In this document: piece after piece, positions 1-64,000 of the stretch
How positions within the stretch are numbered: position 1 is the first letter of the stretch
Layout: each line of letters opens with the position of its first letter
Source: an uncultured Clostridia bacterium
GTDB taxonomy: Bacteria; Bacillota; Clostridia; UBA1212; UBA1255
Direction: 5' to 3'
DNA: 64,000 nucleotides
Assembly (NCBI GenBank): GCA_904420095.1
Contig: CAJFUB010000039.1
Location: 62,001-126,000 of the forward strand
The notes under the pieces: generated by a model
The model's input: the letters and a program-made list of their open reading frames with translations, nothing else
Told to the model about the DNA's origin: nothing
Database searches by the model: none
Program-made: the position numbers and the translations under genes

Positions 1-1065
1 GATCCCGTTTCCACGGAGCCGTTCCACATAATCCATAATATATTCCTGCACGAGGTCGATCTGCTCGGAAACGCCGGAGATGCTGAACATGGCATAGTCG
101 CGTTCGATTTCATAGGAGGCGTAAAAATCGTAATTGATATATCCGTTCTCGTACAGTTTCTCGTACAGCTCGGAGGAGGTTCCAAGCAGCAGCTCCTTTA
201 CCATGCTTCCCGCCAGCCGCCGCCGCATCCGTTCCTTCCCCTGATAGCGCTCCGGCCTGTCTTTAAAACCGAAATTAAAAATCGGCAAAGGCGTATCCAT
301 TCTGCGCGCCGAACGCGTTCCGGCGAGCTGCGCCGGTTCGTCCGGCAGCAGCTTTTCAATTTTATCTGAGGCATTCTGCGGCAATTCCGCACGATCCACC
401 GCGCGGTAAACCGTCTCCCGGTCGAAATCGCCTACTACGGTAAGGCACATGTTCCGCGGCCTGTAGAATGCGGCGTGGCTCTGATACAGGATCTCCGGAG
501 TAATCTGCCGCACCGACGCCTCCGTGCCCGCGATGTCCTTTTTCACGGGATTCTTCTGATAAAGCAGTCCCAGCAAATCCATTTCGCAGACATAATACGG
601 ATCATCCAGATACATGTTGATTTCCTGAATAATGATTCCCTTTTCTTTTTCTACATTTTGCTCCGTAAAATACGGATGGAATACATGCCGAAGCAGCAGA
701 TCCAGACATTGCTCAAAATTTTCGGTGCAGCTGAAATAATAATACGTTTTGGAATATCCTGTCGCCGCGTTGCAGTCTGCGCCCAGCGCCGCAAACTGGT
801 TCATTACGTCGCCCTCGGGCTGCTCATATAATTTGTGCTCCAGAAAATGCGCGCTGCCGTCCGGAATCTGAATCCGTTTTTCTCCGATTCTGTATTCCGT
901 GTTGATCGAGCCGAAGTCCGTTGTCAGAACCGCAAATTTTTTTCGATACCCTCTTTTCGGGATGATTTGAATATGAAGCCCCGAGGGATGGTCGTATTCA
1001 TAGATTCTTTCATTCAGCGCGTCATAGACGCGCTCTGTGACAATTCTTTCCCTTTCGTTTCTCAT
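1..1065 (-). CDS. ymfH: M16 family zinc metallopeptidase, YmfH type (3' end cut by window edge)
   Basis: Open frame of 355 codons from the ATG at 1065 to the window edge, so the C-terminal part is missing. The zinc site HFLEH (HxxEH, residues 73-77) is intact, and a downstream acidic patch (EKGIIIQEINMYLDD) supplies the third ligand expected of active M16 enzymes. Its start overlaps the stop of the RibF-YmfF gene as ATGA (1062-1065), which implies translational coupling. M16B proteins often work as pairs of one active and one inactive subunit; this is the active partner of the inactive YmfF half encoded just upstream. In other Firmicutes the pair is annotated as associated with EF-P modification. 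The substrate is unknown. Family call is firm, role is inferred. Confidence 0.88.
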   Translation of the reverse strand, partial: MRNERERIVTERVYDALNERIYEYDHPSGLHIQIIPKRGYRKKFAVLTTDFGSINTEYRIGEKRIQIPDGSAHFLEHKLYEQPEGDVMNQFAALGADCNAATGYSKTYYYFSCTENFEQCLDLLLRHVFHPYFTEQNVEKEKGIIIQEINMYLDDPYYVCEMDLLGLLYQKNPVKKDIAGTEASVRQITPEILYQSHAAFYRPRNMCLTVVGDFDRETVYRAVDRAELPQNASDKIEKLLPDEPAQLAGTRSARRMDTPLPIFNFGFKDRPERYQGKERMRRRLAGSMVKELLLGTSSELYEKLYENGYINYDFYASYEIERDYAMFSISGVSEQIDLVQEYIMDYVERLRGNGI

Positions 1066-3296
1066 GCCTCATCCTCCGAAGTCAGAAAATAAACCGTATC
1101 GAGCGTCATGCGTCCGGCTGCTTTTACAATGTCCTCAACGGATACTTCCGCGATATGACGCGCATATTCATCGGGATCCGCAATCTGCTCCATAAAGGTC
1201 TGGCCGAAATAATATTGGAGCAGCTGGCTCTGGCTGTCTCCATAGGATGCCAGATCATTTCTGAGCAGCTTAACTGCCGCCTCGTATTCTTCCGTGGTAA
1301 TTTCTCCATTCCTGATGGCAGCTACCTGTTCCCGAATCAGCGCTTCGGCCACGGCTCTGTCCTTCGGATCGATTGCGCAGAATGCAAATAGGATTCCCTT
1401 CATTTTGTTGGTATATGCCGCCGCATAATATGCCAGGCTGTGCTTTTCTCTAATATTGACAAAAAGCTTTGACTGGGTGCCCTGTCCCAGGATAACGCCG
1501 CAAAGCGCGGCAGCGTAATAATCGGAGGACTCCGGCGGCGTATTCGTCCGGTAGCCCAGGAACAGCTTACCCTGCGTAACATTCATTTTCTCTTCCGCAT
1601 ACTTAATATTCGTCTCAGGGATTTCACGCTTTTCCACATAGGCCCTGTGCAGCGTCACGCGTCCCCCCGCCGGGAACCGGTTCTGTGCGTACGCTGTCAG
1701 CTCCTCCGGATACGTTTCTCCGCAGAAAAATATTTTTACTCTGGATTTCGCAAGATATTCCTTCCGGTAATAGTCGTACAGACCGGAGGGCGTAAGGCCG
1801 TCTCCATCTCCCGCGCCGCCCAGCTGATATACCGCGTAGGGCTCCCCCTCGCACATAATTTCGGTGCAGCGGCGCTGTGCATAGGCATGCTTGTCGTTGA
1901 TCAGAGAACGAATCTGATGATCGCGGTTTGTCCGCTCGCGTTCAAACACACTGCCGACAAAGCCCTTTCTGCCGTTATATTCCTCAGTTACCGGATTCGT
2001 AATCAGTTCGAACAGAAACGCTATGACGTCTCGTTCCAGTTCGGGATAATCCGCCGCATATTTTCGAGCAGTATATTCGATCAGGAACTCAGAATACTGG
2101 ATCTCACCGAGCGACGACGTTCCCACGGTAAGGCCGGCGCCGTACAGCTCCTGGAGGCGGCCGGAAATCTGTCTCATCGTAGGATACTTTTCGCAGCCCG
2201 CATTTAAAATTGCAGGGATCAGCGCATTCTGGTACGCGTGCTCTTTCGAAAGGTTGTCGCACAGCAGAATCCGCACGACCGATGTTTTAAACTTATCGGC
2301 AGGGATATGATAAATTTCCACGCCTCCCTTTTCGTAAACCTTTTTCATTCCTTCACTCATGGTTTTCCTTTCATCCAAATCATGCCGCAGCTGGCGCATC
2401 AATTCCTCTGCTGAAGGGAACGCAATCTCACCGCGCATTTTTTTAATAAATTCCACTTCTATATCATGCCCGTAAAGATCGCCTTTAAACCCGATAATAT
2501 GTGTCTCTATCGTTACGGCGGTAATATTCTGAAACGTCGGATTGTTGCCGACGTTCGTAATGCTGCGGTACGTCTTGCCCCCGGCTTTGGTGATCGTAGC
2601 GTAGACGCCGAAGCACGGCAGCGCAAACCCTTCCTTTGGAATAATATTGGCCGTAGGGAAGCCGAGCGTCTTTCCCACGTTCCGTCCCTGAATCACGCGT
2701 CCCGGAATCGTATAATACCGGCCTGTCAGAGCGCGGAAATCATGCATCTTTCCCTCCTGGATCAGCTTTCTTAGGATCGTGCTTGAAACGGTGACAAGCT
2801 CGCCAGAGCAGGGCAGCAGCCTTCGCACGGGAGGAACGACAAACACGGTAAAGCCGTATTTTTCTCCATACGCCACAAGCTCTTCGGAGGTTCCGCGCCC
2901 GCGATCTCCGTATGTGTAGTCGTATCCTACGACGACAATTTTTGCGTGCAGCCTGCCGACCAGTATTTTTTTAACAAACTCCTCCGGAGCCGTGTGTGCG
3001 TATTCCTCGTCGAAATACTCCAGAAACAGCTCGTCCACGCCGGTTTCCTCAAGGGTTTTGATTTTCCGTTCCTCAGACAGAATCAGCGGCGTTGGTTTAT
3101 CTTTACAGATAACGTGGTTGGGATGGTTTTCAAAGGTATAAATCATGGAGCGCAAATCTCTTTTTGCGCATTCCAGGATCAGCTTTTCGATCAGCGCCGC
3201 ATGTCCGGCATGGATCCCGTCGAAATTCCCGAGTCCTACGCCGCGGCCGGCATCAGCATCTTCAGCATTTTCAAAGCGTCCTCTATATACGTTCAT
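1062..3296 (-). CDS. ribF: RibF (riboflavin kinase/FAD synthetase) fused in frame to inactive M16 peptidase YmfF
   Basis: One 744-residue frame holds two complete proteins. Residues 1-312 are RibF, which makes FMN and FAD from riboflavin: nucleotidyltransferase motif GNFDGIHAGH (23-32) and kinase motif GRNVGKTLGFPTANI (about 207-220). Residues 313-744 match YmfF, an M16 family member without the HxxEH zinc site, normally a free protein of about 430 residues. The join comes exactly where a normal RibF would end, and the Met at 2360 has a ribosome-binding-like AAAGGA in front of it, so YmfF may also be made alone. I chose ATG 3296 over TTG 3314 because AGGTG sits six bases ahead of it. It overlaps the upstream Feo gene stop and the ymfH start by ATGA. 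Confidence 0.9.
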   Translation of the reverse strand: MNVYRGRFENAEDADAGRGVGLGNFDGIHAGHAALIEKLILECAKRDLRSMIYTFENHPNHVICKDKPTPLILSEERKIKTLEETGVDELFLEYFDEEYAHTAPEEFVKKILVGRLHAKIVVVGYDYTYGDRGRGTSEELVAYGEKYGFTVFVVPPVRRLLPCSGELVTVSSTILRKLIQEGKMHDFRALTGRYYTIPGRVIQGRNVGKTLGFPTANIIPKEGFALPCFGVYATITKAGGKTYRSITNVGNNPTFQNITAVTIETHIIGFKGDLYGHDIEVEFIKKMRGEIAFPSAEELMRQLRHDLDERKTMSEGMKKVYEKGGVEIYHIPADKFKTSVVRILLCDNLSKEHAYQNALIPAILNAGCEKYPTMRQISGRLQELYGAGLTVGTSSLGEIQYSEFLIEYTARKYAADYPELERDVIAFLFELITNPVTEEYNGRKGFVGSVFERERTNRDHQIRSLINDKHAYAQRRCTEIMCEGEPYAVYQLGGAGDGDGLTPSGLYDYYRKEYLAKSRVKIFFCGETYPEELTAYAQNRFPAGGRVTLHRAYVEKREIPETNIKYAEEKMNVTQGKLFLGYRTNTPPESSDYYAAALCGVILGQGTQSKLFVNIREKHSLAYYAAAYTNKMKGILFAFCAIDPKDRAVAEALIREQVAAIRNGEITTEEYEAAVKLLRNDLASYGDSQSQLLQYYFGQTFMEQIADPDEYARHIAEVSVEDIVKAAGRMTLDTVYFLTSEDEA
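2361..2372 (-). promoter_or_regulatory. Possible internal ribosome binding site for a free YmfF
   Basis: Inside the fused ribF-ymfF frame the minus strand reads GAAAGGAAAACC directly before ATG AGT (ATG at 2360-2358). AAAGGA at about six bases from an ATG is an acceptable Shine-Dalgarno site. Starting there gives a 432-residue protein, the usual size of YmfF, and leaves a RibF part of normal size. This suggests two genes whose separating stop codon was lost, with separate initiation perhaps retained. Confidence 0.45.
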
Positions 3297-3427
3297 TTTT
3301 CGCACCTGTCGCAATCCCCGTGACAGCCGCCGCAGTCTTGCTTCTTCCTGTTTTTAAAATGTTTTATGAGCGAGTATGCGCCCCAGGCGAGCGCCGCAGC
3401 CGCCAGTAAATACGGTATTACCTTCAT
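3293..3427 (-). CDS. FeoB-associated Cys-rich membrane protein (44 aa)
   Basis: A 44-residue protein, MKVIPYLLAAAALAWGAYSL at the N-terminus (one membrane helix), then a basic stretch (KHFKNRKK) and a Cys cluster DCGGCHGDCDRC at the C-terminus. This architecture is the small Cys-rich membrane protein family that follows feoB in many Firmicutes. It starts 18 bases after the feoB stop with GAGGGTGA as ribosome binding site, and its TGA overlaps the ATG of the ribF fusion (ATGA). A role in handling ferrous iron at the membrane is inferred from context and the Cys cluster; the biochemical function of the family is not well established. Confidence 0.87.
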   Translation of the reverse strand: MKVIPYLLAAAALAWGAYSLIKHFKNRKKQDCGGCHGDCDRCEK

Positions 3428-3445
3428 TCGTTTCACCCTCGTTCC

Positions 3446-5518
3446 TTACAGAATGAGCAGCCCGATCCGGTATGCCAGCACAGACATCACGTATGCAATT
3501 CCGATCTGATACGCAGCGCTGCCGAGCGCCCATTTCCAGCCGCCAAGTTCCCGTTTCATCGTTGCGAAGGCAGCGACACACGGTATGTACAGCAGTGTAA
3601 AAATGAGAAATGCATACGCCGCGGCCGGCGTTCCAAACGTTCCGGCCAAGATTCCCGCCGCCTCTGCTCCGGCGGTGGACGAAATGCCGTAAAACAGGCA
3701 CATTGAGGAAACCACCGCTTCCTTGGCCACAAAGCCGGTCAGAAGAGACACCGCAGCCTGCCACGTTCCAAAGCCCGCAGGTTTGAAAACCGGCGCCAGA
3801 AAGCTTCCGATCACCCCAAGCATACTGCTTTCGCTATCCGCTGTAAAATGCATCGTAAAATCAAAGCTTTGCAGGAACCACAGCAATACGCTCATTCCGA
3901 AAATCAGCGTGGCTGCTTTTTTGATAAAATGCTCTATTTTATCCCAGACATGGCGCAGCGTGCTCTGGAGTCCGGGCATTCTGTACGGAGGAAGCTCAAG
4001 TACGAACGGCGCGTCGGCGCCGCGGAACAGCGTTTTTTTGAACAGAATTCCTGACAAAATTCCGCATACGATCCCGATCAGATACAGGCTGAACACGACG
4101 AGTCCTCTGTATTTTGCAAAAAAGATCTGAGAAATGAAGCCGTAAATCGGCAGCTTTGCGGAGCACGACATGAAAGGCACCAGCATGATCGTCATGCGCC
4201 GATCCTTCATGTTTTCCATTGTACGCGCCGCCATGACCGCCGGCACAGAGCAGCCGAAGCCCATCAGCATCGGAATAAACGCTTTGCCGGAGAGTCCGAA
4301 TTTCCGCAGCAGCCGGTCCATGATAAAAGCGATGCGCGACATATATCCGCTGTCCTCCAAAAGAGAAAGAAGACAAAACAGAATTGCGATCTGCGGCAGA
4401 AAGGTCAGAACGCCGCCCACACCGCCGATGACGCCGTCCACAAGGAGGCTCTCGATCCATACGGGAGAATCCGCAGCTTCAAGCAAGCTCGAAACGAAAG
4501 GTGAAAAGATGTCGCCGATAAGCGTTGACACTCCATCCTGCAGCAGGGCGCCAAGCGTGGAAAACGTCAGCGTAAAAATCAGAAACATGATCAGCAGGAA
4601 AATCGGAATCGCAAAAATTTTATGCGTGACCACGGCGTCAATTTTCTCCGTTGCCGTTTTTTTTCCAAGGCTCGATTTCACGACGGCCTTCGCAACAATT
4701 TTTTCTATGTATTTATAGCGGCTGTCCGCCACCATGGTTTCCCTGTCCCCTAATTTGCTGGAGCTTTCATATTCGCGGGCTATTTTCTCTATTTGTTCAA
4801 AGGGCTCCTCCGGAATTTCCAGATTTTTTTTCAGGAGCTCGTCACCCTCCAGCATCTTGATCGAGGTCCAATGCACCGGAAGGCCTGCGCGTTTTGCGTA
4901 CGGATATACAATGCTGTCGATTCTGTGATGAATTTGATGCGTATAATCGTCGTACAAATCATCCGGCTCTATCACAAAGCCGCGTTCCGCCTGGCGCACG
5001 GCTTCGCGGATCAGCTCCTGGGTTCCTTCTCCGGTCTTCGCTGTGATGGGAACGACCGGAATATTCAAAAGCTTTGAAAGCATTGGGGCATTGATGGAGT
5101 CCCCTCTGGCGTAGACCTCGTCCATCATATTCAGCGCGATCACAACGGGACGCTCCATTTCGATCAGCTGGATGCTCAGGTACAGGTTCCGTTCTATATT
5201 CGTAGCGTCCACAATATTGATCACAACGTCGGGCTTTTCTTTTGTCACATAATCCCTCGCAACAATTTCCTCCATGGAATATGGCGACAAAGAATAAATA
5301 CCCGGAAGATCGACCAGTGTAATGCTGCAGCCAAGCTCTTCCGCCTGCTTAACACTGCCTTCTTTTTTTTCTACCGTTACGCCGGGCCAGTTGCCGACAT
5401 ATTGGTTGCTGCCCGTCATATGGTTGAACAGCGTCGTTTTTCCGCTGTTCGGATTGCCGACGAGCGCCATTCTGAGATTCCTGCTGCTTGTTTTTTCCGA
5501 TATACGTTCTGCCATCAT
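3446..5518 (-). CDS. feoB: Ferrous iron transport GTPase FeoB
   Basis: 690 residues, usual FeoB length. The N-terminal cytosolic G domain shows G1 GNPNSGKTT (21-29), the NWPGVTVEKK switch, G3 DLPGIYS and G4 NMMD, followed by a helical GDI-like region. From about residue 290 the protein is a polytopic membrane domain with the Gate signatures FIPMLMGFGCSVPA and FMSCSAKLPIY. It moves Fe2+ into the cytoplasm. Its ATG overlaps the feoA stop (ATGA), and a second ATG follows at once, so the start may be 5518 or 5515. The 3' end is followed by the small Cys-rich Feo protein, giving a feoA-feoB-small protein operon. Confidence 0.97.
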   Translation of the reverse strand: MMAERISEKTSSRNLRMALVGNPNSGKTTLFNHMTGSNQYVGNWPGVTVEKKEGSVKQAEELGCSITLVDLPGIYSLSPYSMEEIVARDYVTKEKPDVVINIVDATNIERNLYLSIQLIEMERPVVIALNMMDEVYARGDSINAPMLSKLLNIPVVPITAKTGEGTQELIREAVRQAERGFVIEPDDLYDDYTHQIHHRIDSIVYPYAKRAGLPVHWTSIKMLEGDELLKKNLEIPEEPFEQIEKIAREYESSSKLGDRETMVADSRYKYIEKIVAKAVVKSSLGKKTATEKIDAVVTHKIFAIPIFLLIMFLIFTLTFSTLGALLQDGVSTLIGDIFSPFVSSLLEAADSPVWIESLLVDGVIGGVGGVLTFLPQIAILFCLLSLLEDSGYMSRIAFIMDRLLRKFGLSGKAFIPMLMGFGCSVPAVMAARTMENMKDRRMTIMLVPFMSCSAKLPIYGFISQIFFAKYRGLVVFSLYLIGIVCGILSGILFKKTLFRGADAPFVLELPPYRMPGLQSTLRHVWDKIEHFIKKAATLIFGMSVLLWFLQSFDFTMHFTADSESSMLGVIGSFLAPVFKPAGFGTWQAAVSLLTGFVAKEAVVSSMCLFYGISSTAGAEAAGILAGTFGTPAAAYAFLIFTLLYIPCVAAFATMKRELGGWKWALGSAAYQIGIAYVMSVLAYRIGLLIL

Positions 5519-5751
5519 AGTCCCTTATCGTCTTCGCATAAATAAATTTTTGCCGCATCGTCTCTGCGCAGAGAAAGCTCATATCCGCGCAGAATCACTT
5601 TGATCGGATCTCCCAGAGGAGCGATCGTCTTGATCTGGATCCGTGTGCCGGGAGTAACTCCCATATCGATCAGCCGCCTTCTGAGCGCGCCCGTGCCCTC
5701 CAGCCGTTCCACGATTCCCGACTGGCCCGTTTTGAGATCCTTCAGTGTCAT
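5515..5751 (-). CDS. feoA: FeoA family ferrous iron transport accessory protein
   Basis: 78 residues with the SH3-like FeoA fold: MTLKDLKTGQSGIV at the start, RRRLIDMGVTPGT in the middle and DPIKVILRGYELSLRRDDA near the end, all hallmark segments. FeoA is a small cytosolic partner of FeoB. The start is set by GGAGG eight bases upstream of ATG 5751. It lies 55 bases after the rpoD stop, and that gap is AT-rich with short imperfect repeats (TTTATGAATGCCTCA and TTTATACATTCTCAG), a possible metal-regulator site, though I cannot match it to a Fur or DtxR consensus. Confidence 0.95.
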   Translation of the reverse strand: MTLKDLKTGQSGIVERLEGTGALRRRLIDMGVTPGTRIQIKTIAPLGDPIKVILRGYELSLRRDDAAKIYLCEDDKGL

Positions 5752-5806
5752 ATCTATTCGCCTCCAGGAAATATTATATTTATGAATGCCTCATATTTAT
5801 ACATTC

Positions 5807-7222
5807 TCAGTCAATATAATCCTTAAGCTTTTTACTGCGGCTCGGATGCCGTAATTTACGAAGCGCCTTTGCTTCGATCTGACGAATGCGCTCTCTGGTG
5901 ACGTGAAATTCTCTTCCGACCTCTTCCAGTGTTCTCTGGCAGCCGTCGTCAAGGCCGAAGCGAAGCTTCAATACTTTCTGCTCCCGGGGCGTCAGCGTCT
6001 CCAATACCTCCATCAGCTGCTCCCGCAGTAAAATCGCCGCAGCACTTTCTGAAGGCGCCGGCGCATCCTCGTCTGGTATAAAATCACCGATATGGCTGTC
6101 CTCTTCTTCTCCGACCGGCGTTTCCAGCGATACGGGATCCTGTGAAATTTTCATAATCTCGCGTACCTTATCAACCGGCATATTCATTTCCTGCGCAATC
6201 TGCTCCGGCGTCGGATCCTTCCCCAGCTCCTGAGAGAGCTGCCTCGAAACACGTCCGAGCTTATGAATGGTCTCCACCATATGCACAGGAATCCGAATGG
6301 TACGCGCCTGGTCCGCAATGGCGCGCGTGATTGCCTGACGAATCCACCAAGTAGCATAAGTACTGAATTTATAGCCTTTCCGGTAATCAAATTTCTCTAC
6401 CGCTTTCAAAAGGCCAAGATTCCCCTCCTGAATCAAATCCAGGAACTGCATTCCCTTTCCGACGTAGCGCTTTGCAATGCTGACGACCAGTCTCAGATTC
6501 GCCTCGTTCAGCCTGTCCTTTGCAGCCTCGTCGCCGTTTTCAATTCGGATCGCAAGCTCCACCTCTTCTTCCGCGGTCAGAAGCGGCACCTTTCCAATTT
6601 CCTTCAGGTACATCCGCACATGATCCTCCAGACCGACGCCCTCCGCCAGCGACTCCAGGTCCTCCGCGTATTGCTTGCCCGTTTCTTCCGGCACGCCGTC
6701 AAAATCTCCGACGATATTAATTCCAACGCGTTCCGCGACCTCATATACCTTGTCGATGATATCGGATTCCAGATCCGACTCGTCCAGTACCGAATTGATC
6801 TCGTCAAAGGTTAAAGCGCCCTTCATTTTCCCACGTTCGAACAGTCCGATGATCAGGGGATTATCATTAAACAGCGCTTTATCCTCCTTAGACAGCAGCG
6901 TGCTGCTTCCGTTATATTCGCCGTCTTCATAATGGAGGATCTGATTATCAAAGGAAGCGGGAACCGGCTCGCTGAATTCGTCGATTTCTTCCTCCGCAAT
7001 TGCCTCCACTGCATCTACATCCACATCGAAGTCAAGCGGTTCTTCAATGCCGTCCAGATTTTCCGGTTCTTCTATTTCAAAAACATCCGGTTCCTCTGAA
7101 TCCTCGGACAACTCGTCTTCGAAACCGTCGTCCTCCTCTTCCTTAAATGCATCCGTAAATTCTTCGTTAAAATCGAAATCGTCTGCTGCGTTCTTGCCGT
7201 CTGTCTCATGTCTACCGCTCAT
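5807..7222 (-). CDS. rpoD: Primary sigma factor RpoD/SigA with long acidic N-terminus
   Basis: 471 residues. From about residue 115 it reads as a standard group 1 sigma factor: region 1.1 ([16 protein letters not shown]), region 1.2/2 (VRMYLKEIG, the core-binding [11 protein letters not shown] and [12 protein letters not shown], and the -10 recognition stretch [15 protein letters not shown]), regions 3 and 4 ending in the [20 protein letters not shown]. In front is an extension of roughly 90-110 residues in which about 40% are Asp or Glu. The gene overlaps dnaG by 11 bases, the dnaG-rpoD arrangement of Firmicutes. It should recognise the TTGACA/TATAAT promoters found in this window. Confidence 0.97.
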
Positions 7223-9056
7223 TTTTAAAGTTCTTCCTTTCTTCGATGATTGCCGCTGTTTCTTTTACAAGAGCGGCTCTGTCTTCTTCATTTATTTCTG
7301 CATTTTCCAGCATCTCGTTGATGCATGCGATTTTCCGGTCGCAGTTCAGGATTCCGCAGGTTCGAATGAGTGCCTCGCACGCGGCCTCCGGATCCGGGGG
7401 CCGCAGCCATTTTCCGATCAGATCCGTCAGGAGCCTCACATCCGCTTCCGGCGCGTCGGCCGCATCCGAAAGCACCGCCTCCAGTCCCGTCTTTCCTCCG
7501 CTGTCAAAACGATTTTTGAGTCTTTCCAAAAGAATTTTATTTCTTTCGCAATAAAGCAGGCCCCGGACCTTTTCATAATACCGTTCCATGGTATGCGAAT
7601 CGTCGCTCATCAGCAGAAGCAAGGTTTTTTCCAGCTTGTCCAATTTCAGCTTTTCCGCGGAATGAACGTCTTCCTCCTCCGTATTATTACCGTTTTCTCT
7701 GGTTTTTATATTTTTTATGACTCGCCGGCTTTCCTGCATGTCCGCCGTCGAAGACGCGCCGCCGCGCCGGAGACGTTCAAGCTCCGCCAGCAGGGCGTCT
7801 TTTGAGATCCGATACGTGCCGGAAAACCATTCCGCGTACAAATCACGCTCTGCTTCGCCCCTGATGCCCGCCAGGATCTTGGTAGAAGCCCTGAGAAACA
7901 TCGCTTTTGATTCCAGGGAGGAGGGCGGATATTTCTCCGAAATTTTCTGGATTTTATATTCGATCAATGATTTTGAGGCGTCGACCGCCTTCAGCAGGTC
8001 TTCCGCGCTGTGTCTGCGCAGAAACTCATCGGGGTCTTTTACGCCTGCATCGGCCTCGGACAGGGAAAGAACGCGCACGCGAAATCCCGCTTGCGCCAGG
8101 ATATCCAGCCCCCGCAGGGTTGCCTTCTGCCCCGCACCGTCTGCATCATATCCAATGATCGCCTCGGTAAAATATTTCTTCAGCAGCCGCGCCTGCGCCT
8201 GCGTCAGCGCCGTTCCCAGAGAGGCCACTGCCCAGCCGATCCCTGCTTTGTGCAGGGCAATGCAGTCCATATAACCCTCTACGATAAGAACACGCTCGGA
8301 CTGAGACTTTTTGGCCAGATTCAGCCCGTACAGATTGCTGCCTTTGCTGTATGCGGGAGTTTCGGGCGAGTTCAGATATTTGGGGAGCGAATCGTCCAGG
8401 ACGCGCCCCCCGAACGCGATAACATTTCCCGAAACGTCGAGTATGGGAAACATGATCCTGTTCCGGAATTTATCATAGTATCCTGAACCATCCTTCCGCG
8501 CCGTAATCAGCCCGGCTTTTTCCAGAAGCGCGGGATCGGGCGCAGCGCCGCTTTGCGTAAAATGCCGGTATAGCGCATCCCAGCTGTCGGGTGCAAAGCC
8601 CAGACCGAACTGCTTGACCGTCTCGGCCCGAAGGCCCCGGTCGTATAGATATTTCTGGGCGGACGGAGCATGCTTCAGCGTCTCGTAAAAAAATCTTGCC
8701 GCAACGCGGTTTACGGAATAAATATCATTCCGGAGCCGGCTCCTCTCTTCCTGTTCCCTGCTGACAGCGCGCTCCAGGCGAATCCCAGCGCGTTTCGCCA
8801 GAAATTCAAGTGCCTCAGGATAATTAAGATTTTCGGCCAGCATGATGAAATTTACTACGTTTCCGCCTTTGCCGCAGCCGAAGCATTTAAAAATCTGCTT
8901 GCCCTCATGCACGGAGAAAGACGGTGTTTTTTCATTATGAAACGGACACAGTCCGCTGTAGCCGCTGCCTTTTCGTTCGAGCTTCACATACTCGCCGATC
9001 ACTTCGCCGATATCGTTTTTTTCAATAATTTCGTCGATTTGCTGCTGCGAAATCAT
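7212..9056 (-). CDS. dnaG: DNA primase DnaG
   Basis: 614 residues. N-terminal CHC2 zinc finger (C37, H40, C58, C61 in CPFH and CFGCGKGG), then the RNA polymerase core with [16 protein letters not shown], and the Toprim fold with [10 protein letters not shown] (near 260) and the metal-binding GYDADGAG (near 305). The C-terminal part would bind the replicative helicase. It makes RNA primers at the replication fork. ATG 9056 follows AAAGGTG at a normal distance. It is co-transcribed with, and overlaps, rpoD downstream. Confidence 0.97.
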
Positions 9057-9083
9057 GCCCTGCGCACCTTTCCTGAAATAAGT

Positions 9084-9116
9084 ATTACAGCGGCGACCTT
9101 CTGTCTCCGCTGTAAT
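9084..9116. terminator. Perfect 10-bp inverted repeat between L,D-transpeptidase gene and dnaG
   Basis: Arms ATTACAGCGG (9084-9093) and CCGCTGTAAT (9107-9116) are perfect complements around a 13-base loop. It lies between the stop of the L,D-transpeptidase gene (9153) and the dnaG start (9056). A hairpin here could end the upstream transcript, but no clear T-run follows on either strand, so a terminator role is uncertain; it could also act in the dnaG leader. Confidence 0.45.
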
Positions 9117-9152
9117 ATACGACGCAAAACGAAAAAATCCTTTTTATTTCTG

Positions 9153-10862
9153 TCAGCAGTAAGCGAGCAAATCCTCCGCACTCCGCACAAGCACGATGTA
9201 TGCCTGATCATTGATCAGCCGCAGCGCCCGAATCATTTTGCTTTCCGGAATTGAAATGCAGCCGGCTGAATAAAGCGAGCCGGGATGGGTGCAATGCAGA
9301 AAAATTGCGGAGCCTTTTCCTTTTATTGTGGGATTTACATTGTAGTTCACCATAGCGGCATAGTTATAAGAATATTTATAATCTATAAGATGCTCGGATG
9401 CGGCGGCGTTCCAGGTGTCCGGCATTTCGCTGCCTCTGACATGCTGGTTGTACGTATCCGAATTTCTGTCCCCGTCCCAGTAATCGTCCTCGTCGACTTT
9501 CTTATACTCCCGCTGAAGTCCTCCGGGATTGTCCTGGATTCCAAACAGCATGCCAAAAGAATATACGCCGGCCGGAGAAGTCCCGTCGCCCTCAACGCGA
9601 TTCGCCGCATCTGCGATTCCGCTTCGTCCCACGTATCCGGCGACTTTAAATTCTTCCTTCCACTCGCCGTCTTCTTTTGTGTATGCATAAAACCGGCATG
9701 TCGTCGTATCTCCGGGATCCTGTATGGTCAAAAACAGCGTCGCCGCTTCTTCCGCAATTTTCAAATTTGATACCACGGCTGTATAGTCGTCTCTGCTTTT
9801 TGCGATCTTAATTTCTTCCAGTCCAGACATTTTATACCAATCCTCCGGTTCTTCGTAATTGATTGTATTTTTTGTCATTTCCGCTTCGACTGCGGCTTCG
9901 GCGTAATCCTCCTTCACGGACTCTGCGACCACGCTGCTCGTTTCCCAGGTAAAATATCCCTCGCACATCGCAACATATACGTGATCCGTATCGTATACGA
10001 CGGTTTTGGCCCCTGCGGAGGTTCCCGTATCATGGATGAATTCATAGAAAAGATTGTCCGAATCATTTAGATATACCGTAACTTGTCCGCTGGAATCTCC
10101 TTCGCTCTGCCGATCGGATTCTCCGCCCGCAACGGCAAGCAGATCCTCGATCGTATTCAGCCGACTGCACAGCGCCTCCGCCTCAGCAACAATGCTCTGG
10201 TTCCCGGCGTTGCCGCCGCCCGGATCCAGCTGATAAGAAATATATCGAAGAATGACGAAATCGTATGCCTCTTTGTTGGATTCATAATAGTTTTTGATTT
10301 CGTTTTCGTCAAGATTCCCATCCTGCAGCGTTTTCTGAAGCAGGTCGGCAAAGCATTTTTCCGTCAAGGACTCGCACATGCGCAGCATTTTATATTGTTC
10401 AAAGGAAATTCCGAAAAGCTCCTGCGCCGCTGAATCAGGCGTATACGCCTCGTCGCGGCCAAGCTCGTCATACTGCATTTTCAGATAGCTCTCTGCGTTT
10501 GCGGCAATTTCGGTTTTCTCTTCCTCATTAAGATAGTAATCCTTCTCGATTGCGTAAAACAGCTTTGTTTTCATGAGAACCGTATCGCGGTATGCCGCTT
10601 CGCGGTCCCCCGTCTTGTAGTAAAAATAAACGCACTCATATGTATAGATATTGTTCAGAGTATCCCCGAACAGCTCCATGTTTTCCTCATAATGTGCCCC
10701 CTTGGTTGCCGGAGAAGGAAGCGGAGAAGTCAATCCAGCGACTACCTGGCCGCTTTCCTGCGGCGCTTCAGTCTTTTCCCCTGCACACGCGGAAAAAAGA
10801 AAAAGTGCTGACAGCAGCGCGGCGGCAAATACAAGGAATTTACATACTGTGTTTTTTTTCAT
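9153..10862 (-). CDS. Lipoprotein with C-terminal L,D-transpeptidase (YkuD-like) domain
   Basis: 569 residues. Lipoprotein signal with lipobox LFSAC (Cys26), then a Ser/Pro/Thr linker. Residues about 60-330 are helix-rich and acidic, with a layout recalling the N-terminal segment of SurA/PrsA-type chaperones, but I see no clear catalytic parvulin domain. The C-terminal third resembles an L,D-transpeptidase: the TSPAGVYSFG segment, then IFLHCTHPG and SAGCISIPE, placing the likely catalytic pair at His523 and Cys535. Such enzymes form 3-3 crosslinks in, or attach proteins to, peptidoglycan outside the membrane. RBS GGGAGG precedes ATG 10862. The neighbour upstream is another single-pass envelope protein. 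Substrate not predictable. Confidence 0.8.
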   Translation of the reverse strand: MKKNTVCKFLVFAAALLSALFLFSACAGEKTEAPQESGQVVAGLTSPLPSPATKGAHYEENMELFGDTLNNIYTYECVYFYYKTGDREAAYRDTVLMKTKLFYAIEKDYYLNEEEKTEIAANAESYLKMQYDELGRDEAYTPDSAAQELFGISFEQYKMLRMCESLTEKCFADLLQKTLQDGNLDENEIKNYYESNKEAYDFVILRYISYQLDPGGGNAGNQSIVAEAEALCSRLNTIEDLLAVAGGESDRQSEGDSSGQVTVYLNDSDNLFYEFIHDTGTSAGAKTVVYDTDHVYVAMCEGYFTWETSSVVAESVKEDYAEAAVEAEMTKNTINYEEPEDWYKMSGLEEIKIAKSRDDYTAVVSNLKIAEEAATLFLTIQDPGDTTTCRFYAYTKEDGEWKEEFKVAGYVGRSGIADAANRVEGDGTSPAGVYSFGMLFGIQDNPGGLQREYKKVDEDDYWDGDRNSDTYNQHVRGSEMPDTWNAAASEHLIDYKYSYNYAAMVNYNVNPTIKGKGSAIFLHCTHPGSLYSAGCISIPESKMIRALRLINDQAYIVLVRSAEDLLAYC

Positions 10863-10883
10863 TGCGCTCCCTCCCTCGCGGAT

Positions 10884-11741
10884 TTAATACTCGAAAACGG
10901 AAAATACCATATGATACAATATATTCTGAACTGCGCCGCTGTACTGTCGGAAGGAAGCTTCCGTTCCTTCCACCTGTATCACATAATATGCCATTGCGCG
11001 CGCCGCTACATACAGTTCTCCAGACATTGTGACGTCATCCTTAATATAGCTGTATGGCAGAACGACAAATTCAATCGTTTCCGCGTTATATCCCTTCTTC
11101 GCAGAATATCCGTACCCTTCTGATTCATGAGTCTTTTGAAATTCTTCAAAAACATAGTCCGCAATGATTTCTAAATCCATCGGAGGCTCTTTCTGCTCCG
11201 GCGACGCAGAAGCCGGGCTCCCTGAGGCCTCGGCGGACGGTGTTGCTGCAGGCGTCGGCGGCGCGGTCTGCGCCTCCGGAGAGGCAGGGAGCAGCGTTTC
11301 GATATATTCATACAGCGCATCATAGTCTTTATAATAAAAAGACATTGTAAGCTCCGGATTGCGTTCCATTCCGGCTCTGGGATCGACCGTTGCGGAAGCA
11401 GTAGGCGTTCCCGCCGCAGGCGTCGGGCTGGCGGCTATGGTCGGAGAGGAGGAAACGGAAATTTTCTTCAGAGGAAAAAGCTCCAAAACAAGCCCCTCCT
11501 CGTTCAGCAGAAAGCCGTACTGATCAGCATTGACATCCCAATCATCCGGATAAAAAACCCGGAAGAAATATCGCGACGCATTATACATGGAATCATACGG
11601 CGTCTGCTCTTCTTCTTCGTCAATGATATCAGCTTTGAAAAAACTGACGAACGAAACGGCCAGCACCAGGATCATGACGATCACAATGCATAGAAGAATT
11701 GTCTTTTTTTTATCGGACCATACGTTTTGCTTTGTTTTCAT
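10884..11741 (-). CDS. Single-pass membrane protein with Pro/Ser/Thr-rich linkers, function unknown
   Basis: 285 residues. Basic N-terminus (MKTKQNVWSDKKK), one membrane helix at about 14-34, then an extracellular part. Two low-complexity segments rich in Ala, Pro, Ser and Thr (about 95-120 and 150-182) flank a short folded region. The rest has alternating aromatic/hydrophobic residues as in a beta-rich domain (RYFFRVFYPDDWDV, ETIEFVVLPYSY), loosely like PsbP-type or lipoprotein beta folds. Its ATG overlaps the MBL gene stop (TAATG), so it is co-translated with it, and it precedes the L,D-transpeptidase lipoprotein. I do not recognise a named family. Confidence 0.75.
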   Translation of the reverse strand: MKTKQNVWSDKKKTILLCIVIVMILVLAVSFVSFFKADIIDEEEEQTPYDSMYNASRYFFRVFYPDDWDVNADQYGFLLNEEGLVLELFPLKKISVSSSPTIAASPTPAAGTPTASATVDPRAGMERNPELTMSFYYKDYDALYEYIETLLPASPEAQTAPPTPAATPSAEASGSPASASPEQKEPPMDLEIIADYVFEEFQKTHESEGYGYSAKKGYNAETIEFVVLPYSYIKDDVTMSGELYVAARAMAYYVIQVEGTEASFRQYSGAVQNILYHMVFSVFEY

Positions 11742-12514
11742 TATAGCTTCTCCGTATCAATTTTCAGGCGTTCTCCCTGCCGCATCAGCAGGTACTTGAC
11801 ACCCAGCTTTTCTGCCTCCTGCTGAAATACGTGCGGATTTCCGCCGTGCTCTGCGAAATTCCAGAAATGACTGGGAATTACGGTTCCCGCCTGCAGATTC
11901 TTTGCCAGGAAGGCGGCCTCTGTTTCATTCAAATTCCCGAACGCGCCGTTGATCGGCAGAATCACAAGATCTGCTCCTGTCGTTTTTTCATGAATCAGCG
12001 CATCGCGGTATGCGGAATCACCGACTGCATAAATCCGCTTTTTCCCCACGGTAAACAGCGTTCCGACGGCATGCGGTGTTTCGTCCCCGTGGTCGCAGTA
12101 TACAAAATCGCAGGTAAAGCAATGTCCAAGCGCGAGATGATCCCCTGCTCGGATCAGATGAACGCGATCCGACAGCAGAGAGCGCTTGCGGAGCTCCTCC
12201 AGACCGCACTGCGTCACATACATCTGCGTTCTGGGGCTTGCCAGAAAGGCTTCGGCAGAATCGATGTCCAGATGATCGTAATGACCATGACTGCATAGCA
12301 CCGCATCGAAAGCAAGCTCATCGGCTCCGAGCAGATGCGGCATCAGGCGCTTGAACCCAAACTCCCGCTCGCAGCAGTCGGAAAGATAAAGATCATACGC
12401 CAGCAGAAACCCATCGGAGTCCTGCAGGATAAAGCCCGCCTGGCCCATAAAATAGAAATGTACAAAGCCTTTTTCCGGTATGTCCCTTTTGATAAATTCC
12501 GAAAATTCTTTCAT
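11741..12514 (-). CDS. MBL-fold metal-dependent hydrolase (UlaG-like)
   Basis: 257 residues from ATG 12514, which follows the SDR stop by two bases with GAGGGA upstream; an upstream in-frame start at 12547 would overlap the SDR gene and is less likely. The metallo-beta-lactamase signature SHGHYDHLD gives metal ligands H76, H78, D80 and H81, with later ligands in VYCDHGDE, VGDSAYRD and IPSHFWNF. The fold subgroup resembles UlaG-like lactonases/hydrolases. The substrate cannot be told; its place between an SDR oxidoreductase and envelope proteins gives no clear pathway. Confidence 0.85.
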   Translation of the reverse strand: MKEFSEFIKRDIPEKGFVHFYFMGQAGFILQDSDGFLLAYDLYLSDCCEREFGFKRLMPHLLGADELAFDAVLCSHGHYDHLDIDSAEAFLASPRTQMYVTQCGLEELRKRSLLSDRVHLIRAGDHLALGHCFTCDFVYCDHGDETPHAVGTLFTVGKKRIYAVGDSAYRDALIHEKTTGADLVILPINGAFGNLNETEAAFLAKNLQAGTVIPSHFWNFAEHGGNPHVFQQEAEKLGVKYLLMRQGERLKIDTEKL

Positions 12515-12516
12515 AA

Positions 12517-13323
12517 TCAAAAATCCCTCGCGTAGCCGCACGTCCATCCGCCGTCCACCGTAAGCACGGCTCCCGTAAGATAGGACGCGGCGTTGTCGGA
12601 GCCCACATACAGCGCGGCATTGGCAATATCGTTCGGCGTTCCCGGTCTGTGCTGCGGAATGTGGGAAAGCATCGCTTCGGCACGTTCTTTATCTTCATAA
12701 AACAATGCCTTCGTTCCCTCAAACAGAATGGAGCCCGGCGCAATCACGTTGACGCGGATTCCCATCGGCGCGAGTTCCAGGGCCATCGCTTTCGAAAAAT
12801 TGATAACGCCTGCCTTTGCCGCCGTGAACGCGCACTGATTCCGGAACGGAACGATTCCGACAACAGAGCTGATATTGATAATATTTCCGCCGCCCGCCTT
12901 GATCAGATACGGTATAAAAATCTTGGAGCAGCGGTAGGTTCCGTCCAGATCCACCTCTACGATCCAGGACCATTTTTCATCACTGAATTCATGGATCGGT
13001 TTTCGATCCTCCGGTCCTACGTTAACGCCGGCGTTATTAATCAGCACATGGATCGCGCCGAATTTCCCCTCGATTTCGGCCGCCGCCTTTTCCAATCCGG
13101 CCGGATCGGTTACTTCCATGGAAAATACCTCGGCCGTTCCTCCTGCTTTCCGGATTCGTTCCGCAAGCTCGCGGCCTTTTCCCAGATTTCTGCATCCGAT
13201 CGCCACGTTCGCGCCGTTTGCGCCGAAGGCTTCTGCCATTGCGCTGCCGATGGCCCCCGACGCGCCCGTTATTACAACCGTCCTGCCTCTGTAATCAACT
13301 CTCATGCTGCTTTCATAGCTCAT
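12517..13323 (-). CDS. SDR family protein lacking the catalytic tyrosine
   Basis: 268 residues, classical short-chain dehydrogenase length. The Rossmann motif TGASGAIG (19-26), NNAG (96-99), catalytic Ser153 and Lys170 are present. The active-site Tyr of YxxxK is replaced: the sequence is AFTAAK, so residue 166 is Phe (codon TTC on the minus strand). The C-terminal VLTVDGGWT segment is typical of 3-oxoacyl-ACP reductase-like SDRs. Without the Tyr hydroxyl, normal hydride/proton transfer should be impaired, so the enzyme may be altered or non-catalytic. RBS GGAGG lies about 12 bases before ATG 13323. It heads a unit with the MBL hydrolase. Confidence 0.9.
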   Translation of the reverse strand: MSYESSMRVDYRGRTVVITGASGAIGSAMAEAFGANGANVAIGCRNLGKGRELAERIRKAGGTAEVFSMEVTDPAGLEKAAAEIEGKFGAIHVLINNAGVNVGPEDRKPIHEFSDEKWSWIVEVDLDGTYRCSKIFIPYLIKAGGGNIINISSVVGIVPFRNQCAFTAAKAGVINFSKAMALELAPMGIRVNVIAPGSILFEGTKALFYEDKERAEAMLSHIPQHRPGTPNDIANAALYVGSDNAASYLTGAVLTVDGGWTCGYARDF

Positions 13324-13367
13324 ACTGCTGTACTATCCTCCAAAATAAATTTGCGTGCGGCGAAAGC

Positions 13368-13892
13368 CTAGAGAATCCAGCCTACCGTTTCAGCCGCCGG
13401 TTTTTTGTCCGCCGCTGCCGATTTTTCTTCGGCGTAGCCAAGTGCCGCCATTCCCCATACGATATGGTTTTCGGGGATCTGCAGCTTGGTAAGAACTGCG
13501 CGGACTGCCGGTTCGTCGCAGATCCCGTTCAGCTGGTTGATCCAGACGGAGCCGATCCCGAGCGCGTGGGCCGCCAGAAAAATATTCTCCAGCGCGCAGG
13601 CACAGTCCGCCTGTCCGTGCGGATTGTCTTTTGCATTCGAGACCAGTATCAATGTGTCCGGCCCGTAAAAATTATATTGATAGTCCCTGCCCAGAGAGTC
13701 GGAAATCCGGTGCGCCAGCTCCGTCATGAGCTCTTTGTTTTTAAGTACTGTAAATTTCCAAAGCTGTCGGTTCATTCCCGAGGGCGCCATACGCGCCGCG
13801 TTCGTAATGGTTTCAAGATCTTCCAGAGAGATCCTCCTATCCGTAAAACGTCGGACGCTTCTTCGCGTCATCAGATTTTCAATTGCATCCAT
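13368..13892 (-). CDS. Nitroreductase family FMN-dependent oxidoreductase
   Basis: 174 residues. The N-terminal RRSVRRFTDRRI and APSGMNRQLWKF segments are the FMN-binding signature of the nitroreductase family, and IGSVWINQLN and VWGMAALGYAEE are the usual C-terminal ones. These flavoproteins reduce nitro compounds, quinones or flavins with NAD(P)H; substrates are not predictable. AAGGAGG precedes ATG 13892, and a TATAAT-like box lies upstream at about 13919-13924 (minus strand), without a good -35 partner. An FMN user, but not in the ribF operon. Confidence 0.92.
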   Translation of the reverse strand: MDAIENLMTRRSVRRFTDRRISLEDLETITNAARMAPSGMNRQLWKFTVLKNKELMTELAHRISDSLGRDYQYNFYGPDTLILVSNAKDNPHGQADCACALENIFLAAHALGIGSVWINQLNGICDEPAVRAVLTKLQIPENHIVWGMAALGYAEEKSAAADKKPAAETVGWIL

Positions 13893-13953
13893 AATACCGT
13901 TTCCTCCTTGCCGACATGATTATAACTTAACACGGTTTCCGAAAAAAAGCAAA

Positions 13954-16900
13954 TCAGGGCGTTTCGAGCACAACGTCCCATTCTGCGAGGTACTGCAGAA
14001 GCAACGCGGCATCCTTACCGGTAACAGCTCCGTCCATATCGACGTCGGACGCAAGCACATTTAAGGGAACGTCCCATTCTGCAAGATACTGCAGAAGCAG
14101 CGCCGCGTCCTTACCATCTACGGTTCCGTCGCCCGTCGTATCTCCGCAGAGGAACGGCGCCGTAGCTTCCGCCGGTATAACCGTACAGTTCCCCGCATAA
14201 TCATAAATTTCAACCAGATACCCTGACGGATCCTCCGGAGCCGTAAGCGCGATGCACGCGCCGCCGTTCCCGGAAGAGGAGGCGGAGCTCAGGGAATACA
14301 GCTCACCGTCCGGTGAAATCAGAAGCGCGCCCTGTATCTCCCCGTGATCCTCTGCGTTTACATAAAGCAGATTCGTGCCGTCGGCTGTTTCTCCCCGGAA
14401 AACCGTCCGTACCTCCGGATTTTCCGTATCGATTACGATCTGCAGCTGCGCATGGGTCCAGGCGTTGTCGTCAGGCACCACTCTGCAGGTATATTCCATT
14501 CGATACGGTTTCCCGTTATGAACCAGTCCGTCCGTATCTCTCCCGTCCCAGCCAAGCTTTACCTGAGAAAGCGGCGCATTCCTATCGGCGGCCCAGGAGC
14601 CGCTGTCACCAGCAAATTGTTCGTAGACGAGTTCTCCGCCTTCATTATAAATTTTAAAGGTAAGATCATATACCGGGCGCAGAAACGTTGTCGAGACGGA
14701 AAACGAATCAAGCACGCCGTTTCCGTCCGGAGAAAAATAGGGAACCGTAACGGCAGGTGTTTCCTCCCCGGCAAAAAGATCCATCAGATTCATGCCGAGA
14801 ATCAGGCCGCCGTCCGCATACAGATAGGTCGGTTCGAAGAACGCCTCGCCGCCGTCATAAAGAAAGGCGTCAAAAACGGGGCTGTCGAGCCAAGAACCAT
14901 AAAATCCCATAAAAGAAAGCAAAAGATCAGGATTTTCGTTGTTTTTCAAATAAATATAGCCTTCGGCATACGTGCCGTTTTCAAAATAGCGATCCATATA
15001 ATCCATATCTGCTTTGCTGAGCGATACGAACGCTTCCACGCGAACCTCGGCTCCGGCCGGAACCGTAACCGTTTTAATCTCCATACCGTCGGAATCCCGG
15101 AAAATTACTTCCCCCGAGAGATTTCTGGCATAGCCCGCCAGCGCGTCGTCAGAGCGGTCTTCCGTAGCGTCTCCCACAACCGCATCTGAAATGAGATCAT
15201 AAGAAAGCGTATACGCCACATCCGTGTCCGATACGTTTTTCACAAAAAACGCAAACGAAAATTTTCCGGTGCGTTTTGCGTCGTCTCCCAGAGAAAGCTT
15301 CGGCCGGTATTCATCCACCGCGCTTTCAGTATATATATAAGCCGGCGTTTCCAGCGCGTCTTTGACATTCGGCACGCCATTTCCCTGGCGGCGCGGGGAA
15401 ATGACCGTACGGCTTTCGGGATCCGAGACGGGATGCGCCGTAGACATCAGCAGCTTCGAAATCACGCCGGGATAATCCGACTGCCCCTCGATCCCATATT
15501 TTGTCTTCTGCTGCATGACGTTCTGCTTCAGAATCGCATACAAGCCCGCCGCCTGAGGCGTCGCCATCGACGTTCCGTTGAAAAATTCATATGCGTTATC
15601 CGGGACGGAGGAATAAATGTTCCCTCCAAAGCAAAGCAGATCCGGCTTTAAAGTCAGCAGATTCGAGCAGTTCCAGCTCGTAAAAGCGCTGACCTCGGGC
15701 TCCCCTTCCTGCTGCGAATAAAAGATCCTGAATCGTACCGTTTTTTTCTCCAGAGCGGCCATTGCCTCACCATCCTCCAGAGAAACCATAAATCCCGGCA
15801 GCACGCTGCCCGCGGCGGCAGAAGGCGATTCTCCCGCTATATTGTTGTAAAAGATGATCCCTATCGCCCCAGCATCGGCGGCATTCTTTGATTTTTCTTC
15901 GAAGGAGATCTCCCCCCGGCGCACGAGCGCATATTTTTCGGAAACGTCGATCCCCTCAAAATCGGCCGCCGATCCAATGCCGGGGATGACGACGTATTCC
16001 GTGGAAAGCCCTTCCAGATCGTCGGAATCAAAGCCGCTGTTGATCTGTCCGAAAAAAAAGGATCCGTCGGCAGCCTCGAGCGCGGTTTTGACGGCAAACG
16101 GATTTTGCGCTGATGCGATCGTCAGGGCCTGCGGGATATTGTACGGATATCCCGGAATGGAATATGCAGGATGGCTCAGGAGCGCGTTCCCGCCAAGCGC
16201 ATATTTATCGGAATTCCCGGCGGCAGCACAGACCTGGACACCCGCTTTCACCAGATTTTCCACGATTTTTCGTTCAAACTCCAGCGCATCCGTTTTCCCG
16301 TACAGCATCACGCCCTCGGCGCCGAAGCTGCAGTTGACGACGTCGACCTCCAGATAAAGGCAGTCGTCAAACGAGGCAAACAATGTCTCGTCGCGCAAAT
16401 GCGCGTTTCCCATAAAAACAAGCTGTGCATTTGGAGCGTTTCCGCTGATCTGATAGCGGCTGCCCGATGCGCCCGCGCCGTTGCCGACGGCGATTCCAGA
16501 AACATGGGAGCCATGAACGATATCCTGCGCGTCATAATATGTGTTTGTCGTATAATTTTCATAATTTGCGACGTACGGCAGCTTTTCGCTGACATAATAC
16601 GAGTCCTTCTGAAAGCTCGCAGTGGAAAGATACTGTGAAATCTCGTCCACATACGCTTTGGTCAGCCGGCCCGTTCCCGACTCTTTCATCGTAAAATATT
16701 CATGCTTGAAATCCAGCTCAGTATCGATAACCGCCACGACCGTTCCCGTACCGTCGCCGTATATCCCGTCATTGCCTACGTACTCCAGGATAGGACCGGA
16801 GGCGTCGGCACGCGATTCAGAGACAGACGCCGCCGGCCGATCGGATCGCCTCGATTCAGGAACAGAGGCGGCAGATGCCAAATACATTCCGCCGTATCCC

Positions 16901-17316
16901 AGCGAAGCGGCGTGTTCCAGCACCCGTTCCGATTCCGACTGCGAGAGATAAATGCAGATCCCGTTTAGAGCAGCCGTATAACGGTAAGCAGCCGTGACGC
17001 TCCGCGCAAGCACCGTCTCCAGGTCCGTCAGAAGTGCATCCTGTTTTTCAATCAAGGCACGGTATCTCTCCTGCCCTTCCGCCGTCCGTACAAACGTGCC
17101 GGTGCCCAGCCGCCGCGCTGCTTCATACTCGGAAAGCGGCTTGTCTTCCAGCGTCAGGACCACTGCGTATACAGCGGCAGGATCCGTGGTGTCTTTCCTG
17201 TACTGTTCTACATAATCTTCCAAAAATGCCGCGCCGACCGCTTCCGGAAGCCATGCCGCAAGGCAGGAGCAGGCCACCAGAAAAGAAACCATGATCGACG
17301 CAAACTTTTTTTTCAT
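13954..17316 (-). CDS. Secreted subtilisin-like serine protease with PA domain and C-terminal dockerin
   Basis: 1120 residues. Signal peptide 1-29, then a propeptide-like inhibitor region (about 45-135). The S8 catalytic domain has Asp198 (VAVIDTELDF), His268 (HGSHVSG), oxyanion Asn368 (AAAGNS) and Ser583 (NGTSMATP). A PA domain is inserted at about 440-535. Beyond it are beta-sandwich modules (about 670-1050), one with a FlgD-like PYFSPDGNGVLDSFSV segment. The C-terminus (about 1058-1118) is a type I dockerin with two calcium-binding repeats, GDTTGDGTVDGKDAALLLQY and the matching DVDMDGAVTGKDAALLLQYL. A dockerin implies docking to a cohesin partner on a surface or complex; no cohesin lies in this window. 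RBS GAGGTG precedes ATG 17316. Confidence 0.95.
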   Translation of the reverse strand: MKKKFASIMVSFLVACSCLAAWLPEAVGAAFLEDYVEQYRKDTTDPAAVYAVVLTLEDKPLSEYEAARRLGTGTFVRTAEGQERYRALIEKQDALLTDLETVLARSVTAAYRYTAALNGICIYLSQSESERVLEHAASLGYGGMYLASAASVPESRRSDRPAASVSESRADASGPILEYVGNDGIYGDGTGTVVAVIDTELDFKHEYFTMKESGTGRLTKAYVDEISQYLSTASFQKDSYYVSEKLPYVANYENYTTNTYYDAQDIVHGSHVSGIAVGNGAGASGSRYQISGNAPNAQLVFMGNAHLRDETLFASFDDCLYLEVDVVNCSFGAEGVMLYGKTDALEFERKIVENLVKAGVQVCAAAGNSDKYALGGNALLSHPAYSIPGYPYNIPQALTIASAQNPFAVKTALEAADGSFFFGQINSGFDSDDLEGLSTEYVVIPGIGSAADFEGIDVSEKYALVRRGEISFEEKSKNAADAGAIGIIFYNNIAGESPSAAAGSVLPGFMVSLEDGEAMAALEKKTVRFRIFYSQQEGEPEVSAFTSWNCSNLLTLKPDLLCFGGNIYSSVPDNAYEFFNGTSMATPQAAGLYAILKQNVMQQKTKYGIEGQSDYPGVISKLLMSTAHPVSDPESRTVISPRRQGNGVPNVKDALETPAYIYTESAVDEYRPKLSLGDDAKRTGKFSFAFFVKNVSDTDVAYTLSYDLISDAVVGDATEDRSDDALAGYARNLSGEVIFRDSDGMEIKTVTVPAGAEVRVEAFVSLSKADMDYMDRYFENGTYAEGYIYLKNNENPDLLLSFMGFYGSWLDSPVFDAFLYDGGEAFFEPTYLYADGGLILGMNLMDLFAGEETPAVTVPYFSPDGNGVLDSFSVSTTFLRPVYDLTFKIYNEGGELVYEQFAGDSGSWAADRNAPLSQVKLGWDGRDTDGLVHNGKPYRMEYTCRVVPDDNAWTHAQLQIVIDTENPEVRTVFRGETADGTNLLYVNAEDHGEIQGALLISPDGELYSLSSASSSGNGGACIALTAPEDPSGYLVEIYDYAGNCTVIPAEATAPFLCGDTTGDGTVDGKDAALLLQYLAEWDVPLNVLASDVDMDGAVTGKDAALLLQYLAEWDVVLETP

Positions 17317-17337
17317 AAAGACACCTCTTGCAGGCAG

Positions 17338-19065
17338 CTACATTTTTTCTACCACGCGTACTCCGATCAGGTGCAGGGCCGACTTGATACACGTACAGGC
17401 CGCTTCCGTAATCATCAGTCTTGCATCCCGGAGCGCCGGTTCCGATTTCATGATGCTGCACGTATTATAAAATTTATTGAACGACTGCGCAAGATCTGTT
17501 ACGAAGCGGGTTACGCAGCACGGTTCATATTTCTGCGCCGCTTCTCTGACGACGGATTCGTAGGAATAAATCAGCTTCGCAAGTTCAAATTCTTCGGCGC
17601 CGTCTGCTAAAGACAAATCGGCCGCCGTATAGTCGATCCCGCTTTCCGCCGCTTTCCGCAGAACGCTTCTGCCTCTTGCATAGGCATACTGCACGTATGG
17701 TCCCGATTCTCCCTCAAAGTCAAGAATGTCCTTCCAGGTAAAAATAATATCCTTTTCCCTGCCGTTTTTCAGGAAAGAATACAGAATCGCTCCGACGCCG
17801 ATCTTTTCTGCGACCTCGTCCAGATCATCAATATTTTTACTCGTCGAGCTGTTTTTTATAACTTCTTTTGTTTTTTCGATCGATTCCTGCAGCACGTCCT
17901 CAAGAAGCACCACGTCTCCGTGGCGCGTCGAAAGCACTCTGTCCGGGAAGCGGACGTATCCGAAGCCGACGTGAACGCAGTCCTTTGCCCATTCGTATCC
18001 CATTTTCTCCAGAACGGCAAAAATCTGCTTGAAGTGCAGCGCCTGCGGCGTCCCTACGACATAGACGTTTTTATAAAAATCATACGTTCTTTTCCGGTAG
18101 ATTGCAGCCGCCAGATCACGCGTCGCATAAATCGTCGTACCGTCAGATTTCAGAATGATGCAGGGCGGGAGACGATCCTCTTCGAAGCGTACGACCTGCG
18201 CGCCGTCGCTTTCCTCAAGCAGGTTCTTTTCCCGGAGAAGCTCCACCACCTCAGGCATTTTATCAGAGTAAAAGCTCTCTCCGGCATAGGAATCGAAGGT
18301 AATATCCAGAAGCCGGTAAATCCGGTTGAATTCCTGCAGGCTTGCATCGACGAAAAACTGCCAGAGCGCCCGAACCTCCGGATCTCCCTCTTCCAGCTTT
18401 TTAAAATACAGCCTGGCTTCATCCTCCAGTTCAGGATGGAGCTCCGCTTCCGTGTGGAATTTCACATAAATTTTCAAAAGCTCGTTGATCGGATCCTTTT
18501 GGATCGCGGCCGCATCTCCCCACCTTTTATAGGCGCTGATCAGCTTTCCGAACTGCGTTCCCCAATCCCCAATATGATTGATTTTGACCGTATCATATCC
18601 GAGAAACGCATAAATCCGCTCGATGGAGCTTCCCAGAGCCGTCGTAACAAGATGCCCGATATGGAACGGCTTGGCGATGTTCGGCGATGAAAACTCTACA
18701 AGGATACGTTTTCCCTTGCCTTCCTCGGTCTTTCCGTAATCCTCTCCTTTGGACAGCACTTCCGAAATGACGCTCTTGACCAGCATGCCGCGCTTGAGAT
18801 AAAAATTCAAATATCCCCCGACGGCTTCCACTTTCAGGAAAATGCTTCCGGCTTCGGGGGATTCCAAAATACTCCGCTGAAGCTCCGCCGCGATCTGCGG
18901 AGGTGCTTTGCGGAACTGTTTTGCGAGGGAAAAACATGGAAACGCGATGTCTCCCATCTCCGGGTTCGGCGGAACGGTCATCAGACGTTCCGCCTGCTCC
19001 GCAGTAATCTGCTGTGAATTCAAAGCGGAGGCGACTGCTTCCGCCGCTGCTTTTCTATAATTCAT
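17338..19065 (-). CDS. argS: Arginyl-tRNA synthetase
   Basis: 575 residues from ATG 19065, which has AAGGA seven bases upstream; a TTG six bases earlier is less likely. The class I signature HIGH is at about 135-138 (PFHIGHL), preceded by the ArgS-specific EFSSPNIAKP. The N-terminal Add-1 domain and the C-terminal DALR anticodon domain ending in GVRVVEKM are present. It charges tRNA-Arg in the cytoplasm. It follows leuS by 12 bases. No T-box is visible in front of it, so it is likely expressed with citrate synthase and leuS. Confidence 0.97.
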   Translation of the reverse strand: MNYRKAAAEAVASALNSQQITAEQAERLMTVPPNPEMGDIAFPCFSLAKQFRKAPPQIAAELQRSILESPEAGSIFLKVEAVGGYLNFYLKRGMLVKSVISEVLSKGEDYGKTEEGKGKRILVEFSSPNIAKPFHIGHLVTTALGSSIERIYAFLGYDTVKINHIGDWGTQFGKLISAYKRWGDAAAIQKDPINELLKIYVKFHTEAELHPELEDEARLYFKKLEEGDPEVRALWQFFVDASLQEFNRIYRLLDITFDSYAGESFYSDKMPEVVELLREKNLLEESDGAQVVRFEEDRLPPCIILKSDGTTIYATRDLAAAIYRKRTYDFYKNVYVVGTPQALHFKQIFAVLEKMGYEWAKDCVHVGFGYVRFPDRVLSTRHGDVVLLEDVLQESIEKTKEVIKNSSTSKNIDDLDEVAEKIGVGAILYSFLKNGREKDIIFTWKDILDFEGESGPYVQYAYARGRSVLRKAAESGIDYTAADLSLADGAEEFELAKLIYSYESVVREAAQKYEPCCVTRFVTDLAQSFNKFYNTCSIMKSEPALRDARLMITEAACTCIKSALHLIGVRVVEKM

Positions 19066-19083
19066 AAGCAAGTCCTTTCCTGA

Positions 19084-21525
19084 TTATATTACAATATTTA
19101 CAAGTCTTCCCGGCACGGCAATGATCTTACGGGTCTCCCTGCCTGCGATCAGCGCCTTCACAGCGTCATTTTCCAGTACGAAGCGTTCTGTTTCCTCTTT
19201 TCCGTATGACGAGGGTACCATAAGCTTCATTTTGATCTTACCGCAGATCTGTACGGCAATTTCCGTTTCCTGCTGCTCCATGGCCTTTTCATCGTACGAC
19301 GGCCACTGGGAGCGGTAAATCGGCTGGTCGGAAAGCGCCTGCTGCTGCCAGATTTCTTCGGTAATATGCGGCGCTGCGGGATTCAGCAGAAGAAGGAGCG
19401 CCCGGAGTTCCCCTCTTGTAACGCTGCCGCGCGCGTATATTTCATTTACAAGCGACATCATCGCGGCAATCGCGGTATTGAACTTCATCTTCTCATAATC
19501 TTCCGAGACCTTTTTTATGGTGCCGTGTACAGAAGCCTTGAGTTCTTCCGACAATTCTTCCTCTTCCGTCAGAATGTTCTGCAGCTTCCAGACTCTGTCC
19601 AGAAAGCGGTAGCAGCCTCTTGCGCCCTGCGTGGACCACGGGATCGCCTGATCGAAGGCTCCCATGAACATCTCATATACACGGAAGGCGTCCGCTCCGA
19701 TCTCCTGGACAATGTCGTCTGGGTTGATGACGTTGCCCCTGGATTTCGACATTTTTTCACCGTTTTCACCTAATATCATGCCGTGCGAAGTCCGTTTGAT
19801 ATATGGCTCCGGACAGGAAATCGCTCCGATATCGTACAGGAATTTATGCCAGAAGCGGGAGTACAGCAGGTGCAGCGTGGTATGCTCCATTCCTCCGTTG
19901 TACCAGTCTACCGGAAGCCAATAATCCATTGCCTCTTTGGAGATAAATTCCCGATCATTGTGCGGATCGCAGTAACGGATGAAATACCAGGAGGAGCCCG
20001 CCCACTGCGGCATCGTATCCGTCTCCCGTTCTGCCGGAGCGCCGCACTTTGGGCATACCGTATGAACCCACTCCGGTACGTTCACAAGTGGAGATTCACC
20101 GCTGTCCGTCTGCATATAATTCCGGATTTCCGGCAGCTTCACGGGCAGCTCCTCTTCCGGTACCGGAACCCAACCGCAATGCTGGCAATATACAAGCGGA
20201 ATCGGTTCTCCCCAATATCTTTGTCTGCTGAACACCCAGTCACGCAGCTTGTAATTCACCTTCCGATGGCCAAATCCGCGCTCTGTGAGCCACTGTATGA
20301 TGGTCTTTTTGGCATCTGCTACGCTGAGCCCATCCAGGAATCCGGAGTTTGTCAGCACGCCGCTCTCAATATCGGTATACGGAGCGTTTTCAACGTCTCC
20401 GCCTTTCACGACTTCAATGATCGGCAGGCCAAATTTTTTTGCAAATTCCCAATCTCGCTCATCGTGTGCCGGAACCGCCATGATGGCTCCCGTTCCGTAC
20501 GAAATCAATACGTAATCCGAAATCCAAACGGGAATTTCTTTATTGTTCACAGGATTGACAGCAGTAATTCCTTTCAGCGGCACGCCAGTTTTTTCTTTTG
20601 CCATTTCCGTTCTTTCAAAATCAGACTTTTTGGCCGCTTCCGCTTTATATGCAAGCACCTCGTCATAATTCTCAATTTGATCTTTTAATTTTTCGATCAT
20701 CGGATGCTCGGGCGAAACCACCATATAGGTGGCGCCGAATAACGTATCGGGACGCGTTGTGTAAACCGTCAGGATTCCGTCTCCGAAGGCCTTTGCCGCG
20801 GGAACGGTAAAATTCACCTCTGCGCCTTCGCTCCTGCCGATCCAGTTCCGCTGCTGCGTTTTAACCTTTTCGATAAATTCGACATCCTCCAGACCATCGA
20901 GGAGTTTCTGCGCATAATCCGTAATTTTCAGCATCCACTGGGATTTTACCCGTCTGACGACCTCTCCGCCGCAGCGCTCGCAGACGCCGTTAACCACCTC
21001 TTCGTTTGCAAGGCCTACTTTACATTCCGTACACCAGTTGATCGGAATTTCGGCTTTATAAGCCAGACCTTTTTCAAACAGCTTGAGGAAAATCCATTGC
21101 GTCCATTTGTAGTAAGCCGGATCCGTCGTATTGATTTCCCGCGACCAGTCAAAGGAGAATCCGAGCCGTTTCAGCTGCTCTTTAAAATGGGCGATATTTT
21201 TCGCCGTAACCTCTGCCGGATGAACCTTGTTTTTGATCGCGTAATTTTCGGTCGGAAGGCCGAACGCATCCCATCCGATCGGGAACAGCACGTTATAGCC
21301 CTCCATCCTGCGTTTTCTGGCGATAATGTCCATCGCCGTGTTAGATCTTGGATGTCCGACGTGGAGCCCGTTTCCAGAAGGGTACGGGAATTCTATCAGC
21401 CCGTAAAATTTCTTTTTCTGATGGTCGATCACCGCTTCAAACGCTTTTTCAGCTTCCCAGATTTTCTGCCATTTTGCCTCGATTTCAGCCGGCCTGTATT
21501 CAAAAATTTTTTCCTTCAAGGTCAT
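19084..21525 (-). CDS. leuS: Leucyl-tRNA synthetase
   Basis: 813 residues, normal bacterial length. HIGH-like motif HVGH (55-58), the CP1 editing domain with TTRPDTLFGATYMVVSPEH and MAVPAHDERDWEFA, zinc-ribbon cysteines (CTECKVG...CERCG), and the KMSKS loop KMSKSRGNV. It charges tRNA-Leu and edits mischarged products. Its start overlaps the citrate synthase stop by four bases (ATGA), so translation is coupled to that gene, an unusual pairing. Confidence 0.97.
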   Translation of the reverse strand: MTLKEKIFEYRPAEIEAKWQKIWEAEKAFEAVIDHQKKKFYGLIEFPYPSGNGLHVGHPRSNTAMDIIARKRRMEGYNVLFPIGWDAFGLPTENYAIKNKVHPAEVTAKNIAHFKEQLKRLGFSFDWSREINTTDPAYYKWTQWIFLKLFEKGLAYKAEIPINWCTECKVGLANEEVVNGVCERCGGEVVRRVKSQWMLKITDYAQKLLDGLEDVEFIEKVKTQQRNWIGRSEGAEVNFTVPAAKAFGDGILTVYTTRPDTLFGATYMVVSPEHPMIEKLKDQIENYDEVLAYKAEAAKKSDFERTEMAKEKTGVPLKGITAVNPVNNKEIPVWISDYVLISYGTGAIMAVPAHDERDWEFAKKFGLPIIEVVKGGDVENAPYTDIESGVLTNSGFLDGLSVADAKKTIIQWLTERGFGHRKVNYKLRDWVFSRQRYWGEPIPLVYCQHCGWVPVPEEELPVKLPEIRNYMQTDSGESPLVNVPEWVHTVCPKCGAPAERETDTMPQWAGSSWYFIRYCDPHNDREFISKEAMDYWLPVDWYNGGMEHTTLHLLYSRFWHKFLYDIGAISCPEPYIKRTSHGMILGENGEKMSKSRGNVINPDDIVQEIGADAFRVYEMFMGAFDQAIPWSTQGARGCYRFLDRVWKLQNILTEEEELSEELKASVHGTIKKVSEDYEKMKFNTAIAAMMSLVNEIYARGSVTRGELRALLLLLNPAAPHITEEIWQQQALSDQPIYRSQWPSYDEKAMEQQETEIAVQICGKIKMKLMVPSSYGKEETERFVLENDAVKALIAGRETRKIIAVPGRLVNIVI

Positions 21526-22910
21526 TCCCTCCTGTCCGATAAATCGACGTACGGCTGTTTTCTGCCCACATTTTTATATGCCGGTCTGATGATGCGGTTG
21601 CTGACCGCCAGTTCCTCCAGCCGGTGCGCGCTCCAGCCGGCAATCCTGGAGATCGCAAAAATCGGCGTAAATAACTCTTTTGGGATATTCAGCATTGAAT
21701 AGACCAGACCAGAATAAAAGTCTACGTTTGCACACATTACCTTTGAGGAGTTTTTATATTCCTCGAAAGCCGACGGCGCCAGTTCCTCCACCGTCTTATA
21801 AAAGTTAAACTCTTCCTCCCATTCGCCGCCGAGCGCAGCCGCAAGCTCTTCCGCCTTCCGCTTCAGGAGCTTGGCCCGCGGATCGGACTTTGTGTATACG
21901 GCATGTCCAATGCCATAAATCAATCCCGATCCATCGTACGCCTCTTTATTAAGCAAACGAATCAGATAATCCTTGATTCTGCCTTTATCCCGCTTATCCC
22001 CGACATGCGCTTTGATGTCCTCCATCATGTCCATTACCTTGAGGTTTGCGCCGCCGTGCTTCGGCCCTTTTAAAGCGCCGATCGCCGCCGCAATGGCAGA
22101 ATACGTGTCCGTTCCCGTCGAGGTCACAACATGGACGGTAAAAGACGAATTGTTGCCTCCGCCGTGCTCGGCGTGGAGTACGAGGGCAAGATCGAGGATT
22201 TCCGCCTCCAATTTCGTATACCTGCTGTCCGGCCGAATCATTTGAAGCAGATTTTCCGACGTAGAAAGGCCCTTTTGCGGATTATGGATATACAGGCTCT
22301 TGTCATAATAATAATGATTTCTCGCCTGATATGCGTACGCGGTCATTGTCGGCATCTGTCCGATCAGACGGATACACTGCCGCAGTACGTTTTCATATGA
22401 AATATCGTCCGGATTGCTGTCATAGGAATAGGAGGCCAGCGCACAGCGCGCCAGTTTGTTCATGATATTGTTGCTGGGCGCCTTCATGATCATATCTTCC
22501 GCAAATCCGTCGGGCAGCTTTCTGCACTCGTCCAGAAGGGATTTGAACTCTTCAAGCTGTCGGTCATCCGGGAGCTTCCCGGTGATCAGAAGGTATGCGG
22601 TCTCTTCAAAGCCGAACCGCCGGTCCTTTTCAAAGCCGTCCACCAGATGCTCGATACTGATTCCTCTGTATAAAAGCTTGCCGTCGATCGGAACCTTTTC
22701 ATTTTCTTCCATGATGTACGCACGTACGTCGCCAATGCTGGTCAGTCCTACCAGAACGCCCGTACTGTCTGCGTTCCTCAGTCCCCGCTTGACGTTATAT
22801 TTCTGATACAGCGCCGGGTCAAAGGAATCCGATGCGACTGCCGTTTCCGACATATCTCGTATAAAATCCTCATAATGCGCAAAGATCGAATCACTGTACT
22901 GATGATACAT
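21522..22910 (-). CDS. Citrate synthase
   Basis: 462 residues from ATG 22910, placed eight bases after GGAGG; the frame continues upstream to a TTG that overlaps this ribosome binding site and is not used. Family motifs: LLYRGISIEHLV, LHAEHGGGNNSSF with a catalytic His, GPKHGGAN, and YGIGHAVYTKSDPRA with the second catalytic His. It condenses oxaloacetate and acetyl-CoA, feeding 2-oxoglutarate and glutamate synthesis in an anaerobe; a 2-methylcitrate role cannot be excluded. It has its own promoter with an inverted repeat over the start point and is translationally coupled to leuS. Confidence 0.95.
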   Translation of the reverse strand: MYHQYSDSIFAHYEDFIRDMSETAVASDSFDPALYQKYNVKRGLRNADSTGVLVGLTSIGDVRAYIMEENEKVPIDGKLLYRGISIEHLVDGFEKDRRFGFEETAYLLITGKLPDDRQLEEFKSLLDECRKLPDGFAEDMIMKAPSNNIMNKLARCALASYSYDSNPDDISYENVLRQCIRLIGQMPTMTAYAYQARNHYYYDKSLYIHNPQKGLSTSENLLQMIRPDSRYTKLEAEILDLALVLHAEHGGGNNSSFTVHVVTSTGTDTYSAIAAAIGALKGPKHGGANLKVMDMMEDIKAHVGDKRDKGRIKDYLIRLLNKEAYDGSGLIYGIGHAVYTKSDPRAKLLKRKAEELAAALGGEWEEEFNFYKTVEELAPSAFEEYKNSSKVMCANVDFYSGLVYSMLNIPKELFTPIFAISRIAGWSAHRLEELAVSNRIIRPAYKNVGRKQPYVDLSDRRE

Positions 22911-22937
22911 GTCCCATTCCTCCAAAATGAAATGCGA

Positions 22938-22970
22938 AAGCCATTATATCTTTTCCAGATATAATGGCTT
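22938..22970 (-). promoter_or_regulatory. Perfect 13-bp inverted repeat at the citrate synthase transcription start
   Basis: Arms AAGCCATTATATC (22938-22950) and GATATAATGGCTT (22958-22970) with a 7-base loop. On the minus strand it directly abuts the -10 box (22971-22976), so the expected +1 falls inside the first arm. That is a classical operator position. Alternatively it is the transcription terminator of the EF-G-like gene, though only a weak T-rich stretch follows. Confidence 0.6.
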
Positions 22971-22999
22971 ATTGTATTAAATCGTGGAGATTCTGTCAA
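22971..22999 (-). promoter_or_regulatory. Sigma-A promoter for citrate synthase (-leuS-argS)
   Basis: Minus strand TTGACA (22999-22994), 17-base spacer, TACAAT (22976-22971). It starts eight bases after the EF-G-like gene's stop codon. One mismatch from consensus over both boxes. Confidence 0.75.
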
Positions 23000-23006
23000 T
23001 CGTTTC

Positions 23007-25076
23007 TTAATCCTCGTCCTCGCTCATATGCCGCTTTGCTTCTTCAATGATCTTCTGCGCAATATTGTCCGGCACTTCCTCATACCGAGCAAATTCGGTA
23101 TCGAAGGAGCCTCTTGCCTGCGTCATCGAGCGCAGATCCGTCGCGTATTTGAACAGCTCCGCATACGGCACTTCCGCAACGACCTCCTGCATGCCATTTT
23201 CCAACGGATTCATGCCGAGCACGCGGCCTCTTCGCTTGTTCAGGTCTCCGATTACATCTCCCATATAACGATCCGGAATATATACCTTGACGCTTTCCAC
23301 GGGCTCCAAAAGCACTGGAGCCGCCTGTTTCATGCCCGCTTTAAACGCAATCTTCGCAGCGGATACGAACGCAACCTCTTTGGAATCAACTGGATGATAT
23401 TTTCCGTCTACCAAGGTCGCCTTCAGATGGACGACTGGATATCCTGCAAGCACGCCGTGCCGGACACTTTCCTGCAGCCCCTTCTCCACAGACGGGAAAA
23501 ACTGCTTCGGCACCGCGCCGCCGAACACACGCTCGCAGAATTCCAGTTCTTCTTTCTCCCCGGGTTCAAATTCAATCACGACCTTTCCATACTGCCCTGC
23601 GCCGCCGGATTGCTTCTTATGGAGCCCCTCCGCAGAGACCTTCTTGCGGATCGTTTCTCTGTACGGGATTTTCGGATCCTCAAGCTGAACGGATACGCCG
23701 TACCGGTTCTTCAGCTTATTTACGATTACGTCGATATGCTGGTCTCCGAGGCCGGAAATCAGCATCTGCCCGGTTTCCGCGTTCTGATAAAAGCTGATCA
23801 CAGGATCCTCGTCCCGCAGCTTGCTGAGGCTGGAACTGATCTTTTCCTCGTCGCCTCTGGCCTTCGGCGCGATGCCGAGCGTCAGCTGAGGCTTCGGGAA
23901 AACGGTGGGCGCCAACAGAATCGGATTCGACTTGGAGCCGAGCGTATCGTTAGTGACCGTCACGTTCAGCTTGGCAACGGCACCCAGATCGCCGCAGACC
24001 AATTCCTTAACGGGGATCTGTTTCCTGCCGCGCAGCACGAAGATCTGTGCAATCCGTTCGTCTGCCCCCTTGTTTGCGTTATATAAAACCGTATCGGGCT
24101 TCAGCGTGCCCGAGCAGACGCGGAAGAGCGACAGGCGGCCAACGAAAGGATCCGCAATCGTTTTGTAAACAAACAGCGTGGGATGCCCGTCGGGATCGGG
24201 CTTCATCTGCTTCTGCGCTCCGCTGGCGTCCGTATAGTCGAGAACCGTGCGTTCAAGCGGGGACGGCATATAGTCCACGATAAAGTCCATCAGCTTTTTA
24301 ATACCGATATTTTCATAGGCGGAGCCAAGCAATACCGGAGCACATGTACAATGATTAATCGCAATTTTAAGTCCTCTGATGATTTCTTCCTTCGTGAATT
24401 TTTCGCCGCCGAAGAACTTTTCCATCAGCGCGTCGTCGGTTTCCGCTACGATTTCGGAAAGATTATTATTGATTTCCTCCGCCTGCGCTCTCAGCTCCTC
24501 GGGCATTTCGCATTCGGTAAGGTTCCCGTCCTGATCAAACATACTGGCTTCCATTGTGATGCCGTCCACAATTCCGACTAATTTGTTATTTTTGCGGATC
24601 GGAAGCTGCAGCGCAACGCAGGACCTGCCCAGCACGTCTTTCAGCTCGCCGTATATTTTATCGAAATCCGCCGTATCGTCGTTCATTTTGTTGACAAATA
24701 TGACGCGCGGCAGATTTCTGCTGTTTGCAAAATCCCATGCCTTCTCTGTTCCAACGGACATCGCGCCCGCGGCGACAATTACTGCGGAATCAGCTACGGA
24801 AACGCCCTCGAGCATTTCTCCCGCAAAGTCAAAATATCCAGGAGTATCTATAATATTTACAGTAGAATTCTTCCAGTCGAAGGGGGCAATCGCCAGGCTT
24901 ACAGATGCCTGCCGTCGAATTTCTTCCTGATCATAGTCAAGTACGGTGTTGCCCTCGTTAATCCTGCCGAGGCGGTCCGTCGCGCCTGCGTTATACAGCA
25001 TGGCTTCTGCGGCGGATGTTTTGCCGACGCCGCCGTGCCCCAGCAGAACAACATTTCGTAAATCAGAACTTTTCAT
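23007..25076 (-). CDS. Elongation factor G-like GTPase
   Basis: 689 residues from ATG 25076, seven bases after AGGAGG; an ATG six bases earlier is too close to that site. GTPase motifs: G1 GHGGVGKT (13-20), G3 DTPGYFDF, G4 NKMN, then EF-G domains II-V with HKKQSGGAGQYGKVVIEFEPG and GYPVVHLKATLVDGKYHPVDS. It matches the EF-G paralogue group often annotated 'elongation factor G-like protein' rather than the main FusA, which normally sits in the str operon with rpsL, rpsG and tuf; none of these is here. Likely a translation-related accessory GTPase. It has its own sigma-A promoter. Confidence 0.9.
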   Translation of the reverse strand: MKSSDLRNVVLLGHGGVGKTSAAEAMLYNAGATDRLGRINEGNTVLDYDQEEIRRQASVSLAIAPFDWKNSTVNIIDTPGYFDFAGEMLEGVSVADSAVIVAAGAMSVGTEKAWDFANSRNLPRVIFVNKMNDDTADFDKIYGELKDVLGRSCVALQLPIRKNNKLVGIVDGITMEASMFDQDGNLTECEMPEELRAQAEEINNNLSEIVAETDDALMEKFFGGEKFTKEEIIRGLKIAINHCTCAPVLLGSAYENIGIKKLMDFIVDYMPSPLERTVLDYTDASGAQKQMKPDPDGHPTLFVYKTIADPFVGRLSLFRVCSGTLKPDTVLYNANKGADERIAQIFVLRGRKQIPVKELVCGDLGAVAKLNVTVTNDTLGSKSNPILLAPTVFPKPQLTLGIAPKARGDEEKISSSLSKLRDEDPVISFYQNAETGQMLISGLGDQHIDVIVNKLKNRYGVSVQLEDPKIPYRETIRKKVSAEGLHKKQSGGAGQYGKVVIEFEPGEKEELEFCERVFGGAVPKQFFPSVEKGLQESVRHGVLAGYPVVHLKATLVDGKYHPVDSKEVAFVSAAKIAFKAGMKQAAPVLLEPVESVKVYIPDRYMGDVIGDLNKRRGRVLGMNPLENGMQEVVAEVPYAELFKYATDLRSMTQARGSFDTEFARYEEVPDNIAQKIIEEAKRHMSEDED

Positions 25077-25160
25077 ATACATTCCTCCTAAGAATAAAAC
25101 ATTATATAAATGAAAAACAGGTCCATATGAAGTTTTGAGTGCTTGTACAATAATAGATAA

Positions 25161-25189
25161 ATTGTAGCATGCTTTTGCACACCTGTCAA
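25161..25189 (-). promoter_or_regulatory. Sigma-A promoter for the EF-G-like gene
   Basis: Minus strand TTGACA (25189-25184), 17-base spacer, TACAAT (25166-25161), seven bases beyond the yqfD stop. It leaves a 5' leader of about 75 bases before the AGGAGG of the EF-G-like gene. Confidence 0.75.
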
Positions 25190-25196
25190 TGTGGTT

Positions 25197-26375
25197 TTAC
25201 GGTGAGACGCAGATGCCGACCGGCTCCAGGACCTCTGCGGATGCTGTGTAATACGTTTTCCCATCGCGTTCCACGAACGATGCGGAGGTTCTTAAAATTT
25301 GAGCGTTGTCCGGAATTGCGGCGTCAAGGGCGCTCTCCGCTTCCGTTCTCGCTTTGATTTTCGCTTCTTCTTCTGTAAGCGAAACCGTTTCCCATTTCGT
25401 TTCTCGCTTGATTAATGTCGCCGTTCCGAACGGAAGCGATCCGTCCGCTCCGGCGTAGTTTTCGCTGTAAATGCTGTCGTAGGAGGTAAAATCCTCTTTT
25501 CCCCAGTTCCAGGGCAGCCATTTCCAGGAGGGCGCGTCGATTTTCAGTCCGAACAGCAGAAGGGAATGGAGTGTCTGTGTTTTCCCGGTCGGGCGAAGGA
25601 TTTCCGTCTCTGATCTGACCTCGACCTCCGTCCTATACCAGACGCAGCCCAAAATATCGGCCTTTGCATGTTTTCCCTCTCCACTTACGACGATTTGACC
25701 GGCAAGCGCCGTATCGCCGGTGCTGACAACCTGCGTTCCCTGCTCCACCGTGACTTTATACAAAAGGCAATCCTTTGAAACGGCGATATTGCAGGGTTCG
25801 CCTGCCGCAATGGTTTCCCCCGTTTTTTCTTCATAAAACGTCCCCTCTTCCAGCTGGACGCTGAGCGTCATGCCGCGTTTCTGTACGCCAACCCAGCTCA
25901 GGTTCTTCTGATGAAGCAGAAGCTGTTCGGCAAGTGCTTTTGTATTGATATTAGACAAAAGGCTGCCGCGTTTTACACCGAATTCATTCATGAGCGATTG
26001 TGTTCTGAGGCGGTCCGCTGCGTCGCCTCCCTCGATCCGGATGCTCCATACCATCGAGCTCATCATGCAAAAAAGAGCCGTCAGCAATACAGACAGAATC
26101 AGCAGCGTCTTACGTGCCCGGTATCGCCGCAGCGTATAGATCAGACCGTTTTTTTTCAGTATTTTAACCTTCACATGGGATTTTCTCGCCGCAGACCTTA
26201 CGTTTTTTTTAAAATCTCCTGCCAGCAGGAACAGCGTAAATTCATGGTCTGAGATGCGTGTCAGCCGCCATACAGCCAGACGCCTGCGCAGGCAGATATT
26301 GATAAATTTTTGCGGCTGTTCCCCTGTGATTTTAATCTCTACGTAATTCTGTATGTAGCTCATGAATCTATACAT
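25197..26375 (-). CDS. yqfD: Sporulation protein YqfD
   Basis: 392 residues, family length. N-terminal cytosolic basic region (VKVKILKKNGLIYTLRRYRARK), one membrane helix at about 90-112, then a large outer domain with KRGMTLSVQLEEGTFYEE and IKRETKWETVSLTEEEAKIKA, both typical of YqfD (SpoIIQ/IIIA-era mother-cell membrane proteins). It follows yqfC by 18 bases. YqfC and YqfD are conserved together in endospore formers and needed for normal engulfment-stage development. Expected to be a sigma-E-type gene, but I do not see a separate promoter. Confidence 0.93.
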   Translation of the reverse strand: MYRFMSYIQNYVEIKITGEQPQKFINICLRRRLAVWRLTRISDHEFTLFLLAGDFKKNVRSAARKSHVKVKILKKNGLIYTLRRYRARKTLLILSVLLTALFCMMSSMVWSIRIEGGDAADRLRTQSLMNEFGVKRGSLLSNINTKALAEQLLLHQKNLSWVGVQKRGMTLSVQLEEGTFYEEKTGETIAAGEPCNIAVSKDCLLYKVTVEQGTQVVSTGDTALAGQIVVSGEGKHAKADILGCVWYRTEVEVRSETEILRPTGKTQTLHSLLLFGLKIDAPSWKWLPWNWGKEDFTSYDSIYSENYAGADGSLPFGTATLIKRETKWETVSLTEEEAKIKARTEAESALDAAIPDNAQILRTSASFVERDGKTYYTASAEVLEPVGICVSP

Positions 26376-26393
26376 CGTATCCGTAACTCCGTT

Positions 26394-26603
26394 TCAGTCT
26401 TTATAGGCAATTCGATCGATGCAGCCCTTTATGGATATGTATTCATCGTTGATTTCCGTAATCTCCAGATTTTTTCCGCAGACGCAGATGATCCCGACGG
26501 CGCTGAGAATCTGGATTTCCTCGCCGCTGAAGCCGCACAGTCCCTTATGGGAAAGAATTTGCACCCGGGTTTTTCCATATAGGCGCATCGATGGAATATT
26601 CAT
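26394..26603 (-). CDS. yqfC: YabP/YqfC family sporulation protein
   Basis: 69 residues with the YqfC/YabP pattern: a short beta-rich protein with SMRLYGKTRVQILSHKGLCG at the start and GKNLEITEINDEYISIKGCI at the end. Its ATG overlaps the stop of the PdaA-like gene (ATGA). Conserved partner of YqfD; probably a cytosolic face component in the mother cell. Confidence 0.9.
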   Translation of the reverse strand: MNIPSMRLYGKTRVQILSHKGLCGFSGEEIQILSAVGIICVCGKNLEITEINDEYISIKGCIDRIAYKD

Positions 26604-27421
26604 GCCAGGTCCTCCGGATCTCCAAATTCATACCCCTGCCTCCTGGCTTCCTGAATAATCGAGGCCAGTGCGTCTGCGTTATCCTTTGAAACGGCGTGCA
26701 GAAGCAGGACTGCGCCGTTATGAAAATTTTCCGTGACAGACTGAAAGGCGTAATCCGCTCCTTTTTGCTCGTCGGTCAGCCAGTCCTTGTACGCAAAGCT
26801 CCACATAATGCATTTATAATTTAGGCTGTTCGCAATTTCAAGCACCTGGCTGTTATACTCCCCCTTCGGCGGACGCAGAAAGCGCATGTGCCGGCCGAAT
26901 TTGTTGTAAAACAGGCGATCAAGCTCGAGGATCTCATTTTCGCATTTTTCATAATTGAGCTCCGGCAGCGAATAGTGACGCATCGTATGATTCCCTACCT
27001 CGTGGCCCTCTTCCAGCATTCTGCGTATGATTGCGTCGTTTTTATCAAAATAATCACCGGTAATGAAAAAAATCGCCTTTACGTTTTCCTGCTTGAGCGT
27101 ATCGAGAATAGCCTCGGTATACCCGTTTTCGTACCCTTCGTCAAAGGTTAGGTACATTTTGTTTTCATTTACGTCGCCTAGATACAAGCCGCCGCCGGAC
27201 AGCAGGATTTCGGTGTCGTCCTGCGCAGCTTCAGGGATGGAGCCGTTTTTGCCTCGGCACAGTCCCCACCTGCAGATGGATTTGTCGCTGTTCGTGCTCG
27301 TTTCCACGATTTCCACTGAATACGGATTTTCCTCTGCCTCGTAAAAAATTTGTAAAACCGGATACGTCAGCAAGGCCATGAGCAGCAGTACCGGCATGGC
27401 GATATATAATTTCGAGCGCAT
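26600..27421 (-). CDS. pdaA: Polysaccharide deacetylase, PdaA-like
   Basis: 273 residues from ATG 27421; a GTG 12 bases earlier lies too close to the GGAAAGG site. One N-terminal membrane helix (about 4-24), then an NodB-type deacetylase domain: metal motif TFDEGYENG, NHTMRHYSLP supplying two His ligands, FLRPPKGEYN, MWSFAYKDW and LLLHAVS. The TFDEGYENG form with a short spacing matches PdaA, which deacetylates muramic acid on the way to muramic-delta-lactam of the spore cortex. Its coupling to yqfC-yqfD supports a sporulation role. A perfect 20-bp palindrome lies 22 bases upstream of the start. Confidence 0.9.
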   Translation of the reverse strand: MRSKLYIAMPVLLLMALLTYPVLQIFYEAEENPYSVEIVETSTNSDKSICRWGLCRGKNGSIPEAAQDDTEILLSGGGLYLGDVNENKMYLTFDEGYENGYTEAILDTLKQENVKAIFFITGDYFDKNDAIIRRMLEEGHEVGNHTMRHYSLPELNYEKCENEILELDRLFYNKFGRHMRFLRPPKGEYNSQVLEIANSLNYKCIMWSFAYKDWLTDEQKGADYAFQSVTENFHNGAVLLLHAVSKDNADALASIIQEARRQGYEFGDPEDLA

Positions 27422-27442
27422 AAAAATCGGCACCCCTTTCCA

Positions 27443-27462
27443 ATATTGTTGTACAACAATAT
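27443..27462. promoter_or_regulatory. Perfect 20-bp palindrome upstream of the pdaA-yqfC-yqfD operon
   Basis: ATATTGTTGTACAACAATAT is its own reverse complement. It sits between the DUF881 gene stop (27500) and the pdaA start (27421). A centre-contiguous 20-mer with no loop is a dimeric DNA-binding-protein site rather than an RNA hairpin. A weak TTGACG/TATTGT pair (15-base spacer) overlaps it on the minus strand. Confidence 0.6.
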
Positions 27463-27499
27463 CTATGCCGGGGCGCCGTCAATTATTCGGGCTTTCGAT

Positions 27500-28303
27500 T
27501 TATTCCGCGTTTTGGAGCAGTCCAGTTACGATATCCTGCGGTTTGCAGGCGTCGATGATGATGTCGCTCAAAGTCGTATAGGTGACTTCGCAGGTGTTTT
27601 CATTTTTCAAGTTGGCCAAGGGGCCGTTACCGCTTAAAAGCACGCCGCTGAGCAGAGCCTGCGGCTGTCCGATCGCGTAAATTTCGAATTTCTGGGCTTC
27701 GGTCTGCCGGCCGTTAATGACGACGTAATTTCCGACCACCCGGATTTCCGTCATGGCGGTGATCCGTTCTCCGTTGATGGAAATCGCCTGTGCCGTGGAA
27801 GCCTTCAGCTCGTTGATAATCGTCAGAAGGTGGCGCTGTAAGGTAGAAGGATACATTTCTTCCTGAAGGACAATCGAGATATAGATTCCGTCTCCCGTTA
27901 CTTTTGTAGTGCCGCAGAACATTTTGATCTTATTCAATTCCTCTTCCAGCTTTTTGATCTGTTCCTCGTTTGTGGCACTTTCCAGAAGCGCAACCTTCTG
28001 TTCCAGCTCTTCTTTTGCGGTAAGAAGTCCCTCGTTCTCCTGGATCAGCTTCAGCTGCTGGGCCTGCAGGGAAGCAATTTTATCGGAATCGGAGCTTGTA
28101 ATATTTTCGGCGGCGCTGAGGCTCTTATATTGAATAGAAATGATGATTCCCAGCACGACGCATACGAGCGTAATCGCCGTATTCCGGATAATTACAGCAC
28201 GCTTTCTTCTCTTTCTGATATTCTTATTTCTGATAATGACGCTTACTTCGCTGCTGTCTTCCAGCTCATTGGGATTGTCAAATTGTTCCGTCATTGTTAG
28301 CAC
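27500..28303 (-). CDS. DUF881 family membrane-anchored protein
   Basis: 267 residues. Acidic then basic cytosolic N-terminus (RNKNIRKRRKRAVIIRN), membrane helix about 41-60, coiled coil about 65-125 rich in Leu, Glu and Lys, and a C-terminal DUF881 domain (STAQAISINGERITAMTEIR, VVINGRQTEAQKFEIYAIGQ). DUF881 proteins are often next to division/sporulation genes in Firmicutes; biochemical function is unknown. It starts 10 bases after the stop of a paralogous DUF881 gene and should be co-transcribed with it. Confidence 0.88.
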   Translation of the reverse strand: MLTMTEQFDNPNELEDSSEVSVIIRNKNIRKRRKRAVIIRNTAITLVCVVLGIIISIQYKSLSAAENITSSDSDKIASLQAQQLKLIQENEGLLTAKEELEQKVALLESATNEEQIKKLEEELNKIKMFCGTTKVTGDGIYISIVLQEEMYPSTLQRHLLTIINELKASTAQAISINGERITAMTEIRVVGNYVVINGRQTEAQKFEIYAIGQPQALLSGVLLSGNGPLANLKNENTCEVTYTTLSDIIIDACKPQDIVTGLLQNAE

Positions 28304-28312
28304 CGTACCCTT

Positions 28313-29059
28313 TTATTCAGATTCCGTAAGTAAATCAATAGAGTCTTCATAGGATTTGTTGTATTTTTTGATAACGATCTGCTCTTTGATCACCGGATCC
28401 ACAATCAAATTCTCCTTCAGCATGGTCTCATAAATCGCGCTGCTCTTGACGGCTGCCAGGAGCGTCTGAGGATCTCCGATGGCTTCGATGTGATAGGGAG
28501 CGAACAGCTTCGTATTGTTCACGCGGATGCTCGGCCCCAGACACAGCGTTTCGGACATGGCCACGATCCGCTCTCCGTTTACCGAGATGGCCTGTGCACC
28601 GGCAATCCGTAAAATATTGATGATTTCATTTATGTAAATATCATGCACGATGAACGTGGACATGGATTCGTATTTTTTCTGTGCATCGTCAAGGCCGATA
28701 TCGATGCCAGGACCTGATACCGTTGTCAGGCCGGCGTAGAATTTATACTGTTCTACATCCGTTTCGTATTTTTTGTAGAGCTCGTAAAACTGCTTGTCGT
28801 TTTCGTAAAGGCTTTTCATTTCGGCGTTGTACTTGTCCGATAGAACGGCGTACTGCGCTTTATTTTCGGCGAGCTCGGCTTCCAGCTGAGCGATTTTCTC
28901 TTCATACTGCGCAATCTGCTCTTGCTTTGCGGATTCCGTTTTCTTTTGCTCCATCGCCACTGATTTAATCTGGGCGGATATGACAAAGCCCAGCAATACC
29001 AAAATCAGCATTACACACGATGCATTTTGCAGTCTAGTTCTTTTCTGTCGTTTCTCCAT
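28313..29059 (-). CDS. DUF881 family membrane-anchored protein (paralogue)
   Basis: 248 residues from ATG 29059. The frame reaches back to a TTG at 29131, but that codon is part of the -35 box of the gene's own promoter, so it cannot be the start. GGAGGA lies 14 bases upstream of ATG, a long spacing. Architecture as in the following gene: basic N-terminus, one membrane helix (about 14-34), long coiled coil (about 40-110), then DUF881 (GAQAISVNGERIVAMSETLC). A tandem duplication with the downstream DUF881 gene is likely; the two still differ strongly outside the signature. Confidence 0.87.
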   Translation of the reverse strand: MEKRQKRTRLQNASCVMLILVLLGFVISAQIKSVAMEQKKTESAKQEQIAQYEEKIAQLEAELAENKAQYAVLSDKYNAEMKSLYENDKQFYELYKKYETDVEQYKFYAGLTTVSGPGIDIGLDDAQKKYESMSTFIVHDIYINEIINILRIAGAQAISVNGERIVAMSETLCLGPSIRVNNTKLFAPYHIEAIGDPQTLLAAVKSSAIYETMLKENLIVDPVIKEQIVIKKYNKSYEDSIDLLTESE

Positions 29060-29102
29060 ATCCCGCGCCGGCTTCCTCCGCAGAATGCAAAATTTCTTTT
29101 TC

Positions 29103-29131
29103 AGTATAATCGGTTTTGTTTTTTCTGTCAA
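29103..29131 (-). promoter_or_regulatory. Sigma-A promoter for the DUF881 pair
   Basis: Minus strand TTGACA (29131-29126), 17-base spacer, TATACT (29108-29103). One mismatch from consensus. Its -35 is directly fused to the -35 of the divergent mtaB promoter. Confidence 0.85.
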
Positions 29132-29160
29132 TTGACATTAAATTGCGGATCGCCTATAAT
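29132..29160 (+). promoter_or_regulatory. Full-consensus sigma-A promoter for mtaB
   Basis: TTGACA (29132-29137), 17-base spacer, TATAAT (29155-29160): a perfect match to the consensus in both boxes. The expected start near 29167 leaves a short leader ending in AAAGGA and the ATG at 29192. Confidence 0.88.
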
Positions 29161-29191
29161 TTTACCGCTTTAAATTTAAAGGATCGGGTGG

Positions 29192-30518
29192 ATGCGTCAT
29201 AGAAAAAAAACAGTATACTGCTGCGATTTACACACTGGGCTGCAAGGTAAATTTTTATGAAAGCGAGGCCATTGCCGCGGCGCTTGCCGCGCGGGGCGTC
29301 GAGCTCCGGGAGTTTGACGATATCTGCGATATATATGTCGTCAATACCTGTACCGTTACCGCGGATAGCGATCGGAAAGCGCTCCGCGTCGTGCGCCGCG
29401 CGATCCATAAAAATCCGAACGCTTTTATTGCTGTCACAGGATGCTTGGCACAGACCCGGCCGGAATTGATTTCAAAAATCGAAGGAGTAACGTTGATTAC
29501 CGGGAACGAGAACAAAACGGTGGTCGCGGAACGCATTTTAGCGGCCGCAAGCAGCGGGTGCCGGGAGCAGTCCGTTTCCATATTGCCTTTCTCGCATACG
29601 CTCTGCGATGTTTCTGTCGATACCTTTCATCGGACGCGCGCTTATATCAAGATTGAAGACGGCTGCGGGGCGCGCTGTTCGTACTGCATCATCCCAACGG
29701 CGCGCGGGCCCGTTCGCTCGAAGCCGCGAGCTGCCGTTCTGCGAGAAGTTCGTACGCTTGTCAACGGCGGCTGCAAGGAAATCGTTTTGACTGGCATCGA
29801 GATTTCCTCCTACCAATTTGACCTGCTTGCGCTTCTTTCCGAGCTTGACAGGGTGGACGGGCTTGAGCGAATCCGCCTTGGCTCTCTCGATCCGTTTTTT
29901 ATCCGGAAGGACGTTGCGGACGCGCTGAAAACCGTCGAAAAGCTTTGCCCGCATTTTCACATTTCACTTCAGAGCGGCAGCAGTAAGATTCTTGCCGCCA
30001 TGCGCAGAAGATATAATAGTCAGACGGCGATGGAGCAGATTTTATATCTGAAATCGCTTTTCCCGGACTGTAATTTATTCGCCGATGTCATTACCGGATT
30101 CCCGGGAGAGACGGAGGAAGACTTTCTGGAGACGGTACGTTTTCTAGAAGCAGTCCGCTTTCTGCACGTGCATATTTTTCCGTATTCACAGCGTTCCGGA
30201 ACAGCGGCGGCCCAGTTGGAGGGGCAAATCCCCAAGGCCGTCAAAAAGCAGCGTGCCGCTCAGTTGGCTTCAATGCAGGCTTCCATAAAAGCTTCCCTGC
30301 TTTCGGAATTCGTATCTTCGGGGAAAAAAGCGAACGTCCTTTTCGAAACTTGGAAAGACGGGTTTCTCAAAGGACATTCTGAAAATTTTATTGAATTTGT
30401 CTGCGCGTCAGATCAGAATCTGCGCGGAAAAACGGGAACGGTAATCCCGCTCAGTACGGACGGAGAAACGGTGACCGGTTATTTGTCCTCATCGTCCTCT
30501 TCCGCATCGTCGATGTAA
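29192..30518 (+). CDS. mtaB: MtaB tRNA methylthiotransferase, out of frame with its start codon by one base
   Basis: The conserved protein (N2-methylthio-modification of t6A in tRNA, radical SAM, two Fe-S clusters) is clear from about 29202 on: three N-terminal cluster cysteines in YTLGCKVN, NTCTV and TGCLAQ; the radical SAM CxxxCxxC in DGCGARCSYC; ITGFPGETEEDF; TRAM-like C-terminus. The only good start, ATG 29192 with AAAGGA eight bases upstream, is in another frame and meets a stop after 22 codons. Removing one A from the run of eight A at 29203-29210 would join them and give a normal N-terminus (MRHRKKQYTAAIYTLGC). Otherwise the frame has no ATG, GTG or TTG before essential residues. Sequencing error, slippage or mutation are all possible. 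The 3' end overlaps the convergent gene by 40 bases. Confidence 0.88.
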
Positions 30519-30973
30519 TTGTTGTCGAATTCCTCTTCATCCTCGATCCTGTCTTCGGCCGCGTCCTCATCATCCTCTTCTTCGCCTTGATTCTTTTTGT
30601 TTTTGTCAAGGTCAATAAAGAATTGAGCCAGATATGCGACGCAGAACAGGGCGATTCCGAGGAACTGTGTTTTGAAGAAGCCGATGCCCTTCACGGTAAA
30701 CAGAAGAAACGCGACGGCTACAAGGAACAATACGATTTTTATAACCGTTTTTACTTTATAAGAATTTTCATTTTTAAATCTGGACGCGTTGTCGATCAGC
30801 GGGAAAACAATATCCACCAGCGCAACCGAAATCAAGGCAAGTGACATCGAAGCAAATAGGATCGCCGACTGGGCGCTTTCCGGAAAAACTTCAAAGAAAG
30901 CCAGAAGTACGAATACGATGGAAATCATCAATACAACAATGAATATATTCGTAAGTAACGTTCTTTTTCTCAT
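30479..30973 (-). CDS. Small membrane protein with acidic C-terminal tail, function unknown
   Basis: 164 residues. Four predicted membrane helices (about 8-28, 36-58, 76-96, 100-120) and a highly acidic cytosolic tail from about 125 on (GEEEDDEDAAEDRIEDEEEF and further). No family recognised. The last 40 bases overlap the 3' end of mtaB on the other strand; the acidic GAT/GAA/GAC codons of this gene are read as Ser codons in mtaB, explaining the Ser-rich mtaB tail. It has its own sigma-A promoter, so it is a single-gene unit. Confidence 0.8.
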   Translation of the reverse strand: MRKRTLLTNIFIVVLMISIVFVLLAFFEVFPESAQSAILFASMSLALISVALVDIVFPLIDNASRFKNENSYKVKTVIKIVLFLVAVAFLLFTVKGIGFFKTQFLGIALFCVAYLAQFFIDLDKNKKNQGEEEDDEDAAEDRIEDEEEFDNNYIDDAEEDDEDK

Positions 30974-31006
30974 ATATGAAACCCCTTCGATATAATATTT
31001 ATATCA

Positions 31007-31035
31007 ATTCTACATAGAAATACAACTGATGTCAA
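31007..31035 (-). promoter_or_regulatory. Sigma-A promoter for the small acidic-tail membrane protein
   Basis: Minus strand TTGACA (31035-31030), 17-base spacer, TAGAAT (31012-31007), beginning one base after the hisS stop codon. Confidence 0.75.
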
Positions 31036-31036
31036 A

Positions 31037-32380
31037 TCATTTTTTTACGATGCTTTTGACGTCTTCTGGGGATGAAAGCTCGGTTTGTTCTCCCGTCGCC
31101 ATATTTTTGATTCGAAGGATTCCTTTTTCGCGTTCTTCACTTCCGACGACTATGACATAGGGAATCCCCAGCTTATTGGCATACGTCAGCTTCTTCGACA
31201 GCTTTCCTTCGTTCAGATATACCTCAACGCGATAACCGGCATTGCGAAATGCCGTGGCCTTTTCCAGCGTATAAGAAACCGTGTCCTCCATTGGAATAAA
31301 AAGAATTTCGGTCGGTGTGCAGGCGCCGTCGCAGCTGATTGCGCCCACCTCGTTGAGCTGATAAAACAGGCGCGACAGTCCGATGGAAATTCCTACCCCG
31401 GGAAGGCTTTGTCTGGTGTAATTCGATGCCAGCTCATCATAGCGCCCGCCGGAGCAAATGCTGCCGAGCTGCGGATAATCGGTGAGAAGCGTCTCATACA
31501 CCGTGCCCGTATAATAATCGAGGCCTCTTGCGATTTTCAGACTGATTGTAAAATATTGTTCGTCTACGCCGAGCGCTTTTATATTCCCGCAGACCGCCTC
31601 CAGCTCTGCAAGGCCCTGCGCATACGCTGCGTTTGAAATGTTTTTTGACTTCAGCTGTGAGAGGATCTCCTGAATGCTGCCTGATATGCCGATAAAGTCA
31701 AGCAGCGCTTCCGCCGGTTCTGCGCCGATTCCAATTGCCACGAGCTCCCTTTTGACATTTTCTCTGCCGATTTTATCGATTTTATCTATGATCCTGAGCG
31801 CTTCGACGTGGTCGCGTATTCCCAGATGCGCAAAGCAGCCGTTGAGCAGCTTCCGATTATTGATCATGATTTTAAATTTTCCGATATTCAGCGCTTTAAA
31901 TGTTGAAAAAATTACACTTACGATCTCCGCGTCATTTACGATTCCAAGCGTGCCATTTCCGATGATGTCAATATCGCACTGGTAAAATTCTCTGAATCTC
32001 CCTTTCTGTGGCTTTTCACCGCGATAGACCTTGCCGATATGATATCTGCGGAACGGGAAAGTAAGATCACCGTAATGCTGCGCTACATACCTCGCCAGAG
32101 GAACGGTCAGATCAAAACGCATGGCGATATCGCTGTCGCCTCTGCTGAAGCGATATACCTGTTTGGCTGTTTCTCCGCCGCTTTTCGCCAGCAAGATTTC
32201 CGCTTTCTCTAGTACCGGCGTATCAAGGGGGATAAAGCCATAACTTTCGAATGTATTTTTGATGGTATCCATCATGTGCGTCATCATCATCTGTTCTCTG
32301 GGAAGAAGCTCCAGAAAGCCGGATAATATGGTGGGTTCCGTTATTTTTTTCTTTTCCTGCGTTGTCTGGTTCTCAATCAT
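31037..32380 (-). CDS. hisS: Histidyl-tRNA synthetase
   Basis: 447 residues. Class II core with TVPLARYVAQHYGDLTFPFR, motif 2 region RYHIGKVYRGEKPQKGRFRE, the histidine-binding loop ARGLDYYTGTVYE and motif 3 GVGISIGLSRLF. A C-terminal anticodon-binding domain (about 355-440) separates it from HisZ. It charges tRNA-His. A tRNA-Lys gene with a strong terminator lies immediately upstream; I see no T-box and no clear separate promoter in the 50-base gap, so hisS may depend on read-through of that terminator. Confidence 0.95.
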   Translation of the reverse strand: MIENQTTQEKKKITEPTILSGFLELLPREQMMMTHMMDTIKNTFESYGFIPLDTPVLEKAEILLAKSGGETAKQVYRFSRGDSDIAMRFDLTVPLARYVAQHYGDLTFPFRRYHIGKVYRGEKPQKGRFREFYQCDIDIIGNGTLGIVNDAEIVSVIFSTFKALNIGKFKIMINNRKLLNGCFAHLGIRDHVEALRIIDKIDKIGRENVKRELVAIGIGAEPAEALLDFIGISGSIQEILSQLKSKNISNAAYAQGLAELEAVCGNIKALGVDEQYFTISLKIARGLDYYTGTVYETLLTDYPQLGSICSGGRYDELASNYTRQSLPGVGISIGLSRLFYQLNEVGAISCDGACTPTEILFIPMEDTVSYTLEKATAFRNAGYRVEVYLNEGKLSKKLTYANKLGIPYVIVVGSEEREKGILRIKNMATGEQTELSSPEDVKSIVKK

Positions 32381-32416
32381 TCTGATCTTTTCCTTCCAAA
32401 TTTCCGTTCAATATAA

Positions 32417-32449
32417 AAATCCGAATCTGCGGCATGCAGATTCGGATTT
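32417..32449 (-). terminator. Rho-independent terminator of tRNA-Lys
   Basis: A 14-bp perfect stem (arms 32417-32430 and 32436-32449, core ATCCGAATCTGC) with a 5-base loop; on the minus strand it is followed by TTTTTATATT. It lies just after the tRNA-Lys 3' end and 30-70 bases ahead of hisS. Confidence 0.85.
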
Positions 32450-32452
32450 CCG

Positions 32453-32528
32453 TGGTGATCTATCGGAGGCTCGAACTCCGGACACCCTGATTAAAAGCCA
32501 GGTGCTCTACCAACTGAGCTAATAGATC
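32453..32528 (-). tRNA. tRNA-Lys (anticodon TTT)
   Basis: 76-base cloverleaf on the minus strand. Acceptor GATCTAT pairs with ATAGATC; D arm GCTC/GAGC with loop AGTTGGTA; anticodon stem CCTGG/TCAGG around loop CTTTTAA, anticodon TTT; T arm CGGAG/CTCCG with TTCGAGC. Discriminator A and an encoded CCA end the gene. Its own promoter and terminator flank it. Confidence 0.96.
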
Positions 32529-32563
32529 ACGTCCAAGGCTTTGCTTCTGCAAAGCGCTAGGAT

Positions 32564-32592
32564 ATAATACAACACCGGACAGGCGTTGTCAA
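32564..32592 (-). promoter_or_regulatory. Sigma-A promoter for tRNA-Lys
   Basis: Minus strand TTGACA (32592-32587), 17-base spacer, TATTAT (32569-32564), about 35 bases ahead of the mature tRNA 5' end. The short leader contains a GCTTTGC/GCAAAGC hairpin. Confidence 0.85.
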
Positions 32593-32618
32593 TAGTCTTT
32601 TAAAAATTTTCGAAAACG

Positions 32619-33623
32619 CTACTCTGCGGAGACTTCTACTCTCTGGAGCAGCGAGGTCGGAACGCGAAGCACTGGCCGTATGCCCTCAGTCGTATCATGT
32701 ACGGAATAACCGCCCTCCGTTACAGTACCCGCGCGATTGACGCCAAGCATATACGTCTTCGCACCCGGGTCTCTCAGCCACCAGTTCGCCTCAGAATCCT
32801 CGCCCACGGAAACGCCGCGTGCTACGGCATAATCCGTGGCATACGCCATTGCATTGATTTCACTGTCTTCCGCTTTAAAATATTCTTCAAACTCAGCCGC
32901 GGAGAGAAGATATATTTTATCGGTGGTGCTTGCTCCCCCGTCCGTACCGTATGTTTCGTTGTCCGCCGCGGTAAGACTGACCGTCTGAATGCGGCTGATT
33001 TCGTCGCTTGTAAACGCTCTGTTGATAAAGTTCAATTGCGTATTATATGCCGAACCCGTTCTCGCATCATAATCTCCCGTTCCGTTAAGCCAGTCGCGTA
33101 TGGATGATGTTTCCCATGTGCATTCACCGTAAAGATCGCTGTATTTTCTGCCGCCGTCTATCACTTTATTGGAAATAATAATACTGTCGGATCCAACCGT
33201 CTCCAGAACGATCCATTGAAGAGGCTCCACCAAGAACAGGTCTTCCCCGCATTGCATATAGTATTGTTCTTCCTGCCTGACACCGTCAACTTTTGCCGCG
33301 TATATGAAGTATCCCGTCTCAAGATCATATCTCGCATACATGGTTTCGTCATCGCATTCGTTCCATAATCCCGTTTCCTCGTCGATCGTAACCTTGCTCT
33401 TGATATCACTTTGAATCTTACTGTCCGCTTTCGACTGAGGATATACGCCGAACTGCATCAGCTTGTCCGCGGAAACCTCTTCCTGTTTTTCAAAAGACGG
33501 ATCGCCGCCATTTGCCGACCAAGTCGATACACCTTTCTCCGTACTTTTACAGCCCGCAAGCAATAAAACCGAAGCAAGAATCCCCGCTAATAATATTGCA
33601 GGCAATAGCCTTCTGCGTGTCAT
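32619..33623 (-). CDS. DUF6273-type lipoprotein
   Basis: 334 residues. Lipoprotein signal with lipobox LLAGC (Cys25), a short Ser/Gly-rich linker, then a domain with the DUF6273 pattern: WIVLETVGSDSIIISNKVID, WETSSIRDWLN, ISRIQTVSLT, WWLRDPG and GIRPVLRV. It sits on the outer face of the membrane; the domain is common in surface and secreted proteins of gut Clostridia and has no known activity. Start at ATG 33623 is set by AGGAGG. It has a strong own promoter. Confidence 0.85.
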   Translation of the reverse strand: MTRRRLLPAILLAGILASVLLLAGCKSTEKGVSTWSANGGDPSFEKQEEVSADKLMQFGVYPQSKADSKIQSDIKSKVTIDEETGLWNECDDETMYARYDLETGYFIYAAKVDGVRQEEQYYMQCGEDLFLVEPLQWIVLETVGSDSIIISNKVIDGGRKYSDLYGECTWETSSIRDWLNGTGDYDARTGSAYNTQLNFINRAFTSDEISRIQTVSLTAADNETYGTDGGASTTDKIYLLSAAEFEEYFKAEDSEINAMAYATDYAVARGVSVGEDSEANWWLRDPGAKTYMLGVNRAGTVTEGGYSVHDTTEGIRPVLRVPTSLLQRVEVSAE

Positions 33624-33668
33624 AGATCTGATTCCTCCTAATACGAGTGATACTCAATATACTGTTGA

Positions 33669-33697
33669 AGTATACATTTTATTGTATTCGATGTCAA
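33669..33697 (-). promoter_or_regulatory. Sigma-A promoter for the DUF6273 lipoprotein
   Basis: Minus strand TTGACA (33697-33692), 17-base spacer, TATACT (33674-33669), about 50 bases ahead of the start codon. Confidence 0.83.
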
Positions 33698-33748
33698 TAA
33701 ATAAATATTGTATTTTCGATTAAAAGTAGCGTCTCGGGCCGCCGCTCG

Positions 33749-33783
33749 TTTTTTCCCTGACAGACTTCTTTTTAGGGAAAAAA
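33749..33783. repeat. Dispersed inverted repeat, copy A (upstream of spoIVA)
   Basis: Arms TTTTTTCCCT (33749-33758) and AGGGAAAAAA (33774-33783), perfect 10 bp, spacer 15. On the plus strand TTTTTAAGT follows directly. It lies 90 bases ahead of spoIVA. Two further copies of TTTTTCCCT...AGGGAAAAA lie at 36593-36625 and 49800-49832. Confidence 0.65.
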
Positions 33784-33873
33784 TTTTTAAGTATTAATTC
33801 AGTAGCCCACACATATACTTATTTTGTAAACCGCAGCGAGTACAGGGTTACTATTTATAAGGGAGGTATTTCG

Positions 33874-35352
33874 GTGGATAGATTTGATATTTACCAGCAA
33901 ATAGCGGAGAGAACAAACGGAGATATTTATATTGGCGTGGTAGGTCCCGTCCGCACGGGCAAGTCTACTTTTATTAAACGTTTTATGGATTTATTGGTGA
34001 TTCCGAATATCACGGATACCTTCGAACGCGACAGAGCAATCGACGAGCTGCCGCAGAGCGCTTCGGGGAAAACGATCATGACGACGGAGCCTAAATTCAT
34101 CCCGAATGAAGCCGCGAATATTACGATCGACGGTAATATCAAGCTCAAAGTGCGCTTGGTGGACTGTGTGGGCTATCTTGTCGAAGGAGCGCTCGGTCAT
34201 TTGGAAAACGACGTCCCGAGAATGGTTGATACTCCCTGGTTTGAAGAAAAAATTCCGTTTGGTGAAGCGGCGGAAATCGGCACTAAAAAGGTGATTACGG
34301 AACATTCCACAATCGGCCTCGTGGTTACAACGGACGGAAGCATTACCGATATCGCACGTAGCGAGTATGAGGAAGCCGAAGAACGAGTCATTACAGAAAT
34401 GAAAAACACCGGGAAGCCCTTTGCTATTTTACTCAACTGCATTGACCCGACGCAGGAAGAAACACTTGCAATCAGAGAAATGCTCGGAGAAAAATACGGT
34501 GTTCCCGTCTTACCTGTAAACTGCAGCTCAATGTCTCAGGAAGATATCAATGATATTATGCAAACTGTACTGTATGAATTTCCAATCTGTGAAATTGGAA
34601 TCAATATTCCGTCCTGGATGGTCAGCCTGGATTATAACGAAGCTCTGAAAGCATCTCTGACAGACGCAATCCGAGATTCGTTTGAATCGGCTTCAAAAGT
34701 CAGACATATCAACAAATGTGTGGAAGCTCTGGAAAATTATCCCTTTATAAAAAAAGCCACCGTTTCCTCCATAAACGCAGGAAGCGGCTGTTCTTTAGTC
34801 GAGCTTCAATTGCCGGACGAATTATTTTACCAAATTTTGTCCGATCGTTCAGGCCTCGATATTACCGACGACAAAGCGCTTGTTTCAATGATCAAAGATC
34901 TGGGCCGTATTAAAAGAGAGCATGAGCGAATCGAATATGCGCTTCGAGAGGTAGAACTAAAAGGGTACGGAATCGTGATGCCTACAATCGAAGAGATGCA
35001 TCTGGAAGAACCACAGATTGTAAAGCAAGGAAACCGATTCGGAGTAAGGTTACGTGCACACGCCCCTTCTATTCACATGATCAAAGCCGATATCGAAACC
35101 GAAATCGCACCCTTTGTCGGAACGGAAAAACAGTCCGAAGAGCTTGTAAATTACATATTAAACGAATTCGAAGGCAATCCGCAGTCTATATGGACGTCTA
35201 ATTTATTTGGCAAGCCGTTAAACGAACTGATGGGAGAAGGACTCCAAAGCAAATTGAACCGGATCCCCGACGAAGAACGCGTAAAGCTTCAGGAAACGAT
35301 ACAGCGTGTCATTAATGAAGGCAGCGGCGGTCTGATCTGCATAATCCTGTAA
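33874..35352 (+). CDS. spoIVA: Stage IV sporulation protein A (spore coat ATPase)
   Basis: 492 residues, normal SpoIVA length. Walker A GPVRTGKST (24-32), switch VRLVDCVGY and NCIDPTQEE in the ATPase domain; the C-terminal domain that binds SpoVM/the forespore membrane ends in GSGGLICIIL. SpoIVA polymerises on the forespore to build the coat basement layer. Start is GTG 33874 with GGGAGG seven bases upstream. A loosely sigma-E-like CATATACT lies at about 33811-33818, with a poor -35. One of few plus-strand genes here; inverted repeat copy A lies upstream. Confidence 0.97.
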   Translation: MDRFDIYQQIAERTNGDIYIGVVGPVRTGKSTFIKRFMDLLVIPNITDTFERDRAIDELPQSASGKTIMTTEPKFIPNEAANITIDGNIKLKVRLVDCVGYLVEGALGHLENDVPRMVDTPWFEEKIPFGEAAEIGTKKVITEHSTIGLVVTTDGSITDIARSEYEEAEERVITEMKNTGKPFAILLNCIDPTQEETLAIREMLGEKYGVPVLPVNCSSMSQEDINDIMQTVLYEFPICEIGINIPSWMVSLDYNEALKASLTDAIRDSFESASKVRHINKCVEALENYPFIKKATVSSINAGSGCSLVELQLPDELFYQILSDRSGLDITDDKALVSMIKDLGRIKREHERIEYALREVELKGYGIVMPTIEEMHLEEPQIVKQGNRFGVRLRAHAPSIHMIKADIETEIAPFVGTEKQSEELVNYILNEFEGNPQSIWTSNLFGKPLNELMGEGLQSKLNRIPDEERVKLQETIQRVINEGSGGLICIIL

Positions 35353-35433
35353 ATAAAAAACTGCGGCCTTTCAAAGCAGCCGAGCCATACAGTCTCCGCG
35401 GGTACGGGCCTCCGTCTCCGCGGTCTTCTTTTT

Positions 35434-36471
35434 CTATTCCGTCCGTTTTCTGATTTTTTTTGCCTTTTGTATATTTTCCACGCCGTATATAACGCCCTGC
35501 GGCAGCTTTCCCGCCGCCAAACCGCAAAATACTGTTTTGATCCAGCCGACATCCAAGTAATCCCGCTCCGTAAGATCCAGCACAATAAGATTTTTGCCCA
35601 ATTCGATGCCGATTTCTCGATAAGCCGTCAGTTTTTCCTCCCATCGTTCCCGGTAGTCTTTTCGATCCATCATTCCCAATATTTCCATATAATATTTTCT
35701 TCCGCCCACTTGCAGCAGAAAATCGCAGTTTAAAGCTGCCTCTGGCATATAATACTCATAAATATACGGAATTTCCAAAGTATTTAGGATTTCTGCCACC
35801 AGCAGCTCGGCACGTGAGCGTACCGAATCGCCCCGCGTCGTCTGTATGATTTTTCCAGATCGCAGGTAAAACAGTCTCTGCGCATCGCTTTCAAACGCTG
35901 TATTGATCTGTTTTTTTGTGCCGTATCTTGCAATCATTGTTTTCTCTATCGAATTTTCTCGGCACGATTCCATGCTTCTGCGTCCTATTTCATATTTGAA
36001 TCCAAGATTTCTGGCGATTTCCTTGGTAATTTCCCTTTCGCGCCTTCGTTTTCCAAAATTTAAGCGTTCTCTCGTTTCTTTTGCCAATTTCTCCAGTTCT
36101 CGTACAGAATCCTCTATATATTTTTTATAACGCAGCTTGTCTCGAATTCCTGGCAAATTTTCCGGAATTCGATAATCGTTAGGATCATAGGTTCCGTATT
36201 TCTTCCGAAGCTCTTCCTGGCTGTGCGGCTTCACACGCTTACTCACATGGAACTGTTTTCCGTCCACATCAATATTATCATAAAAATTTGCATACTTTCG
36301 CAAGCCTTTCGTTTTGCTTTTGTATACCCGGCGAGTTACCTTTGTCACTACGCTCCCTCTTGGATAATTTGCAAAATTCCTCATTTCCTCGCGCAAAAAG
36401 ATAAGCTGTCCTTCATATTTCTCTAAAAGCAGCAAATTTCTTCCACGGTCCGACTCATGATAACGCAGCAA
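35434..36471 (-). CDS. Orphan protein with PD-(D/E)XK-like nuclease domain
   Basis: 345 residues, visibly more AT-rich than its neighbours. N-terminal two thirds: charged, with a basic helical stretch (about 112-165, many Arg/Lys) suited to nucleic acid contact. The C-terminal part (about 218-300) has the layout of a restriction-endonuclease-like core: Glu222 in a helix (RSRAELLVAEIL), Asp250 (NCDFLL), Glu263 (YYMEILGMMD), then Lys280 and Tyr284 in RERWEEKLTAYREIG. The spacing and the 'ExLGM' form are those of the small REase-like domains attached to helicases or standing alone. Start TTG 36471 is chosen because AGAGGA precedes it by five bases; a plausible TTGAAG/TAAACT promoter lies upstream. 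No methylase or helicase partner is near. Confidence 0.72.
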   Translation of the reverse strand: MLRYHESDRGRNLLLLEKYEGQLIFLREEMRNFANYPRGSVVTKVTRRVYKSKTKGLRKYANFYDNIDVDGKQFHVSKRVKPHSQEELRKKYGTYDPNDYRIPENLPGIRDKLRYKKYIEDSVRELEKLAKETRERLNFGKRRREREITKEIARNLGFKYEIGRRSMESCRENSIEKTMIARYGTKKQINTAFESDAQRLFYLRSGKIIQTTRGDSVRSRAELLVAEILNTLEIPYIYEYYMPEAALNCDFLLQVGGRKYYMEILGMMDRKDYRERWEEKLTAYREIGIELGKNLIVLDLTERDYLDVGWIKTVFCGLAAGKLPQGVIYGVENIQKAKKIRKRTE

Positions 36472-36592
36472 TGCAATCCTCTCCCCTCAGAGAAAAAAGT
36501 GCTTATAGTTTATCATGCTCTCGTCTGAACTTCAACAAGTTTCTTTTTCCTGATTCTCCAGTTTTTGCCTTTTTCAGCTCTTCAAAAATTGC

Positions 36593-36625
36593 TTTTTCCC
36601 TAAGGTCCCGACTTTTAGGGAAAAA
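36593..36625. repeat. Dispersed inverted repeat, copy B (upstream of the nuclease-like gene)
   Basis: Arms TTTTTCCCTAA (36593-36603) and TTAGGGAAAAA (36615-36625), perfect 11 bp, loop 11. On the minus strand it is followed by GCAATTTTTG. It lies 40 bases after the trkA stop and about 120 bases ahead of the nuclease-like gene, so it could serve either. Confidence 0.65.
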
Positions 36626-36665
36626 CCTACCGACCTGCTCCGGGCCGGGCGGGCGCCAAGGACCG

Positions 36666-37352
36666 TCAGGCTTTCTCTGCCCACGCCGACAGACGGTTCA
36701 AGCCGGCTTTGCTGCCGGATATAAACAGAATATCTCCTTTCTTGAACACATAATCCGGATGAATGGTTTCGATTAAGGTGCCGCTGTTTTCTATCGCAAT
36801 GATATTAATGCCAAATTCTTTTCGAAGATTGACCGATAGAACGGTTTTTCCAATAATTCTATCCGGAATCATCAGCTTTGAAATATTGAGCTGCTCGCTG
36901 AGCTGAATGAAATCCAGCATTCTGGAGGTTTCCAGTCGGTGCGCAAGACGGATCGCCATGTCACGTTCCGGATATACAACCTCGGCGCCGAGCTTTTCAA
37001 GTATTTCACCGTGCTCAAGACTCGTCGCCTTTGCGATTACTGCAGGTACTCCCAGACTGACCAGATTCAGCGTGGTCAGAATGGATGTGTCCATCTGCTC
37101 CCCAATGCAGACCACCGCGACATCACAGTTCTGTATCCCCGTTTCGGAAAGTGACTTTTTATCGAGACTTTTTACCACATAGGCGTTTTCGGTATAATCC
37201 CGCAGTTCGCGCACTTTTTCCTCGTCTCTGTCTAAAGCGACCAGGTCGGCGCCGGAGGTAGCGAGCTCCATTGCAAGCGCATAGCCAAATCGTCCCAGAC
37301 CGACGATCCCATAAGTGTCTTTTTCTTTCTTTGCTTTGTTAAACATTTTCAT
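36666..37352 (-). CDS. trkA: TrkA/KtrA-type potassium uptake regulatory subunit
   Basis: 228 residues, single-unit TrkA as in KtrA/KtrC. RCK_N with nucleotide motif GLGRFG (18-23) and the acidic end of strand two in VALDRDEEK; RCK_C from about 145 (SKLMIPDRIIGKTVLSVNLR...VFKKGDILFISG). It gates the TrkH channel in response to nucleotides, from the cytoplasmic face. It lies seven bases after trkH, the last gene of the five-gene K+-related unit. Confidence 0.95.
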   Translation of the reverse strand: MKMFNKAKKEKDTYGIVGLGRFGYALAMELATSGADLVALDRDEEKVRELRDYTENAYVVKSLDKKSLSETGIQNCDVAVVCIGEQMDTSILTTLNLVSLGVPAVIAKATSLEHGEILEKLGAEVVYPERDMAIRLAHRLETSRMLDFIQLSEQLNISKLMIPDRIIGKTVLSVNLRKEFGINIIAIENSGTLIETIHPDYVFKKGDILFISGSKAGLNRLSAWAEKA

Positions 37353-37359
37353 CCTCCTG

Positions 37360-38661
37360 TTATCCTATTGCAATATTTCCTTCCGGATAGCTGGTACGGT
37401 CGCCTTTTGTGAAATACCACAGAGACGCGATCGTCAGCGGGCCGAGTCTGCCGATGTACATGATCAGGATCGACAGCAGCTTGCTGCCATCACACAGTCC
37501 AGTTGTAATACCGGTAGAAAGGCCGACCGTTCCGAATGCGCTTGTGACCTCAAACAGCGCATCCATCAGCGAAATTTCCGGTTCCATAGCAACCATCAAA
37601 TAAGTGCCGGTTACTACAACGCCCAGCGCAATCAGAGTAATCACCGCAGCTTTCCGGAACGCATCGGACGGAACGGCATACCGGAAGCCCTTTTCCGATT
37701 TATTGGTTGCCGCGGATTTAATCCCTTGCAGCAGCACAAAAAACGTACTGGTCTTGATACCGCCGCCGGTAGATCCGGGAGACGCGCCGATAAACATCAG
37801 CACCGTCAGAACAAGCAGACCGGCATTTGAAAATGTGCCGAGCGGATACGTGGAAAATCCTGCGGTTCTTGCCGAAACGCTGTGAAAAAAGGCTCCGAGC
37901 CAAGTAACATGCTCTGTCAGCTTAATGAGAATCGTCCCCGCGACGATCAGAACCGCGCTGACAGAAAGCACCACCTTTGTATGCATCGAAAATTTCTTCC
38001 AGCGAAACCGTTTGCTTATGATCTCGCGGATCACCAGAAACCCGATGCCGCCGAAGAAAATCAAACCGCATGTCACGAGGTTCAGCAGCACATTGTCCTG
38101 ATACGGAATCAGATTCTGAAAATTTCCCAAAATATCAAAGCCCGAGTTATTAAATGCCGCAACCGAATGGAACAGACTGATCCCGGCAGCACGCAGCGGC
38201 GGATAATCCTGTACGAAAACCAAAAAGCTCAGGACGGCTCCGCTGAGCTCAAACGCCAGCGTTGTCAGAAACACGCTTTTGATAAAACGAACTGTGCCCT
38301 TTCCGGAGTCCAGGTTCATCGCTTCCCGTATAATGTTCCGGCCTTTTAGGTTTATCTTCTTCCCCATCGCCAGAATCACTCCTACGCCTACCGCCGTCAC
38401 TCCCAGGCCGCCGATCTGTATCAAAGCGCCCAGGAAGAACTGTCCCAGCGGTGTGAAGGTATCCCCCGCGTCAATAGCGATCAGTCCAGTAACGCAGACG
38501 GCGCTGGTGGAAGTATACAGAGCGTCGATATATCGCACTGTTACCCCATCCTGTATGCTGCACGGCAGGCTCAGCAGCACAGAACCCAGCAGAATGACAA
38601 GAGCAAAGCCCAGCGCAATAATTCGGCCGGGAGACTGCCTTTTCAGCAATTGAAGCATCAT
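37360..38661 (-). CDS. trkH: TrkH/KtrB-type potassium channel subunit
   Basis: 433 residues from ATG 38661, two bases beyond the stop of the permease gene, with GGGGGG upstream; a longer frame to 38703 would overlap that gene deeply. Polytopic membrane protein with the four-repeat selectivity-filter pattern (TSAVCVTGL, NNSGFD, ARTAGFST and TVGLSTG). It imports K+, with Na+ or H+ coupling depending on type. Directly followed by trkA, its gating subunit. Confidence 0.95.
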   Translation of the reverse strand: MMLQLLKRQSPGRIIALGFALVILLGSVLLSLPCSIQDGVTVRYIDALYTSTSAVCVTGLIAIDAGDTFTPLGQFFLGALIQIGGLGVTAVGVGVILAMGKKINLKGRNIIREAMNLDSGKGTVRFIKSVFLTTLAFELSGAVLSFLVFVQDYPPLRAAGISLFHSVAAFNNSGFDILGNFQNLIPYQDNVLLNLVTCGLIFFGGIGFLVIREIISKRFRWKKFSMHTKVVLSVSAVLIVAGTILIKLTEHVTWLGAFFHSVSARTAGFSTYPLGTFSNAGLLVLTVLMFIGASPGSTGGGIKTSTFFVLLQGIKSAATNKSEKGFRYAVPSDAFRKAAVITLIALGVVVTGTYLMVAMEPEISLMDALFEVTSAFGTVGLSTGITTGLCDGSKLLSILIMYIGRLGPLTIASLWYFTKGDRTSYPEGNIAIG

Positions 38662-38662
38662 T

Positions 38663-39982
38663 TTATACCCCCCATACAAACCATATGTAAAGATATCCAA
38701 CAAAAACCGCCGACAAAGTGAATGGTACGCCGATTCGTAAAAAATCCCGCAATTTTACGGTTTCTCCGTTTTTACGCAGAATCCCGATAGCAGCAATATT
38801 TGCGGAAGCCCCAATAGGAGTAAGATTTCCTCCGAGCGTTGCGCCGATCAGCAGCCCGAAATAAAACACATACGGTTCCATTCCTGCTCCTCCGTTCATA
38901 AGTGCGGCGATGCCCTGCACAACCGGCAGCATCGTCGCCACATACGGAATATTGTCGATAAACGCAGACAGCAAAACCGATACGAAAACGATCAGGGTAT
39001 ATAAAAGGAACGGGTTATCACCGGATACCCTGTGGAACAAATCCGCCGCCGCATCAATGACACCGGCCGCTTTGACTCCCTCGATTACAATAAATAATCC
39101 GAAAAGCAGCAGCAGAGTATCGCGATCCAGTCCCTTCCATACGCGCCGGAACGGATCGCCGGATTTCTTTTTGATGCACTCCCGGACAATACCGATCAAG
39201 CACAAAGCGGTGCAGATCAGCCCGCTGCGCAATCCATAGAGAACCTGAAGAGCCGCATTTTCCGGCTCCGGCAGAAAAGATGCTGCAATTAGCAGGACGA
39301 CCGTGCCGATCATTAAAAAGGACGGGAAGAGGTCCTTTACCTTTGTTTCCGCAGCGGCCGAAACCGGCTGCCGATTCTTTCGGAACAAAAACAGCAGCGC
39401 GCCGACAGACGCAAGCGCCCCAAGCTCCACGCCCCAGAAAATACCGGGCTTTCCGTTCATCCAGAAAAAATCAAGAAAGCTCATTCCGGCAAAGCCGCCC
39501 AGCAGCATGCTGGTGGTATCCCCCACCATCGTCGCCGCCCCCTGAAGATTGGACGAAACGGCAATGGCAATCAGCACAGGGACCGGAGATATTTTCAGCG
39601 CCTTTGAAATCGCCAGACCGACGGGCGCTACCATCAGGACCGTCGCAACATTATCCACAAACGCGCTGATAATTCCGGCGAACAAGGCCAGCACCGTAAC
39701 CGCCCATTTAACATTTGGAACACGCGTGATCAAAAGCTCCGCCAGACGCGCCGGCATCCCGCTTTCAATAAACAGGAGGACGATTCCCATCGTTCCGGCA
39801 ATCATAAGAAGCACATTGTAATCCACTGCCATCAGCGCCGCAGCCGGCGTAAGCTCATAGATGCCGCACAGGCCAAGAATCAGAAACACCGCCGCGCTGC
39901 AAAGCGCAATCCAAGGACGGTATTTTTGCAAAGAAAGCATCAGCGCATAGGTTATCAAAAAAATTGCCAGGGCCAAAATCAT
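38663..39982 (-). CDS. SLC13/ArsB-NhaD-type permease
   Basis: 439 residues, about 11-12 membrane helices. Two inverted halves carry the helix-hairpin signatures of the ion transporter superfamily: SAFVDNVATVLMVAPVGLAI in the first half and SAFIDNIPYVATMLPVV in the second, plus GATLGGNLTPIGASANIAA. Members export arsenite, exchange Na+/H+ or import dicarboxylates. Specificity is not set by sequence alone. Translationally coupled: its ATG overlaps the response regulator stop (ATGA), and trkH starts two bases after its stop. Context suggests an ion homeostasis role. Confidence 0.88.
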   Translation of the reverse strand: MILALAIFLITYALMLSLQKYRPWIALCSAAVFLILGLCGIYELTPAAALMAVDYNVLLMIAGTMGIVLLFIESGMPARLAELLITRVPNVKWAVTVLALFAGIISAFVDNVATVLMVAPVGLAISKALKISPVPVLIAIAVSSNLQGAATMVGDTTSMLLGGFAGMSFLDFFWMNGKPGIFWGVELGALASVGALLFLFRKNRQPVSAAAETKVKDLFPSFLMIGTVVLLIAASFLPEPENAALQVLYGLRSGLICTALCLIGIVRECIKKKSGDPFRRVWKGLDRDTLLLLFGLFIVIEGVKAAGVIDAAADLFHRVSGDNPFLLYTLIVFVSVLLSAFIDNIPYVATMLPVVQGIAALMNGGAGMEPYVFYFGLLIGATLGGNLTPIGASANIAAIGILRKNGETVKLRDFLRIGVPFTLSAVFVGYLYIWFVWGV

Positions 39983-40725
39983 GACGGTTCCTCCCTCGCC
40001 GGAGAAGCTTTTTTATCCGTATCTTCCTCAATCATGCGGTATCCGACGCCAAGCTCGTTCAAAATATACGGATTATCTCCCGGTCTGCTGCCAAATTTCT
40101 TGCGGATATTCGCCATGTTTACCTGAAGTCGTTTCGTGCTGCCAAGATCCGTTCCGCCCCAGATTGCGCGGACGATAGACGCGTACGTCATGACTCTCCC
40201 GGAGGATTCAGAAAGCAGCGCGACAATATTATATTCCGTCTGCGTCAGCTTTACCTCCTGGCCGTCTACAAAAACCTGCCTGCGGTCATAATCGATGACC
40301 AATCCGCCGGCAGTGAATCTTCCGCCGGGCAGGGCTCCCGCCGCTGCCGCGTGACGGTTGCTCCGCAGAGCGGCACGAATGCGCGCAATCAGCTCTGCCG
40401 TCCCGAACGGCTTTGTAATATAGTCGTTCGCACCGAGATCCAGGGCAGTAACCTTATCCTGCTCCGTCGTTCTGGCAGACAGAACGAGGATCGGCGTGGC
40501 AAAATTTACCCGTACCGTCTTAATAAATTCAAGTCCGTCTTTGTCCGGAAGGCCTAGATCCAATATGACAAGATCCGGGTTATGCGATAGAAAAAGCGAA
40601 GTCCCCATGGTGCAGGTGCTCGCCGTCAGAACCTGGTAACCGTTTGTGTTCAGCAGCGTCTCCACGAAGCTGCTGATATTTGCCTCGTCCTCGATGACCA
40701 GAATTTTAAATTTATTGTTGCTCAT
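39979..40725 (-). CDS. KdpE-like response regulator
   Basis: 248 residues from ATG 40725; a longer frame to 40974 exists but would run inside the kinase gene in another frame and is a shadow. Receiver domain with EDE acidic pair, phospho-acceptor Asp in VILDLGLPDKDG, SAR and the KPF lysine; OmpR/PhoB winged helix with QTEYNIVALLSESSGRVMTY and STKRLQVNMANIRKKFG. Closest in pattern to KdpE. It overlaps the kinase stop by 14 bases and the permease start by four. Confidence 0.92.
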   Translation of the reverse strand: MSNNKFKILVIEDEANISSFVETLLNTNGYQVLTASTCTMGTSLFLSHNPDLVILDLGLPDKDGLEFIKTVRVNFATPILVLSARTTEQDKVTALDLGANDYITKPFGTAELIARIRAALRSNRHAAAAGALPGGRFTAGGLVIDYDRRQVFVDGQEVKLTQTEYNIVALLSESSGRVMTYASIVRAIWGGTDLGSTKRLQVNMANIRKKFGSRPGDNPYILNELGVGYRMIEEDTDKKASPAREEPS

Positions 40726-41776
40726 GCTCGGAATCCTCCATTTCCAGCGAAAAACGGAATGTCGTGCCGCGGTTCGGTTTGCTCTCCACGCAGAGTTCCC
40801 CGCCGTGCGCTTTGATAATCGTGGCGCATACCGACAATCCGATTCCCATGCTGTGCTTGCTGCGGTCCACCGCAGGCGCATCTTTTTCCATGCTGCCAGA
40901 GAAAAGCGTATCCAGCTTTTCCTGCGGAATGCCGCAGCCATCGTCAATGACTTCAAATACCACGCGATTGCCAAGCGTAAACACCCGCAGGATAAGCTTT
41001 GTCATACCAAAAGCGTGATTCACCGCATTTTCCAGCAGGTTAATAAGAACCTGCTCGATCAGGATCGAATCCATAGGAATAATAATAAACGATTCCGGAA
41101 TATCCGCCGTAACGCTCCATTCTGGATAATGCTTTCTGAATTTTACAAGGACAGCGTCAATGAGTTCTTCCAGAACGGTAGGCACCTTTTTCACAGAAAC
41201 CGTTCCGCTGTTGATCCGCGTAACGGACAGAAGGTTTTCTACCATCCGATTCAGCCATTCCGCGTCTTCGCACACCTCGCTGAGAAGCTTCAGCTGCTGC
41301 TCTTTATCCAAAGAGTCATAATTTTCCATTATTGTAGAACAGGATCCATAGATCGATGTCAGTGGCGTCCGCAGATCATGGGAAACCGCTCTGAGCAAAT
41401 TTGCCCGCATCTTTTCCTTTTCGTTTTCAGCGCGCATGCGCTCCTGATTTTTTACGTTGGTTGTGAGCGCGCTGGTCATAACGGCGACAAACAGCATTAC
41501 AATCCCCGAGAACATATTTTCCGGCAGAGAAAAATTAAATTCAAAATACGGAAAAGTAAAGGCAAAATTAACGGCAAGCACACTGACCAGAGAGGCCGTA
41601 ATGCCCCAAAGATATCCGTGCGTCACGAGCGAGACAAGAAATACCGCCATGACAAAAATCATCGGCGCCATTGCTTCTGTATCAAATGCTTTCTGTATCA
41701 GAACAACGGCTGCAAAGGATACCGTCAGAATCAGCAGCGTTAGTAACAGATCCTTTATGCAGCTTCGGAATTTCAT
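40712..41776 (-). CDS. KdpD-like histidine kinase lacking the N-terminal KdpD/Usp domains
   Basis: 354 residues from ATG 41776, with GGAGG eight bases upstream. Four membrane helices of DUF4118 type (about 5-100, including MIFVMAVFLVSLVTHGYLWG), a short coiled linker, H box AVSHDLRTPLTSIYG, N box NLLENAVNHA, and G boxes DDGCGIP and GIGLSVC. Full KdpD proteins are near 900 residues with a large cytosolic sensory part in front; that part is absent here. It would sense K+ or turgor through its membrane part. First gene of the kinase-regulator-permease-TrkH-TrkA unit. Confidence 0.92.
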   Translation of the reverse strand: MKFRSCIKDLLLTLLILTVSFAAVVLIQKAFDTEAMAPMIFVMAVFLVSLVTHGYLWGITASLVSVLAVNFAFTFPYFEFNFSLPENMFSGIVMLFVAVMTSALTTNVKNQERMRAENEKEKMRANLLRAVSHDLRTPLTSIYGSCSTIMENYDSLDKEQQLKLLSEVCEDAEWLNRMVENLLSVTRINSGTVSVKKVPTVLEELIDAVLVKFRKHYPEWSVTADIPESFIIIPMDSILIEQVLINLLENAVNHAFGMTKLILRVFTLGNRVVFEVIDDGCGIPQEKLDTLFSGSMEKDAPAVDRSKHSMGIGLSVCATIIKAHGGELCVESKPNRGTTFRFSLEMEDSEHEQQ

Positions 41777-41857
41777 CCTTTCCCCTCCCATATGAGTACC
41801 GTGCCATTATACCGCGGCTGCGCTTAAGATACGGCAAAGGTTATGCGCGCCGCATTC

Positions 41858-41885
41858 TAAAAAAACGCCCCGCATAGCTGCGGGG
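41858..41885 (-). terminator. Rho-independent terminator after the sugar isomerase gene
   Basis: Minus strand: stem CCCCGCA/TGCGGGG (41885-41879 with 41874-41868), 4-base loop, then CGTTTTTTT. It lies 14 bases after the stop of the isomerase-like gene and ends the long ybaB-to-isomerase unit. Confidence 0.92.
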
Positions 41886-41898
41886 CCGCTTCTCGTTT

Positions 41899-43251
41899 TC
41901 AATCTTCGGTCACAAGGCCGATCCCGAGAATTTTACAAAGCTGCGCCATCGGCTCCGTAATATCCCCGTATGCGATGATATAATGCTGGCAGGCTACCCG
42001 CTGGGCGAACCGTTCCACATTCGGAAGCAAAATTTTCAGGCCGGGAAGCTGCGGCGCCGGCTGCGTCCAGCCTGCCTCCTCCCACTTTGCCGGCGTTTCT
42101 CCTCTGCCGCGGCACAGGTGCATATAATACCGGCCGCCCTCCGTCACAAGACGGCACATCGTCAGCTCGCCCGTTTTTACTTTTGAAACGTTCAGGATTC
42201 CTTCCGACAATTCGCCGAAGGCCGCGGGGATGACTGTAATTTCCCCCTCTGTCGCACCCTGTGGAATATAATCGGGAACGCCTGCAAGCACGCCGTCTTC
42301 AAAAAACTCATAAAATTCAAGATACGGCGCGCATTGCCCCGTCAGGGCCTTTACCATCAGCTGCGTCACGTTGCCGAGGCAATCGTTTTCCGGGATCGTG
42401 CAAAGATCGTCGCAATTTGCCAGCAGCATGAATACCGGCGCCGGAGGAAACCCAAGCAGCTTTTTCATTCCATCTACATCTTTCAGGGAAACTGCAGCGT
42501 AGCCCCGCTCTTTTGCAAGCGCGCTTACGGCCAGATAATAGCCGGCAGCCTGTTCCAGGCTTTCCTGCTTGGCGGGCTTCAGGAATTTCCAGCCGGACAT
42601 CTGTTTTTCGATGATTTCAGCCTTTTCGCCAGGCGTTATCCGCTGATAGCGCTGTACGATTTCCAGAAGCTCGAACGTCTCGATCTCCGCTCCTATAACG
42701 CGTTTCAGAGAAACTCCGTCGCACAGCGTACCGTATAAGTTCATGTCCCGGTAACCGGCCATGCCGACACGCGCCGTGCGCAGCCAGGCGGCCGCGGCGG
42801 CGGCTCTTCCGAACGCTGCGACTGCTTTGGAACGCGTCGGCAGCCCCACGATGTCATAAACGTACCGGAATGTGTAGCCAAGCTCCTCCATCGTCTTCCG
42901 AAGCGCGGACGTTCCCGCCTGATCGGCCGTCGTCACCAGTCTGCCGTCCTCCATCCAGCCGCAAAGGCCCCATAATACCATAGGCTTGTGGCGGAATCGC
43001 TCTGCAATCTTTATCACGGCATGCGTCGGAATCCAGCCGGCGATGCAAAGCACCAGGAAATCAAACGTCTCGGTCTGAAGAACGGAAAGCGCGTTACCAA
43101 TATCCTTTTCCGCATAATCGTCCGTCACGGGGTACACGGATACGAGGGAGACGCCCTCCTGCTTAAGCGCCTCCTCGGCCGCGGCACATTTTCTGACAAT
43201 AATTTCTGTCGGCGTATTTACTTCGCCGAAGCCAACAAAACCAGCCTTCAT
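41899..43251 (-). CDS. L-fucose/L-arabinose isomerase family protein
   Basis: 450 residues. N-terminal Rossmann-like half (MKAGFVGFGEVNTPTEI, FDFLVLCIAGWIPTHAVIKI, PMVLWGLCGW) and a C-terminal half matching the fucose/arabinose isomerase fold (LANCDDLCTIPENDCLGNVT with metal-binding acidic residues, and PLPGLKI-type end). Isomerases of this family interconvert aldoses and ketoses in the cytoplasm. Divergent from true FucI or AraA, so the sugar is unknown. It overlaps the FGGY kinase stop (TAATG) and is followed by a terminator. With the kinase and a TIM-like isomerase upstream it forms a sugar catabolic module. Confidence 0.82.
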   Translation of the reverse strand: MKAGFVGFGEVNTPTEIIVRKCAAAEEALKQEGVSLVSVYPVTDDYAEKDIGNALSVLQTETFDFLVLCIAGWIPTHAVIKIAERFRHKPMVLWGLCGWMEDGRLVTTADQAGTSALRKTMEELGYTFRYVYDIVGLPTRSKAVAAFGRAAAAAAWLRTARVGMAGYRDMNLYGTLCDGVSLKRVIGAEIETFELLEIVQRYQRITPGEKAEIIEKQMSGWKFLKPAKQESLEQAAGYYLAVSALAKERGYAAVSLKDVDGMKKLLGFPPAPVFMLLANCDDLCTIPENDCLGNVTQLMVKALTGQCAPYLEFYEFFEDGVLAGVPDYIPQGATEGEITVIPAAFGELSEGILNVSKVKTGELTMCRLVTEGGRYYMHLCRGRGETPAKWEEAGWTQPAPQLPGLKILLPNVERFAQRVACQHYIIAYGDITEPMAQLCKILGIGLVTED

Positions 43252-44660
43252 TATTTAAGTCCTCCTTGCATCAATCGATCCGCAGTGCGGAAATTGTTAT
43301 AAACGTCAGACTGATCCGCACCGGATGGGTGAAACACCCGGTCCGGAACGGCGAAACGCCGGCTTGCCTCTTCAATGGAGGGAAACAAGCCGATCCCGTG
43401 TCCCGCCAGAATCGCGCTCCCTAAACAAGCCGTTTCTTTATTTTTCAGCGTTTTCAAGTCTGTACCCGTAATATCCGCTTTGATCCGGCACCAAAGCGGA
43501 CTTTCGGCGCCGCCGCCTGTCACACGGATTTCCTCCGGCGAAATGCCGAGATATTCGAGATTTTCCCGCAGCATGCACGCGACGGACTCCAGAATGCTTC
43601 TGACAAAGTGGCCGCGCGTATGCTCCAGCGTCAGGCCGGCAAAACAGCCCCTGGCATCCGGATTATATTTCGGCATGGTAGAGCCGCACAAATAAGGCAG
43701 AAAAACGAGGCCTCCACTGCCCGGAGGCACTTTTTCAGCCAAAGCGTCAAGATCACGGAAACTGAAATTCTCACACAAGTTGTTTTTAAACCATTTCAGC
43801 GCCATCCCCGCCGTCGGCGTCCAAAGGAGAAGACAATATTTTCCGTTAAAATTATAATGGCACGGAATGATGCTGTCTGCGCGGAACGGCGGGATTTCCT
43901 TTGCGTTTGCAAAGATAGCCATCGTCGTTCCCGTCATCTCGCTGATCACGGTTTCCGACACGATTCCCGCTCCAATGGCGCCGGCAACCTGGTCCATCGC
44001 CCCCGTAACGACACGGCAGGACCCGTAGGTGCCGAGAAGCACGCCGCTGTCCTCGATTCGAGGCAGATACTCCTCCGGAATTCCGATAAAATCAAGCATT
44101 TCCGGCCACCAATCGCCCGTATTGATATCAAAATACAGACTCGAAGACTGCAGCGTTTTTTCCGTCGCAAATTCCCCGGTCAGTCTGTAAAGAAGATAAT
44201 CCTCCAGCAAAAAAATTTTCCTTGTGTTGCTCCAGATTTCCGGCAGATGCTTCTTTATCCATAAAATTTTACACGCGGGCCATGTGGCGGTAACTTCCGG
44301 CTGTCCGGTTTTCTCATAAATTTCTTTCCGGCCAAATTGCGCCTCGATCTCCTGCGCTTCCCGCTTGGCGCGGTTGTCAAGCCAAACAATGGCGTTCATC
44401 AGCGGATTCCCGTTTTCATCCGCAAGAATCAGCGTTTCGCATTGCGTGTCGATTGCGATCGCGTCCGGAAGCCGATCCGGACATACCTGATCCAGTGCCT
44501 GCCGGAAAATCCGCCAATATGTTTCCGCCTCCAGTTCTACGAGCTCTCCGGAAGCAAGCAGGGTATAATCAACACTGGCGGAGGACAGGGGCTTTCCGTT
44601 TTCGTCAAACAGCACCGCTTTTAATGAAGTTGTGCCGACGTCGACTCCCAGTAATCTCAT
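43251..44660 (-). CDS. FGGY family carbohydrate kinase (xylulokinase-like)
   Basis: 469 residues. N-terminal GVDVGTTSLKAVLFDENG phosphate motif, AIDTQCETLILAD, TGAMDQVAGAIGAG in the substrate region, and the C-terminal VTGGGAESPLWCRIKADITG with GSAILAGHGIG. It phosphorylates a ketose or polyol with ATP. Closest in layout to xylulokinases, exact substrate not predictable. It lies 11 bases after the TIM-like gene and overlaps the isomerase gene start. Confidence 0.88.
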   Translation of the reverse strand: MRLLGVDVGTTSLKAVLFDENGKPLSSASVDYTLLASGELVELEAETYWRIFRQALDQVCPDRLPDAIAIDTQCETLILADENGNPLMNAIVWLDNRAKREAQEIEAQFGRKEIYEKTGQPEVTATWPACKILWIKKHLPEIWSNTRKIFLLEDYLLYRLTGEFATEKTLQSSSLYFDINTGDWWPEMLDFIGIPEEYLPRIEDSGVLLGTYGSCRVVTGAMDQVAGAIGAGIVSETVISEMTGTTMAIFANAKEIPPFRADSIIPCHYNFNGKYCLLLWTPTAGMALKWFKNNLCENFSFRDLDALAEKVPPGSGGLVFLPYLCGSTMPKYNPDARGCFAGLTLEHTRGHFVRSILESVACMLRENLEYLGISPEEIRVTGGGAESPLWCRIKADITGTDLKTLKNKETACLGSAILAGHGIGLFPSIEEASRRFAVPDRVFHPSGADQSDVYNNFRTADRLMQGGLK

Positions 44661-44671
44661 GATACGCTCCT

Positions 44672-45373
44672 TTAAGAATGCAGCTCATCCCATGCGCGGC
44701 GAAGCGCGGAAATCATTTCCTCCGTCATCGCGGCAGGATCAGCCGCTTTAATAATTCCGCTCGTGCTTCCCGTGGCAAGCGCTCCTGCATGAATGACGTT
44801 ATAAACGTCCTGTCCGTTAGAAATTCCCGCGCCCTGCAGAACCATGATCTCCGGATTAATTTCCCGAACGATCCGTATTGTATCCCGGACATAGCTCAAA
44901 TCGCTTGCCTGCCCTGTCCCGATCAGCGCGGTAGGCTCCGCTACGATGAGATTCGGGGACATTTTCGCAACGGCCGCGATCTCTTCAAGCGTATCGGCGC
45001 AGACGATCGTCCCGAGTCCGACCTCGTCCGCGCGGGCGATTGTTTTTACAAGCGTCTCACGGTCCAGCGGTTTTTCCGCATGGTTCAGCATGACACCCTT
45101 CGCGCCGGCCGCTTTGACCGCCTCCGGCAGAACGGAGCCCAGGCCGCGTCCGATCGGCAGACAATCCATATGCTGCGCAAATACAAGGATTCGTTCGGTG
45201 TTCTCCGCAAGCAGCCGGATATCCGTATACTGCGGCGTCACGATGATATCCACATCATATTTGACCGCGATTCTATCAATTTCCTTCGCAAGCCGAAGCA
45301 TTTCGTCTCCGTACAGGTATGCTTTCGGTCCGATTTCAAAAAACGGCGGTTTAATTTTTAAATCCCGATACAT
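44672..45373 (-). CDS. Triose-phosphate isomerase family protein (archaeal-type form)
   Basis: 233 residues, shorter than the 250-residue bacterial TpiA. Catalytic His98 (LNHAEKPL) and Glu146 (VAEPTALIGTG), a candidate substrate Lys17 (GPKAYLYG), and the phosphate loops QGAGISNGQDV and ALATGSTSGIIKA. The pattern is of archaeal-type TIM and of TIM paralogues acting on tetrulose phosphates in polyol catabolism (erythritol/threitol type). Its place before an FGGY kinase and a sugar isomerase suggests such a catabolic role rather than glycolysis. A true glycolytic tpiA is expected elsewhere. Confidence 0.85.
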   Translation of the reverse strand: MYRDLKIKPPFFEIGPKAYLYGDEMLRLAKEIDRIAVKYDVDIIVTPQYTDIRLLAENTERILVFAQHMDCLPIGRGLGSVLPEAVKAAGAKGVMLNHAEKPLDRETLVKTIARADEVGLGTIVCADTLEEIAAVAKMSPNLIVAEPTALIGTGQASDLSYVRDTIRIVREINPEIMVLQGAGISNGQDVYNVIHAGALATGSTSGIIKAADPAAMTEEMISALRRAWDELHS

Positions 45374-45388
45374 ATTTCTGGTTCCTCT

Positions 45389-46018
45389 TTATTTCGTGCC
45401 GAACAGCCGGTCGCCCGCGTCGCCCAAGCCCGGAACGATATACGCATGAGCATTTAACCCCTGATCGATCGCCGCGCAGTAAATATCCACGTCCGGATGA
45501 TCGCGAAGGATTTTCTCCACGCCTTCCGGAGCCGCAATCAGATTCATCAGCTTAATGGCTTTCGCGCCTCTCTGTTTGATGAAAGAAATCGCCGCAGACG
45601 CCGAGCCGCCCGTGGCAAGCATGGGATCGAGCACAACGACCTCACGCTGCGCTACGTCAAACGGAAGCTTGCAATAATATTCAACCGGCTGCAGCGTGTC
45701 GGGATCCCGATACAGGCCGATATGTCCTACCTTTGCCATCGGGATCAGGCTGAGCACCCCGTCTACCATACCAAGGCCGGCGCGAAGGACAGGCACAAAG
45801 CACAGATTCTTTCCCGCCAGCATTTTCGCATGGGCGATTCCGACGGGCGTTTCCACATCCACATCCTCCAGCTCCAAATTTCTGGTTACTTCATAACACA
45901 TCAGCATCGCTATTTCGGATACCAGTTCTCTGAAATCCTTGGTATTTGTGTTTTTGTCGCGAAGCATTGCGATCTTATGCTGTATCAGCGGATGGTCGAA
46001 TGCATGTACTTGTCCCAT
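45389..46018 (-). CDS. upp: Uracil phosphoribosyltransferase
   Basis: 209 residues, typical. PRPP loop [28 protein letters not shown], and the C-terminal uracil-binding [16 protein letters not shown]. Salvages uracil to UMP in the cytoplasm. RBS GGAAGGAAG precedes ATG 46018. It lies 48 bases after ywlE and 15 before the TIM-like gene, linking the housekeeping and the sugar parts of the unit. Confidence 0.97.
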
Positions 46019-46066
46019 TTTTTCTACTTCCTTCCGTAAAATGATATTTAGATCCGTCGTTTATTT

Positions 46067-46561
46067 TTATTTTGAAATAATTTTATCGGCCGCCAATTTC
46101 AGCGCTTTTTCGATTTCAGCCGCGCATCTTTCATAGTCCTCGTCATCGCCGCGGTATGGATCTTCTATGTCCAGGCTTCCGTCAAGTCCATCCTCTCCGT
46201 AGGCCAGCTCTTTTAATGGAAACGTCTTGTCCGCCGCTTCGGGATAGGCTTCCTCCAGCGCCTGCTGGTGTGCGTCCGTCATCGTAATGATCAAATCGCT
46301 GTCTGCGACGAGATCATCGTCAACAAGGCGGGCGCGATGCTTATCGGAATCTTCAATTCCGTAAACCTTCTCAAGTACTTTCACCGCCAAAGCGCCCGGC
46401 TCGTCTTCATCCAGTGCAAACAGTCCGGCAGATGACACTTTATAATCTTTCCTGTTCAGCTTACCCTCTTCATCGGCTTTTTCCAACATATCCCTGAAAA
46501 TGTATTCCGCCAGAAAGCTCCTGCATGTATTACTCGTGCAGACGAAAAGAATACGTTTCAA
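46067..46561 (-). CDS. Low-molecular-weight protein phosphatase (YwlE-like) with altered P-loop
   Basis: 164 residues. The phosphatase loop is CTSNTCRSF (Cys8, Arg14). The usual form is CxGNxCRSP, so the loop Gly is Ser10 and the following Pro is Phe16; the nucleophile Cys and the Arg are kept. The general acid Asp lies in DIEDPYRGDD near 132. The Thr after Cys8 resembles YwlE, which dephosphorylates protein arginine. Several acidic insertions make it slightly longer than YwlE. In B. subtilis ywlC and ywlE are also close neighbours, which supports the call. Confidence 0.85.
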   Translation of the reverse strand: MKRILFVCTSNTCRSFLAEYIFRDMLEKADEEGKLNRKDYKVSSAGLFALDEDEPGALAVKVLEKVYGIEDSDKHRARLVDDDLVADSDLIITMTDAHQQALEEAYPEAADKTFPLKELAYGEDGLDGSLDIEDPYRGDDEDYERCAAEIEKALKLAADKIISK

Positions 46562-46581
46562 AATGAAAATAACACCTCACT

Positions 46582-47703
46582 CTACTGCTCGGATGCGTCC
46601 CGCGGTGTTCCGGGCGAATCTGCGCCGCACAGGACGACGGCGCCCCCAGCCGCACGGTACAATCTGTTCATCACTGCGTCACCTGCGCCGCTTCGGGGAA
46701 GTGCCTCCGCAAAAACCACATCAATTCCCAGGTCGTCAAACCTTCTCAGACAATGGAACAGATTGGATGCCTGCTGCAGACTGTTGTTCAGGCTGCCTAA
46801 AGATTGAACGACAATTCCAACTTCTTTATAATAGCAAATGCTCTCATCGGTTGCAAGAACTCCGATCGAAAAACCGTCTTTTTTTCTGCGCTTGATTTCC
46901 GCGTTGATCCGCTCGACTACGGATTCTCTTGGTCCTTCGAAAATCGTTACCGACGCTTTCGGCGCGTAATGCTTATATTTCAGCCCTGGAGACCGTGGAG
47001 TACCGATTTCCGCTTCGCTTTGCGGCCGCATCCAGTCAAGCTCGTCCGCCGAATCGACGACTGAGGCAATCTGGTCAAGCGTCACCGCACCGGGACGTAA
47101 AATACTCATTTTCTCGCCGGCGATATCGAATACTGTAGATTCAACGCCTACGTCGCAGCAGCCGCCGTCGATAATGAGATCCACCCGTCCCATCATATCC
47201 TCAATGACATGAGCAGCTCGCGTCGGACTCGGTTTTCCGGATAAATTCGCACTGGGCGCCGCAACGGGAACGCCTGCCGCTTCGATCAGCGCGCGGGCCA
47301 CGGGATGAGACGGGAAACGAATTCCGACCGTGTTCAGGCCGCAGGATACATTAGAAGGCACGGAGGCGGCTCGGCTTGCAATGACCGTCAGCGGTCCCGG
47401 CCAGAATTTTTTTGCCAGGCGATCCAGGATTTGTCTCTGGCTTTCGCTGCAGTCGGTGACAAGGTCAAGCATTTTACAGTTTGAGATATGTACTATAAGC
47501 GGATTGTCTGCCGGCCGTCCTTTTGCTTTGTAAATTTTATCTACCGCATCCGCGCGCAGCGCATTCGCACCGAGTCCGTATACGGTCTCGGTTGGAAAGC
47601 AAACCAGTCCTCCCTCCCGGAGAACTTCCGCGCAGTGTCGAATTGCGTCTGAGTCGATCCGCATCCGATCTATTTTTATGACTTCCGTATTTTTATTCTC
47701 CAT
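46582..47703 (-). CDS. ywlC: L-threonylcarbamoyladenylate synthase, Sua5/YwlC type
   Basis: 373 residues from ATG 47703, which overlaps the prfA 3' end by 11 bases; an upstream in-frame start would lie further inside prfA. The YrdC domain shows [53 protein letters not shown] and SILRPGAVT; a C-terminal Sua5 domain (about 230-370) follows. It makes the intermediate for t6A37 in ANN-decoding tRNAs. MtaB, also in this window, methylthiolates the same t6A base. Confidence 0.95.
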
Positions 47704-48766
47704 TCCCGTGTCCCAGCTTTTCCGCACGTTCGCTCGTAATCAGTGCATCTATTATATCGTCCAGGTCCCCGTCCAAAACCGCTGTCAGCTTATAGAGCGT
47801 CAGATCGATTCTATGGTCCGTCACCCGGTTCTGCGGATAATTATAAGTACGGATCCGTTCGCTCCGGTCGCCGCTTCCCACCTGACTTCGGCGTGCTTGG
47901 GCGACAGAGCTGTCGCGTTCTTCTTTCTGCATTTCATACAGCTTTGACCGCAGCACTTTAAATGCCCGCTCCTTGTTCTTCAGCTGCGATTTTTCGTCCT
48001 GACACGTAACGACGATGCCTGTGGGACGATGCGTCAGTCGAATTGCAGATTCCGTCTTGTTAATATGCTGTCCCCCCGCGCCGCTGGAACGATACGTATC
48101 GATTTCAACATCGTTCGGGTTCAGATCGACCTCTACCTCATCGGCCTCGGGCAGAACAGCTACGGTAGCAGTCGAAGTATGGATTCGGCCTCCGGCCTCC
48201 GTAACGGGCACGCGCTGAACGCGATGGACGCCACTTTCAAATTTCAGCCGGCTGTACGCACCGCTGCCCGAAACTGTAAAGGTACATTCCTTGATTCCTC
48301 CGATTTCCGTCTCATTGATATCTACCGCTTCCGTACGCCAGCCGGAGCGCTCCGCATAGCGGACGTACATCCGAAACAATACCGCCGCAAAAAGCGCCGC
48401 TTCTTCTCCGCCGGCGCCGCTTCGGATTTCCATGATTACATTTTTTTTGTCGTTGGGGTCTTTCGGAATCAGCAGGATCCGCAACTGATCTTCAAGTGCC
48501 GCAGTCCGCTCCGCTTTTTCGCGATATTCTTCCTTAACGAGCTCCCGGAATTCGTCTTCAAGAGGCTTTTCAAGCAGATCGCGGGCTTCGTCTCTGTCCC
48601 GGGCGGCTTCTTTATAGGTACGGTACACACTGACCAGCTCTTCAAGCTCCGAATGTTCCGTAGCAATTTTTTTATATAGCTCCGGATTTCCCAGAACGTC
48701 CGGATCCGTCAGCTTTTGCGTCAGTTCCTCATATCGGTTTTCCGCAGCCTGCAATTTCTCTGTCAT
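47693..48766 (-). CDS. prfA: Peptide chain release factor 1
   Basis: 357 residues. GGQ loop [20 protein letters not shown] near 230, the helical N-terminal domain, and the C-terminal [20 protein letters not shown] are hallmark segments. It ends translation at UAA and UAG. It starts two bases after the recR stop, and its 3' end overlaps the ywlC gene by 11 bases. No prmC methyltransferase gene is adjacent, although that is common. Confidence 0.96.
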
Positions 48767-48768
48767 AC

Positions 48769-49365
48769 TTACAATTCTTTCCTATTTTCTAGCGCTCGTG
48801 CAATCGTGACCTCATCGACATATTCGAGGTCTCCCCCCACCGGAACGCCGTGCGCGATCCTGGTAACCGTCACGCCGAGCGGCTTTATCAGTCGGGCGAT
48901 ATACATCGCCGTCGCTTCGCCCTCTACATTCGGGTTTGTAGCAAGAATGACTTCTTTTACGGAATCATCAATCCGTGCGAGAAGTTCCTTGATCCTGATT
49001 TCGTCCGGACCGACATCGTTGACTGGCGACAGAACGCCGTGAAGCACATGATATCTTCCTGTAAAAACCTTAGAACGCTCCATTGCCATGACATCCCGGG
49101 GATCCTCAACCACGCAGATTTTTCCATTGCTGCGCGCCGGATTTGCGCAAATATCGCAGATCTCCCGGTCAGCGATATTTTGGCACACTTTGCAGTACCG
49201 CAGTTCTCTTCGCGCAGTCTTAATCGCTTCGGCAAATTCCTCTGCCTCCTGCTCCGTTCTTCCAAGAAGATAAAACGCCATGCGCTGTGCGGATTTACGG
49301 CCGATCCCGGGCAGTTTTTCAAATTGTTCGATTAATTTTGTCACCGATGCCCCGTATACGCCCAT
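48769..49365 (-). CDS. recR: Recombination protein RecR
   Basis: 198 residues from ATG 49365, one base beyond the ybaB stop; an upstream frame to 49425 lies inside ybaB and is not used. HhH region [19 protein letters not shown]4 zinc finger [16 protein letters not shown], Toprim [14 protein letters not shown] and Walker-like [13 protein letters not shown]. Acts with RecO/RecF in gap repair. ybaB-recR is a conserved bacterial pair. Confidence 0.96.
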
Positions 49366-49366
49366 C

Positions 49367-49705
49367 TTACATTCCCATCGTATATTTTCCCATAATTTCC
49401 TGCGTCTCGCTGTCGATGGCGTCAATGCATTCGTTCAGCGCAACCGTAATCAGGTCCTGAAGCATTTCCACGTCCTCGGGATCGACCGCTTCCGGCTTGA
49501 TCTCAAGCGACTGCAGCTTCTTCTCCCCGTTCATCACAACCTTTACCACGCCTCCGCCCGAGGTCGCTTCAAATGTTTTCTCAGCAATGGCCGCCTGTTC
49601 CTTTTCCATTTCCTTCTGCATCGCCTGAGCCTGCTGCATCAGCTTTTGCATATTATTTCCGCCGCCGCTTTTTGCGCCGAAGCCTCCTCTGAATCCTTTC
49701 GCCAT
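49367..49705 (-). CDS. ybaB: YbaB/EbfC family nucleoid-associated protein
   Basis: 112 residues. Gly-rich N-terminus ([18 protein letters not shown]), then the dimerising helix [17 protein letters not shown], the [20 protein letters not shown] sheet and a C-terminal helix, all typical. It binds DNA as a dimer. First gene of the unit running through recR, prfA, ywlC, ywlE and upp. dnaX, its usual upstream neighbour, is not next to it here. Confidence 0.94.
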
Positions 49706-49799
49706 TTCGTCTTCTGTCCTTTCTGATTTATGATCGGTTTATTTTACCATAATCCATATAGAATTTCATTAAATTTTTTGTCTCTGTGCCGATTCTACT

Positions 49800-49832
49800 T
49801 TTTTCCCTTACGCCCCAGGGCTCAGGGAAAAA
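49800..49832. repeat. Dispersed inverted repeat, copy C (between ybaB and the DUF4091 gene)
   Basis: Arms TTTTTCCCT (49800-49808) and AGGGAAAAA (49824-49832), perfect 9 bp, spacer 15. On the plus strand CTTTTGAGT follows, like the TTTTTAAGT after copy A. It ends 14 bases upstream of the -35 box of the DUF4091 promoter. Confidence 0.65.
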
Positions 49833-49846
49833 CTTTTGAGTGCGAT

Positions 49847-49875
49847 TTGCAATCAAGAAAATATTGTTTTATAAT
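49847..49875 (+). promoter_or_regulatory. Sigma-A promoter for the DUF4091 gene
   Basis: TTGCAA (49847-49852), 17-base spacer, TATAAT (49870-49875), 39 bases ahead of the start codon, with inverted repeat copy C just upstream. Confidence 0.8.
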
Positions 49876-49914
49876 CGATGCATTAATGATTTATCGTGAT
49901 GGAGGATTTACTTT

Positions 49915-51573
49915 ATGGTACAAATAGAACTGCTGAGTTCGCTGGCAAAAGTCTACCCAGATCAGGACCTGGACCTGAGAGATCGTCAGGATACCGGCTG
50001 CATGCTGAGAAACGAGGTTTTTTCCTTTCAGGCAGCATTTCGGATCGATCATGCCTGGCAGAGCACCGTCCGAATCGAGCTGGAGGCTCCGGAGGAGCTT
50101 AGACCGTGTCTTGCGCTTCAGGCAATCGATTTCGTCCCGTGTGACTTTCCGATGTATGAAGCCACGCTGAAGCAGTGCGAGCATCCTGCGCCTGGCCTTT
50201 TCCCCGATATTTTGCGTGAGCTGCCGCCGATTCATTGGGTATATAAAAATTCCTGGCGAAGCGTTTTTATCAGAATTGACGCCGCCAAGCATGAGCTGCG
50301 GCCGGGAAATTACGAGCTGACCGTTAAAATCACAAGCGATGCCGTCTATACAAAAACATTCCGCCTCGACGTGCTTGACGCCATGCTGCCTCCGCAAAAG
50401 CTGCGGATGACGAACTGGTTTCATACCGACTGTCTCTGCAATTATTACGGAGTAGCATTTGACAGCGAAGAATACTGGCGTATAACAGAAAATTTTGCAA
50501 AAACAGCTGCGGAATACGGAGTCAACATGCTTTTAACACCCGTATTTACCCCGCCCCTCGATACAGCGCCGGGCGGCGAACGCCGCACCATCCAGCTGGT
50601 CGACGTCCGCAAAGACGGAGATCGGTATACGTTTGGCTTTGAAAAGCTTTCCAGATGGATCTCCATGTGCAGGCGCGCGGGAATTAAATATCTCGAGATT
50701 TCGCATCTTTTCACTCAGTGGGGCTGCAAATACGCGCCGAAAGTAATGGGATTAGAAAACGGTGAATATAAAAGAATCTTTGGTTGGGAGACCGATGGAC
50801 ATGGCAGCGAATATCTGGGATTTCTGGAGCAGTTTCTGCCCGCACTGATTTCCGAGCTCAAAGCACACGGCGTATTCGACAGCTGTTATTTCCACGTTTC
50901 GGACGAGCCCTCCGGCGAAATGATGGAGGATTATAAAAAGTGCGCCGAATTTATGCGCCGCTATATCGCACCAGAGCGGCTTTTTGACGCGCTCAGCGAT
51001 ATTGCGTTTTACAAAAACGGGCTGATTACCTGCCCCGTCGTCGCGATCGACCATATCCATCCCTTTATAGACGAAAAGCCGGAGCATCTTTGGGGGTATT
51101 ATTGCTGCGGCCAGATTACGTCCTCAAACCGGTTCCTGGCATATCCCTCCGGGCGGAACAGAATACTCGGCGCAATGCTGTTTAAATACAATATAGAGGG
51201 CTTTTTGCAGTGGGGCTTCAATTTCTATAACTCTCATCTTTCTCTGGAGGCCGTTGATCCGTACGCGACCTCCACGGCAGGAGGCTGGGTTCCCGGAGGC
51301 GATCCCTATGTGGTTTATCCCGGAAAAGACGGAAATGCGTTGCCGTCACTGCGTCTGGAAGTCTTCCGAGAAGCGCTGCAGGATCTGAGAGCGCTGGAAG
51401 CGCTTACGGAAAAAATGCAAAAATCCTCTGCAAATCCGCGGGAAGCCGTTGTGATCGCTTTAGGGTTGGAAGAGCTTCGTTTTGATAAATTCAATGCCGA
51501 TCACACGTATCTCATCCGCTTAAGAGAAAAAATCAACCGCATGCTGGCAGGAGAAAATTATGACGGACTTTAA
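49915..51573 (+). CDS. DUF4091 domain protein, probable glycoside-hydrolase-like enzyme
   Basis: 552 residues, no signal peptide, so cytosolic. N-terminal beta domain (about 1-155), then a TIM-barrel-like region with YFHVSDEPSGEMMEDYKKCA carrying acidic residues, and the DUF4091 C-terminus (GFLQWGFNFYNS, PGGDPYVVYPGKDG, SLRLEVFREALQDLRALEAL). DUF4091 proteins are related to glycoside hydrolases of the GH123-like type; activity here is unproven. GGAGG lies nine bases before ATG 49915. Its 3' end overlaps the DUF951 gene by 14 bases. A convergent FGGY kinase and a Gfo/Idh oxidoreductase point to a carbohydrate locus. Confidence 0.87.
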   Translation: MVQIELLSSLAKVYPDQDLDLRDRQDTGCMLRNEVFSFQAAFRIDHAWQSTVRIELEAPEELRPCLALQAIDFVPCDFPMYEATLKQCEHPAPGLFPDILRELPPIHWVYKNSWRSVFIRIDAAKHELRPGNYELTVKITSDAVYTKTFRLDVLDAMLPPQKLRMTNWFHTDCLCNYYGVAFDSEEYWRITENFAKTAAEYGVNMLLTPVFTPPLDTAPGGERRTIQLVDVRKDGDRYTFGFEKLSRWISMCRRAGIKYLEISHLFTQWGCKYAPKVMGLENGEYKRIFGWETDGHGSEYLGFLEQFLPALISELKAHGVFDSCYFHVSDEPSGEMMEDYKKCAEFMRRYIAPERLFDALSDIAFYKNGLITCPVVAIDHIHPFIDEKPEHLWGYYCCGQITSSNRFLAYPSGRNRILGAMLFKYNIEGFLQWGFNFYNSHLSLEAVDPYATSTAGGWVPGGDPYVVYPGKDGNALPSLRLEVFREALQDLRALEALTEKMQKSSANPREAVVIALGLEELRFDKFNADHTYLIRLREKINRMLAGENYDGL

Positions 51574-51730
51574 AATCGGTCAGATTATCACGACAAAAAA
51601 AAGCCACCCCTGCGGTGGCAATCAATGGGAAATCCTGCGTGTCGGCGCCGATTTCCGTTTAAAATGTACAAAATGCGGGCATCAGATCATGATGCCCCGC
51701 TCTAAATTTGAAAAAAGCCTGAAATTATGA
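51560..51730 (+). CDS. DUF951 family small zinc-ribbon-like protein (56 aa)
   Basis: 56 residues: begins MTDFKIGQIITTKKSHPCGG, then NQWEILRVGADFRLKC, CTKCGHQIMMPRSKFEKSLK. This is the DUF951 (YyzM-like) pattern, with one Cys in HPCG and two in CTKCG that could bind metal. Function unknown; found in most Firmicutes, commonly near replication-origin or translation genes rather than next to a sugar gene. The start lies within the DUF4091 gene (14-base overlap), after GGCAGGAG. Its last six bases overlap the convergent FGGY gene. Confidence 0.9.
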   Translation: MTDFKIGQIITTKKSHPCGGNQWEILRVGADFRLKCTKCGHQIMMPRSKFEKSLKL

Positions 51731-53191
51731 TTCAGGCTCTGTCTGACGATACCATCGGCAATATTCCTCATACAGACGGTCATAATACTCCGCCGCTTCC
51801 CGATTCGGAGAAAGCGTTTCCCGGATGCCGCCGGCCTTACAGTCAATTCCCGGAATTTCTCCTGCGGCAAACAGCGCCAGCTTTGCACCGCCCAGGGAGG
51901 ACGCGTTTTGAATCGGGGAAAGCGAAAGCTCTTTCTGTAAAACATCCGCAAGAATCCTGGACCAGATTGCGGAGCGAAGAATTCCGCCGGAAACATGAAT
52001 CCGAGCCGGTGTCCGGTTTACCCTGCAAAGCGCTTCATAGCATTGCCGGATATTAAAACAGATTCCTTCCAAAACGGCGCGGTACATCGCTCCCGTATCA
52101 TGCTGTCCGCTTAAGCCCAGGAAGCCTCCCTGCCGATATTCACTCCAGCCCGGCGCGCGTTCCCCAAATAGAAAAGGAAGAAATACCGGCAGATCTTTCG
52201 TTTTCCGTTCCTTGCTCCGCGCTTTCTCCGCCAATTCGTCAAGCGCAGGATATGTATACCGATTCCCGCAAACCTGATCCGCAAACCAATCAATACAATT
52301 GGAACAGCCGGCCGTCGCCGCTCCGGTGAGATAGCGGCCCGGCGCATAATAACACCAAAGCGATGGTGTATCCGGTACTGCCGCCCGATCGGAGACCATA
52401 CGAAGCGCGGCGCTCGTACCTGCGGAAAGCGTCATAATTCCTTCCTCCAGCGCATCGTCGCCAACCTGGTTCATTGCCCCGTCCGGATGCGCCGTTACGA
52501 CAGGGATGCCCTGTGTGAGACCAAGCAGGACTGCGGCGCCGGAACAAAGCGGCAGGCAGCGGTCATACTCGCAAAGCTCAGGCAGCGCCGCCAGGGGGAC
52601 TCCCATTTCCGATGCAAGCTCCGGATCCCAGTCCAGAGCGCGCAAGGACAGCAATCCTGTTCCGGAGGCCATGGAACGGCTTTCAAGAAAAGCCCCTGTC
52701 AATTTATGAAACAAATACGTCCCTTGATCGATAAGACAATCCCCGTTTTCAAAGCGAAGGCCGTTTTCGGTTAAATATTTCATTCGAAACGATACGTAGG
52801 AGCCGTTCACAAGGCATCCTGTCTTCCGATAGTAAGCCAAAGCCCGCTCCGGACTCTCCCTTTTGTAAGAAGAAGCGACCGGCCCGGGCTCGCGGTACGT
52901 CCACAGATACGCGGGAGTTTTTGCCCTTCCGTCCGAATCCGCAACCAGAGAGTTGTGCCAGGTTGAAACAATTCCGACCGCTTTTATCTCCTCCTGCGGA
53001 TTTTGCTGCATACAATGCTCTGCCGTTTTTCGCGCAAGCGCAAACGCCGTATCGCAGATTTCATCCGCCCGCTGAATTCCTCCGTCTCCGGAACGGATGC
53101 GTTCGGAATGCTCGGACAAAACACGAAACGCCGCGTTCACCGCCATTACCTTTACAGAAGATGTGCTGATTTCGATTACCAAGACTGCCAT
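51725..53191 (-). CDS. FGGY family carbohydrate kinase (second copy)
   Basis: 488 residues. N-terminal VIEISTSSVKVMAVN is a variant of the FGGY phosphate motif (usual DxGTSSxK; here E for D and a Ser for Gly), then HPDGAMNQVGDDALE, GTSAALRM, LFGERAPGWSEYRQGGFLGL and VSGGILRSAIWSRILADVLQ. Related to gluconate/xylulose kinases. Distinct from the 43251-44660 kinase, so not a recent duplicate. It follows the Gfo/Idh gene by 30 bases. Substrate unknown. Confidence 0.87.
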   Translation of the reverse strand: MAVLVIEISTSSVKVMAVNAAFRVLSEHSERIRSGDGGIQRADEICDTAFALARKTAEHCMQQNPQEEIKAVGIVSTWHNSLVADSDGRAKTPAYLWTYREPGPVASSYKRESPERALAYYRKTGCLVNGSYVSFRMKYLTENGLRFENGDCLIDQGTYLFHKLTGAFLESRSMASGTGLLSLRALDWDPELASEMGVPLAALPELCEYDRCLPLCSGAAVLLGLTQGIPVVTAHPDGAMNQVGDDALEEGIMTLSAGTSAALRMVSDRAAVPDTPSLWCYYAPGRYLTGAATAGCSNCIDWFADQVCGNRYTYPALDELAEKARSKERKTKDLPVFLPFLFGERAPGWSEYRQGGFLGLSGQHDTGAMYRAVLEGICFNIRQCYEALCRVNRTPARIHVSGGILRSAIWSRILADVLQKELSLSPIQNASSLGGAKLALFAAGEIPGIDCKAGGIRETLSPNREAAEYYDRLYEEYCRWYRQTEPES

Positions 53192-53221
53192 TCTTTTGAA
53201 TTCCTCCGTAACTACTAAAAA

Positions 53222-54466
53222 TTATCGGCTCCCCAGACTGCCACCGGAAGCATTTTCTGCCAAATCCAAAAAAACCGTGCGTTTCTTTTCCGATCCGCGC
53301 CTTTTTCCGGCCGTATCGGAAATTTTACGATCCAGACATGCTTTGTATTCCTTTTCATACGAAAGCAGCGGATCCGTGCAGTCTGCCCCTGCCGCAAACG
53401 AAACCCAGTCGTCCTTCCACGAAGAAAGCAGCGCCGCGTTGCAGAGGGAAAGCGCGTAAATTCCTTCCTTTCCGGAAGCGATCAAAGGCTCGCTCCGTAA
53501 AATCGCATTTACAAAATTCGTCATGATGCCGCGATGCGCCGTTTCCATTCCGGGAACCTCAGACTCCTCATACGAAATCTCCGGAGCGCTGAAAGGCTGT
53601 TCCGTACGATCTGAAAACGACCGTGCGCTCTCCGACAGGCTCCAGATCCGCAGAAGACCGCCGTCATAAATGATTTTACCGGCGTCGTATTGAATCTCAA
53701 GGCGATTTGCGCCCGGATACTCGCCGGTAGAGGTCATAAAAACGCCCGTAGCGCCGCAGGCATATTCCGCATAAATCGTAACGTCATCCTCGACCTGAAT
53801 GTCATGGTATTTTCCCTCATACGCAAACGCCCGGATCCGGCGCGGCATTCCCAGCATCCACTGCCACAGATCCAGATTATGTACGCTTTGATTCAGAAGC
53901 ACGCCGGCGCCCTCCCCGTCCCAGGTGGCGCGCCAATCGGAAGAGTCATAATAGGCCTGCGTTCTGTACCAGTTCGTAATGTTCCATATCACCCTGCGCA
54001 GAACGCCCAGCCGGCCGGAAGAAGAAATTTCACGAATCCGTTGATAGTAGGGATTCGTGCGCTGATTGTACATGATTGCATACCGAAGCTCCGGACGGCG
54101 CGCGGCTGCCGCATCATATGCTTCGTTCATTCGGCGCGCCGCCTCCGTGTATACGGCTTCCGGTTTTTCAGTAATTACATGCAGCCCCTTTGCAAAAGCG
54201 GCGATTGCAACCTCCGGGTGCAGATAATGCGGTACGGCGATATATACTGCATCGATGGGAGCCTTTTCAAGCATTTCCAAATAATCGGTATAAATACAAG
54301 CTTCTGAAACTTCCGTATAATGCGTTTTTGCATACAGCAGCCGTTCCTCGCGAATGTCGCAGACCGCGCCGATCACACAATTTTCGATATCACCGGCGTG
54401 GATAAAATTTGCGGTCAGCGTTCCCATATTGCCAAGTCCTACGATCCCCATTCTGACGCAATTCAT
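53222..54466 (-). CDS. Gfo/Idh/MocA family oxidoreductase
   Basis: 414 residues. NAD(P)-binding GIVGLGNMG (8-16), AVPHYLHPEVAIAAFAKG, and the signature ITEKPEAV with the conserved Lys; the C-terminal substrate domain has GVLLNQSVHNLDLWQWMLG with the usual His. The family oxidises or isomerises sugars and cyclitols or hydrolyses glycosides by a redox route. Neighbours (FGGY kinase, DUF4091) fit degradation of an unusual sugar or glycoside. The C-terminus carries about 60 extra polar residues. Confidence 0.9.
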   Translation of the reverse strand: MNCVRMGIVGLGNMGTLTANFIHAGDIENCVIGAVCDIREERLLYAKTHYTEVSEACIYTDYLEMLEKAPIDAVYIAVPHYLHPEVAIAAFAKGLHVITEKPEAVYTEAARRMNEAYDAAAARRPELRYAIMYNQRTNPYYQRIREISSSGRLGVLRRVIWNITNWYRTQAYYDSSDWRATWDGEGAGVLLNQSVHNLDLWQWMLGMPRRIRAFAYEGKYHDIQVEDDVTIYAEYACGATGVFMTSTGEYPGANRLEIQYDAGKIIYDGGLLRIWSLSESARSFSDRTEQPFSAPEISYEESEVPGMETAHRGIMTNFVNAILRSEPLIASGKEGIYALSLCNAALLSSWKDDWVSFAAGADCTDPLLSYEKEYKACLDRKISDTAGKRRGSEKKRTVFLDLAENASGGSLGSR

Positions 54467-54490
54467 GGCATACCGCCTCCTTTTATCTGT

Positions 54491-56170
54491 TCAGCTCTTC
54501 TGATCGCGTTCCCGCAGCGCGGCCCGCCGGATTTTACCGCTCGTGGTTTTCGGAAGCTCTTCTACGAATTCCACGATCCGCGGGTATTTATACGGAGCCG
54601 TAACTCTTTTCACATGATTCTGCAAGTCTTTCTTCAGCTCCTCTGTCGGCTCGTACCCTCTGGCAAGGACGACCGTCGCTTTTACGACCTGTCCGCGGAT
54701 CGGATCCGGCGCCGCAGTGATTGCGCACTCTAAAACGGACGGATGCGTCATCAGCGCGCTTTCTACCTCAAATGGCCCGATTCGGTAGCCGGAGCATTTA
54801 ATCACGTCGTCCACGCGGCCGATAAACCAGATATAACCATCTTCATCGTACCATGCGTTGTCTCCTGTGTGATAATCTCCGCCGGCAAAAAGCTTTTCGT
54901 TCGCGCCTTCATCCTGCAGGTATCCGATGGTAAGCCCCACGGGCCGATTCTTTTTCGCGCCGCGGATCACGATTTCCCCTTCCTCTCCGATTTCACAGTC
55001 CTTTCCCGCCTCGTTGACGATATGAATGTCGAACAGCGGAGAAGGCTTGCCTGTAGAACCGGGCTTCGGAGAAATCCATTCAAAATTTGCAAGCAGCACC
55101 GGTCCTTCCGACTGACCGAAGCCCTCATACAGCTTATGGCCCGTAAGCTGTTCCCATTGCTCAAACACGACGGGGTTCAGCGGTTCGCCAGCCATGCAGC
55201 AATGGTGAATGGAGGACAAGTCGTATTTCGTCACATCCTCCTTAATCATGAAGCGGTACATCGTGGCCGGCGCACAAAAGGTCGTGATTTTATATTTTTC
55301 CATAACGCTCAGCAGCTTGTGCGGATCAAACCGGTCCATATCATAGCCCAGCACCGCGGAGCCGGAAATCCACTGACCGTAGATTTTCCCCCACGAAAAT
55401 TTGGCCCAGCCGGAATCCGCAACGGTCAGATGCAGACCGTTTTCTTCTACCTGCTGCCAATATTTGGCCGTGATGATATGACCGAGCGGATAAGACTGTA
55501 CGTGCTGTACCATTTTGGGCATTCCCGTCGTCCCGCTCGTAAAATAAATCAGCATCAGGTCGTCCGCGTTTACGGCGTCCTTTCCCTCCGGGCGCGTAAA
55601 TACGTCGCTCTGGCCGGAATAGGCATCCGTATAATTGATCCATCCCGCCCGCTCCGCGCCGCGTTCCTCAATCAGCGCTTTATACTGGAGCGACGGACAT
55701 TGCTGTTCTGAATTTTCCACATGAGAAATAATGTTTTCATCCTGCGCACAAATAATCATTTTCACGGAAGCCGCATTGATTCGATAAATCAGATCCTTTT
55801 CCGTCAGCTGGAACGTAGCGGGAATCACAACCGCGCCGATTTTATGGAGCGCAGTAACCGTGATCCAGTATTCGTACCGTCTTTTCAGAATGAGCAGGAT
55901 GCGGTCGCCCTTGCGGATTCCGATGGAGCGAAAATAATTACACATCTGGTTGCTGATCCGGCTGATCTCCTGAAACGTAAAAATGCGCTCCTCTGCGCTG
56001 TCGTTGCACCAGACAAGCGCTTTTTTTTCGGGCTCTTCTTGAGCCCAGCCGTCTACGACATCAAAGCCAAAATTGAAATCCGCAGGCACGTTCACCCGAT
56101 AGTTTGTTTTAAAATCCTCATACGAATCGAAGTGGATCCGCGGAAGATATTTCTTTAGCATGTAATCCAT
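54491..56170 (-). CDS. AMP-binding acyl-CoA synthetase (medium-chain/ACSM-like)
   Basis: 559 residues. Adenylate-forming core: A3 YFTSGTTGMPKM, A5 YEGFGQSEG, A7 YHTGDNAWYDEDGY, A8 IGRVDDVIKCSGYRIGPFEV and A10 PKTTSGKIRR with the catalytic Lys. An N-terminal stretch (FNFGFDVVDGWAQEEPEKKA) matches medium-chain acyl-CoA ligases. It activates a carboxylic acid to its CoA thioester; chain length and substrate are unknown. Follows an XRE-cupin regulator gene by 18 bases. Confidence 0.93.
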   Translation of the reverse strand: MDYMLKKYLPRIHFDSYEDFKTNYRVNVPADFNFGFDVVDGWAQEEPEKKALVWCNDSAEERIFTFQEISRISNQMCNYFRSIGIRKGDRILLILKRRYEYWITVTALHKIGAVVIPATFQLTEKDLIYRINAASVKMIICAQDENIISHVENSEQQCPSLQYKALIEERGAERAGWINYTDAYSGQSDVFTRPEGKDAVNADDLMLIYFTSGTTGMPKMVQHVQSYPLGHIITAKYWQQVEENGLHLTVADSGWAKFSWGKIYGQWISGSAVLGYDMDRFDPHKLLSVMEKYKITTFCAPATMYRFMIKEDVTKYDLSSIHHCCMAGEPLNPVVFEQWEQLTGHKLYEGFGQSEGPVLLANFEWISPKPGSTGKPSPLFDIHIVNEAGKDCEIGEEGEIVIRGAKKNRPVGLTIGYLQDEGANEKLFAGGDYHTGDNAWYDEDGYIWFIGRVDDVIKCSGYRIGPFEVESALMTHPSVLECAITAAPDPIRGQVVKATVVLARGYEPTEELKKDLQNHVKRVTAPYKYPRIVEFVEELPKTTSGKIRRAALRERDQKS

Positions 56171-56188
56171 TTGCCTGAACCTCCGGTA

Positions 56189-56752
56189 TTATAATAAGAT
56201 GACTGTCAGGAATTTTGCGTCTTTTCCGCCGACGGCCGTCTGAGCGTGCGGCGTAACCGGATCGAAATAAAAGCAGTCTCCCTCGTTTAAAAGAAATTCC
56301 CGTTTTCCGAAAATGACTTTAACACGTCCCTCCAGCACGTAGTTAAATTCCTGGCCGGTATGGCTGACAAGAGCGGGCGGCTCGGTTTCCGTTTTCGCCG
56401 CCACCGTCACGATCATGGGCTCTATCTTGCGCCCGATGAACTTGTATGCGATGCTTTCGAAATCGTAGCCGACGTACCGGTCTACCGCAATGCCTTCGCC
56501 CCGGCGGACGAGAGAACAATTTGCCAGCCGCGGCGGCACGCCCGTCAGAAGCTCTGTCAGGTCTACGCGCAGAAGCGCCGCGAGCTCGTATAGGACGCTT
56601 ACGGGGAAATCCGCTTCCGCGCTTTCATAAGACAAATACGTCTCTAATGATATCCCGAGCCGCTCGGCAACGGTTTCCGCACTGAGCTCCGACACTTCCC
56701 GAAGCTCCCTGACGCGGGATGCAATTTCCTGGATTTTTGAAGAATGTTCCAT
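56189..56752 (-). CDS. XRE-family regulator with C-terminal cupin domain
   Basis: 187 residues. HTH at about 10-65 (RVRELREVSELSAETVAERL, GISLETYLSYE) and a cupin at about 110-187 (HTGQEFNYVLEGRVKVIFG, LNEGDCFYFDPVTPHAQTA) that may bind a small ligand. Such regulators commonly control a neighbouring acyl-CoA ligase or transporter; the ligase gene follows directly, so local regulation of it is likely. No operator is obvious in the 23-base gap upstream. Confidence 0.92.
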   Translation of the reverse strand: MEHSSKIQEIASRVRELREVSELSAETVAERLGISLETYLSYESAEADFPVSVLYELAALLRVDLTELLTGVPPRLANCSLVRRGEGIAVDRYVGYDFESIAYKFIGRKIEPMIVTVAAKTETEPPALVSHTGQEFNYVLEGRVKVIFGKREFLLNEGDCFYFDPVTPHAQTAVGGKDAKFLTVILL

Positions 56753-56775
56753 ATTTTATACTCCCTTGCCGTTTA

Positions 56776-58035
56776 TCAATCAACTTTTATAATATCCGAA
56801 AAATCGAACGTGGCGAAATAATCCTTCGGCGTTTCCGCTCTGCGAATCATTTGCACGGAACCGTCCTCTTTCAGGAGCAGCTCCGCGCTCCGCAGCTTGC
56901 CGTTATAATTGTAGCCCATCGCAAAGCCGTGCGCACCGGCGTCAAGAATGGCCAGCAAATCACCCGGCACCGTCTCCGGCAGGCGTCTGTCCACCGCAAA
57001 TTTATCGTTGTTTTCACACAGGCCACCTGTAACGTCATATGTTTTTACGCAGGGCTCGTGTTCTTTTCCAAGCACAACGATATGGTGATAGGCTCCGTAC
57101 ATCGCAGGACGCATGAGATTCGCCGCGCACGCGTCCGTCCCAAGATAATGCTTGTATGTATTTTTCTCATGCAGGACGCGCGTGACCAGTATTCCGTAAG
57201 GCCCCGTGATATACCTTCCCAGCTCCGTTTTAATATCCAGCGAGCCGATCGGAGAGGGAACGATAATCTCACGGTATGCCTGCTCCACATGCCTGCCGAT
57301 ATAATCGATGTCCGCCGGCTGCTCGTCCGGAAGATACGGAATCCCGATTCCTCCTGATAAATTCACAAAGCTGAATACGGCTCCGGTCTCCTTCTGGAGA
57401 CGAACCGCCTCTTTAAAAAGCACCGCGGCAAGAGCCGGATAATAATCCTTATCGATCATGTTGCTTGCCAGGAACGCATGGATTCCGAAGCGCTTTGCTC
57501 CCATTTTCATCAGCTTCCGGATTCCTTCGACCATCTGCTCCGGCATCATGCCGTATTTGGCGTCTCCGGGATTTCCCATGAAGCGGTTCCCTACACCGAA
57601 TTTACCGCCCGGGTTATACCGGAGACAAATTTCCTCTGGGATTCCGCCGTGCTGCGCCAGAAAATCAATATGGGTAAAATCATCGAGATTAATAATCGCA
57701 TCCAGCTTCCGCGCATATTCAAAGTCCGCGGCTGGCGTTGCGTTGGAGGAAAACATGATGTCCTGTCCGTGAAAGCCCAGGCTTTCCGAAAGCATCAGCT
57801 CCGTATAGGAGGAGCAGTCCGTCCCGCAGCCCTCTTCCTGTAGAATCTTGATCAGAAATGGATTCGGGCACGCCTTGACTGCAAAATACTCCCGGAATCC
57901 CGGATTCCAGGAAAAAGCCTTCTTAAGGCCGCGCACCGCGCTGCGGATCCCGGCCTCGCTGTATATATAAAACGGCGTGGGATATTTCCTGCTGATTTCT
58001 TCTGCCTGCTCCTTCGTTATAAATGCTTCTTTCAT
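56776..58035 (-). CDS. lysA: LysA-type PLP-dependent decarboxylase (probable diaminopimelate decarboxylase)
   Basis: 419 residues from ATG 58035, which overlaps the engB stop as ATGA; a longer frame to 58122 is a shadow inside engB. Alanine-racemase-like barrel with PLP Lys54 (FAVKACPNP), GGIGIPY glycine loop, and C-terminal GGLCENNDKF and GAHGFAMGYNYNGK, comparable to the CESGD and GAYxxxMASNYN segments of LysA. The HIGSQ motif is replaced by HAFLASN, so it belongs to a divergent branch. Probably makes lysine from meso-DAP, but another amino acid substrate is possible. Confidence 0.85.
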   Translation of the reverse strand: MKEAFITKEQAEEISRKYPTPFYIYSEAGIRSAVRGLKKAFSWNPGFREYFAVKACPNPFLIKILQEEGCGTDCSSYTELMLSESLGFHGQDIMFSSNATPAADFEYARKLDAIINLDDFTHIDFLAQHGGIPEEICLRYNPGGKFGVGNRFMGNPGDAKYGMMPEQMVEGIRKLMKMGAKRFGIHAFLASNMIDKDYYPALAAVLFKEAVRLQKETGAVFSFVNLSGGIGIPYLPDEQPADIDYIGRHVEQAYREIIVPSPIGSLDIKTELGRYITGPYGILVTRVLHEKNTYKHYLGTDACAANLMRPAMYGAYHHIVVLGKEHEPCVKTYDVTGGLCENNDKFAVDRRLPETVPGDLLAILDAGAHGFAMGYNYNGKLRSAELLLKEDGSVQMIRRAETPKDYFATFDFSDIIKVD

Positions 58036-58637
58036 TTTGTTGCTTCCTCCTCTTCCGTTATGTATCCGTCGATCGCATCCCAAAGCGCTTCGATCCCGGT
58101 CCGCTTTTCGGCCGATACGCATATAATATCCTTATTTGGTGGTATTTGTAAAGTAGATCTTATCAGCGCGGTATTGTTTTGGATCTGCTGTCTGCTGATT
58201 TTGTCTGATTTTGTAGCCACGATCAGATACTCAAGGCCGGAGGCCAGAATCCATCGATACATATTTTCGTCGTCCTTGGACGGCTTGTGGCGAATGTCCA
58301 GCAGCAGCAATACGAGATAAAGCTGTGGCCGGACGTTGAGATATTCCTCAATGACCTTCGCCCACAGATTTTTTTCACCTTTCGAAACGGCCGCATAGCC
58401 GTAGCCGGGGAGATCTACAAAATGCAGCTCGTCATCCAGATTATAATAATTGATCTGCCGCGTCATCCCTTGGCGAGAACCGCTGTATGCCAGATTTTTT
58501 CTGCCAAGCAGCGCGTTGATCAGAGAGGATTTGCCGACATTAGAGCGCCCTGCAAATGCGATTTCCAATAAATTCCCTTCGGGATACTGCTGCGGAGATA
58601 CAGCCGAGATCACAAATTTTGCATTTTTAACTTTCAT
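58032..58637 (-). CDS. engB: Ribosome biogenesis GTPase EngB (YsxC/YihA)
   Basis: 201 residues. G1 AGRSNVGKSS (30-38), G3 VDLPGYGYA, G4 TKSDKI, with the GMTRQINYYN segment specific to EngB. Needed for large-subunit assembly. Three bases after rnhB, and its stop overlaps lysA (ATGA). The usual upstream lonA or clpX is not here; it sits in an rbgA-rnhB-engB series instead. Confidence 0.96.
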   Translation of the reverse strand: MKVKNAKFVISAVSPQQYPEGNLLEIAFAGRSNVGKSSLINALLGRKNLAYSGSRQGMTRQINYYNLDDELHFVDLPGYGYAAVSKGEKNLWAKVIEEYLNVRPQLYLVLLLLDIRHKPSKDDENMYRWILASGLEYLIVATKSDKISRQQIQNNTALIRSTLQIPPNKDIICVSAEKRTGIEALWDAIDGYITEEEEATK

Positions 58638-58640
58638 CGT

Positions 58641-59270
58641 TCAGTCTCTTCCTTTCAGGAACGTGCGCCTGTGCAGAGCGCAGGGACCGTATCTGTTAAT
58701 TGCTTCATAATGCTGCGCCGTTCCGTACCCTTTATGCTTTGCAAAACCATATTCCGGATATTCGGCGTCATATTGCCGCATCAGTCTGTCCCGCTCCACT
58801 TTCGCTAATATCGAAGCGCAAGCGATCGTGATGCTTTTCGCATCGCCGTGCGTAATAGATACCTGCGGAAGCTCTACTTCCGGAATCCGAACGTGATCGA
58901 CCAGAATCCGTTCCGGACATTCCCCGGCAGCGGCAATCGCAATTCGGAGCGCCTCCCGCATTGCCTCATACGTCGCCTGTAAAATATTGATTTCATCAAT
59001 CCGATCGTTTCCGACCATACTCACTCCGTAAGAAATACAGGATGCCCTGATCTCTTCGTACAGTGCCTCCCGCCGTTTTTCGCTGAGCTTCTTGGAATCA
59101 TCCGCGCCCCGCACGAACGGTCCCCGCGCCGGAAGAATAACGCAGGCCGCCGCAACCGGACCGGCCAGAGGACCTCTGCCCGCTTCGTCGATTCCGGCAA
59201 TCAGCCGGACACCTTCTCCCGCAAGCTGCCTTTCGTATTGACATAATTCCGTAAAATGCTGCTCTGTCAT
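58641..59270 (-). CDS. rnhB: Ribonuclease HII
   Basis: 209 residues. Catalytic IDEAGRGPLAGP (27-38) with Asp28 and Glu29, then DSKKLSEKRRE and a further Asp in ILVDHVRIPE. Cuts RNA in RNA-DNA hybrids and at single ribonucleotides. Starts one base after the rbgA stop; rbgA (ylqF)-rnhB is also an operon in B. subtilis. Confidence 0.96.
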   Translation of the reverse strand: MTEQHFTELCQYERQLAGEGVRLIAGIDEAGRGPLAGPVAAACVILPARGPFVRGADDSKKLSEKRREALYEEIRASCISYGVSMVGNDRIDEINILQATYEAMREALRIAIAAAGECPERILVDHVRIPEVELPQVSITHGDAKSITIACASILAKVERDRLMRQYDAEYPEYGFAKHKGYGTAQHYEAINRYGPCALHRRTFLKGRD

Positions 59271-59271
59271 A

Positions 59272-60165
59272 TCACTGCTCCGCCGGATCCAGCAGTTCCG
59301 GTCCGTCTAATGTAATCCGGCCGATCTTTCCGCTTTGAAAATCGTCCAGCACAAGATTCGCGGCCCGGAGCAAATCCACCGCGCCTCCTTTAGAGAGACA
59401 GCCCCTGCGCCTGCCGCATGCAAGCAAAATGTCGGCGGGATCCGCAAATTCCTCGGTACTGAAGCCGTATTTCTCTTCCAGCAGGCCGGGATACTGTTCG
59501 GTAATATACCGCAGTAAAAAAAGCGCGATATCCTGTACGTCAAGGACGTCATTTTTGATTGCACCCGTAGCGGCAAGCCGATAGGCGCACCGTTCGTCCT
59601 CAAACTTCGGCCAGAGCAGGCCGGGCGTATCGAGCAGATGAATATCCTCTCGAATCCTCAGCCACTGCTTGTTTCTCGTGATGCCGGGACGATCGCCCGT
59701 TCCCGCTGCGCCGCGTCCTACGATCCGATTAATCAGGGAAGACTTCCCCACGTTTGGAATTCCTACGGCCATAGCCCGAATGACAGGAGGCCGTCGTCCC
59801 GCTCCCGCAAAGCGTTTGAATTTCTCATCCATCGTTTCCCGAATGGCAGAAAGGACTTCCTTCACGCCCGCGCCGCTTCTGCAGTCCGTATAATGCATGC
59901 GGATGCCCTTCCCCGCATAATAGTTTTTCCAGAATCCGTTTTTATTGGGATCCGAAAGATCCCTTTTATTTCCAAGCAGGATCCGCGGCTTCTGTCCGAG
60001 GATCCGGTCGATTTCCGGATTTCTGCTGGAGAACGGAATCCTTGCATCTACGATTTCAAGCACGATGTCTACCAGCTTTAGATTTTCCCCGAGAATCCGG
60101 CGAGCCCGGGCCATATGGCCCGGGAACCACTGGATCTGTTTTCTGTTGATATTGTCTCCATCCAT
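59272..60165 (-). CDS. rbgA: Ribosome biogenesis GTPase RbgA (YlqF)
   Basis: 297 residues. Circularly permuted GTPase: G4 GNKRDL (65-70) comes before G1 GIPNVGKSS (135-143) and G3 DTPGLL. N-terminal IQWFPGHMARARR is the RbgA signature, and a C-terminal ANTAR-like helical domain follows. It matures the 50S subunit. Two bases lie between the LRR lipoprotein stop and its start; AAGGA serves as RBS. Confidence 0.96.
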   Translation of the reverse strand: MDGDNINRKQIQWFPGHMARARRILGENLKLVDIVLEIVDARIPFSSRNPEIDRILGQKPRILLGNKRDLSDPNKNGFWKNYYAGKGIRMHYTDCRSGAGVKEVLSAIRETMDEKFKRFAGAGRRPPVIRAMAVGIPNVGKSSLINRIVGRGAAGTGDRPGITRNKQWLRIREDIHLLDTPGLLWPKFEDERCAYRLAATGAIKNDVLDVQDIALFLLRYITEQYPGLLEEKYGFSTEEFADPADILLACGRRRGCLSKGGAVDLLRAANLVLDDFQSGKIGRITLDGPELLDPAEQ

Positions 60166-60167
60166 TT

Positions 60168-61295
60168 TTAATTTCCTTGCAGTTTCTGTCTGCGGCTTTG
60201 CAGTGCGCTCATGCGCTCTTCAAACGCATCGATTGCAGTGTAATCCTGAATGTTGTTCTGTTCCCATGTCAGGCTGCGGAGCGCAGACATGGTGTTGATT
60301 GCGTCAAAGTTTGAGATCATATTCAGAGAAACGTCAAGCGTCCGGATCGTGGTATTGCCCGCCAGCGGATCCAGAGACGTAAGCGCATTCCCGTGAAGCA
60401 GCACGGTCTCCAGGCTTGCCGCCTCAGCAAGCGGCGCCAGCGAATCCAAATAATTATCTGTAAGATCCAGATAGGACAGCTCCTCCAGCGCTTCGATTCC
60501 CTCCACATTAGAAATCAGATTATGGCCTGCGATCAGCGTCCTGAGCTGCGTATTTTCAAACAGTGGAGATAAATCGGAAATTCCCCGCTCCGTATTGTCG
60601 GAATTCAGGCCGTAATTATAAGATAAATCTACATATGTAAGAGATTTGCATCCGGCAAGCGGCGAAATGTCCGTAATACGGTTATTAGTAAGCGTCAAGG
60701 TCTGCAGCGCCGAAAGAGAGCCGAGTACCGTCAGATCTGTCAGCATATTATCGGAAGCATCCAGCTCTTCCAGCAGCACCAGACCTTTCAAGGGCGTGAG
60801 ATCCAGACCGGAAGCTCCCGACGTGTTCGAAGTCAGAACATTATAATTTTTGGCAATATTCAGCTTTTTGAGAGACGTCAGCTCCGTCAGAACGGAAAAA
60901 TCCGTGATCCTGTTTCCGTACAGATCGAGTTCCTCCAGGCTCGTAAAATAGCGCAATGATTCGATTGAAGTAATCCCTCTGACGCGAGCGCTGAGCTCTG
61001 TAATATTTTCCACGTCCGCCCGCCGGATCGCACCGATGCTTTTTCCGATTTTTTCTCGCACGACTGTTTCCAGATTAATATCCGTAAAATGGATTTCCTG
61101 CTCGGAGTCCGGCGTTGCGGTCACCGCAGGAGCAGCGCTACCCGCAGGAGTCGCCGTAGCCACCGCAGTCGGCGCCGCCAGTGTCGGAGGAGCAGTCGGA
61201 AAGCTGCCCTTACAACCTGACGCGACGGTGGAACCCAAGCACAAAATTGCCGCAATCATTCCGATTTTGACCTGTACCGTGATCCTTTTCCTCAT
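60168..61295 (-). CDS. Leucine-rich-repeat lipoprotein (internalin-like)
   Basis: 375 residues from ATG 61295, overlapping the upstream stop as ATGA. Lipoprotein signal, lipobox VASGC (Cys28), Ala/Pro/Thr-rich linker to about 75, a cap, then about ten 22-residue LRRs of the internalin type (LTSLKKLNIA, LVLLEELDASDN, LSALQTLTLTNNRITDISPL, LEELSYLDLTDN). It would be displayed on the cell surface for protein binding. Translation is coupled to the propeller-like protein gene upstream, suggesting they act together. It shares an operon with ribosome-assembly genes, most likely by chance of position. Confidence 0.92.
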   Translation of the reverse strand: MRKRITVQVKIGMIAAILCLGSTVASGCKGSFPTAPPTLAAPTAVATATPAGSAAPAVTATPDSEQEIHFTDINLETVVREKIGKSIGAIRRADVENITELSARVRGITSIESLRYFTSLEELDLYGNRITDFSVLTELTSLKKLNIAKNYNVLTSNTSGASGLDLTPLKGLVLLEELDASDNMLTDLTVLGSLSALQTLTLTNNRITDISPLAGCKSLTYVDLSYNYGLNSDNTERGISDLSPLFENTQLRTLIAGHNLISNVEGIEALEELSYLDLTDNYLDSLAPLAEAASLETVLLHGNALTSLDPLAGNTTIRTLDVSLNMISNFDAINTMSALRSLTWEQNNIQDYTAIDAFEERMSALQSRRQKLQGN

Positions 61296-62833
61296 TTTAT
61301 GATATCCACCGCTTTTACATCCTGATACGCTCCGGCGCACGTGATCTCTCCATTATGCCAGACGTACAGCTTGGCATCCGCATTATAAACGATATATTCC
61401 ATATCCCGGTCGAAAAAAACGTTTGTCCCGACATTGCCCGCAATTCTGGTCATTTTATCTTCAACGACATAGTCCAGCGACATCAGTCCGTCCCCATTCC
61501 GCCGGCACAATAAATAGATTTCGTTGCTTCTGCCGTACAGTCTCATTTCAAAGGCGGCGTCGAACCGCTCGATTTGATTCTTTAAAACGAGATACATTTC
61601 GTCCCCGTCCGCATTTTCATAGGCAATAAACGGTTTGTTATAATAGTTATAAATATTCCCAGTGTTTTCAGCAACCGTGACGGTCTTCTGCCGAACATCA
61701 TATATATTATACCGGCAAAGCAGCCCGTCCGCTTCCTGATAATACAGATAGTTTGTCCTCGCATCAAAAATAAATCGGGCATTGACTCCGCAGCTGATCT
61801 GCTTTTCAGGCGCTCCGCCCTTTGAAGTCATATAAATGTCCATCCCGTCTCCGTTCAGTACAGAATAAAGCAGGAAATCGTCGGCCTCGGAATAGTAAAG
61901 CAGCCGATACACGTTTCTCGCAATTTCCTTCAGTTCATCTCCGTCTAAATACTGCAGCAGCCCCGCCGTGTATTCGGACGCACCGTTCTGTTCAGGATGA
62001 TAAACCATGCTGATATCACTGAGAAAATACCGGAACGGAACGCTGCCGTCGCTATCCAGCTCCTTAGTAGAGGGATCGAGCAGCACCGGTTCCACTTGAG
62101 GTAATACCGGCTGCGCATTGACAGCGCTCAGAAGCGTGTTTCCGTTCGTATCAGCGATATACATGATGTCGCCCTCGTAATAGCAGATTTTTCCGCCGTC
62201 CTTTGAAAGATAAAATTTTCTGGAGGAATTCAGATTTTCGCTTATCGTGCGCGTCTGCCCGGTGTAGTCGCTGTAGATCAGCTTCGCGCCGTCCGCAAGA
62301 AGCACGCCTTCGGAAGATACCGCATACGCAGCCGCGGACGGCTCCCCGTCGCGCGTTTCGCTCAAAAGCTTGATCTGATCTCCCTTAAACAAATAAAGCT
62401 GGATCTGGTTTGATGTGTTTGTGCAAACGATCGCTCTGCGGTTTCCCATCAGACTGTAGCCCGTAACGTTCTCGCACAGGGCAACCCGGTCGTTAGACTT
62501 GATCGAATACTCATAAAGTACATTATTTCTGAGATAATAGATTTGATCGTTTACGGAATCATGAATCGGTGCCGTAACGGCGTCGTCAATCGCCGTCACA
62601 GTGCAATCCTCCTTCATCAGATACAGATTGCTGTTGCCGTCAAGAAAAACAAAGGGATACAAAAACGAGCGTCCTACGCCGTTCATGTCGGAATACCCAA
62701 GCTCTGGCGCACCGCCGGGCAAAAGCTCTATCACCGCAATGACAACCGCTACAACGGCGATTGTAATCAGCGTAATAATGAGATTCCACTTTTTTTCCTT
62801 TTTGATATAAGTCTTTCCGATATTGCGACGCAT
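61292..62833 (-). CDS. Membrane-anchored propeller-like protein, function unknown
   Basis: 513 residues. Basic N-terminus with one membrane helix (about 16-38), the rest outside. Repeated short beta blades, each with Tyr/Asp-rich turns (DQIYYLRNNVLYEYS, KICYYEGDIMYIADTNGN, FIFDARTNYLYYQEADGLLC, MEYIVYNADAKLYVWHNGE), suggest a six- to eight-bladed beta-propeller of the DUF5050 or TolB-like kind. No catalytic motif seen. It has its own promoter and overlaps the LRR lipoprotein start. Could be a surface sensor or scaffold. Confidence 0.8.
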   Translation of the reverse strand: MRRNIGKTYIKKEKKWNLIITLITIAVVAVVIAVIELLPGGAPELGYSDMNGVGRSFLYPFVFLDGNSNLYLMKEDCTVTAIDDAVTAPIHDSVNDQIYYLRNNVLYEYSIKSNDRVALCENVTGYSLMGNRRAIVCTNTSNQIQLYLFKGDQIKLLSETRDGEPSAAAYAVSSEGVLLADGAKLIYSDYTGQTRTISENLNSSRKFYLSKDGGKICYYEGDIMYIADTNGNTLLSAVNAQPVLPQVEPVLLDPSTKELDSDGSVPFRYFLSDISMVYHPEQNGASEYTAGLLQYLDGDELKEIARNVYRLLYYSEADDFLLYSVLNGDGMDIYMTSKGGAPEKQISCGVNARFIFDARTNYLYYQEADGLLCRYNIYDVRQKTVTVAENTGNIYNYYNKPFIAYENADGDEMYLVLKNQIERFDAAFEMRLYGRSNEIYLLCRRNGDGLMSLDYVVEDKMTRIAGNVGTNVFFDRDMEYIVYNADAKLYVWHNGEITCAGAYQDVKAVDIIK

Positions 62834-62883
62834 CAGACAACCAGCCCCATCGTTTCACCCGTTCCGCTTTTCGATTCCCGTTT

Positions 62884-62912
62884 ATTATACAATGAAAACA
62901 GGGAAAATACAA
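62884..62912 (-). promoter_or_regulatory. Sigma-A promoter for the propeller/LRR/rbgA/rnhB/engB/lysA unit
   Basis: Minus strand TTGTAT (62912-62907), 17-base spacer, TATAAT (62889-62884), about 50 bases ahead of the start at 62833 and ten bases after the metA stop. Confidence 0.72.
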
Positions 62913-62921
62913 ACCTAATTC

Positions 62922-63872
62922 TCATCCCTCGTGTCCGACGGGAGGCTTGAACTCCATAGTAATATTACTGAGATCGTACGGCGTAGCCTGATAAACATAA
63001 TAATTAAGCCAGTTGGCGTACAGCAGATAGGCATGGCTTTTCCATTTGAAATACGGAGTTTTCGCAGGATCATCGTCCGGAAAATAGTTTTCAGGGACTG
63101 CGGTCGCCAGTCCCTTCGCCCGATCGCGCTCATATTCCAGCTTCAGCGTATCTCTGTCATATTCCAAGTGGCCGAGCATAAAAATCTGCCGTCTGTCGTG
63201 AGAAGCGCAGATGCAAAGTCCCGCCCGATCGGAAGTCGCCAGAATATCCAGATCCGGTTCCCGCTCGACGTCCTTCATTCGGATGCCTGTGTAACGCGAA
63301 TGCGGCACATAAAAGCAATCGTCAAAGCCGCGAAGCAGACGGGCTACCCGGTTATGTGATTTATGCTCGAAAACACCGAAAAGCTTTTTTTCCAGCAGAC
63401 ACTTATCGATTCCGTAATGATAAAACAGCCCTGCCTGTGCGCCCCAGCAGATATGGAGCGTTGTTGTCACGTTCATGCGCGACCATTCCATCAGACGGCA
63501 CAGCTCGTCCCAGTATCCAACCTCTTGAAAGGGCAGCTGTTCTACCGGCGCTCCAGTGATGATCAAGCCGTCGAATTTTTCATTTTTGATAGCGTCCGGC
63601 GTTACATAGAATGCATTCAGGTGACTAAGCGAGGTGTTTTTTGAACGGTGCGTCGCCGGATGAAGCAGCGTCGGCTCCACCTGCAGCGGCGTATTACTGA
63701 GCAGACGCAGAAGCTGCGTCTCGGTCACAATTTTTGTTGGCATCAAATTCATAATTGCAATCTTCAGCGGGCGGATATCCTGATGAAACGCCATATTTTC
63801 GTGCATTACAAATACATGTTCCTTCTGCAGCGTTTCCGCCGCTGGCAAATCATTCGGTATTTTAATTGGCAT
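62922..63872 (-). CDS. metAA: Homoserine O-acetyltransferase (MetA family)
   Basis: 316 residues. MetA family with catalytic Cys142 (HICWGAQAG), [11 protein letters not shown] and VPHSRYTGI with further active-site residues. Residue 111 is Glu (APVE). In this family Glu at 111 goes with acetyl-CoA and Gly with succinyl-CoA, so the product is probably O-acetylhomoserine, the first step of methionine synthesis. RBS AAAGGATGAG precedes ATG 63872. A promoter is visible upstream; no SAM riboswitch fits in the 128 bases available. Confidence 0.95.
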
Positions 63873-63919
63873 GCTCTCATCCTTTCTCCGTATCCGGAAT
63901 CAAATTGCAGATCTTTATT

Positions 63920-63948
63920 ATTTTACACTCCGGCGTGATAATTGTCCA
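63920..63948 (-). promoter_or_regulatory. Probable sigma-A promoter for metAA
   Basis: Minus strand TGGACA (63948-63943), 17-base spacer, TAAAAT (63925-63920), 47 bases ahead of the start codon. Confidence 0.65.
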
Positions 63949-64000
63949 TATCTGGCATAAATATATTATGATTATTCATGTTTTGGCGGTGCGGCGCATG

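Follow-up and report, generated by a model that had tools for sequence, protein, structure and literature searches.

The window, that is, the whole 64,000-base stretch of DNA that was analysed, contains three copies of a gapped palindrome with exact shared 9-base arms, TTTTTCCCT-N15-AGGGAAAAA, at the positions where the preliminary description had placed three inverted repeats. The sites and the features discussed with them are the following.

33750..33782, no strand: site 1, TTTTTCCCT-N15-AGGGAAAAA, between the divergent gene at 32619-33623 (minus strand) and spoIVA
36593..36625, no strand: site 2, TTTTTCCCT-N15-AGGGAAAAA, upstream of the nuclease-like gene
49800..49832, no strand: site 3, TTTTTCCCT-N15-AGGGAAAAA, between the divergent genes ybaB and GH123/DUF4091
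35434..36471, minus strand: likely cognate gene, 345 aa, with a C-terminal PD-(D/E)XK-type nuclease domain according to homologue comparison, profiles and a model
33707..33780, no strand: net gain of 74 bp that includes most of site 1, relative to the sister genomes G003 and G002
35434..46018, no strand: gene block without a tblastn match in the stretches from G001-G004, containing the nuclease-like gene and site 2

According to the listed open reading frames, site 1 lies 92 bp before the start of spoIVA (33874), and site 2 lies 122 bp before the start of the nuclease-like gene (36471, minus strand) and also 41 bp beyond the end of trkA (36666). Site 3 has the start of the GH123/DUF4091 gene (49915) 83 bp away on one side and that of ybaB (49705) 95 bp away on the other. 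The three sites stand singly, with no array in the window, and site 1 has one additional base pair beyond the shared arms (33749/33783). The shared arms are separated by 15 bases at all three sites, rather than by 15, 11 and 15 as first described; the value of 11 for site 2 arose because two further paired bases were counted in.

Dinucleotide shuffles give an expectation of 0 copies, and three copies were reached in 0 of 100 shuffles. Scanning the source assembly (2,564,630 bases in 50 contigs, 94.9% complete) yielded exactly three sites with no mismatch, all of them in the window and spanning 16.1 kb. The assembly has no site with one or two mismatches, and its six matches with three mismatches equal the number found with the reversed-pattern control. 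For three random sites in the assembly length, the simulated probability of a span of at most 16,083 bp is 0.000115. These values indicate that the motif is strict, local and beyond chance. The preliminary description had held that a lack of further copies in the genome would speak against the repeats. Such copies are indeed lacking, yet this does not refute the finding, in view of how the sites cluster, of the comparison with sister species and of the wider family presented below.

The T run forms the 5' arm and the A run the 3' arm, which was rightly judged wrong for an ordinary terminator. An intrinsic terminator (a GC stem followed by a 3' T run) is rejected on this ground, and two of the three sites lie between divergent genes. 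It is also true that the T-side comes first on both strands, but this adds no evidence, since any inverted repeat of a TTTTTCCCT-type sequence shows the same. At the Rfam gathering score, the sole match in the window is a tRNA at 32456-32528, and the palindromes have no match. The TGTTNCACGTGAAACA-type parS is a different sequence, and a GTTTCACGTGAAAC site sits on another contig, C48. The three hairpins fold better than shuffles, as any palindrome would, and inner loop pairs are visible in them by eye.

No Pfam family is found for the 345-residue protein at E <= 0.01. Among 28 members of its family, S219, E222, E239, D250, E263, G266 and Y273 are invariant and R218 is nearly so. At E <= 0.1, all 28 members match the C-terminal end of PADLOC PDC-S68, 25 of 28 match PDC-S69, and 19 of 28 match HEAT_CxxC_PD-DEXK; a PHROG of Holliday-junction resolvases is matched by 12 of the 28 members, and the NCBIfam Bax1 model by two of the 28. 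The AlphaFold model, with a pLDDT of about 75-88 over most of residues 211-300 and of 58 overall, is usable for the C-terminal domain alone, its N-terminal half being unreliable. The modelled core comprises H220-231, E236-242, E247-255, E258-265, H271-286 and E295-299; it is an alpha-beta core with the conserved residues E222, D250 and E263, in agreement with a PD-(D/E)XK nuclease. With the first-ranked structure and several others being helical proteins aligned to the unreliable N-terminal half, and with two mitoribosome chains scoring like Bax1 on the nuclease part, the structural neighbours of the C-terminal domain include I-Bth0305I (Z of 9.4, 95 aligned of 97), Bax1 (8.7), Vsr (8.6), TnsA (7.2) and Hjc (7.2). 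Foldseek against the PDB gave no match at E <= 0.001, the best being Bax1 at 0.03. The C-terminal domain is predicted to be a Vsr/I-Bth0305I/Bax1-like nuclease of the PD-(D/E)XK superfamily, and the N-terminal half is a putative DNA-binding part that would give specificity. Although the predicted fold is like that of I-Bth0305I (an EDxHD, Vsr-like homing endonuclease), Bax1, Vsr and TnsA, a fold shows no function. Homing enzymes are not known to carry palindrome families.

The nuclease domain is also like that of the PADLOC phage-defence candidates PDC-S68 and PDC-S69. The PDC-S68 profiles, however, exceed 1200 positions and family members match only their end. Seven viral relatives (IMG/VR, L290-L296) are such long proteins, helicase-like by our reading and ending in the same nuclease-type domain, and differ in having no palindrome family. 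Viral scans with two single proteins returned no relative, and the only relatives in the plasmid and phage collections are distant ones of a single member (5 and 2 records, respectively). In Clostridia, the family is present in 22 of 291 sampled genomes at E <= 1e-5, with up to seven matches in one. In G003, five fragments truncated by contig ends represent at least three additional, partial copies of such a gene, and a palindrome lies near four of the five, one of the four having been seen by eye.

Comparison with related genomes indicates that the sites are lineage-specific. Ahead of spoIVA, both flanks of the gain at 33707-33780, the exact ends of which are uncertain owing to A/T runs, can be aligned with G003 and G002, and site 1 is absent from these two genomes; conserved anchors that are 83 bases apart in the window are 9 apart in G003. 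G001 and G004 have different genes at this place. In the gap between ybaB and GH123, the site 3 palindrome is absent from both genomes compared (G003 and G001). The gap in G003 contains four palindromes with different arms, TTTTTCGTCC-N16/17-GGACGAAAAA (L095:5268-5519), spaced 72-73 bp apart; the arms are 10 bases long in two of them and 9 in the other two. These arms recur in G003 on contigs C8 and C18. As for the block at 35434-46018, it also holds trkA/trkH, a citrate-transporter-like gene, an OmpR regulator, a KdpD-type kinase, sugar genes and UPRTase.

No TTTTTCCCT-N15-AGGGAAAAA site with at most one mismatch exists in the four other genomes of the genus (G001-G004). In 57 genomes other than that of the window there is no exact match, and one of them, G041, has a single one-mismatch match that looks like chance. 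When the 18 arm bases were sought in 84,980 genomes, a collection that may omit the window's own or very near genomes, 77 stretches were found. By eye, a large group of these belongs to Lachnospiraceae and represents a different repeat with conserved flanks. This repeat (L014, L016, L021, L027, L029 and similar stretches) contains TTTTTCCCT-N15-AGGGAAAAA, is sometimes near contig ends and is MITE-like. Ten of the 77 stretches, with 11 sites, come from Saccharopolyspora sp. NFXS83 and represent a palindromic repeat of one genome; it is long, lies in a GC-rich genome and has a core with the same arms. The remaining stretches are, again by eye, seemingly single matches, some of them coding. Viral contigs contain one match, with unrelated flanks. 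The nuclease-family profile found no member in any motif-bearing locus, the viral one included (0 of 78 loci). On this evidence, none of these loci is known to have the exact motif in common with the window through descent.

What often recurs among the relatives is a palindrome beside the gene. The homologue in G004 is 45% identical to the 345-residue protein, and upstream of it lies TTTTTCGCT-N15-AGCGAAAAA (in a longer form, CGGTTTTTCGCT-N15-AGCGAAAAACCG), which differs from the window arms by one base and has the same N15 gap. In G001 and G003, where the homologues are more distant, two TTTTTACTT palindromes precede the gene in each genome, 246-360 bp from its start, and five of six TTTTTACTT palindromes in G001 lie on the 14.5-kb contig that carries the gene. 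Families found beside other relatives include TTACCTGCA-N19, GGTATACTA-N20, TTTACCCCA-N21, TACGGATAA-N21, TTCTACTAA-N18 and others; many of their palindromes are right before the start codon, and some are behind the gene or on both sides. For the window itself, proximity and one close homologue suggest the pairing of TTTTTCCCT with the 345-residue protein.

The association was evaluated on 55 stretches around family members, with 20 stretches chosen at round coordinates in the same genomes as controls; to count as positive, a locus had to contain one exact arm in at least two non-overlapping palindromes with equal gap (+/-1). The count of positive loci is 19 of 55 with 9-base arms and 27 of 55 with 8-base arms, against none of the 20 control loci and none of 55 Markov sequences at either arm length; loci from related genomes are not fully independent. 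While 26 of the 55 loci overlap those from which the link was first noticed, 29 had not been looked at earlier, and eight of these previously unseen loci (sorted by hand) score with 9-base arms and 12 with 8-base arms. When a criterion of three copies with 7-base arms is added, the total becomes 29 of 55, so that 26 of 55 have no palindrome family by the criteria used. The first comparison had given 12 of 30 loci against one of 64 control segments, the sole positive control segment being the G003 ybaB|GH123 array itself. Eight further fresh loci yielded five positives with 8-base arms, one of which (ACACACAA) is of low complexity, and one of eight with 9-base arms. Given that about half of the loci show nothing, the link between palindrome and gene is strong yet not universal, or older arrays have decayed past detection.

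The largest family shows what is kept constant in these elements. Exact TTACCTGCA-N19-TGCAGGTAA palindromes number 53 in G055 and 21 in G206, with none in G246, and the reversed-pattern controls gave 0. They form arrays with a 74-75 bp period, dispersed over several contigs; some arrays of G055 and G206 share related loops, and a five-unit array of G055 is missing from the same place in G206. A census of 13 fetched stretches comprised 73 units with at most one arm mismatch. In these 73 units, the arms present 9 mismatches in 1314 arm positions, the gap is 19 in 73 of 73, and 60 distinct loops occur. With genes taken as long open reading frames, the seven dispersed G055 arrays examined lie in tandem gaps (four) or convergent gaps (three), and none is in a divergent gap. 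It is the arms and the distance between them that are constrained, a pattern that does not look like a transcript or promoter element.

Spacings between neighbouring palindromes cluster at 51-54, 61-65, 72-75, 83, 93-95, 104 and beyond. Taking one spacing from each of 27 arm families, the Rayleigh length R at 10.5 bp is 0.78, with a phase of -0.16 bp, and when each spacing was randomly shifted, 0 of 20,000 null draws reached the observed R. The best period between 8.5 and 13 bp is 10.5. Five fresh spacings agree with this phasing, 288 of 20,000 null draws being equally good. Spacing by whole turns implies that the copies present a single face of the duplex to the proteins that read them, and that these proteins touch or cooperate. 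The phasing is a direct sign of multi-protein assembly; it holds statistically across families and for arrays, whereas the window sites are single.

Judging from the sequences compared, the three sites are probably, on balance, duplex sites of the cognate nuclease-family protein that spread as a local repeat family. The proposed mechanism starts from the finding that Clostridia genes of the nuclease family are often paired with gapped palindromes that have gene-specific arms and, within each family, a constant gap. A dimer of the protein, probably by means of the variable N-terminal part, would bind both half-sites, whose arms are 24 bp apart. Palindromes of an array, placed at whole helical turns according to the statistics across families, would act as duplex sites from one helix face, and dimers on phased sites could line up side by side. 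Units of about 72-75 bp (seven turns) would be copied into new intergenic gaps, locally first. This copying step is suggested by presence and absence, local clustering and multi-copy genes, and the simplest guess for its route is a cut at or near the palindrome, followed by repair from another copy. In the window, one copy lies 1.7 kb to one side of the gene, and the other two lie 0.1 and 13.3 kb to the opposite side. The preliminary description named two possibilities, a common DNA-binding protein and a small family of repeats; it is partly supported, in that both together seem to be true. A duplex-binding protein fits the fixed geometry, the nearly invariant arms, the free loops and the helical phasing in the wider family, while a repeat family fits dispersed copies with presence and absence between species. 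The genes beside the sites had been called unrelated, which overlooked the likely cognate gene (35434-36471) among the three.

Some of this evidence would also be expected if the protein bound as an autorepressor or DNA organiser only, and the sites arose by ordinary duplication and selection with no nuclease-driven mobility. Arrays are often immediately before the gene, they are helically phased, and in two species their arms are conserved and their loops related. However, nuclease residues are conserved family-wide, the presence of units differs between species, G003 has several gene copies, and many arrays are distant from the gene; this alternative is regarded as unlikely.

Quite unlikely, too, is that the sites are operators through which an ordinary transcription factor, distinct from the nuclease, jointly controls spoIVA, the nuclease/trk region and GH123/ybaB. 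Against this, the sites are absent upstream of spoIVA in G003 and G002 and from the ybaB|GH123 gap in G003 and G001, and they are clustered within 16 kb. The palindrome type tracks the nuclease-like gene in other genomes, and the seven G055 arrays examined are tandem or convergent, with none divergent. Although strict palindromes 83-122 bp before gene starts, two of them in divergent gaps, and a genome total of exactly three are what an operator would present, common regulation of the three neighbour genes is not supported, given the sister loci and the orientation of the G055 arrays. In the reading of duplex sites of a spreading repeat family, an influence on spoIVA or GH123, if there is one, is probably a side effect.

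The closest known system is that of REP/BIME elements with TnpA_REP (REPtrons). As outlined in PMC8266576 and PMC3733652, these are likewise short intergenic palindromes, dispersed or in tandem and gene-specific, with a cognate gene beside part of them; how REP elements spread is still open according to PMC8266576. The palindromes described here differ in their fixed arms and gap with free loops, in helical phasing, in local clustering, in a multi-copy gene in G003, and in a linked gene that has, by the model, a restriction-type nuclease domain and not an HUH transposase. Membership in REP/REPIN is rejected because the GTAG foot is inconsistent: it is not found within 10 bases of site 1, site 2 has CTAC on its right side, which reads as a preceding GTAG on the minus strand, and site 3 has CTAC on the left, in the opposite orientation to site 2. 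In addition, Pfam scans found no HUH/Y1 family in the genes flanking the three sites. That the repeats are single-stranded hairpins processed by a TnpA_REP (HUH) enzyme is therefore very improbable, although they are short, dispersed and intergenic and fold better than shuffles, for the wider family is phased by the duplex helix. Our analysis suggests a system that would resemble REP-type repeats in its behaviour, with a Vsr-like nuclease driving or maintaining the family.

TIGR arrays, as described in PMC12045711, resemble this system in tandem units, short conserved repeats with variable parts, a protein gene beside them and stem-loop arrays that include palindromes; they differ in that no alternating dual repeats with 9-nt spacers occur here, that single copies are dispersed and that phasing follows the duplex. 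A guide-RNA array (CRISPR- or TIGR-like) with loops or linkers as spacers, suggested by conserved short repeats, variable insides and a nuclease-like gene alongside, is highly improbable, given that loops are near-copies within some arrays and related between species, that the window sites are single and dispersed, that spacing follows the DNA helix, and that no Nop domain of TIGR-Tas is among the 19 Pfam families listed for the 28 members at E <= 0.1.

The broader claim, for and against which we are evenly divided, is that these elements form an undescribed class: a small protein of a Vsr-like nuclease family whose DNA-binding part diversifies fast, a private palindrome for each, phased nucleoprotein arrays, units of about 72-75 bp that move out from the gene to gaps both close by and far away, and orphans after gene loss, the whole being a duplex-acting analogue of REP/RAYT with a restriction-fold enzyme. 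In the open-access literature, which excludes subscription papers and preprints, no paper was found that ties such palindromes to a nuclease gene. There is thus weak evidence of novelty for a palindrome-nuclease system of a new, seemingly undescribed kind.

If the proposed reading is true, otherwise unnamed small nuclease-like genes in Clostridia carry their own recognition sites alongside, and the specificity of a protein for DNA could become readable from sequence. It would also place a second, unrelated enzyme class among the genes tied to dispersed bacterial palindromes. Arrays such as those of G055 and G206, with a period of 74-75 bp, could be mistaken in annotation for CRISPRs or regulatory operators, and the multi-protein assembly suggested by phasing is testable by ordinary footprinting.

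The source genome holds a second family, TTTTTACT-N16-AGTAAAAA, with 20 sites in ten fetched stretches on contigs C1, C17, C20, C30, C31, C37, C39 and C47 (L165-L172, L174). Its eight spacings are unphased, with a mean cosine of -0.03. No cognate nuclease gene was found for it, the searches having given only one nuclease-family gene in the source genome, and the TTTTTACT-N16 family may be an orphan after gene loss. Several near-identical copies of it lie close to contig ends.
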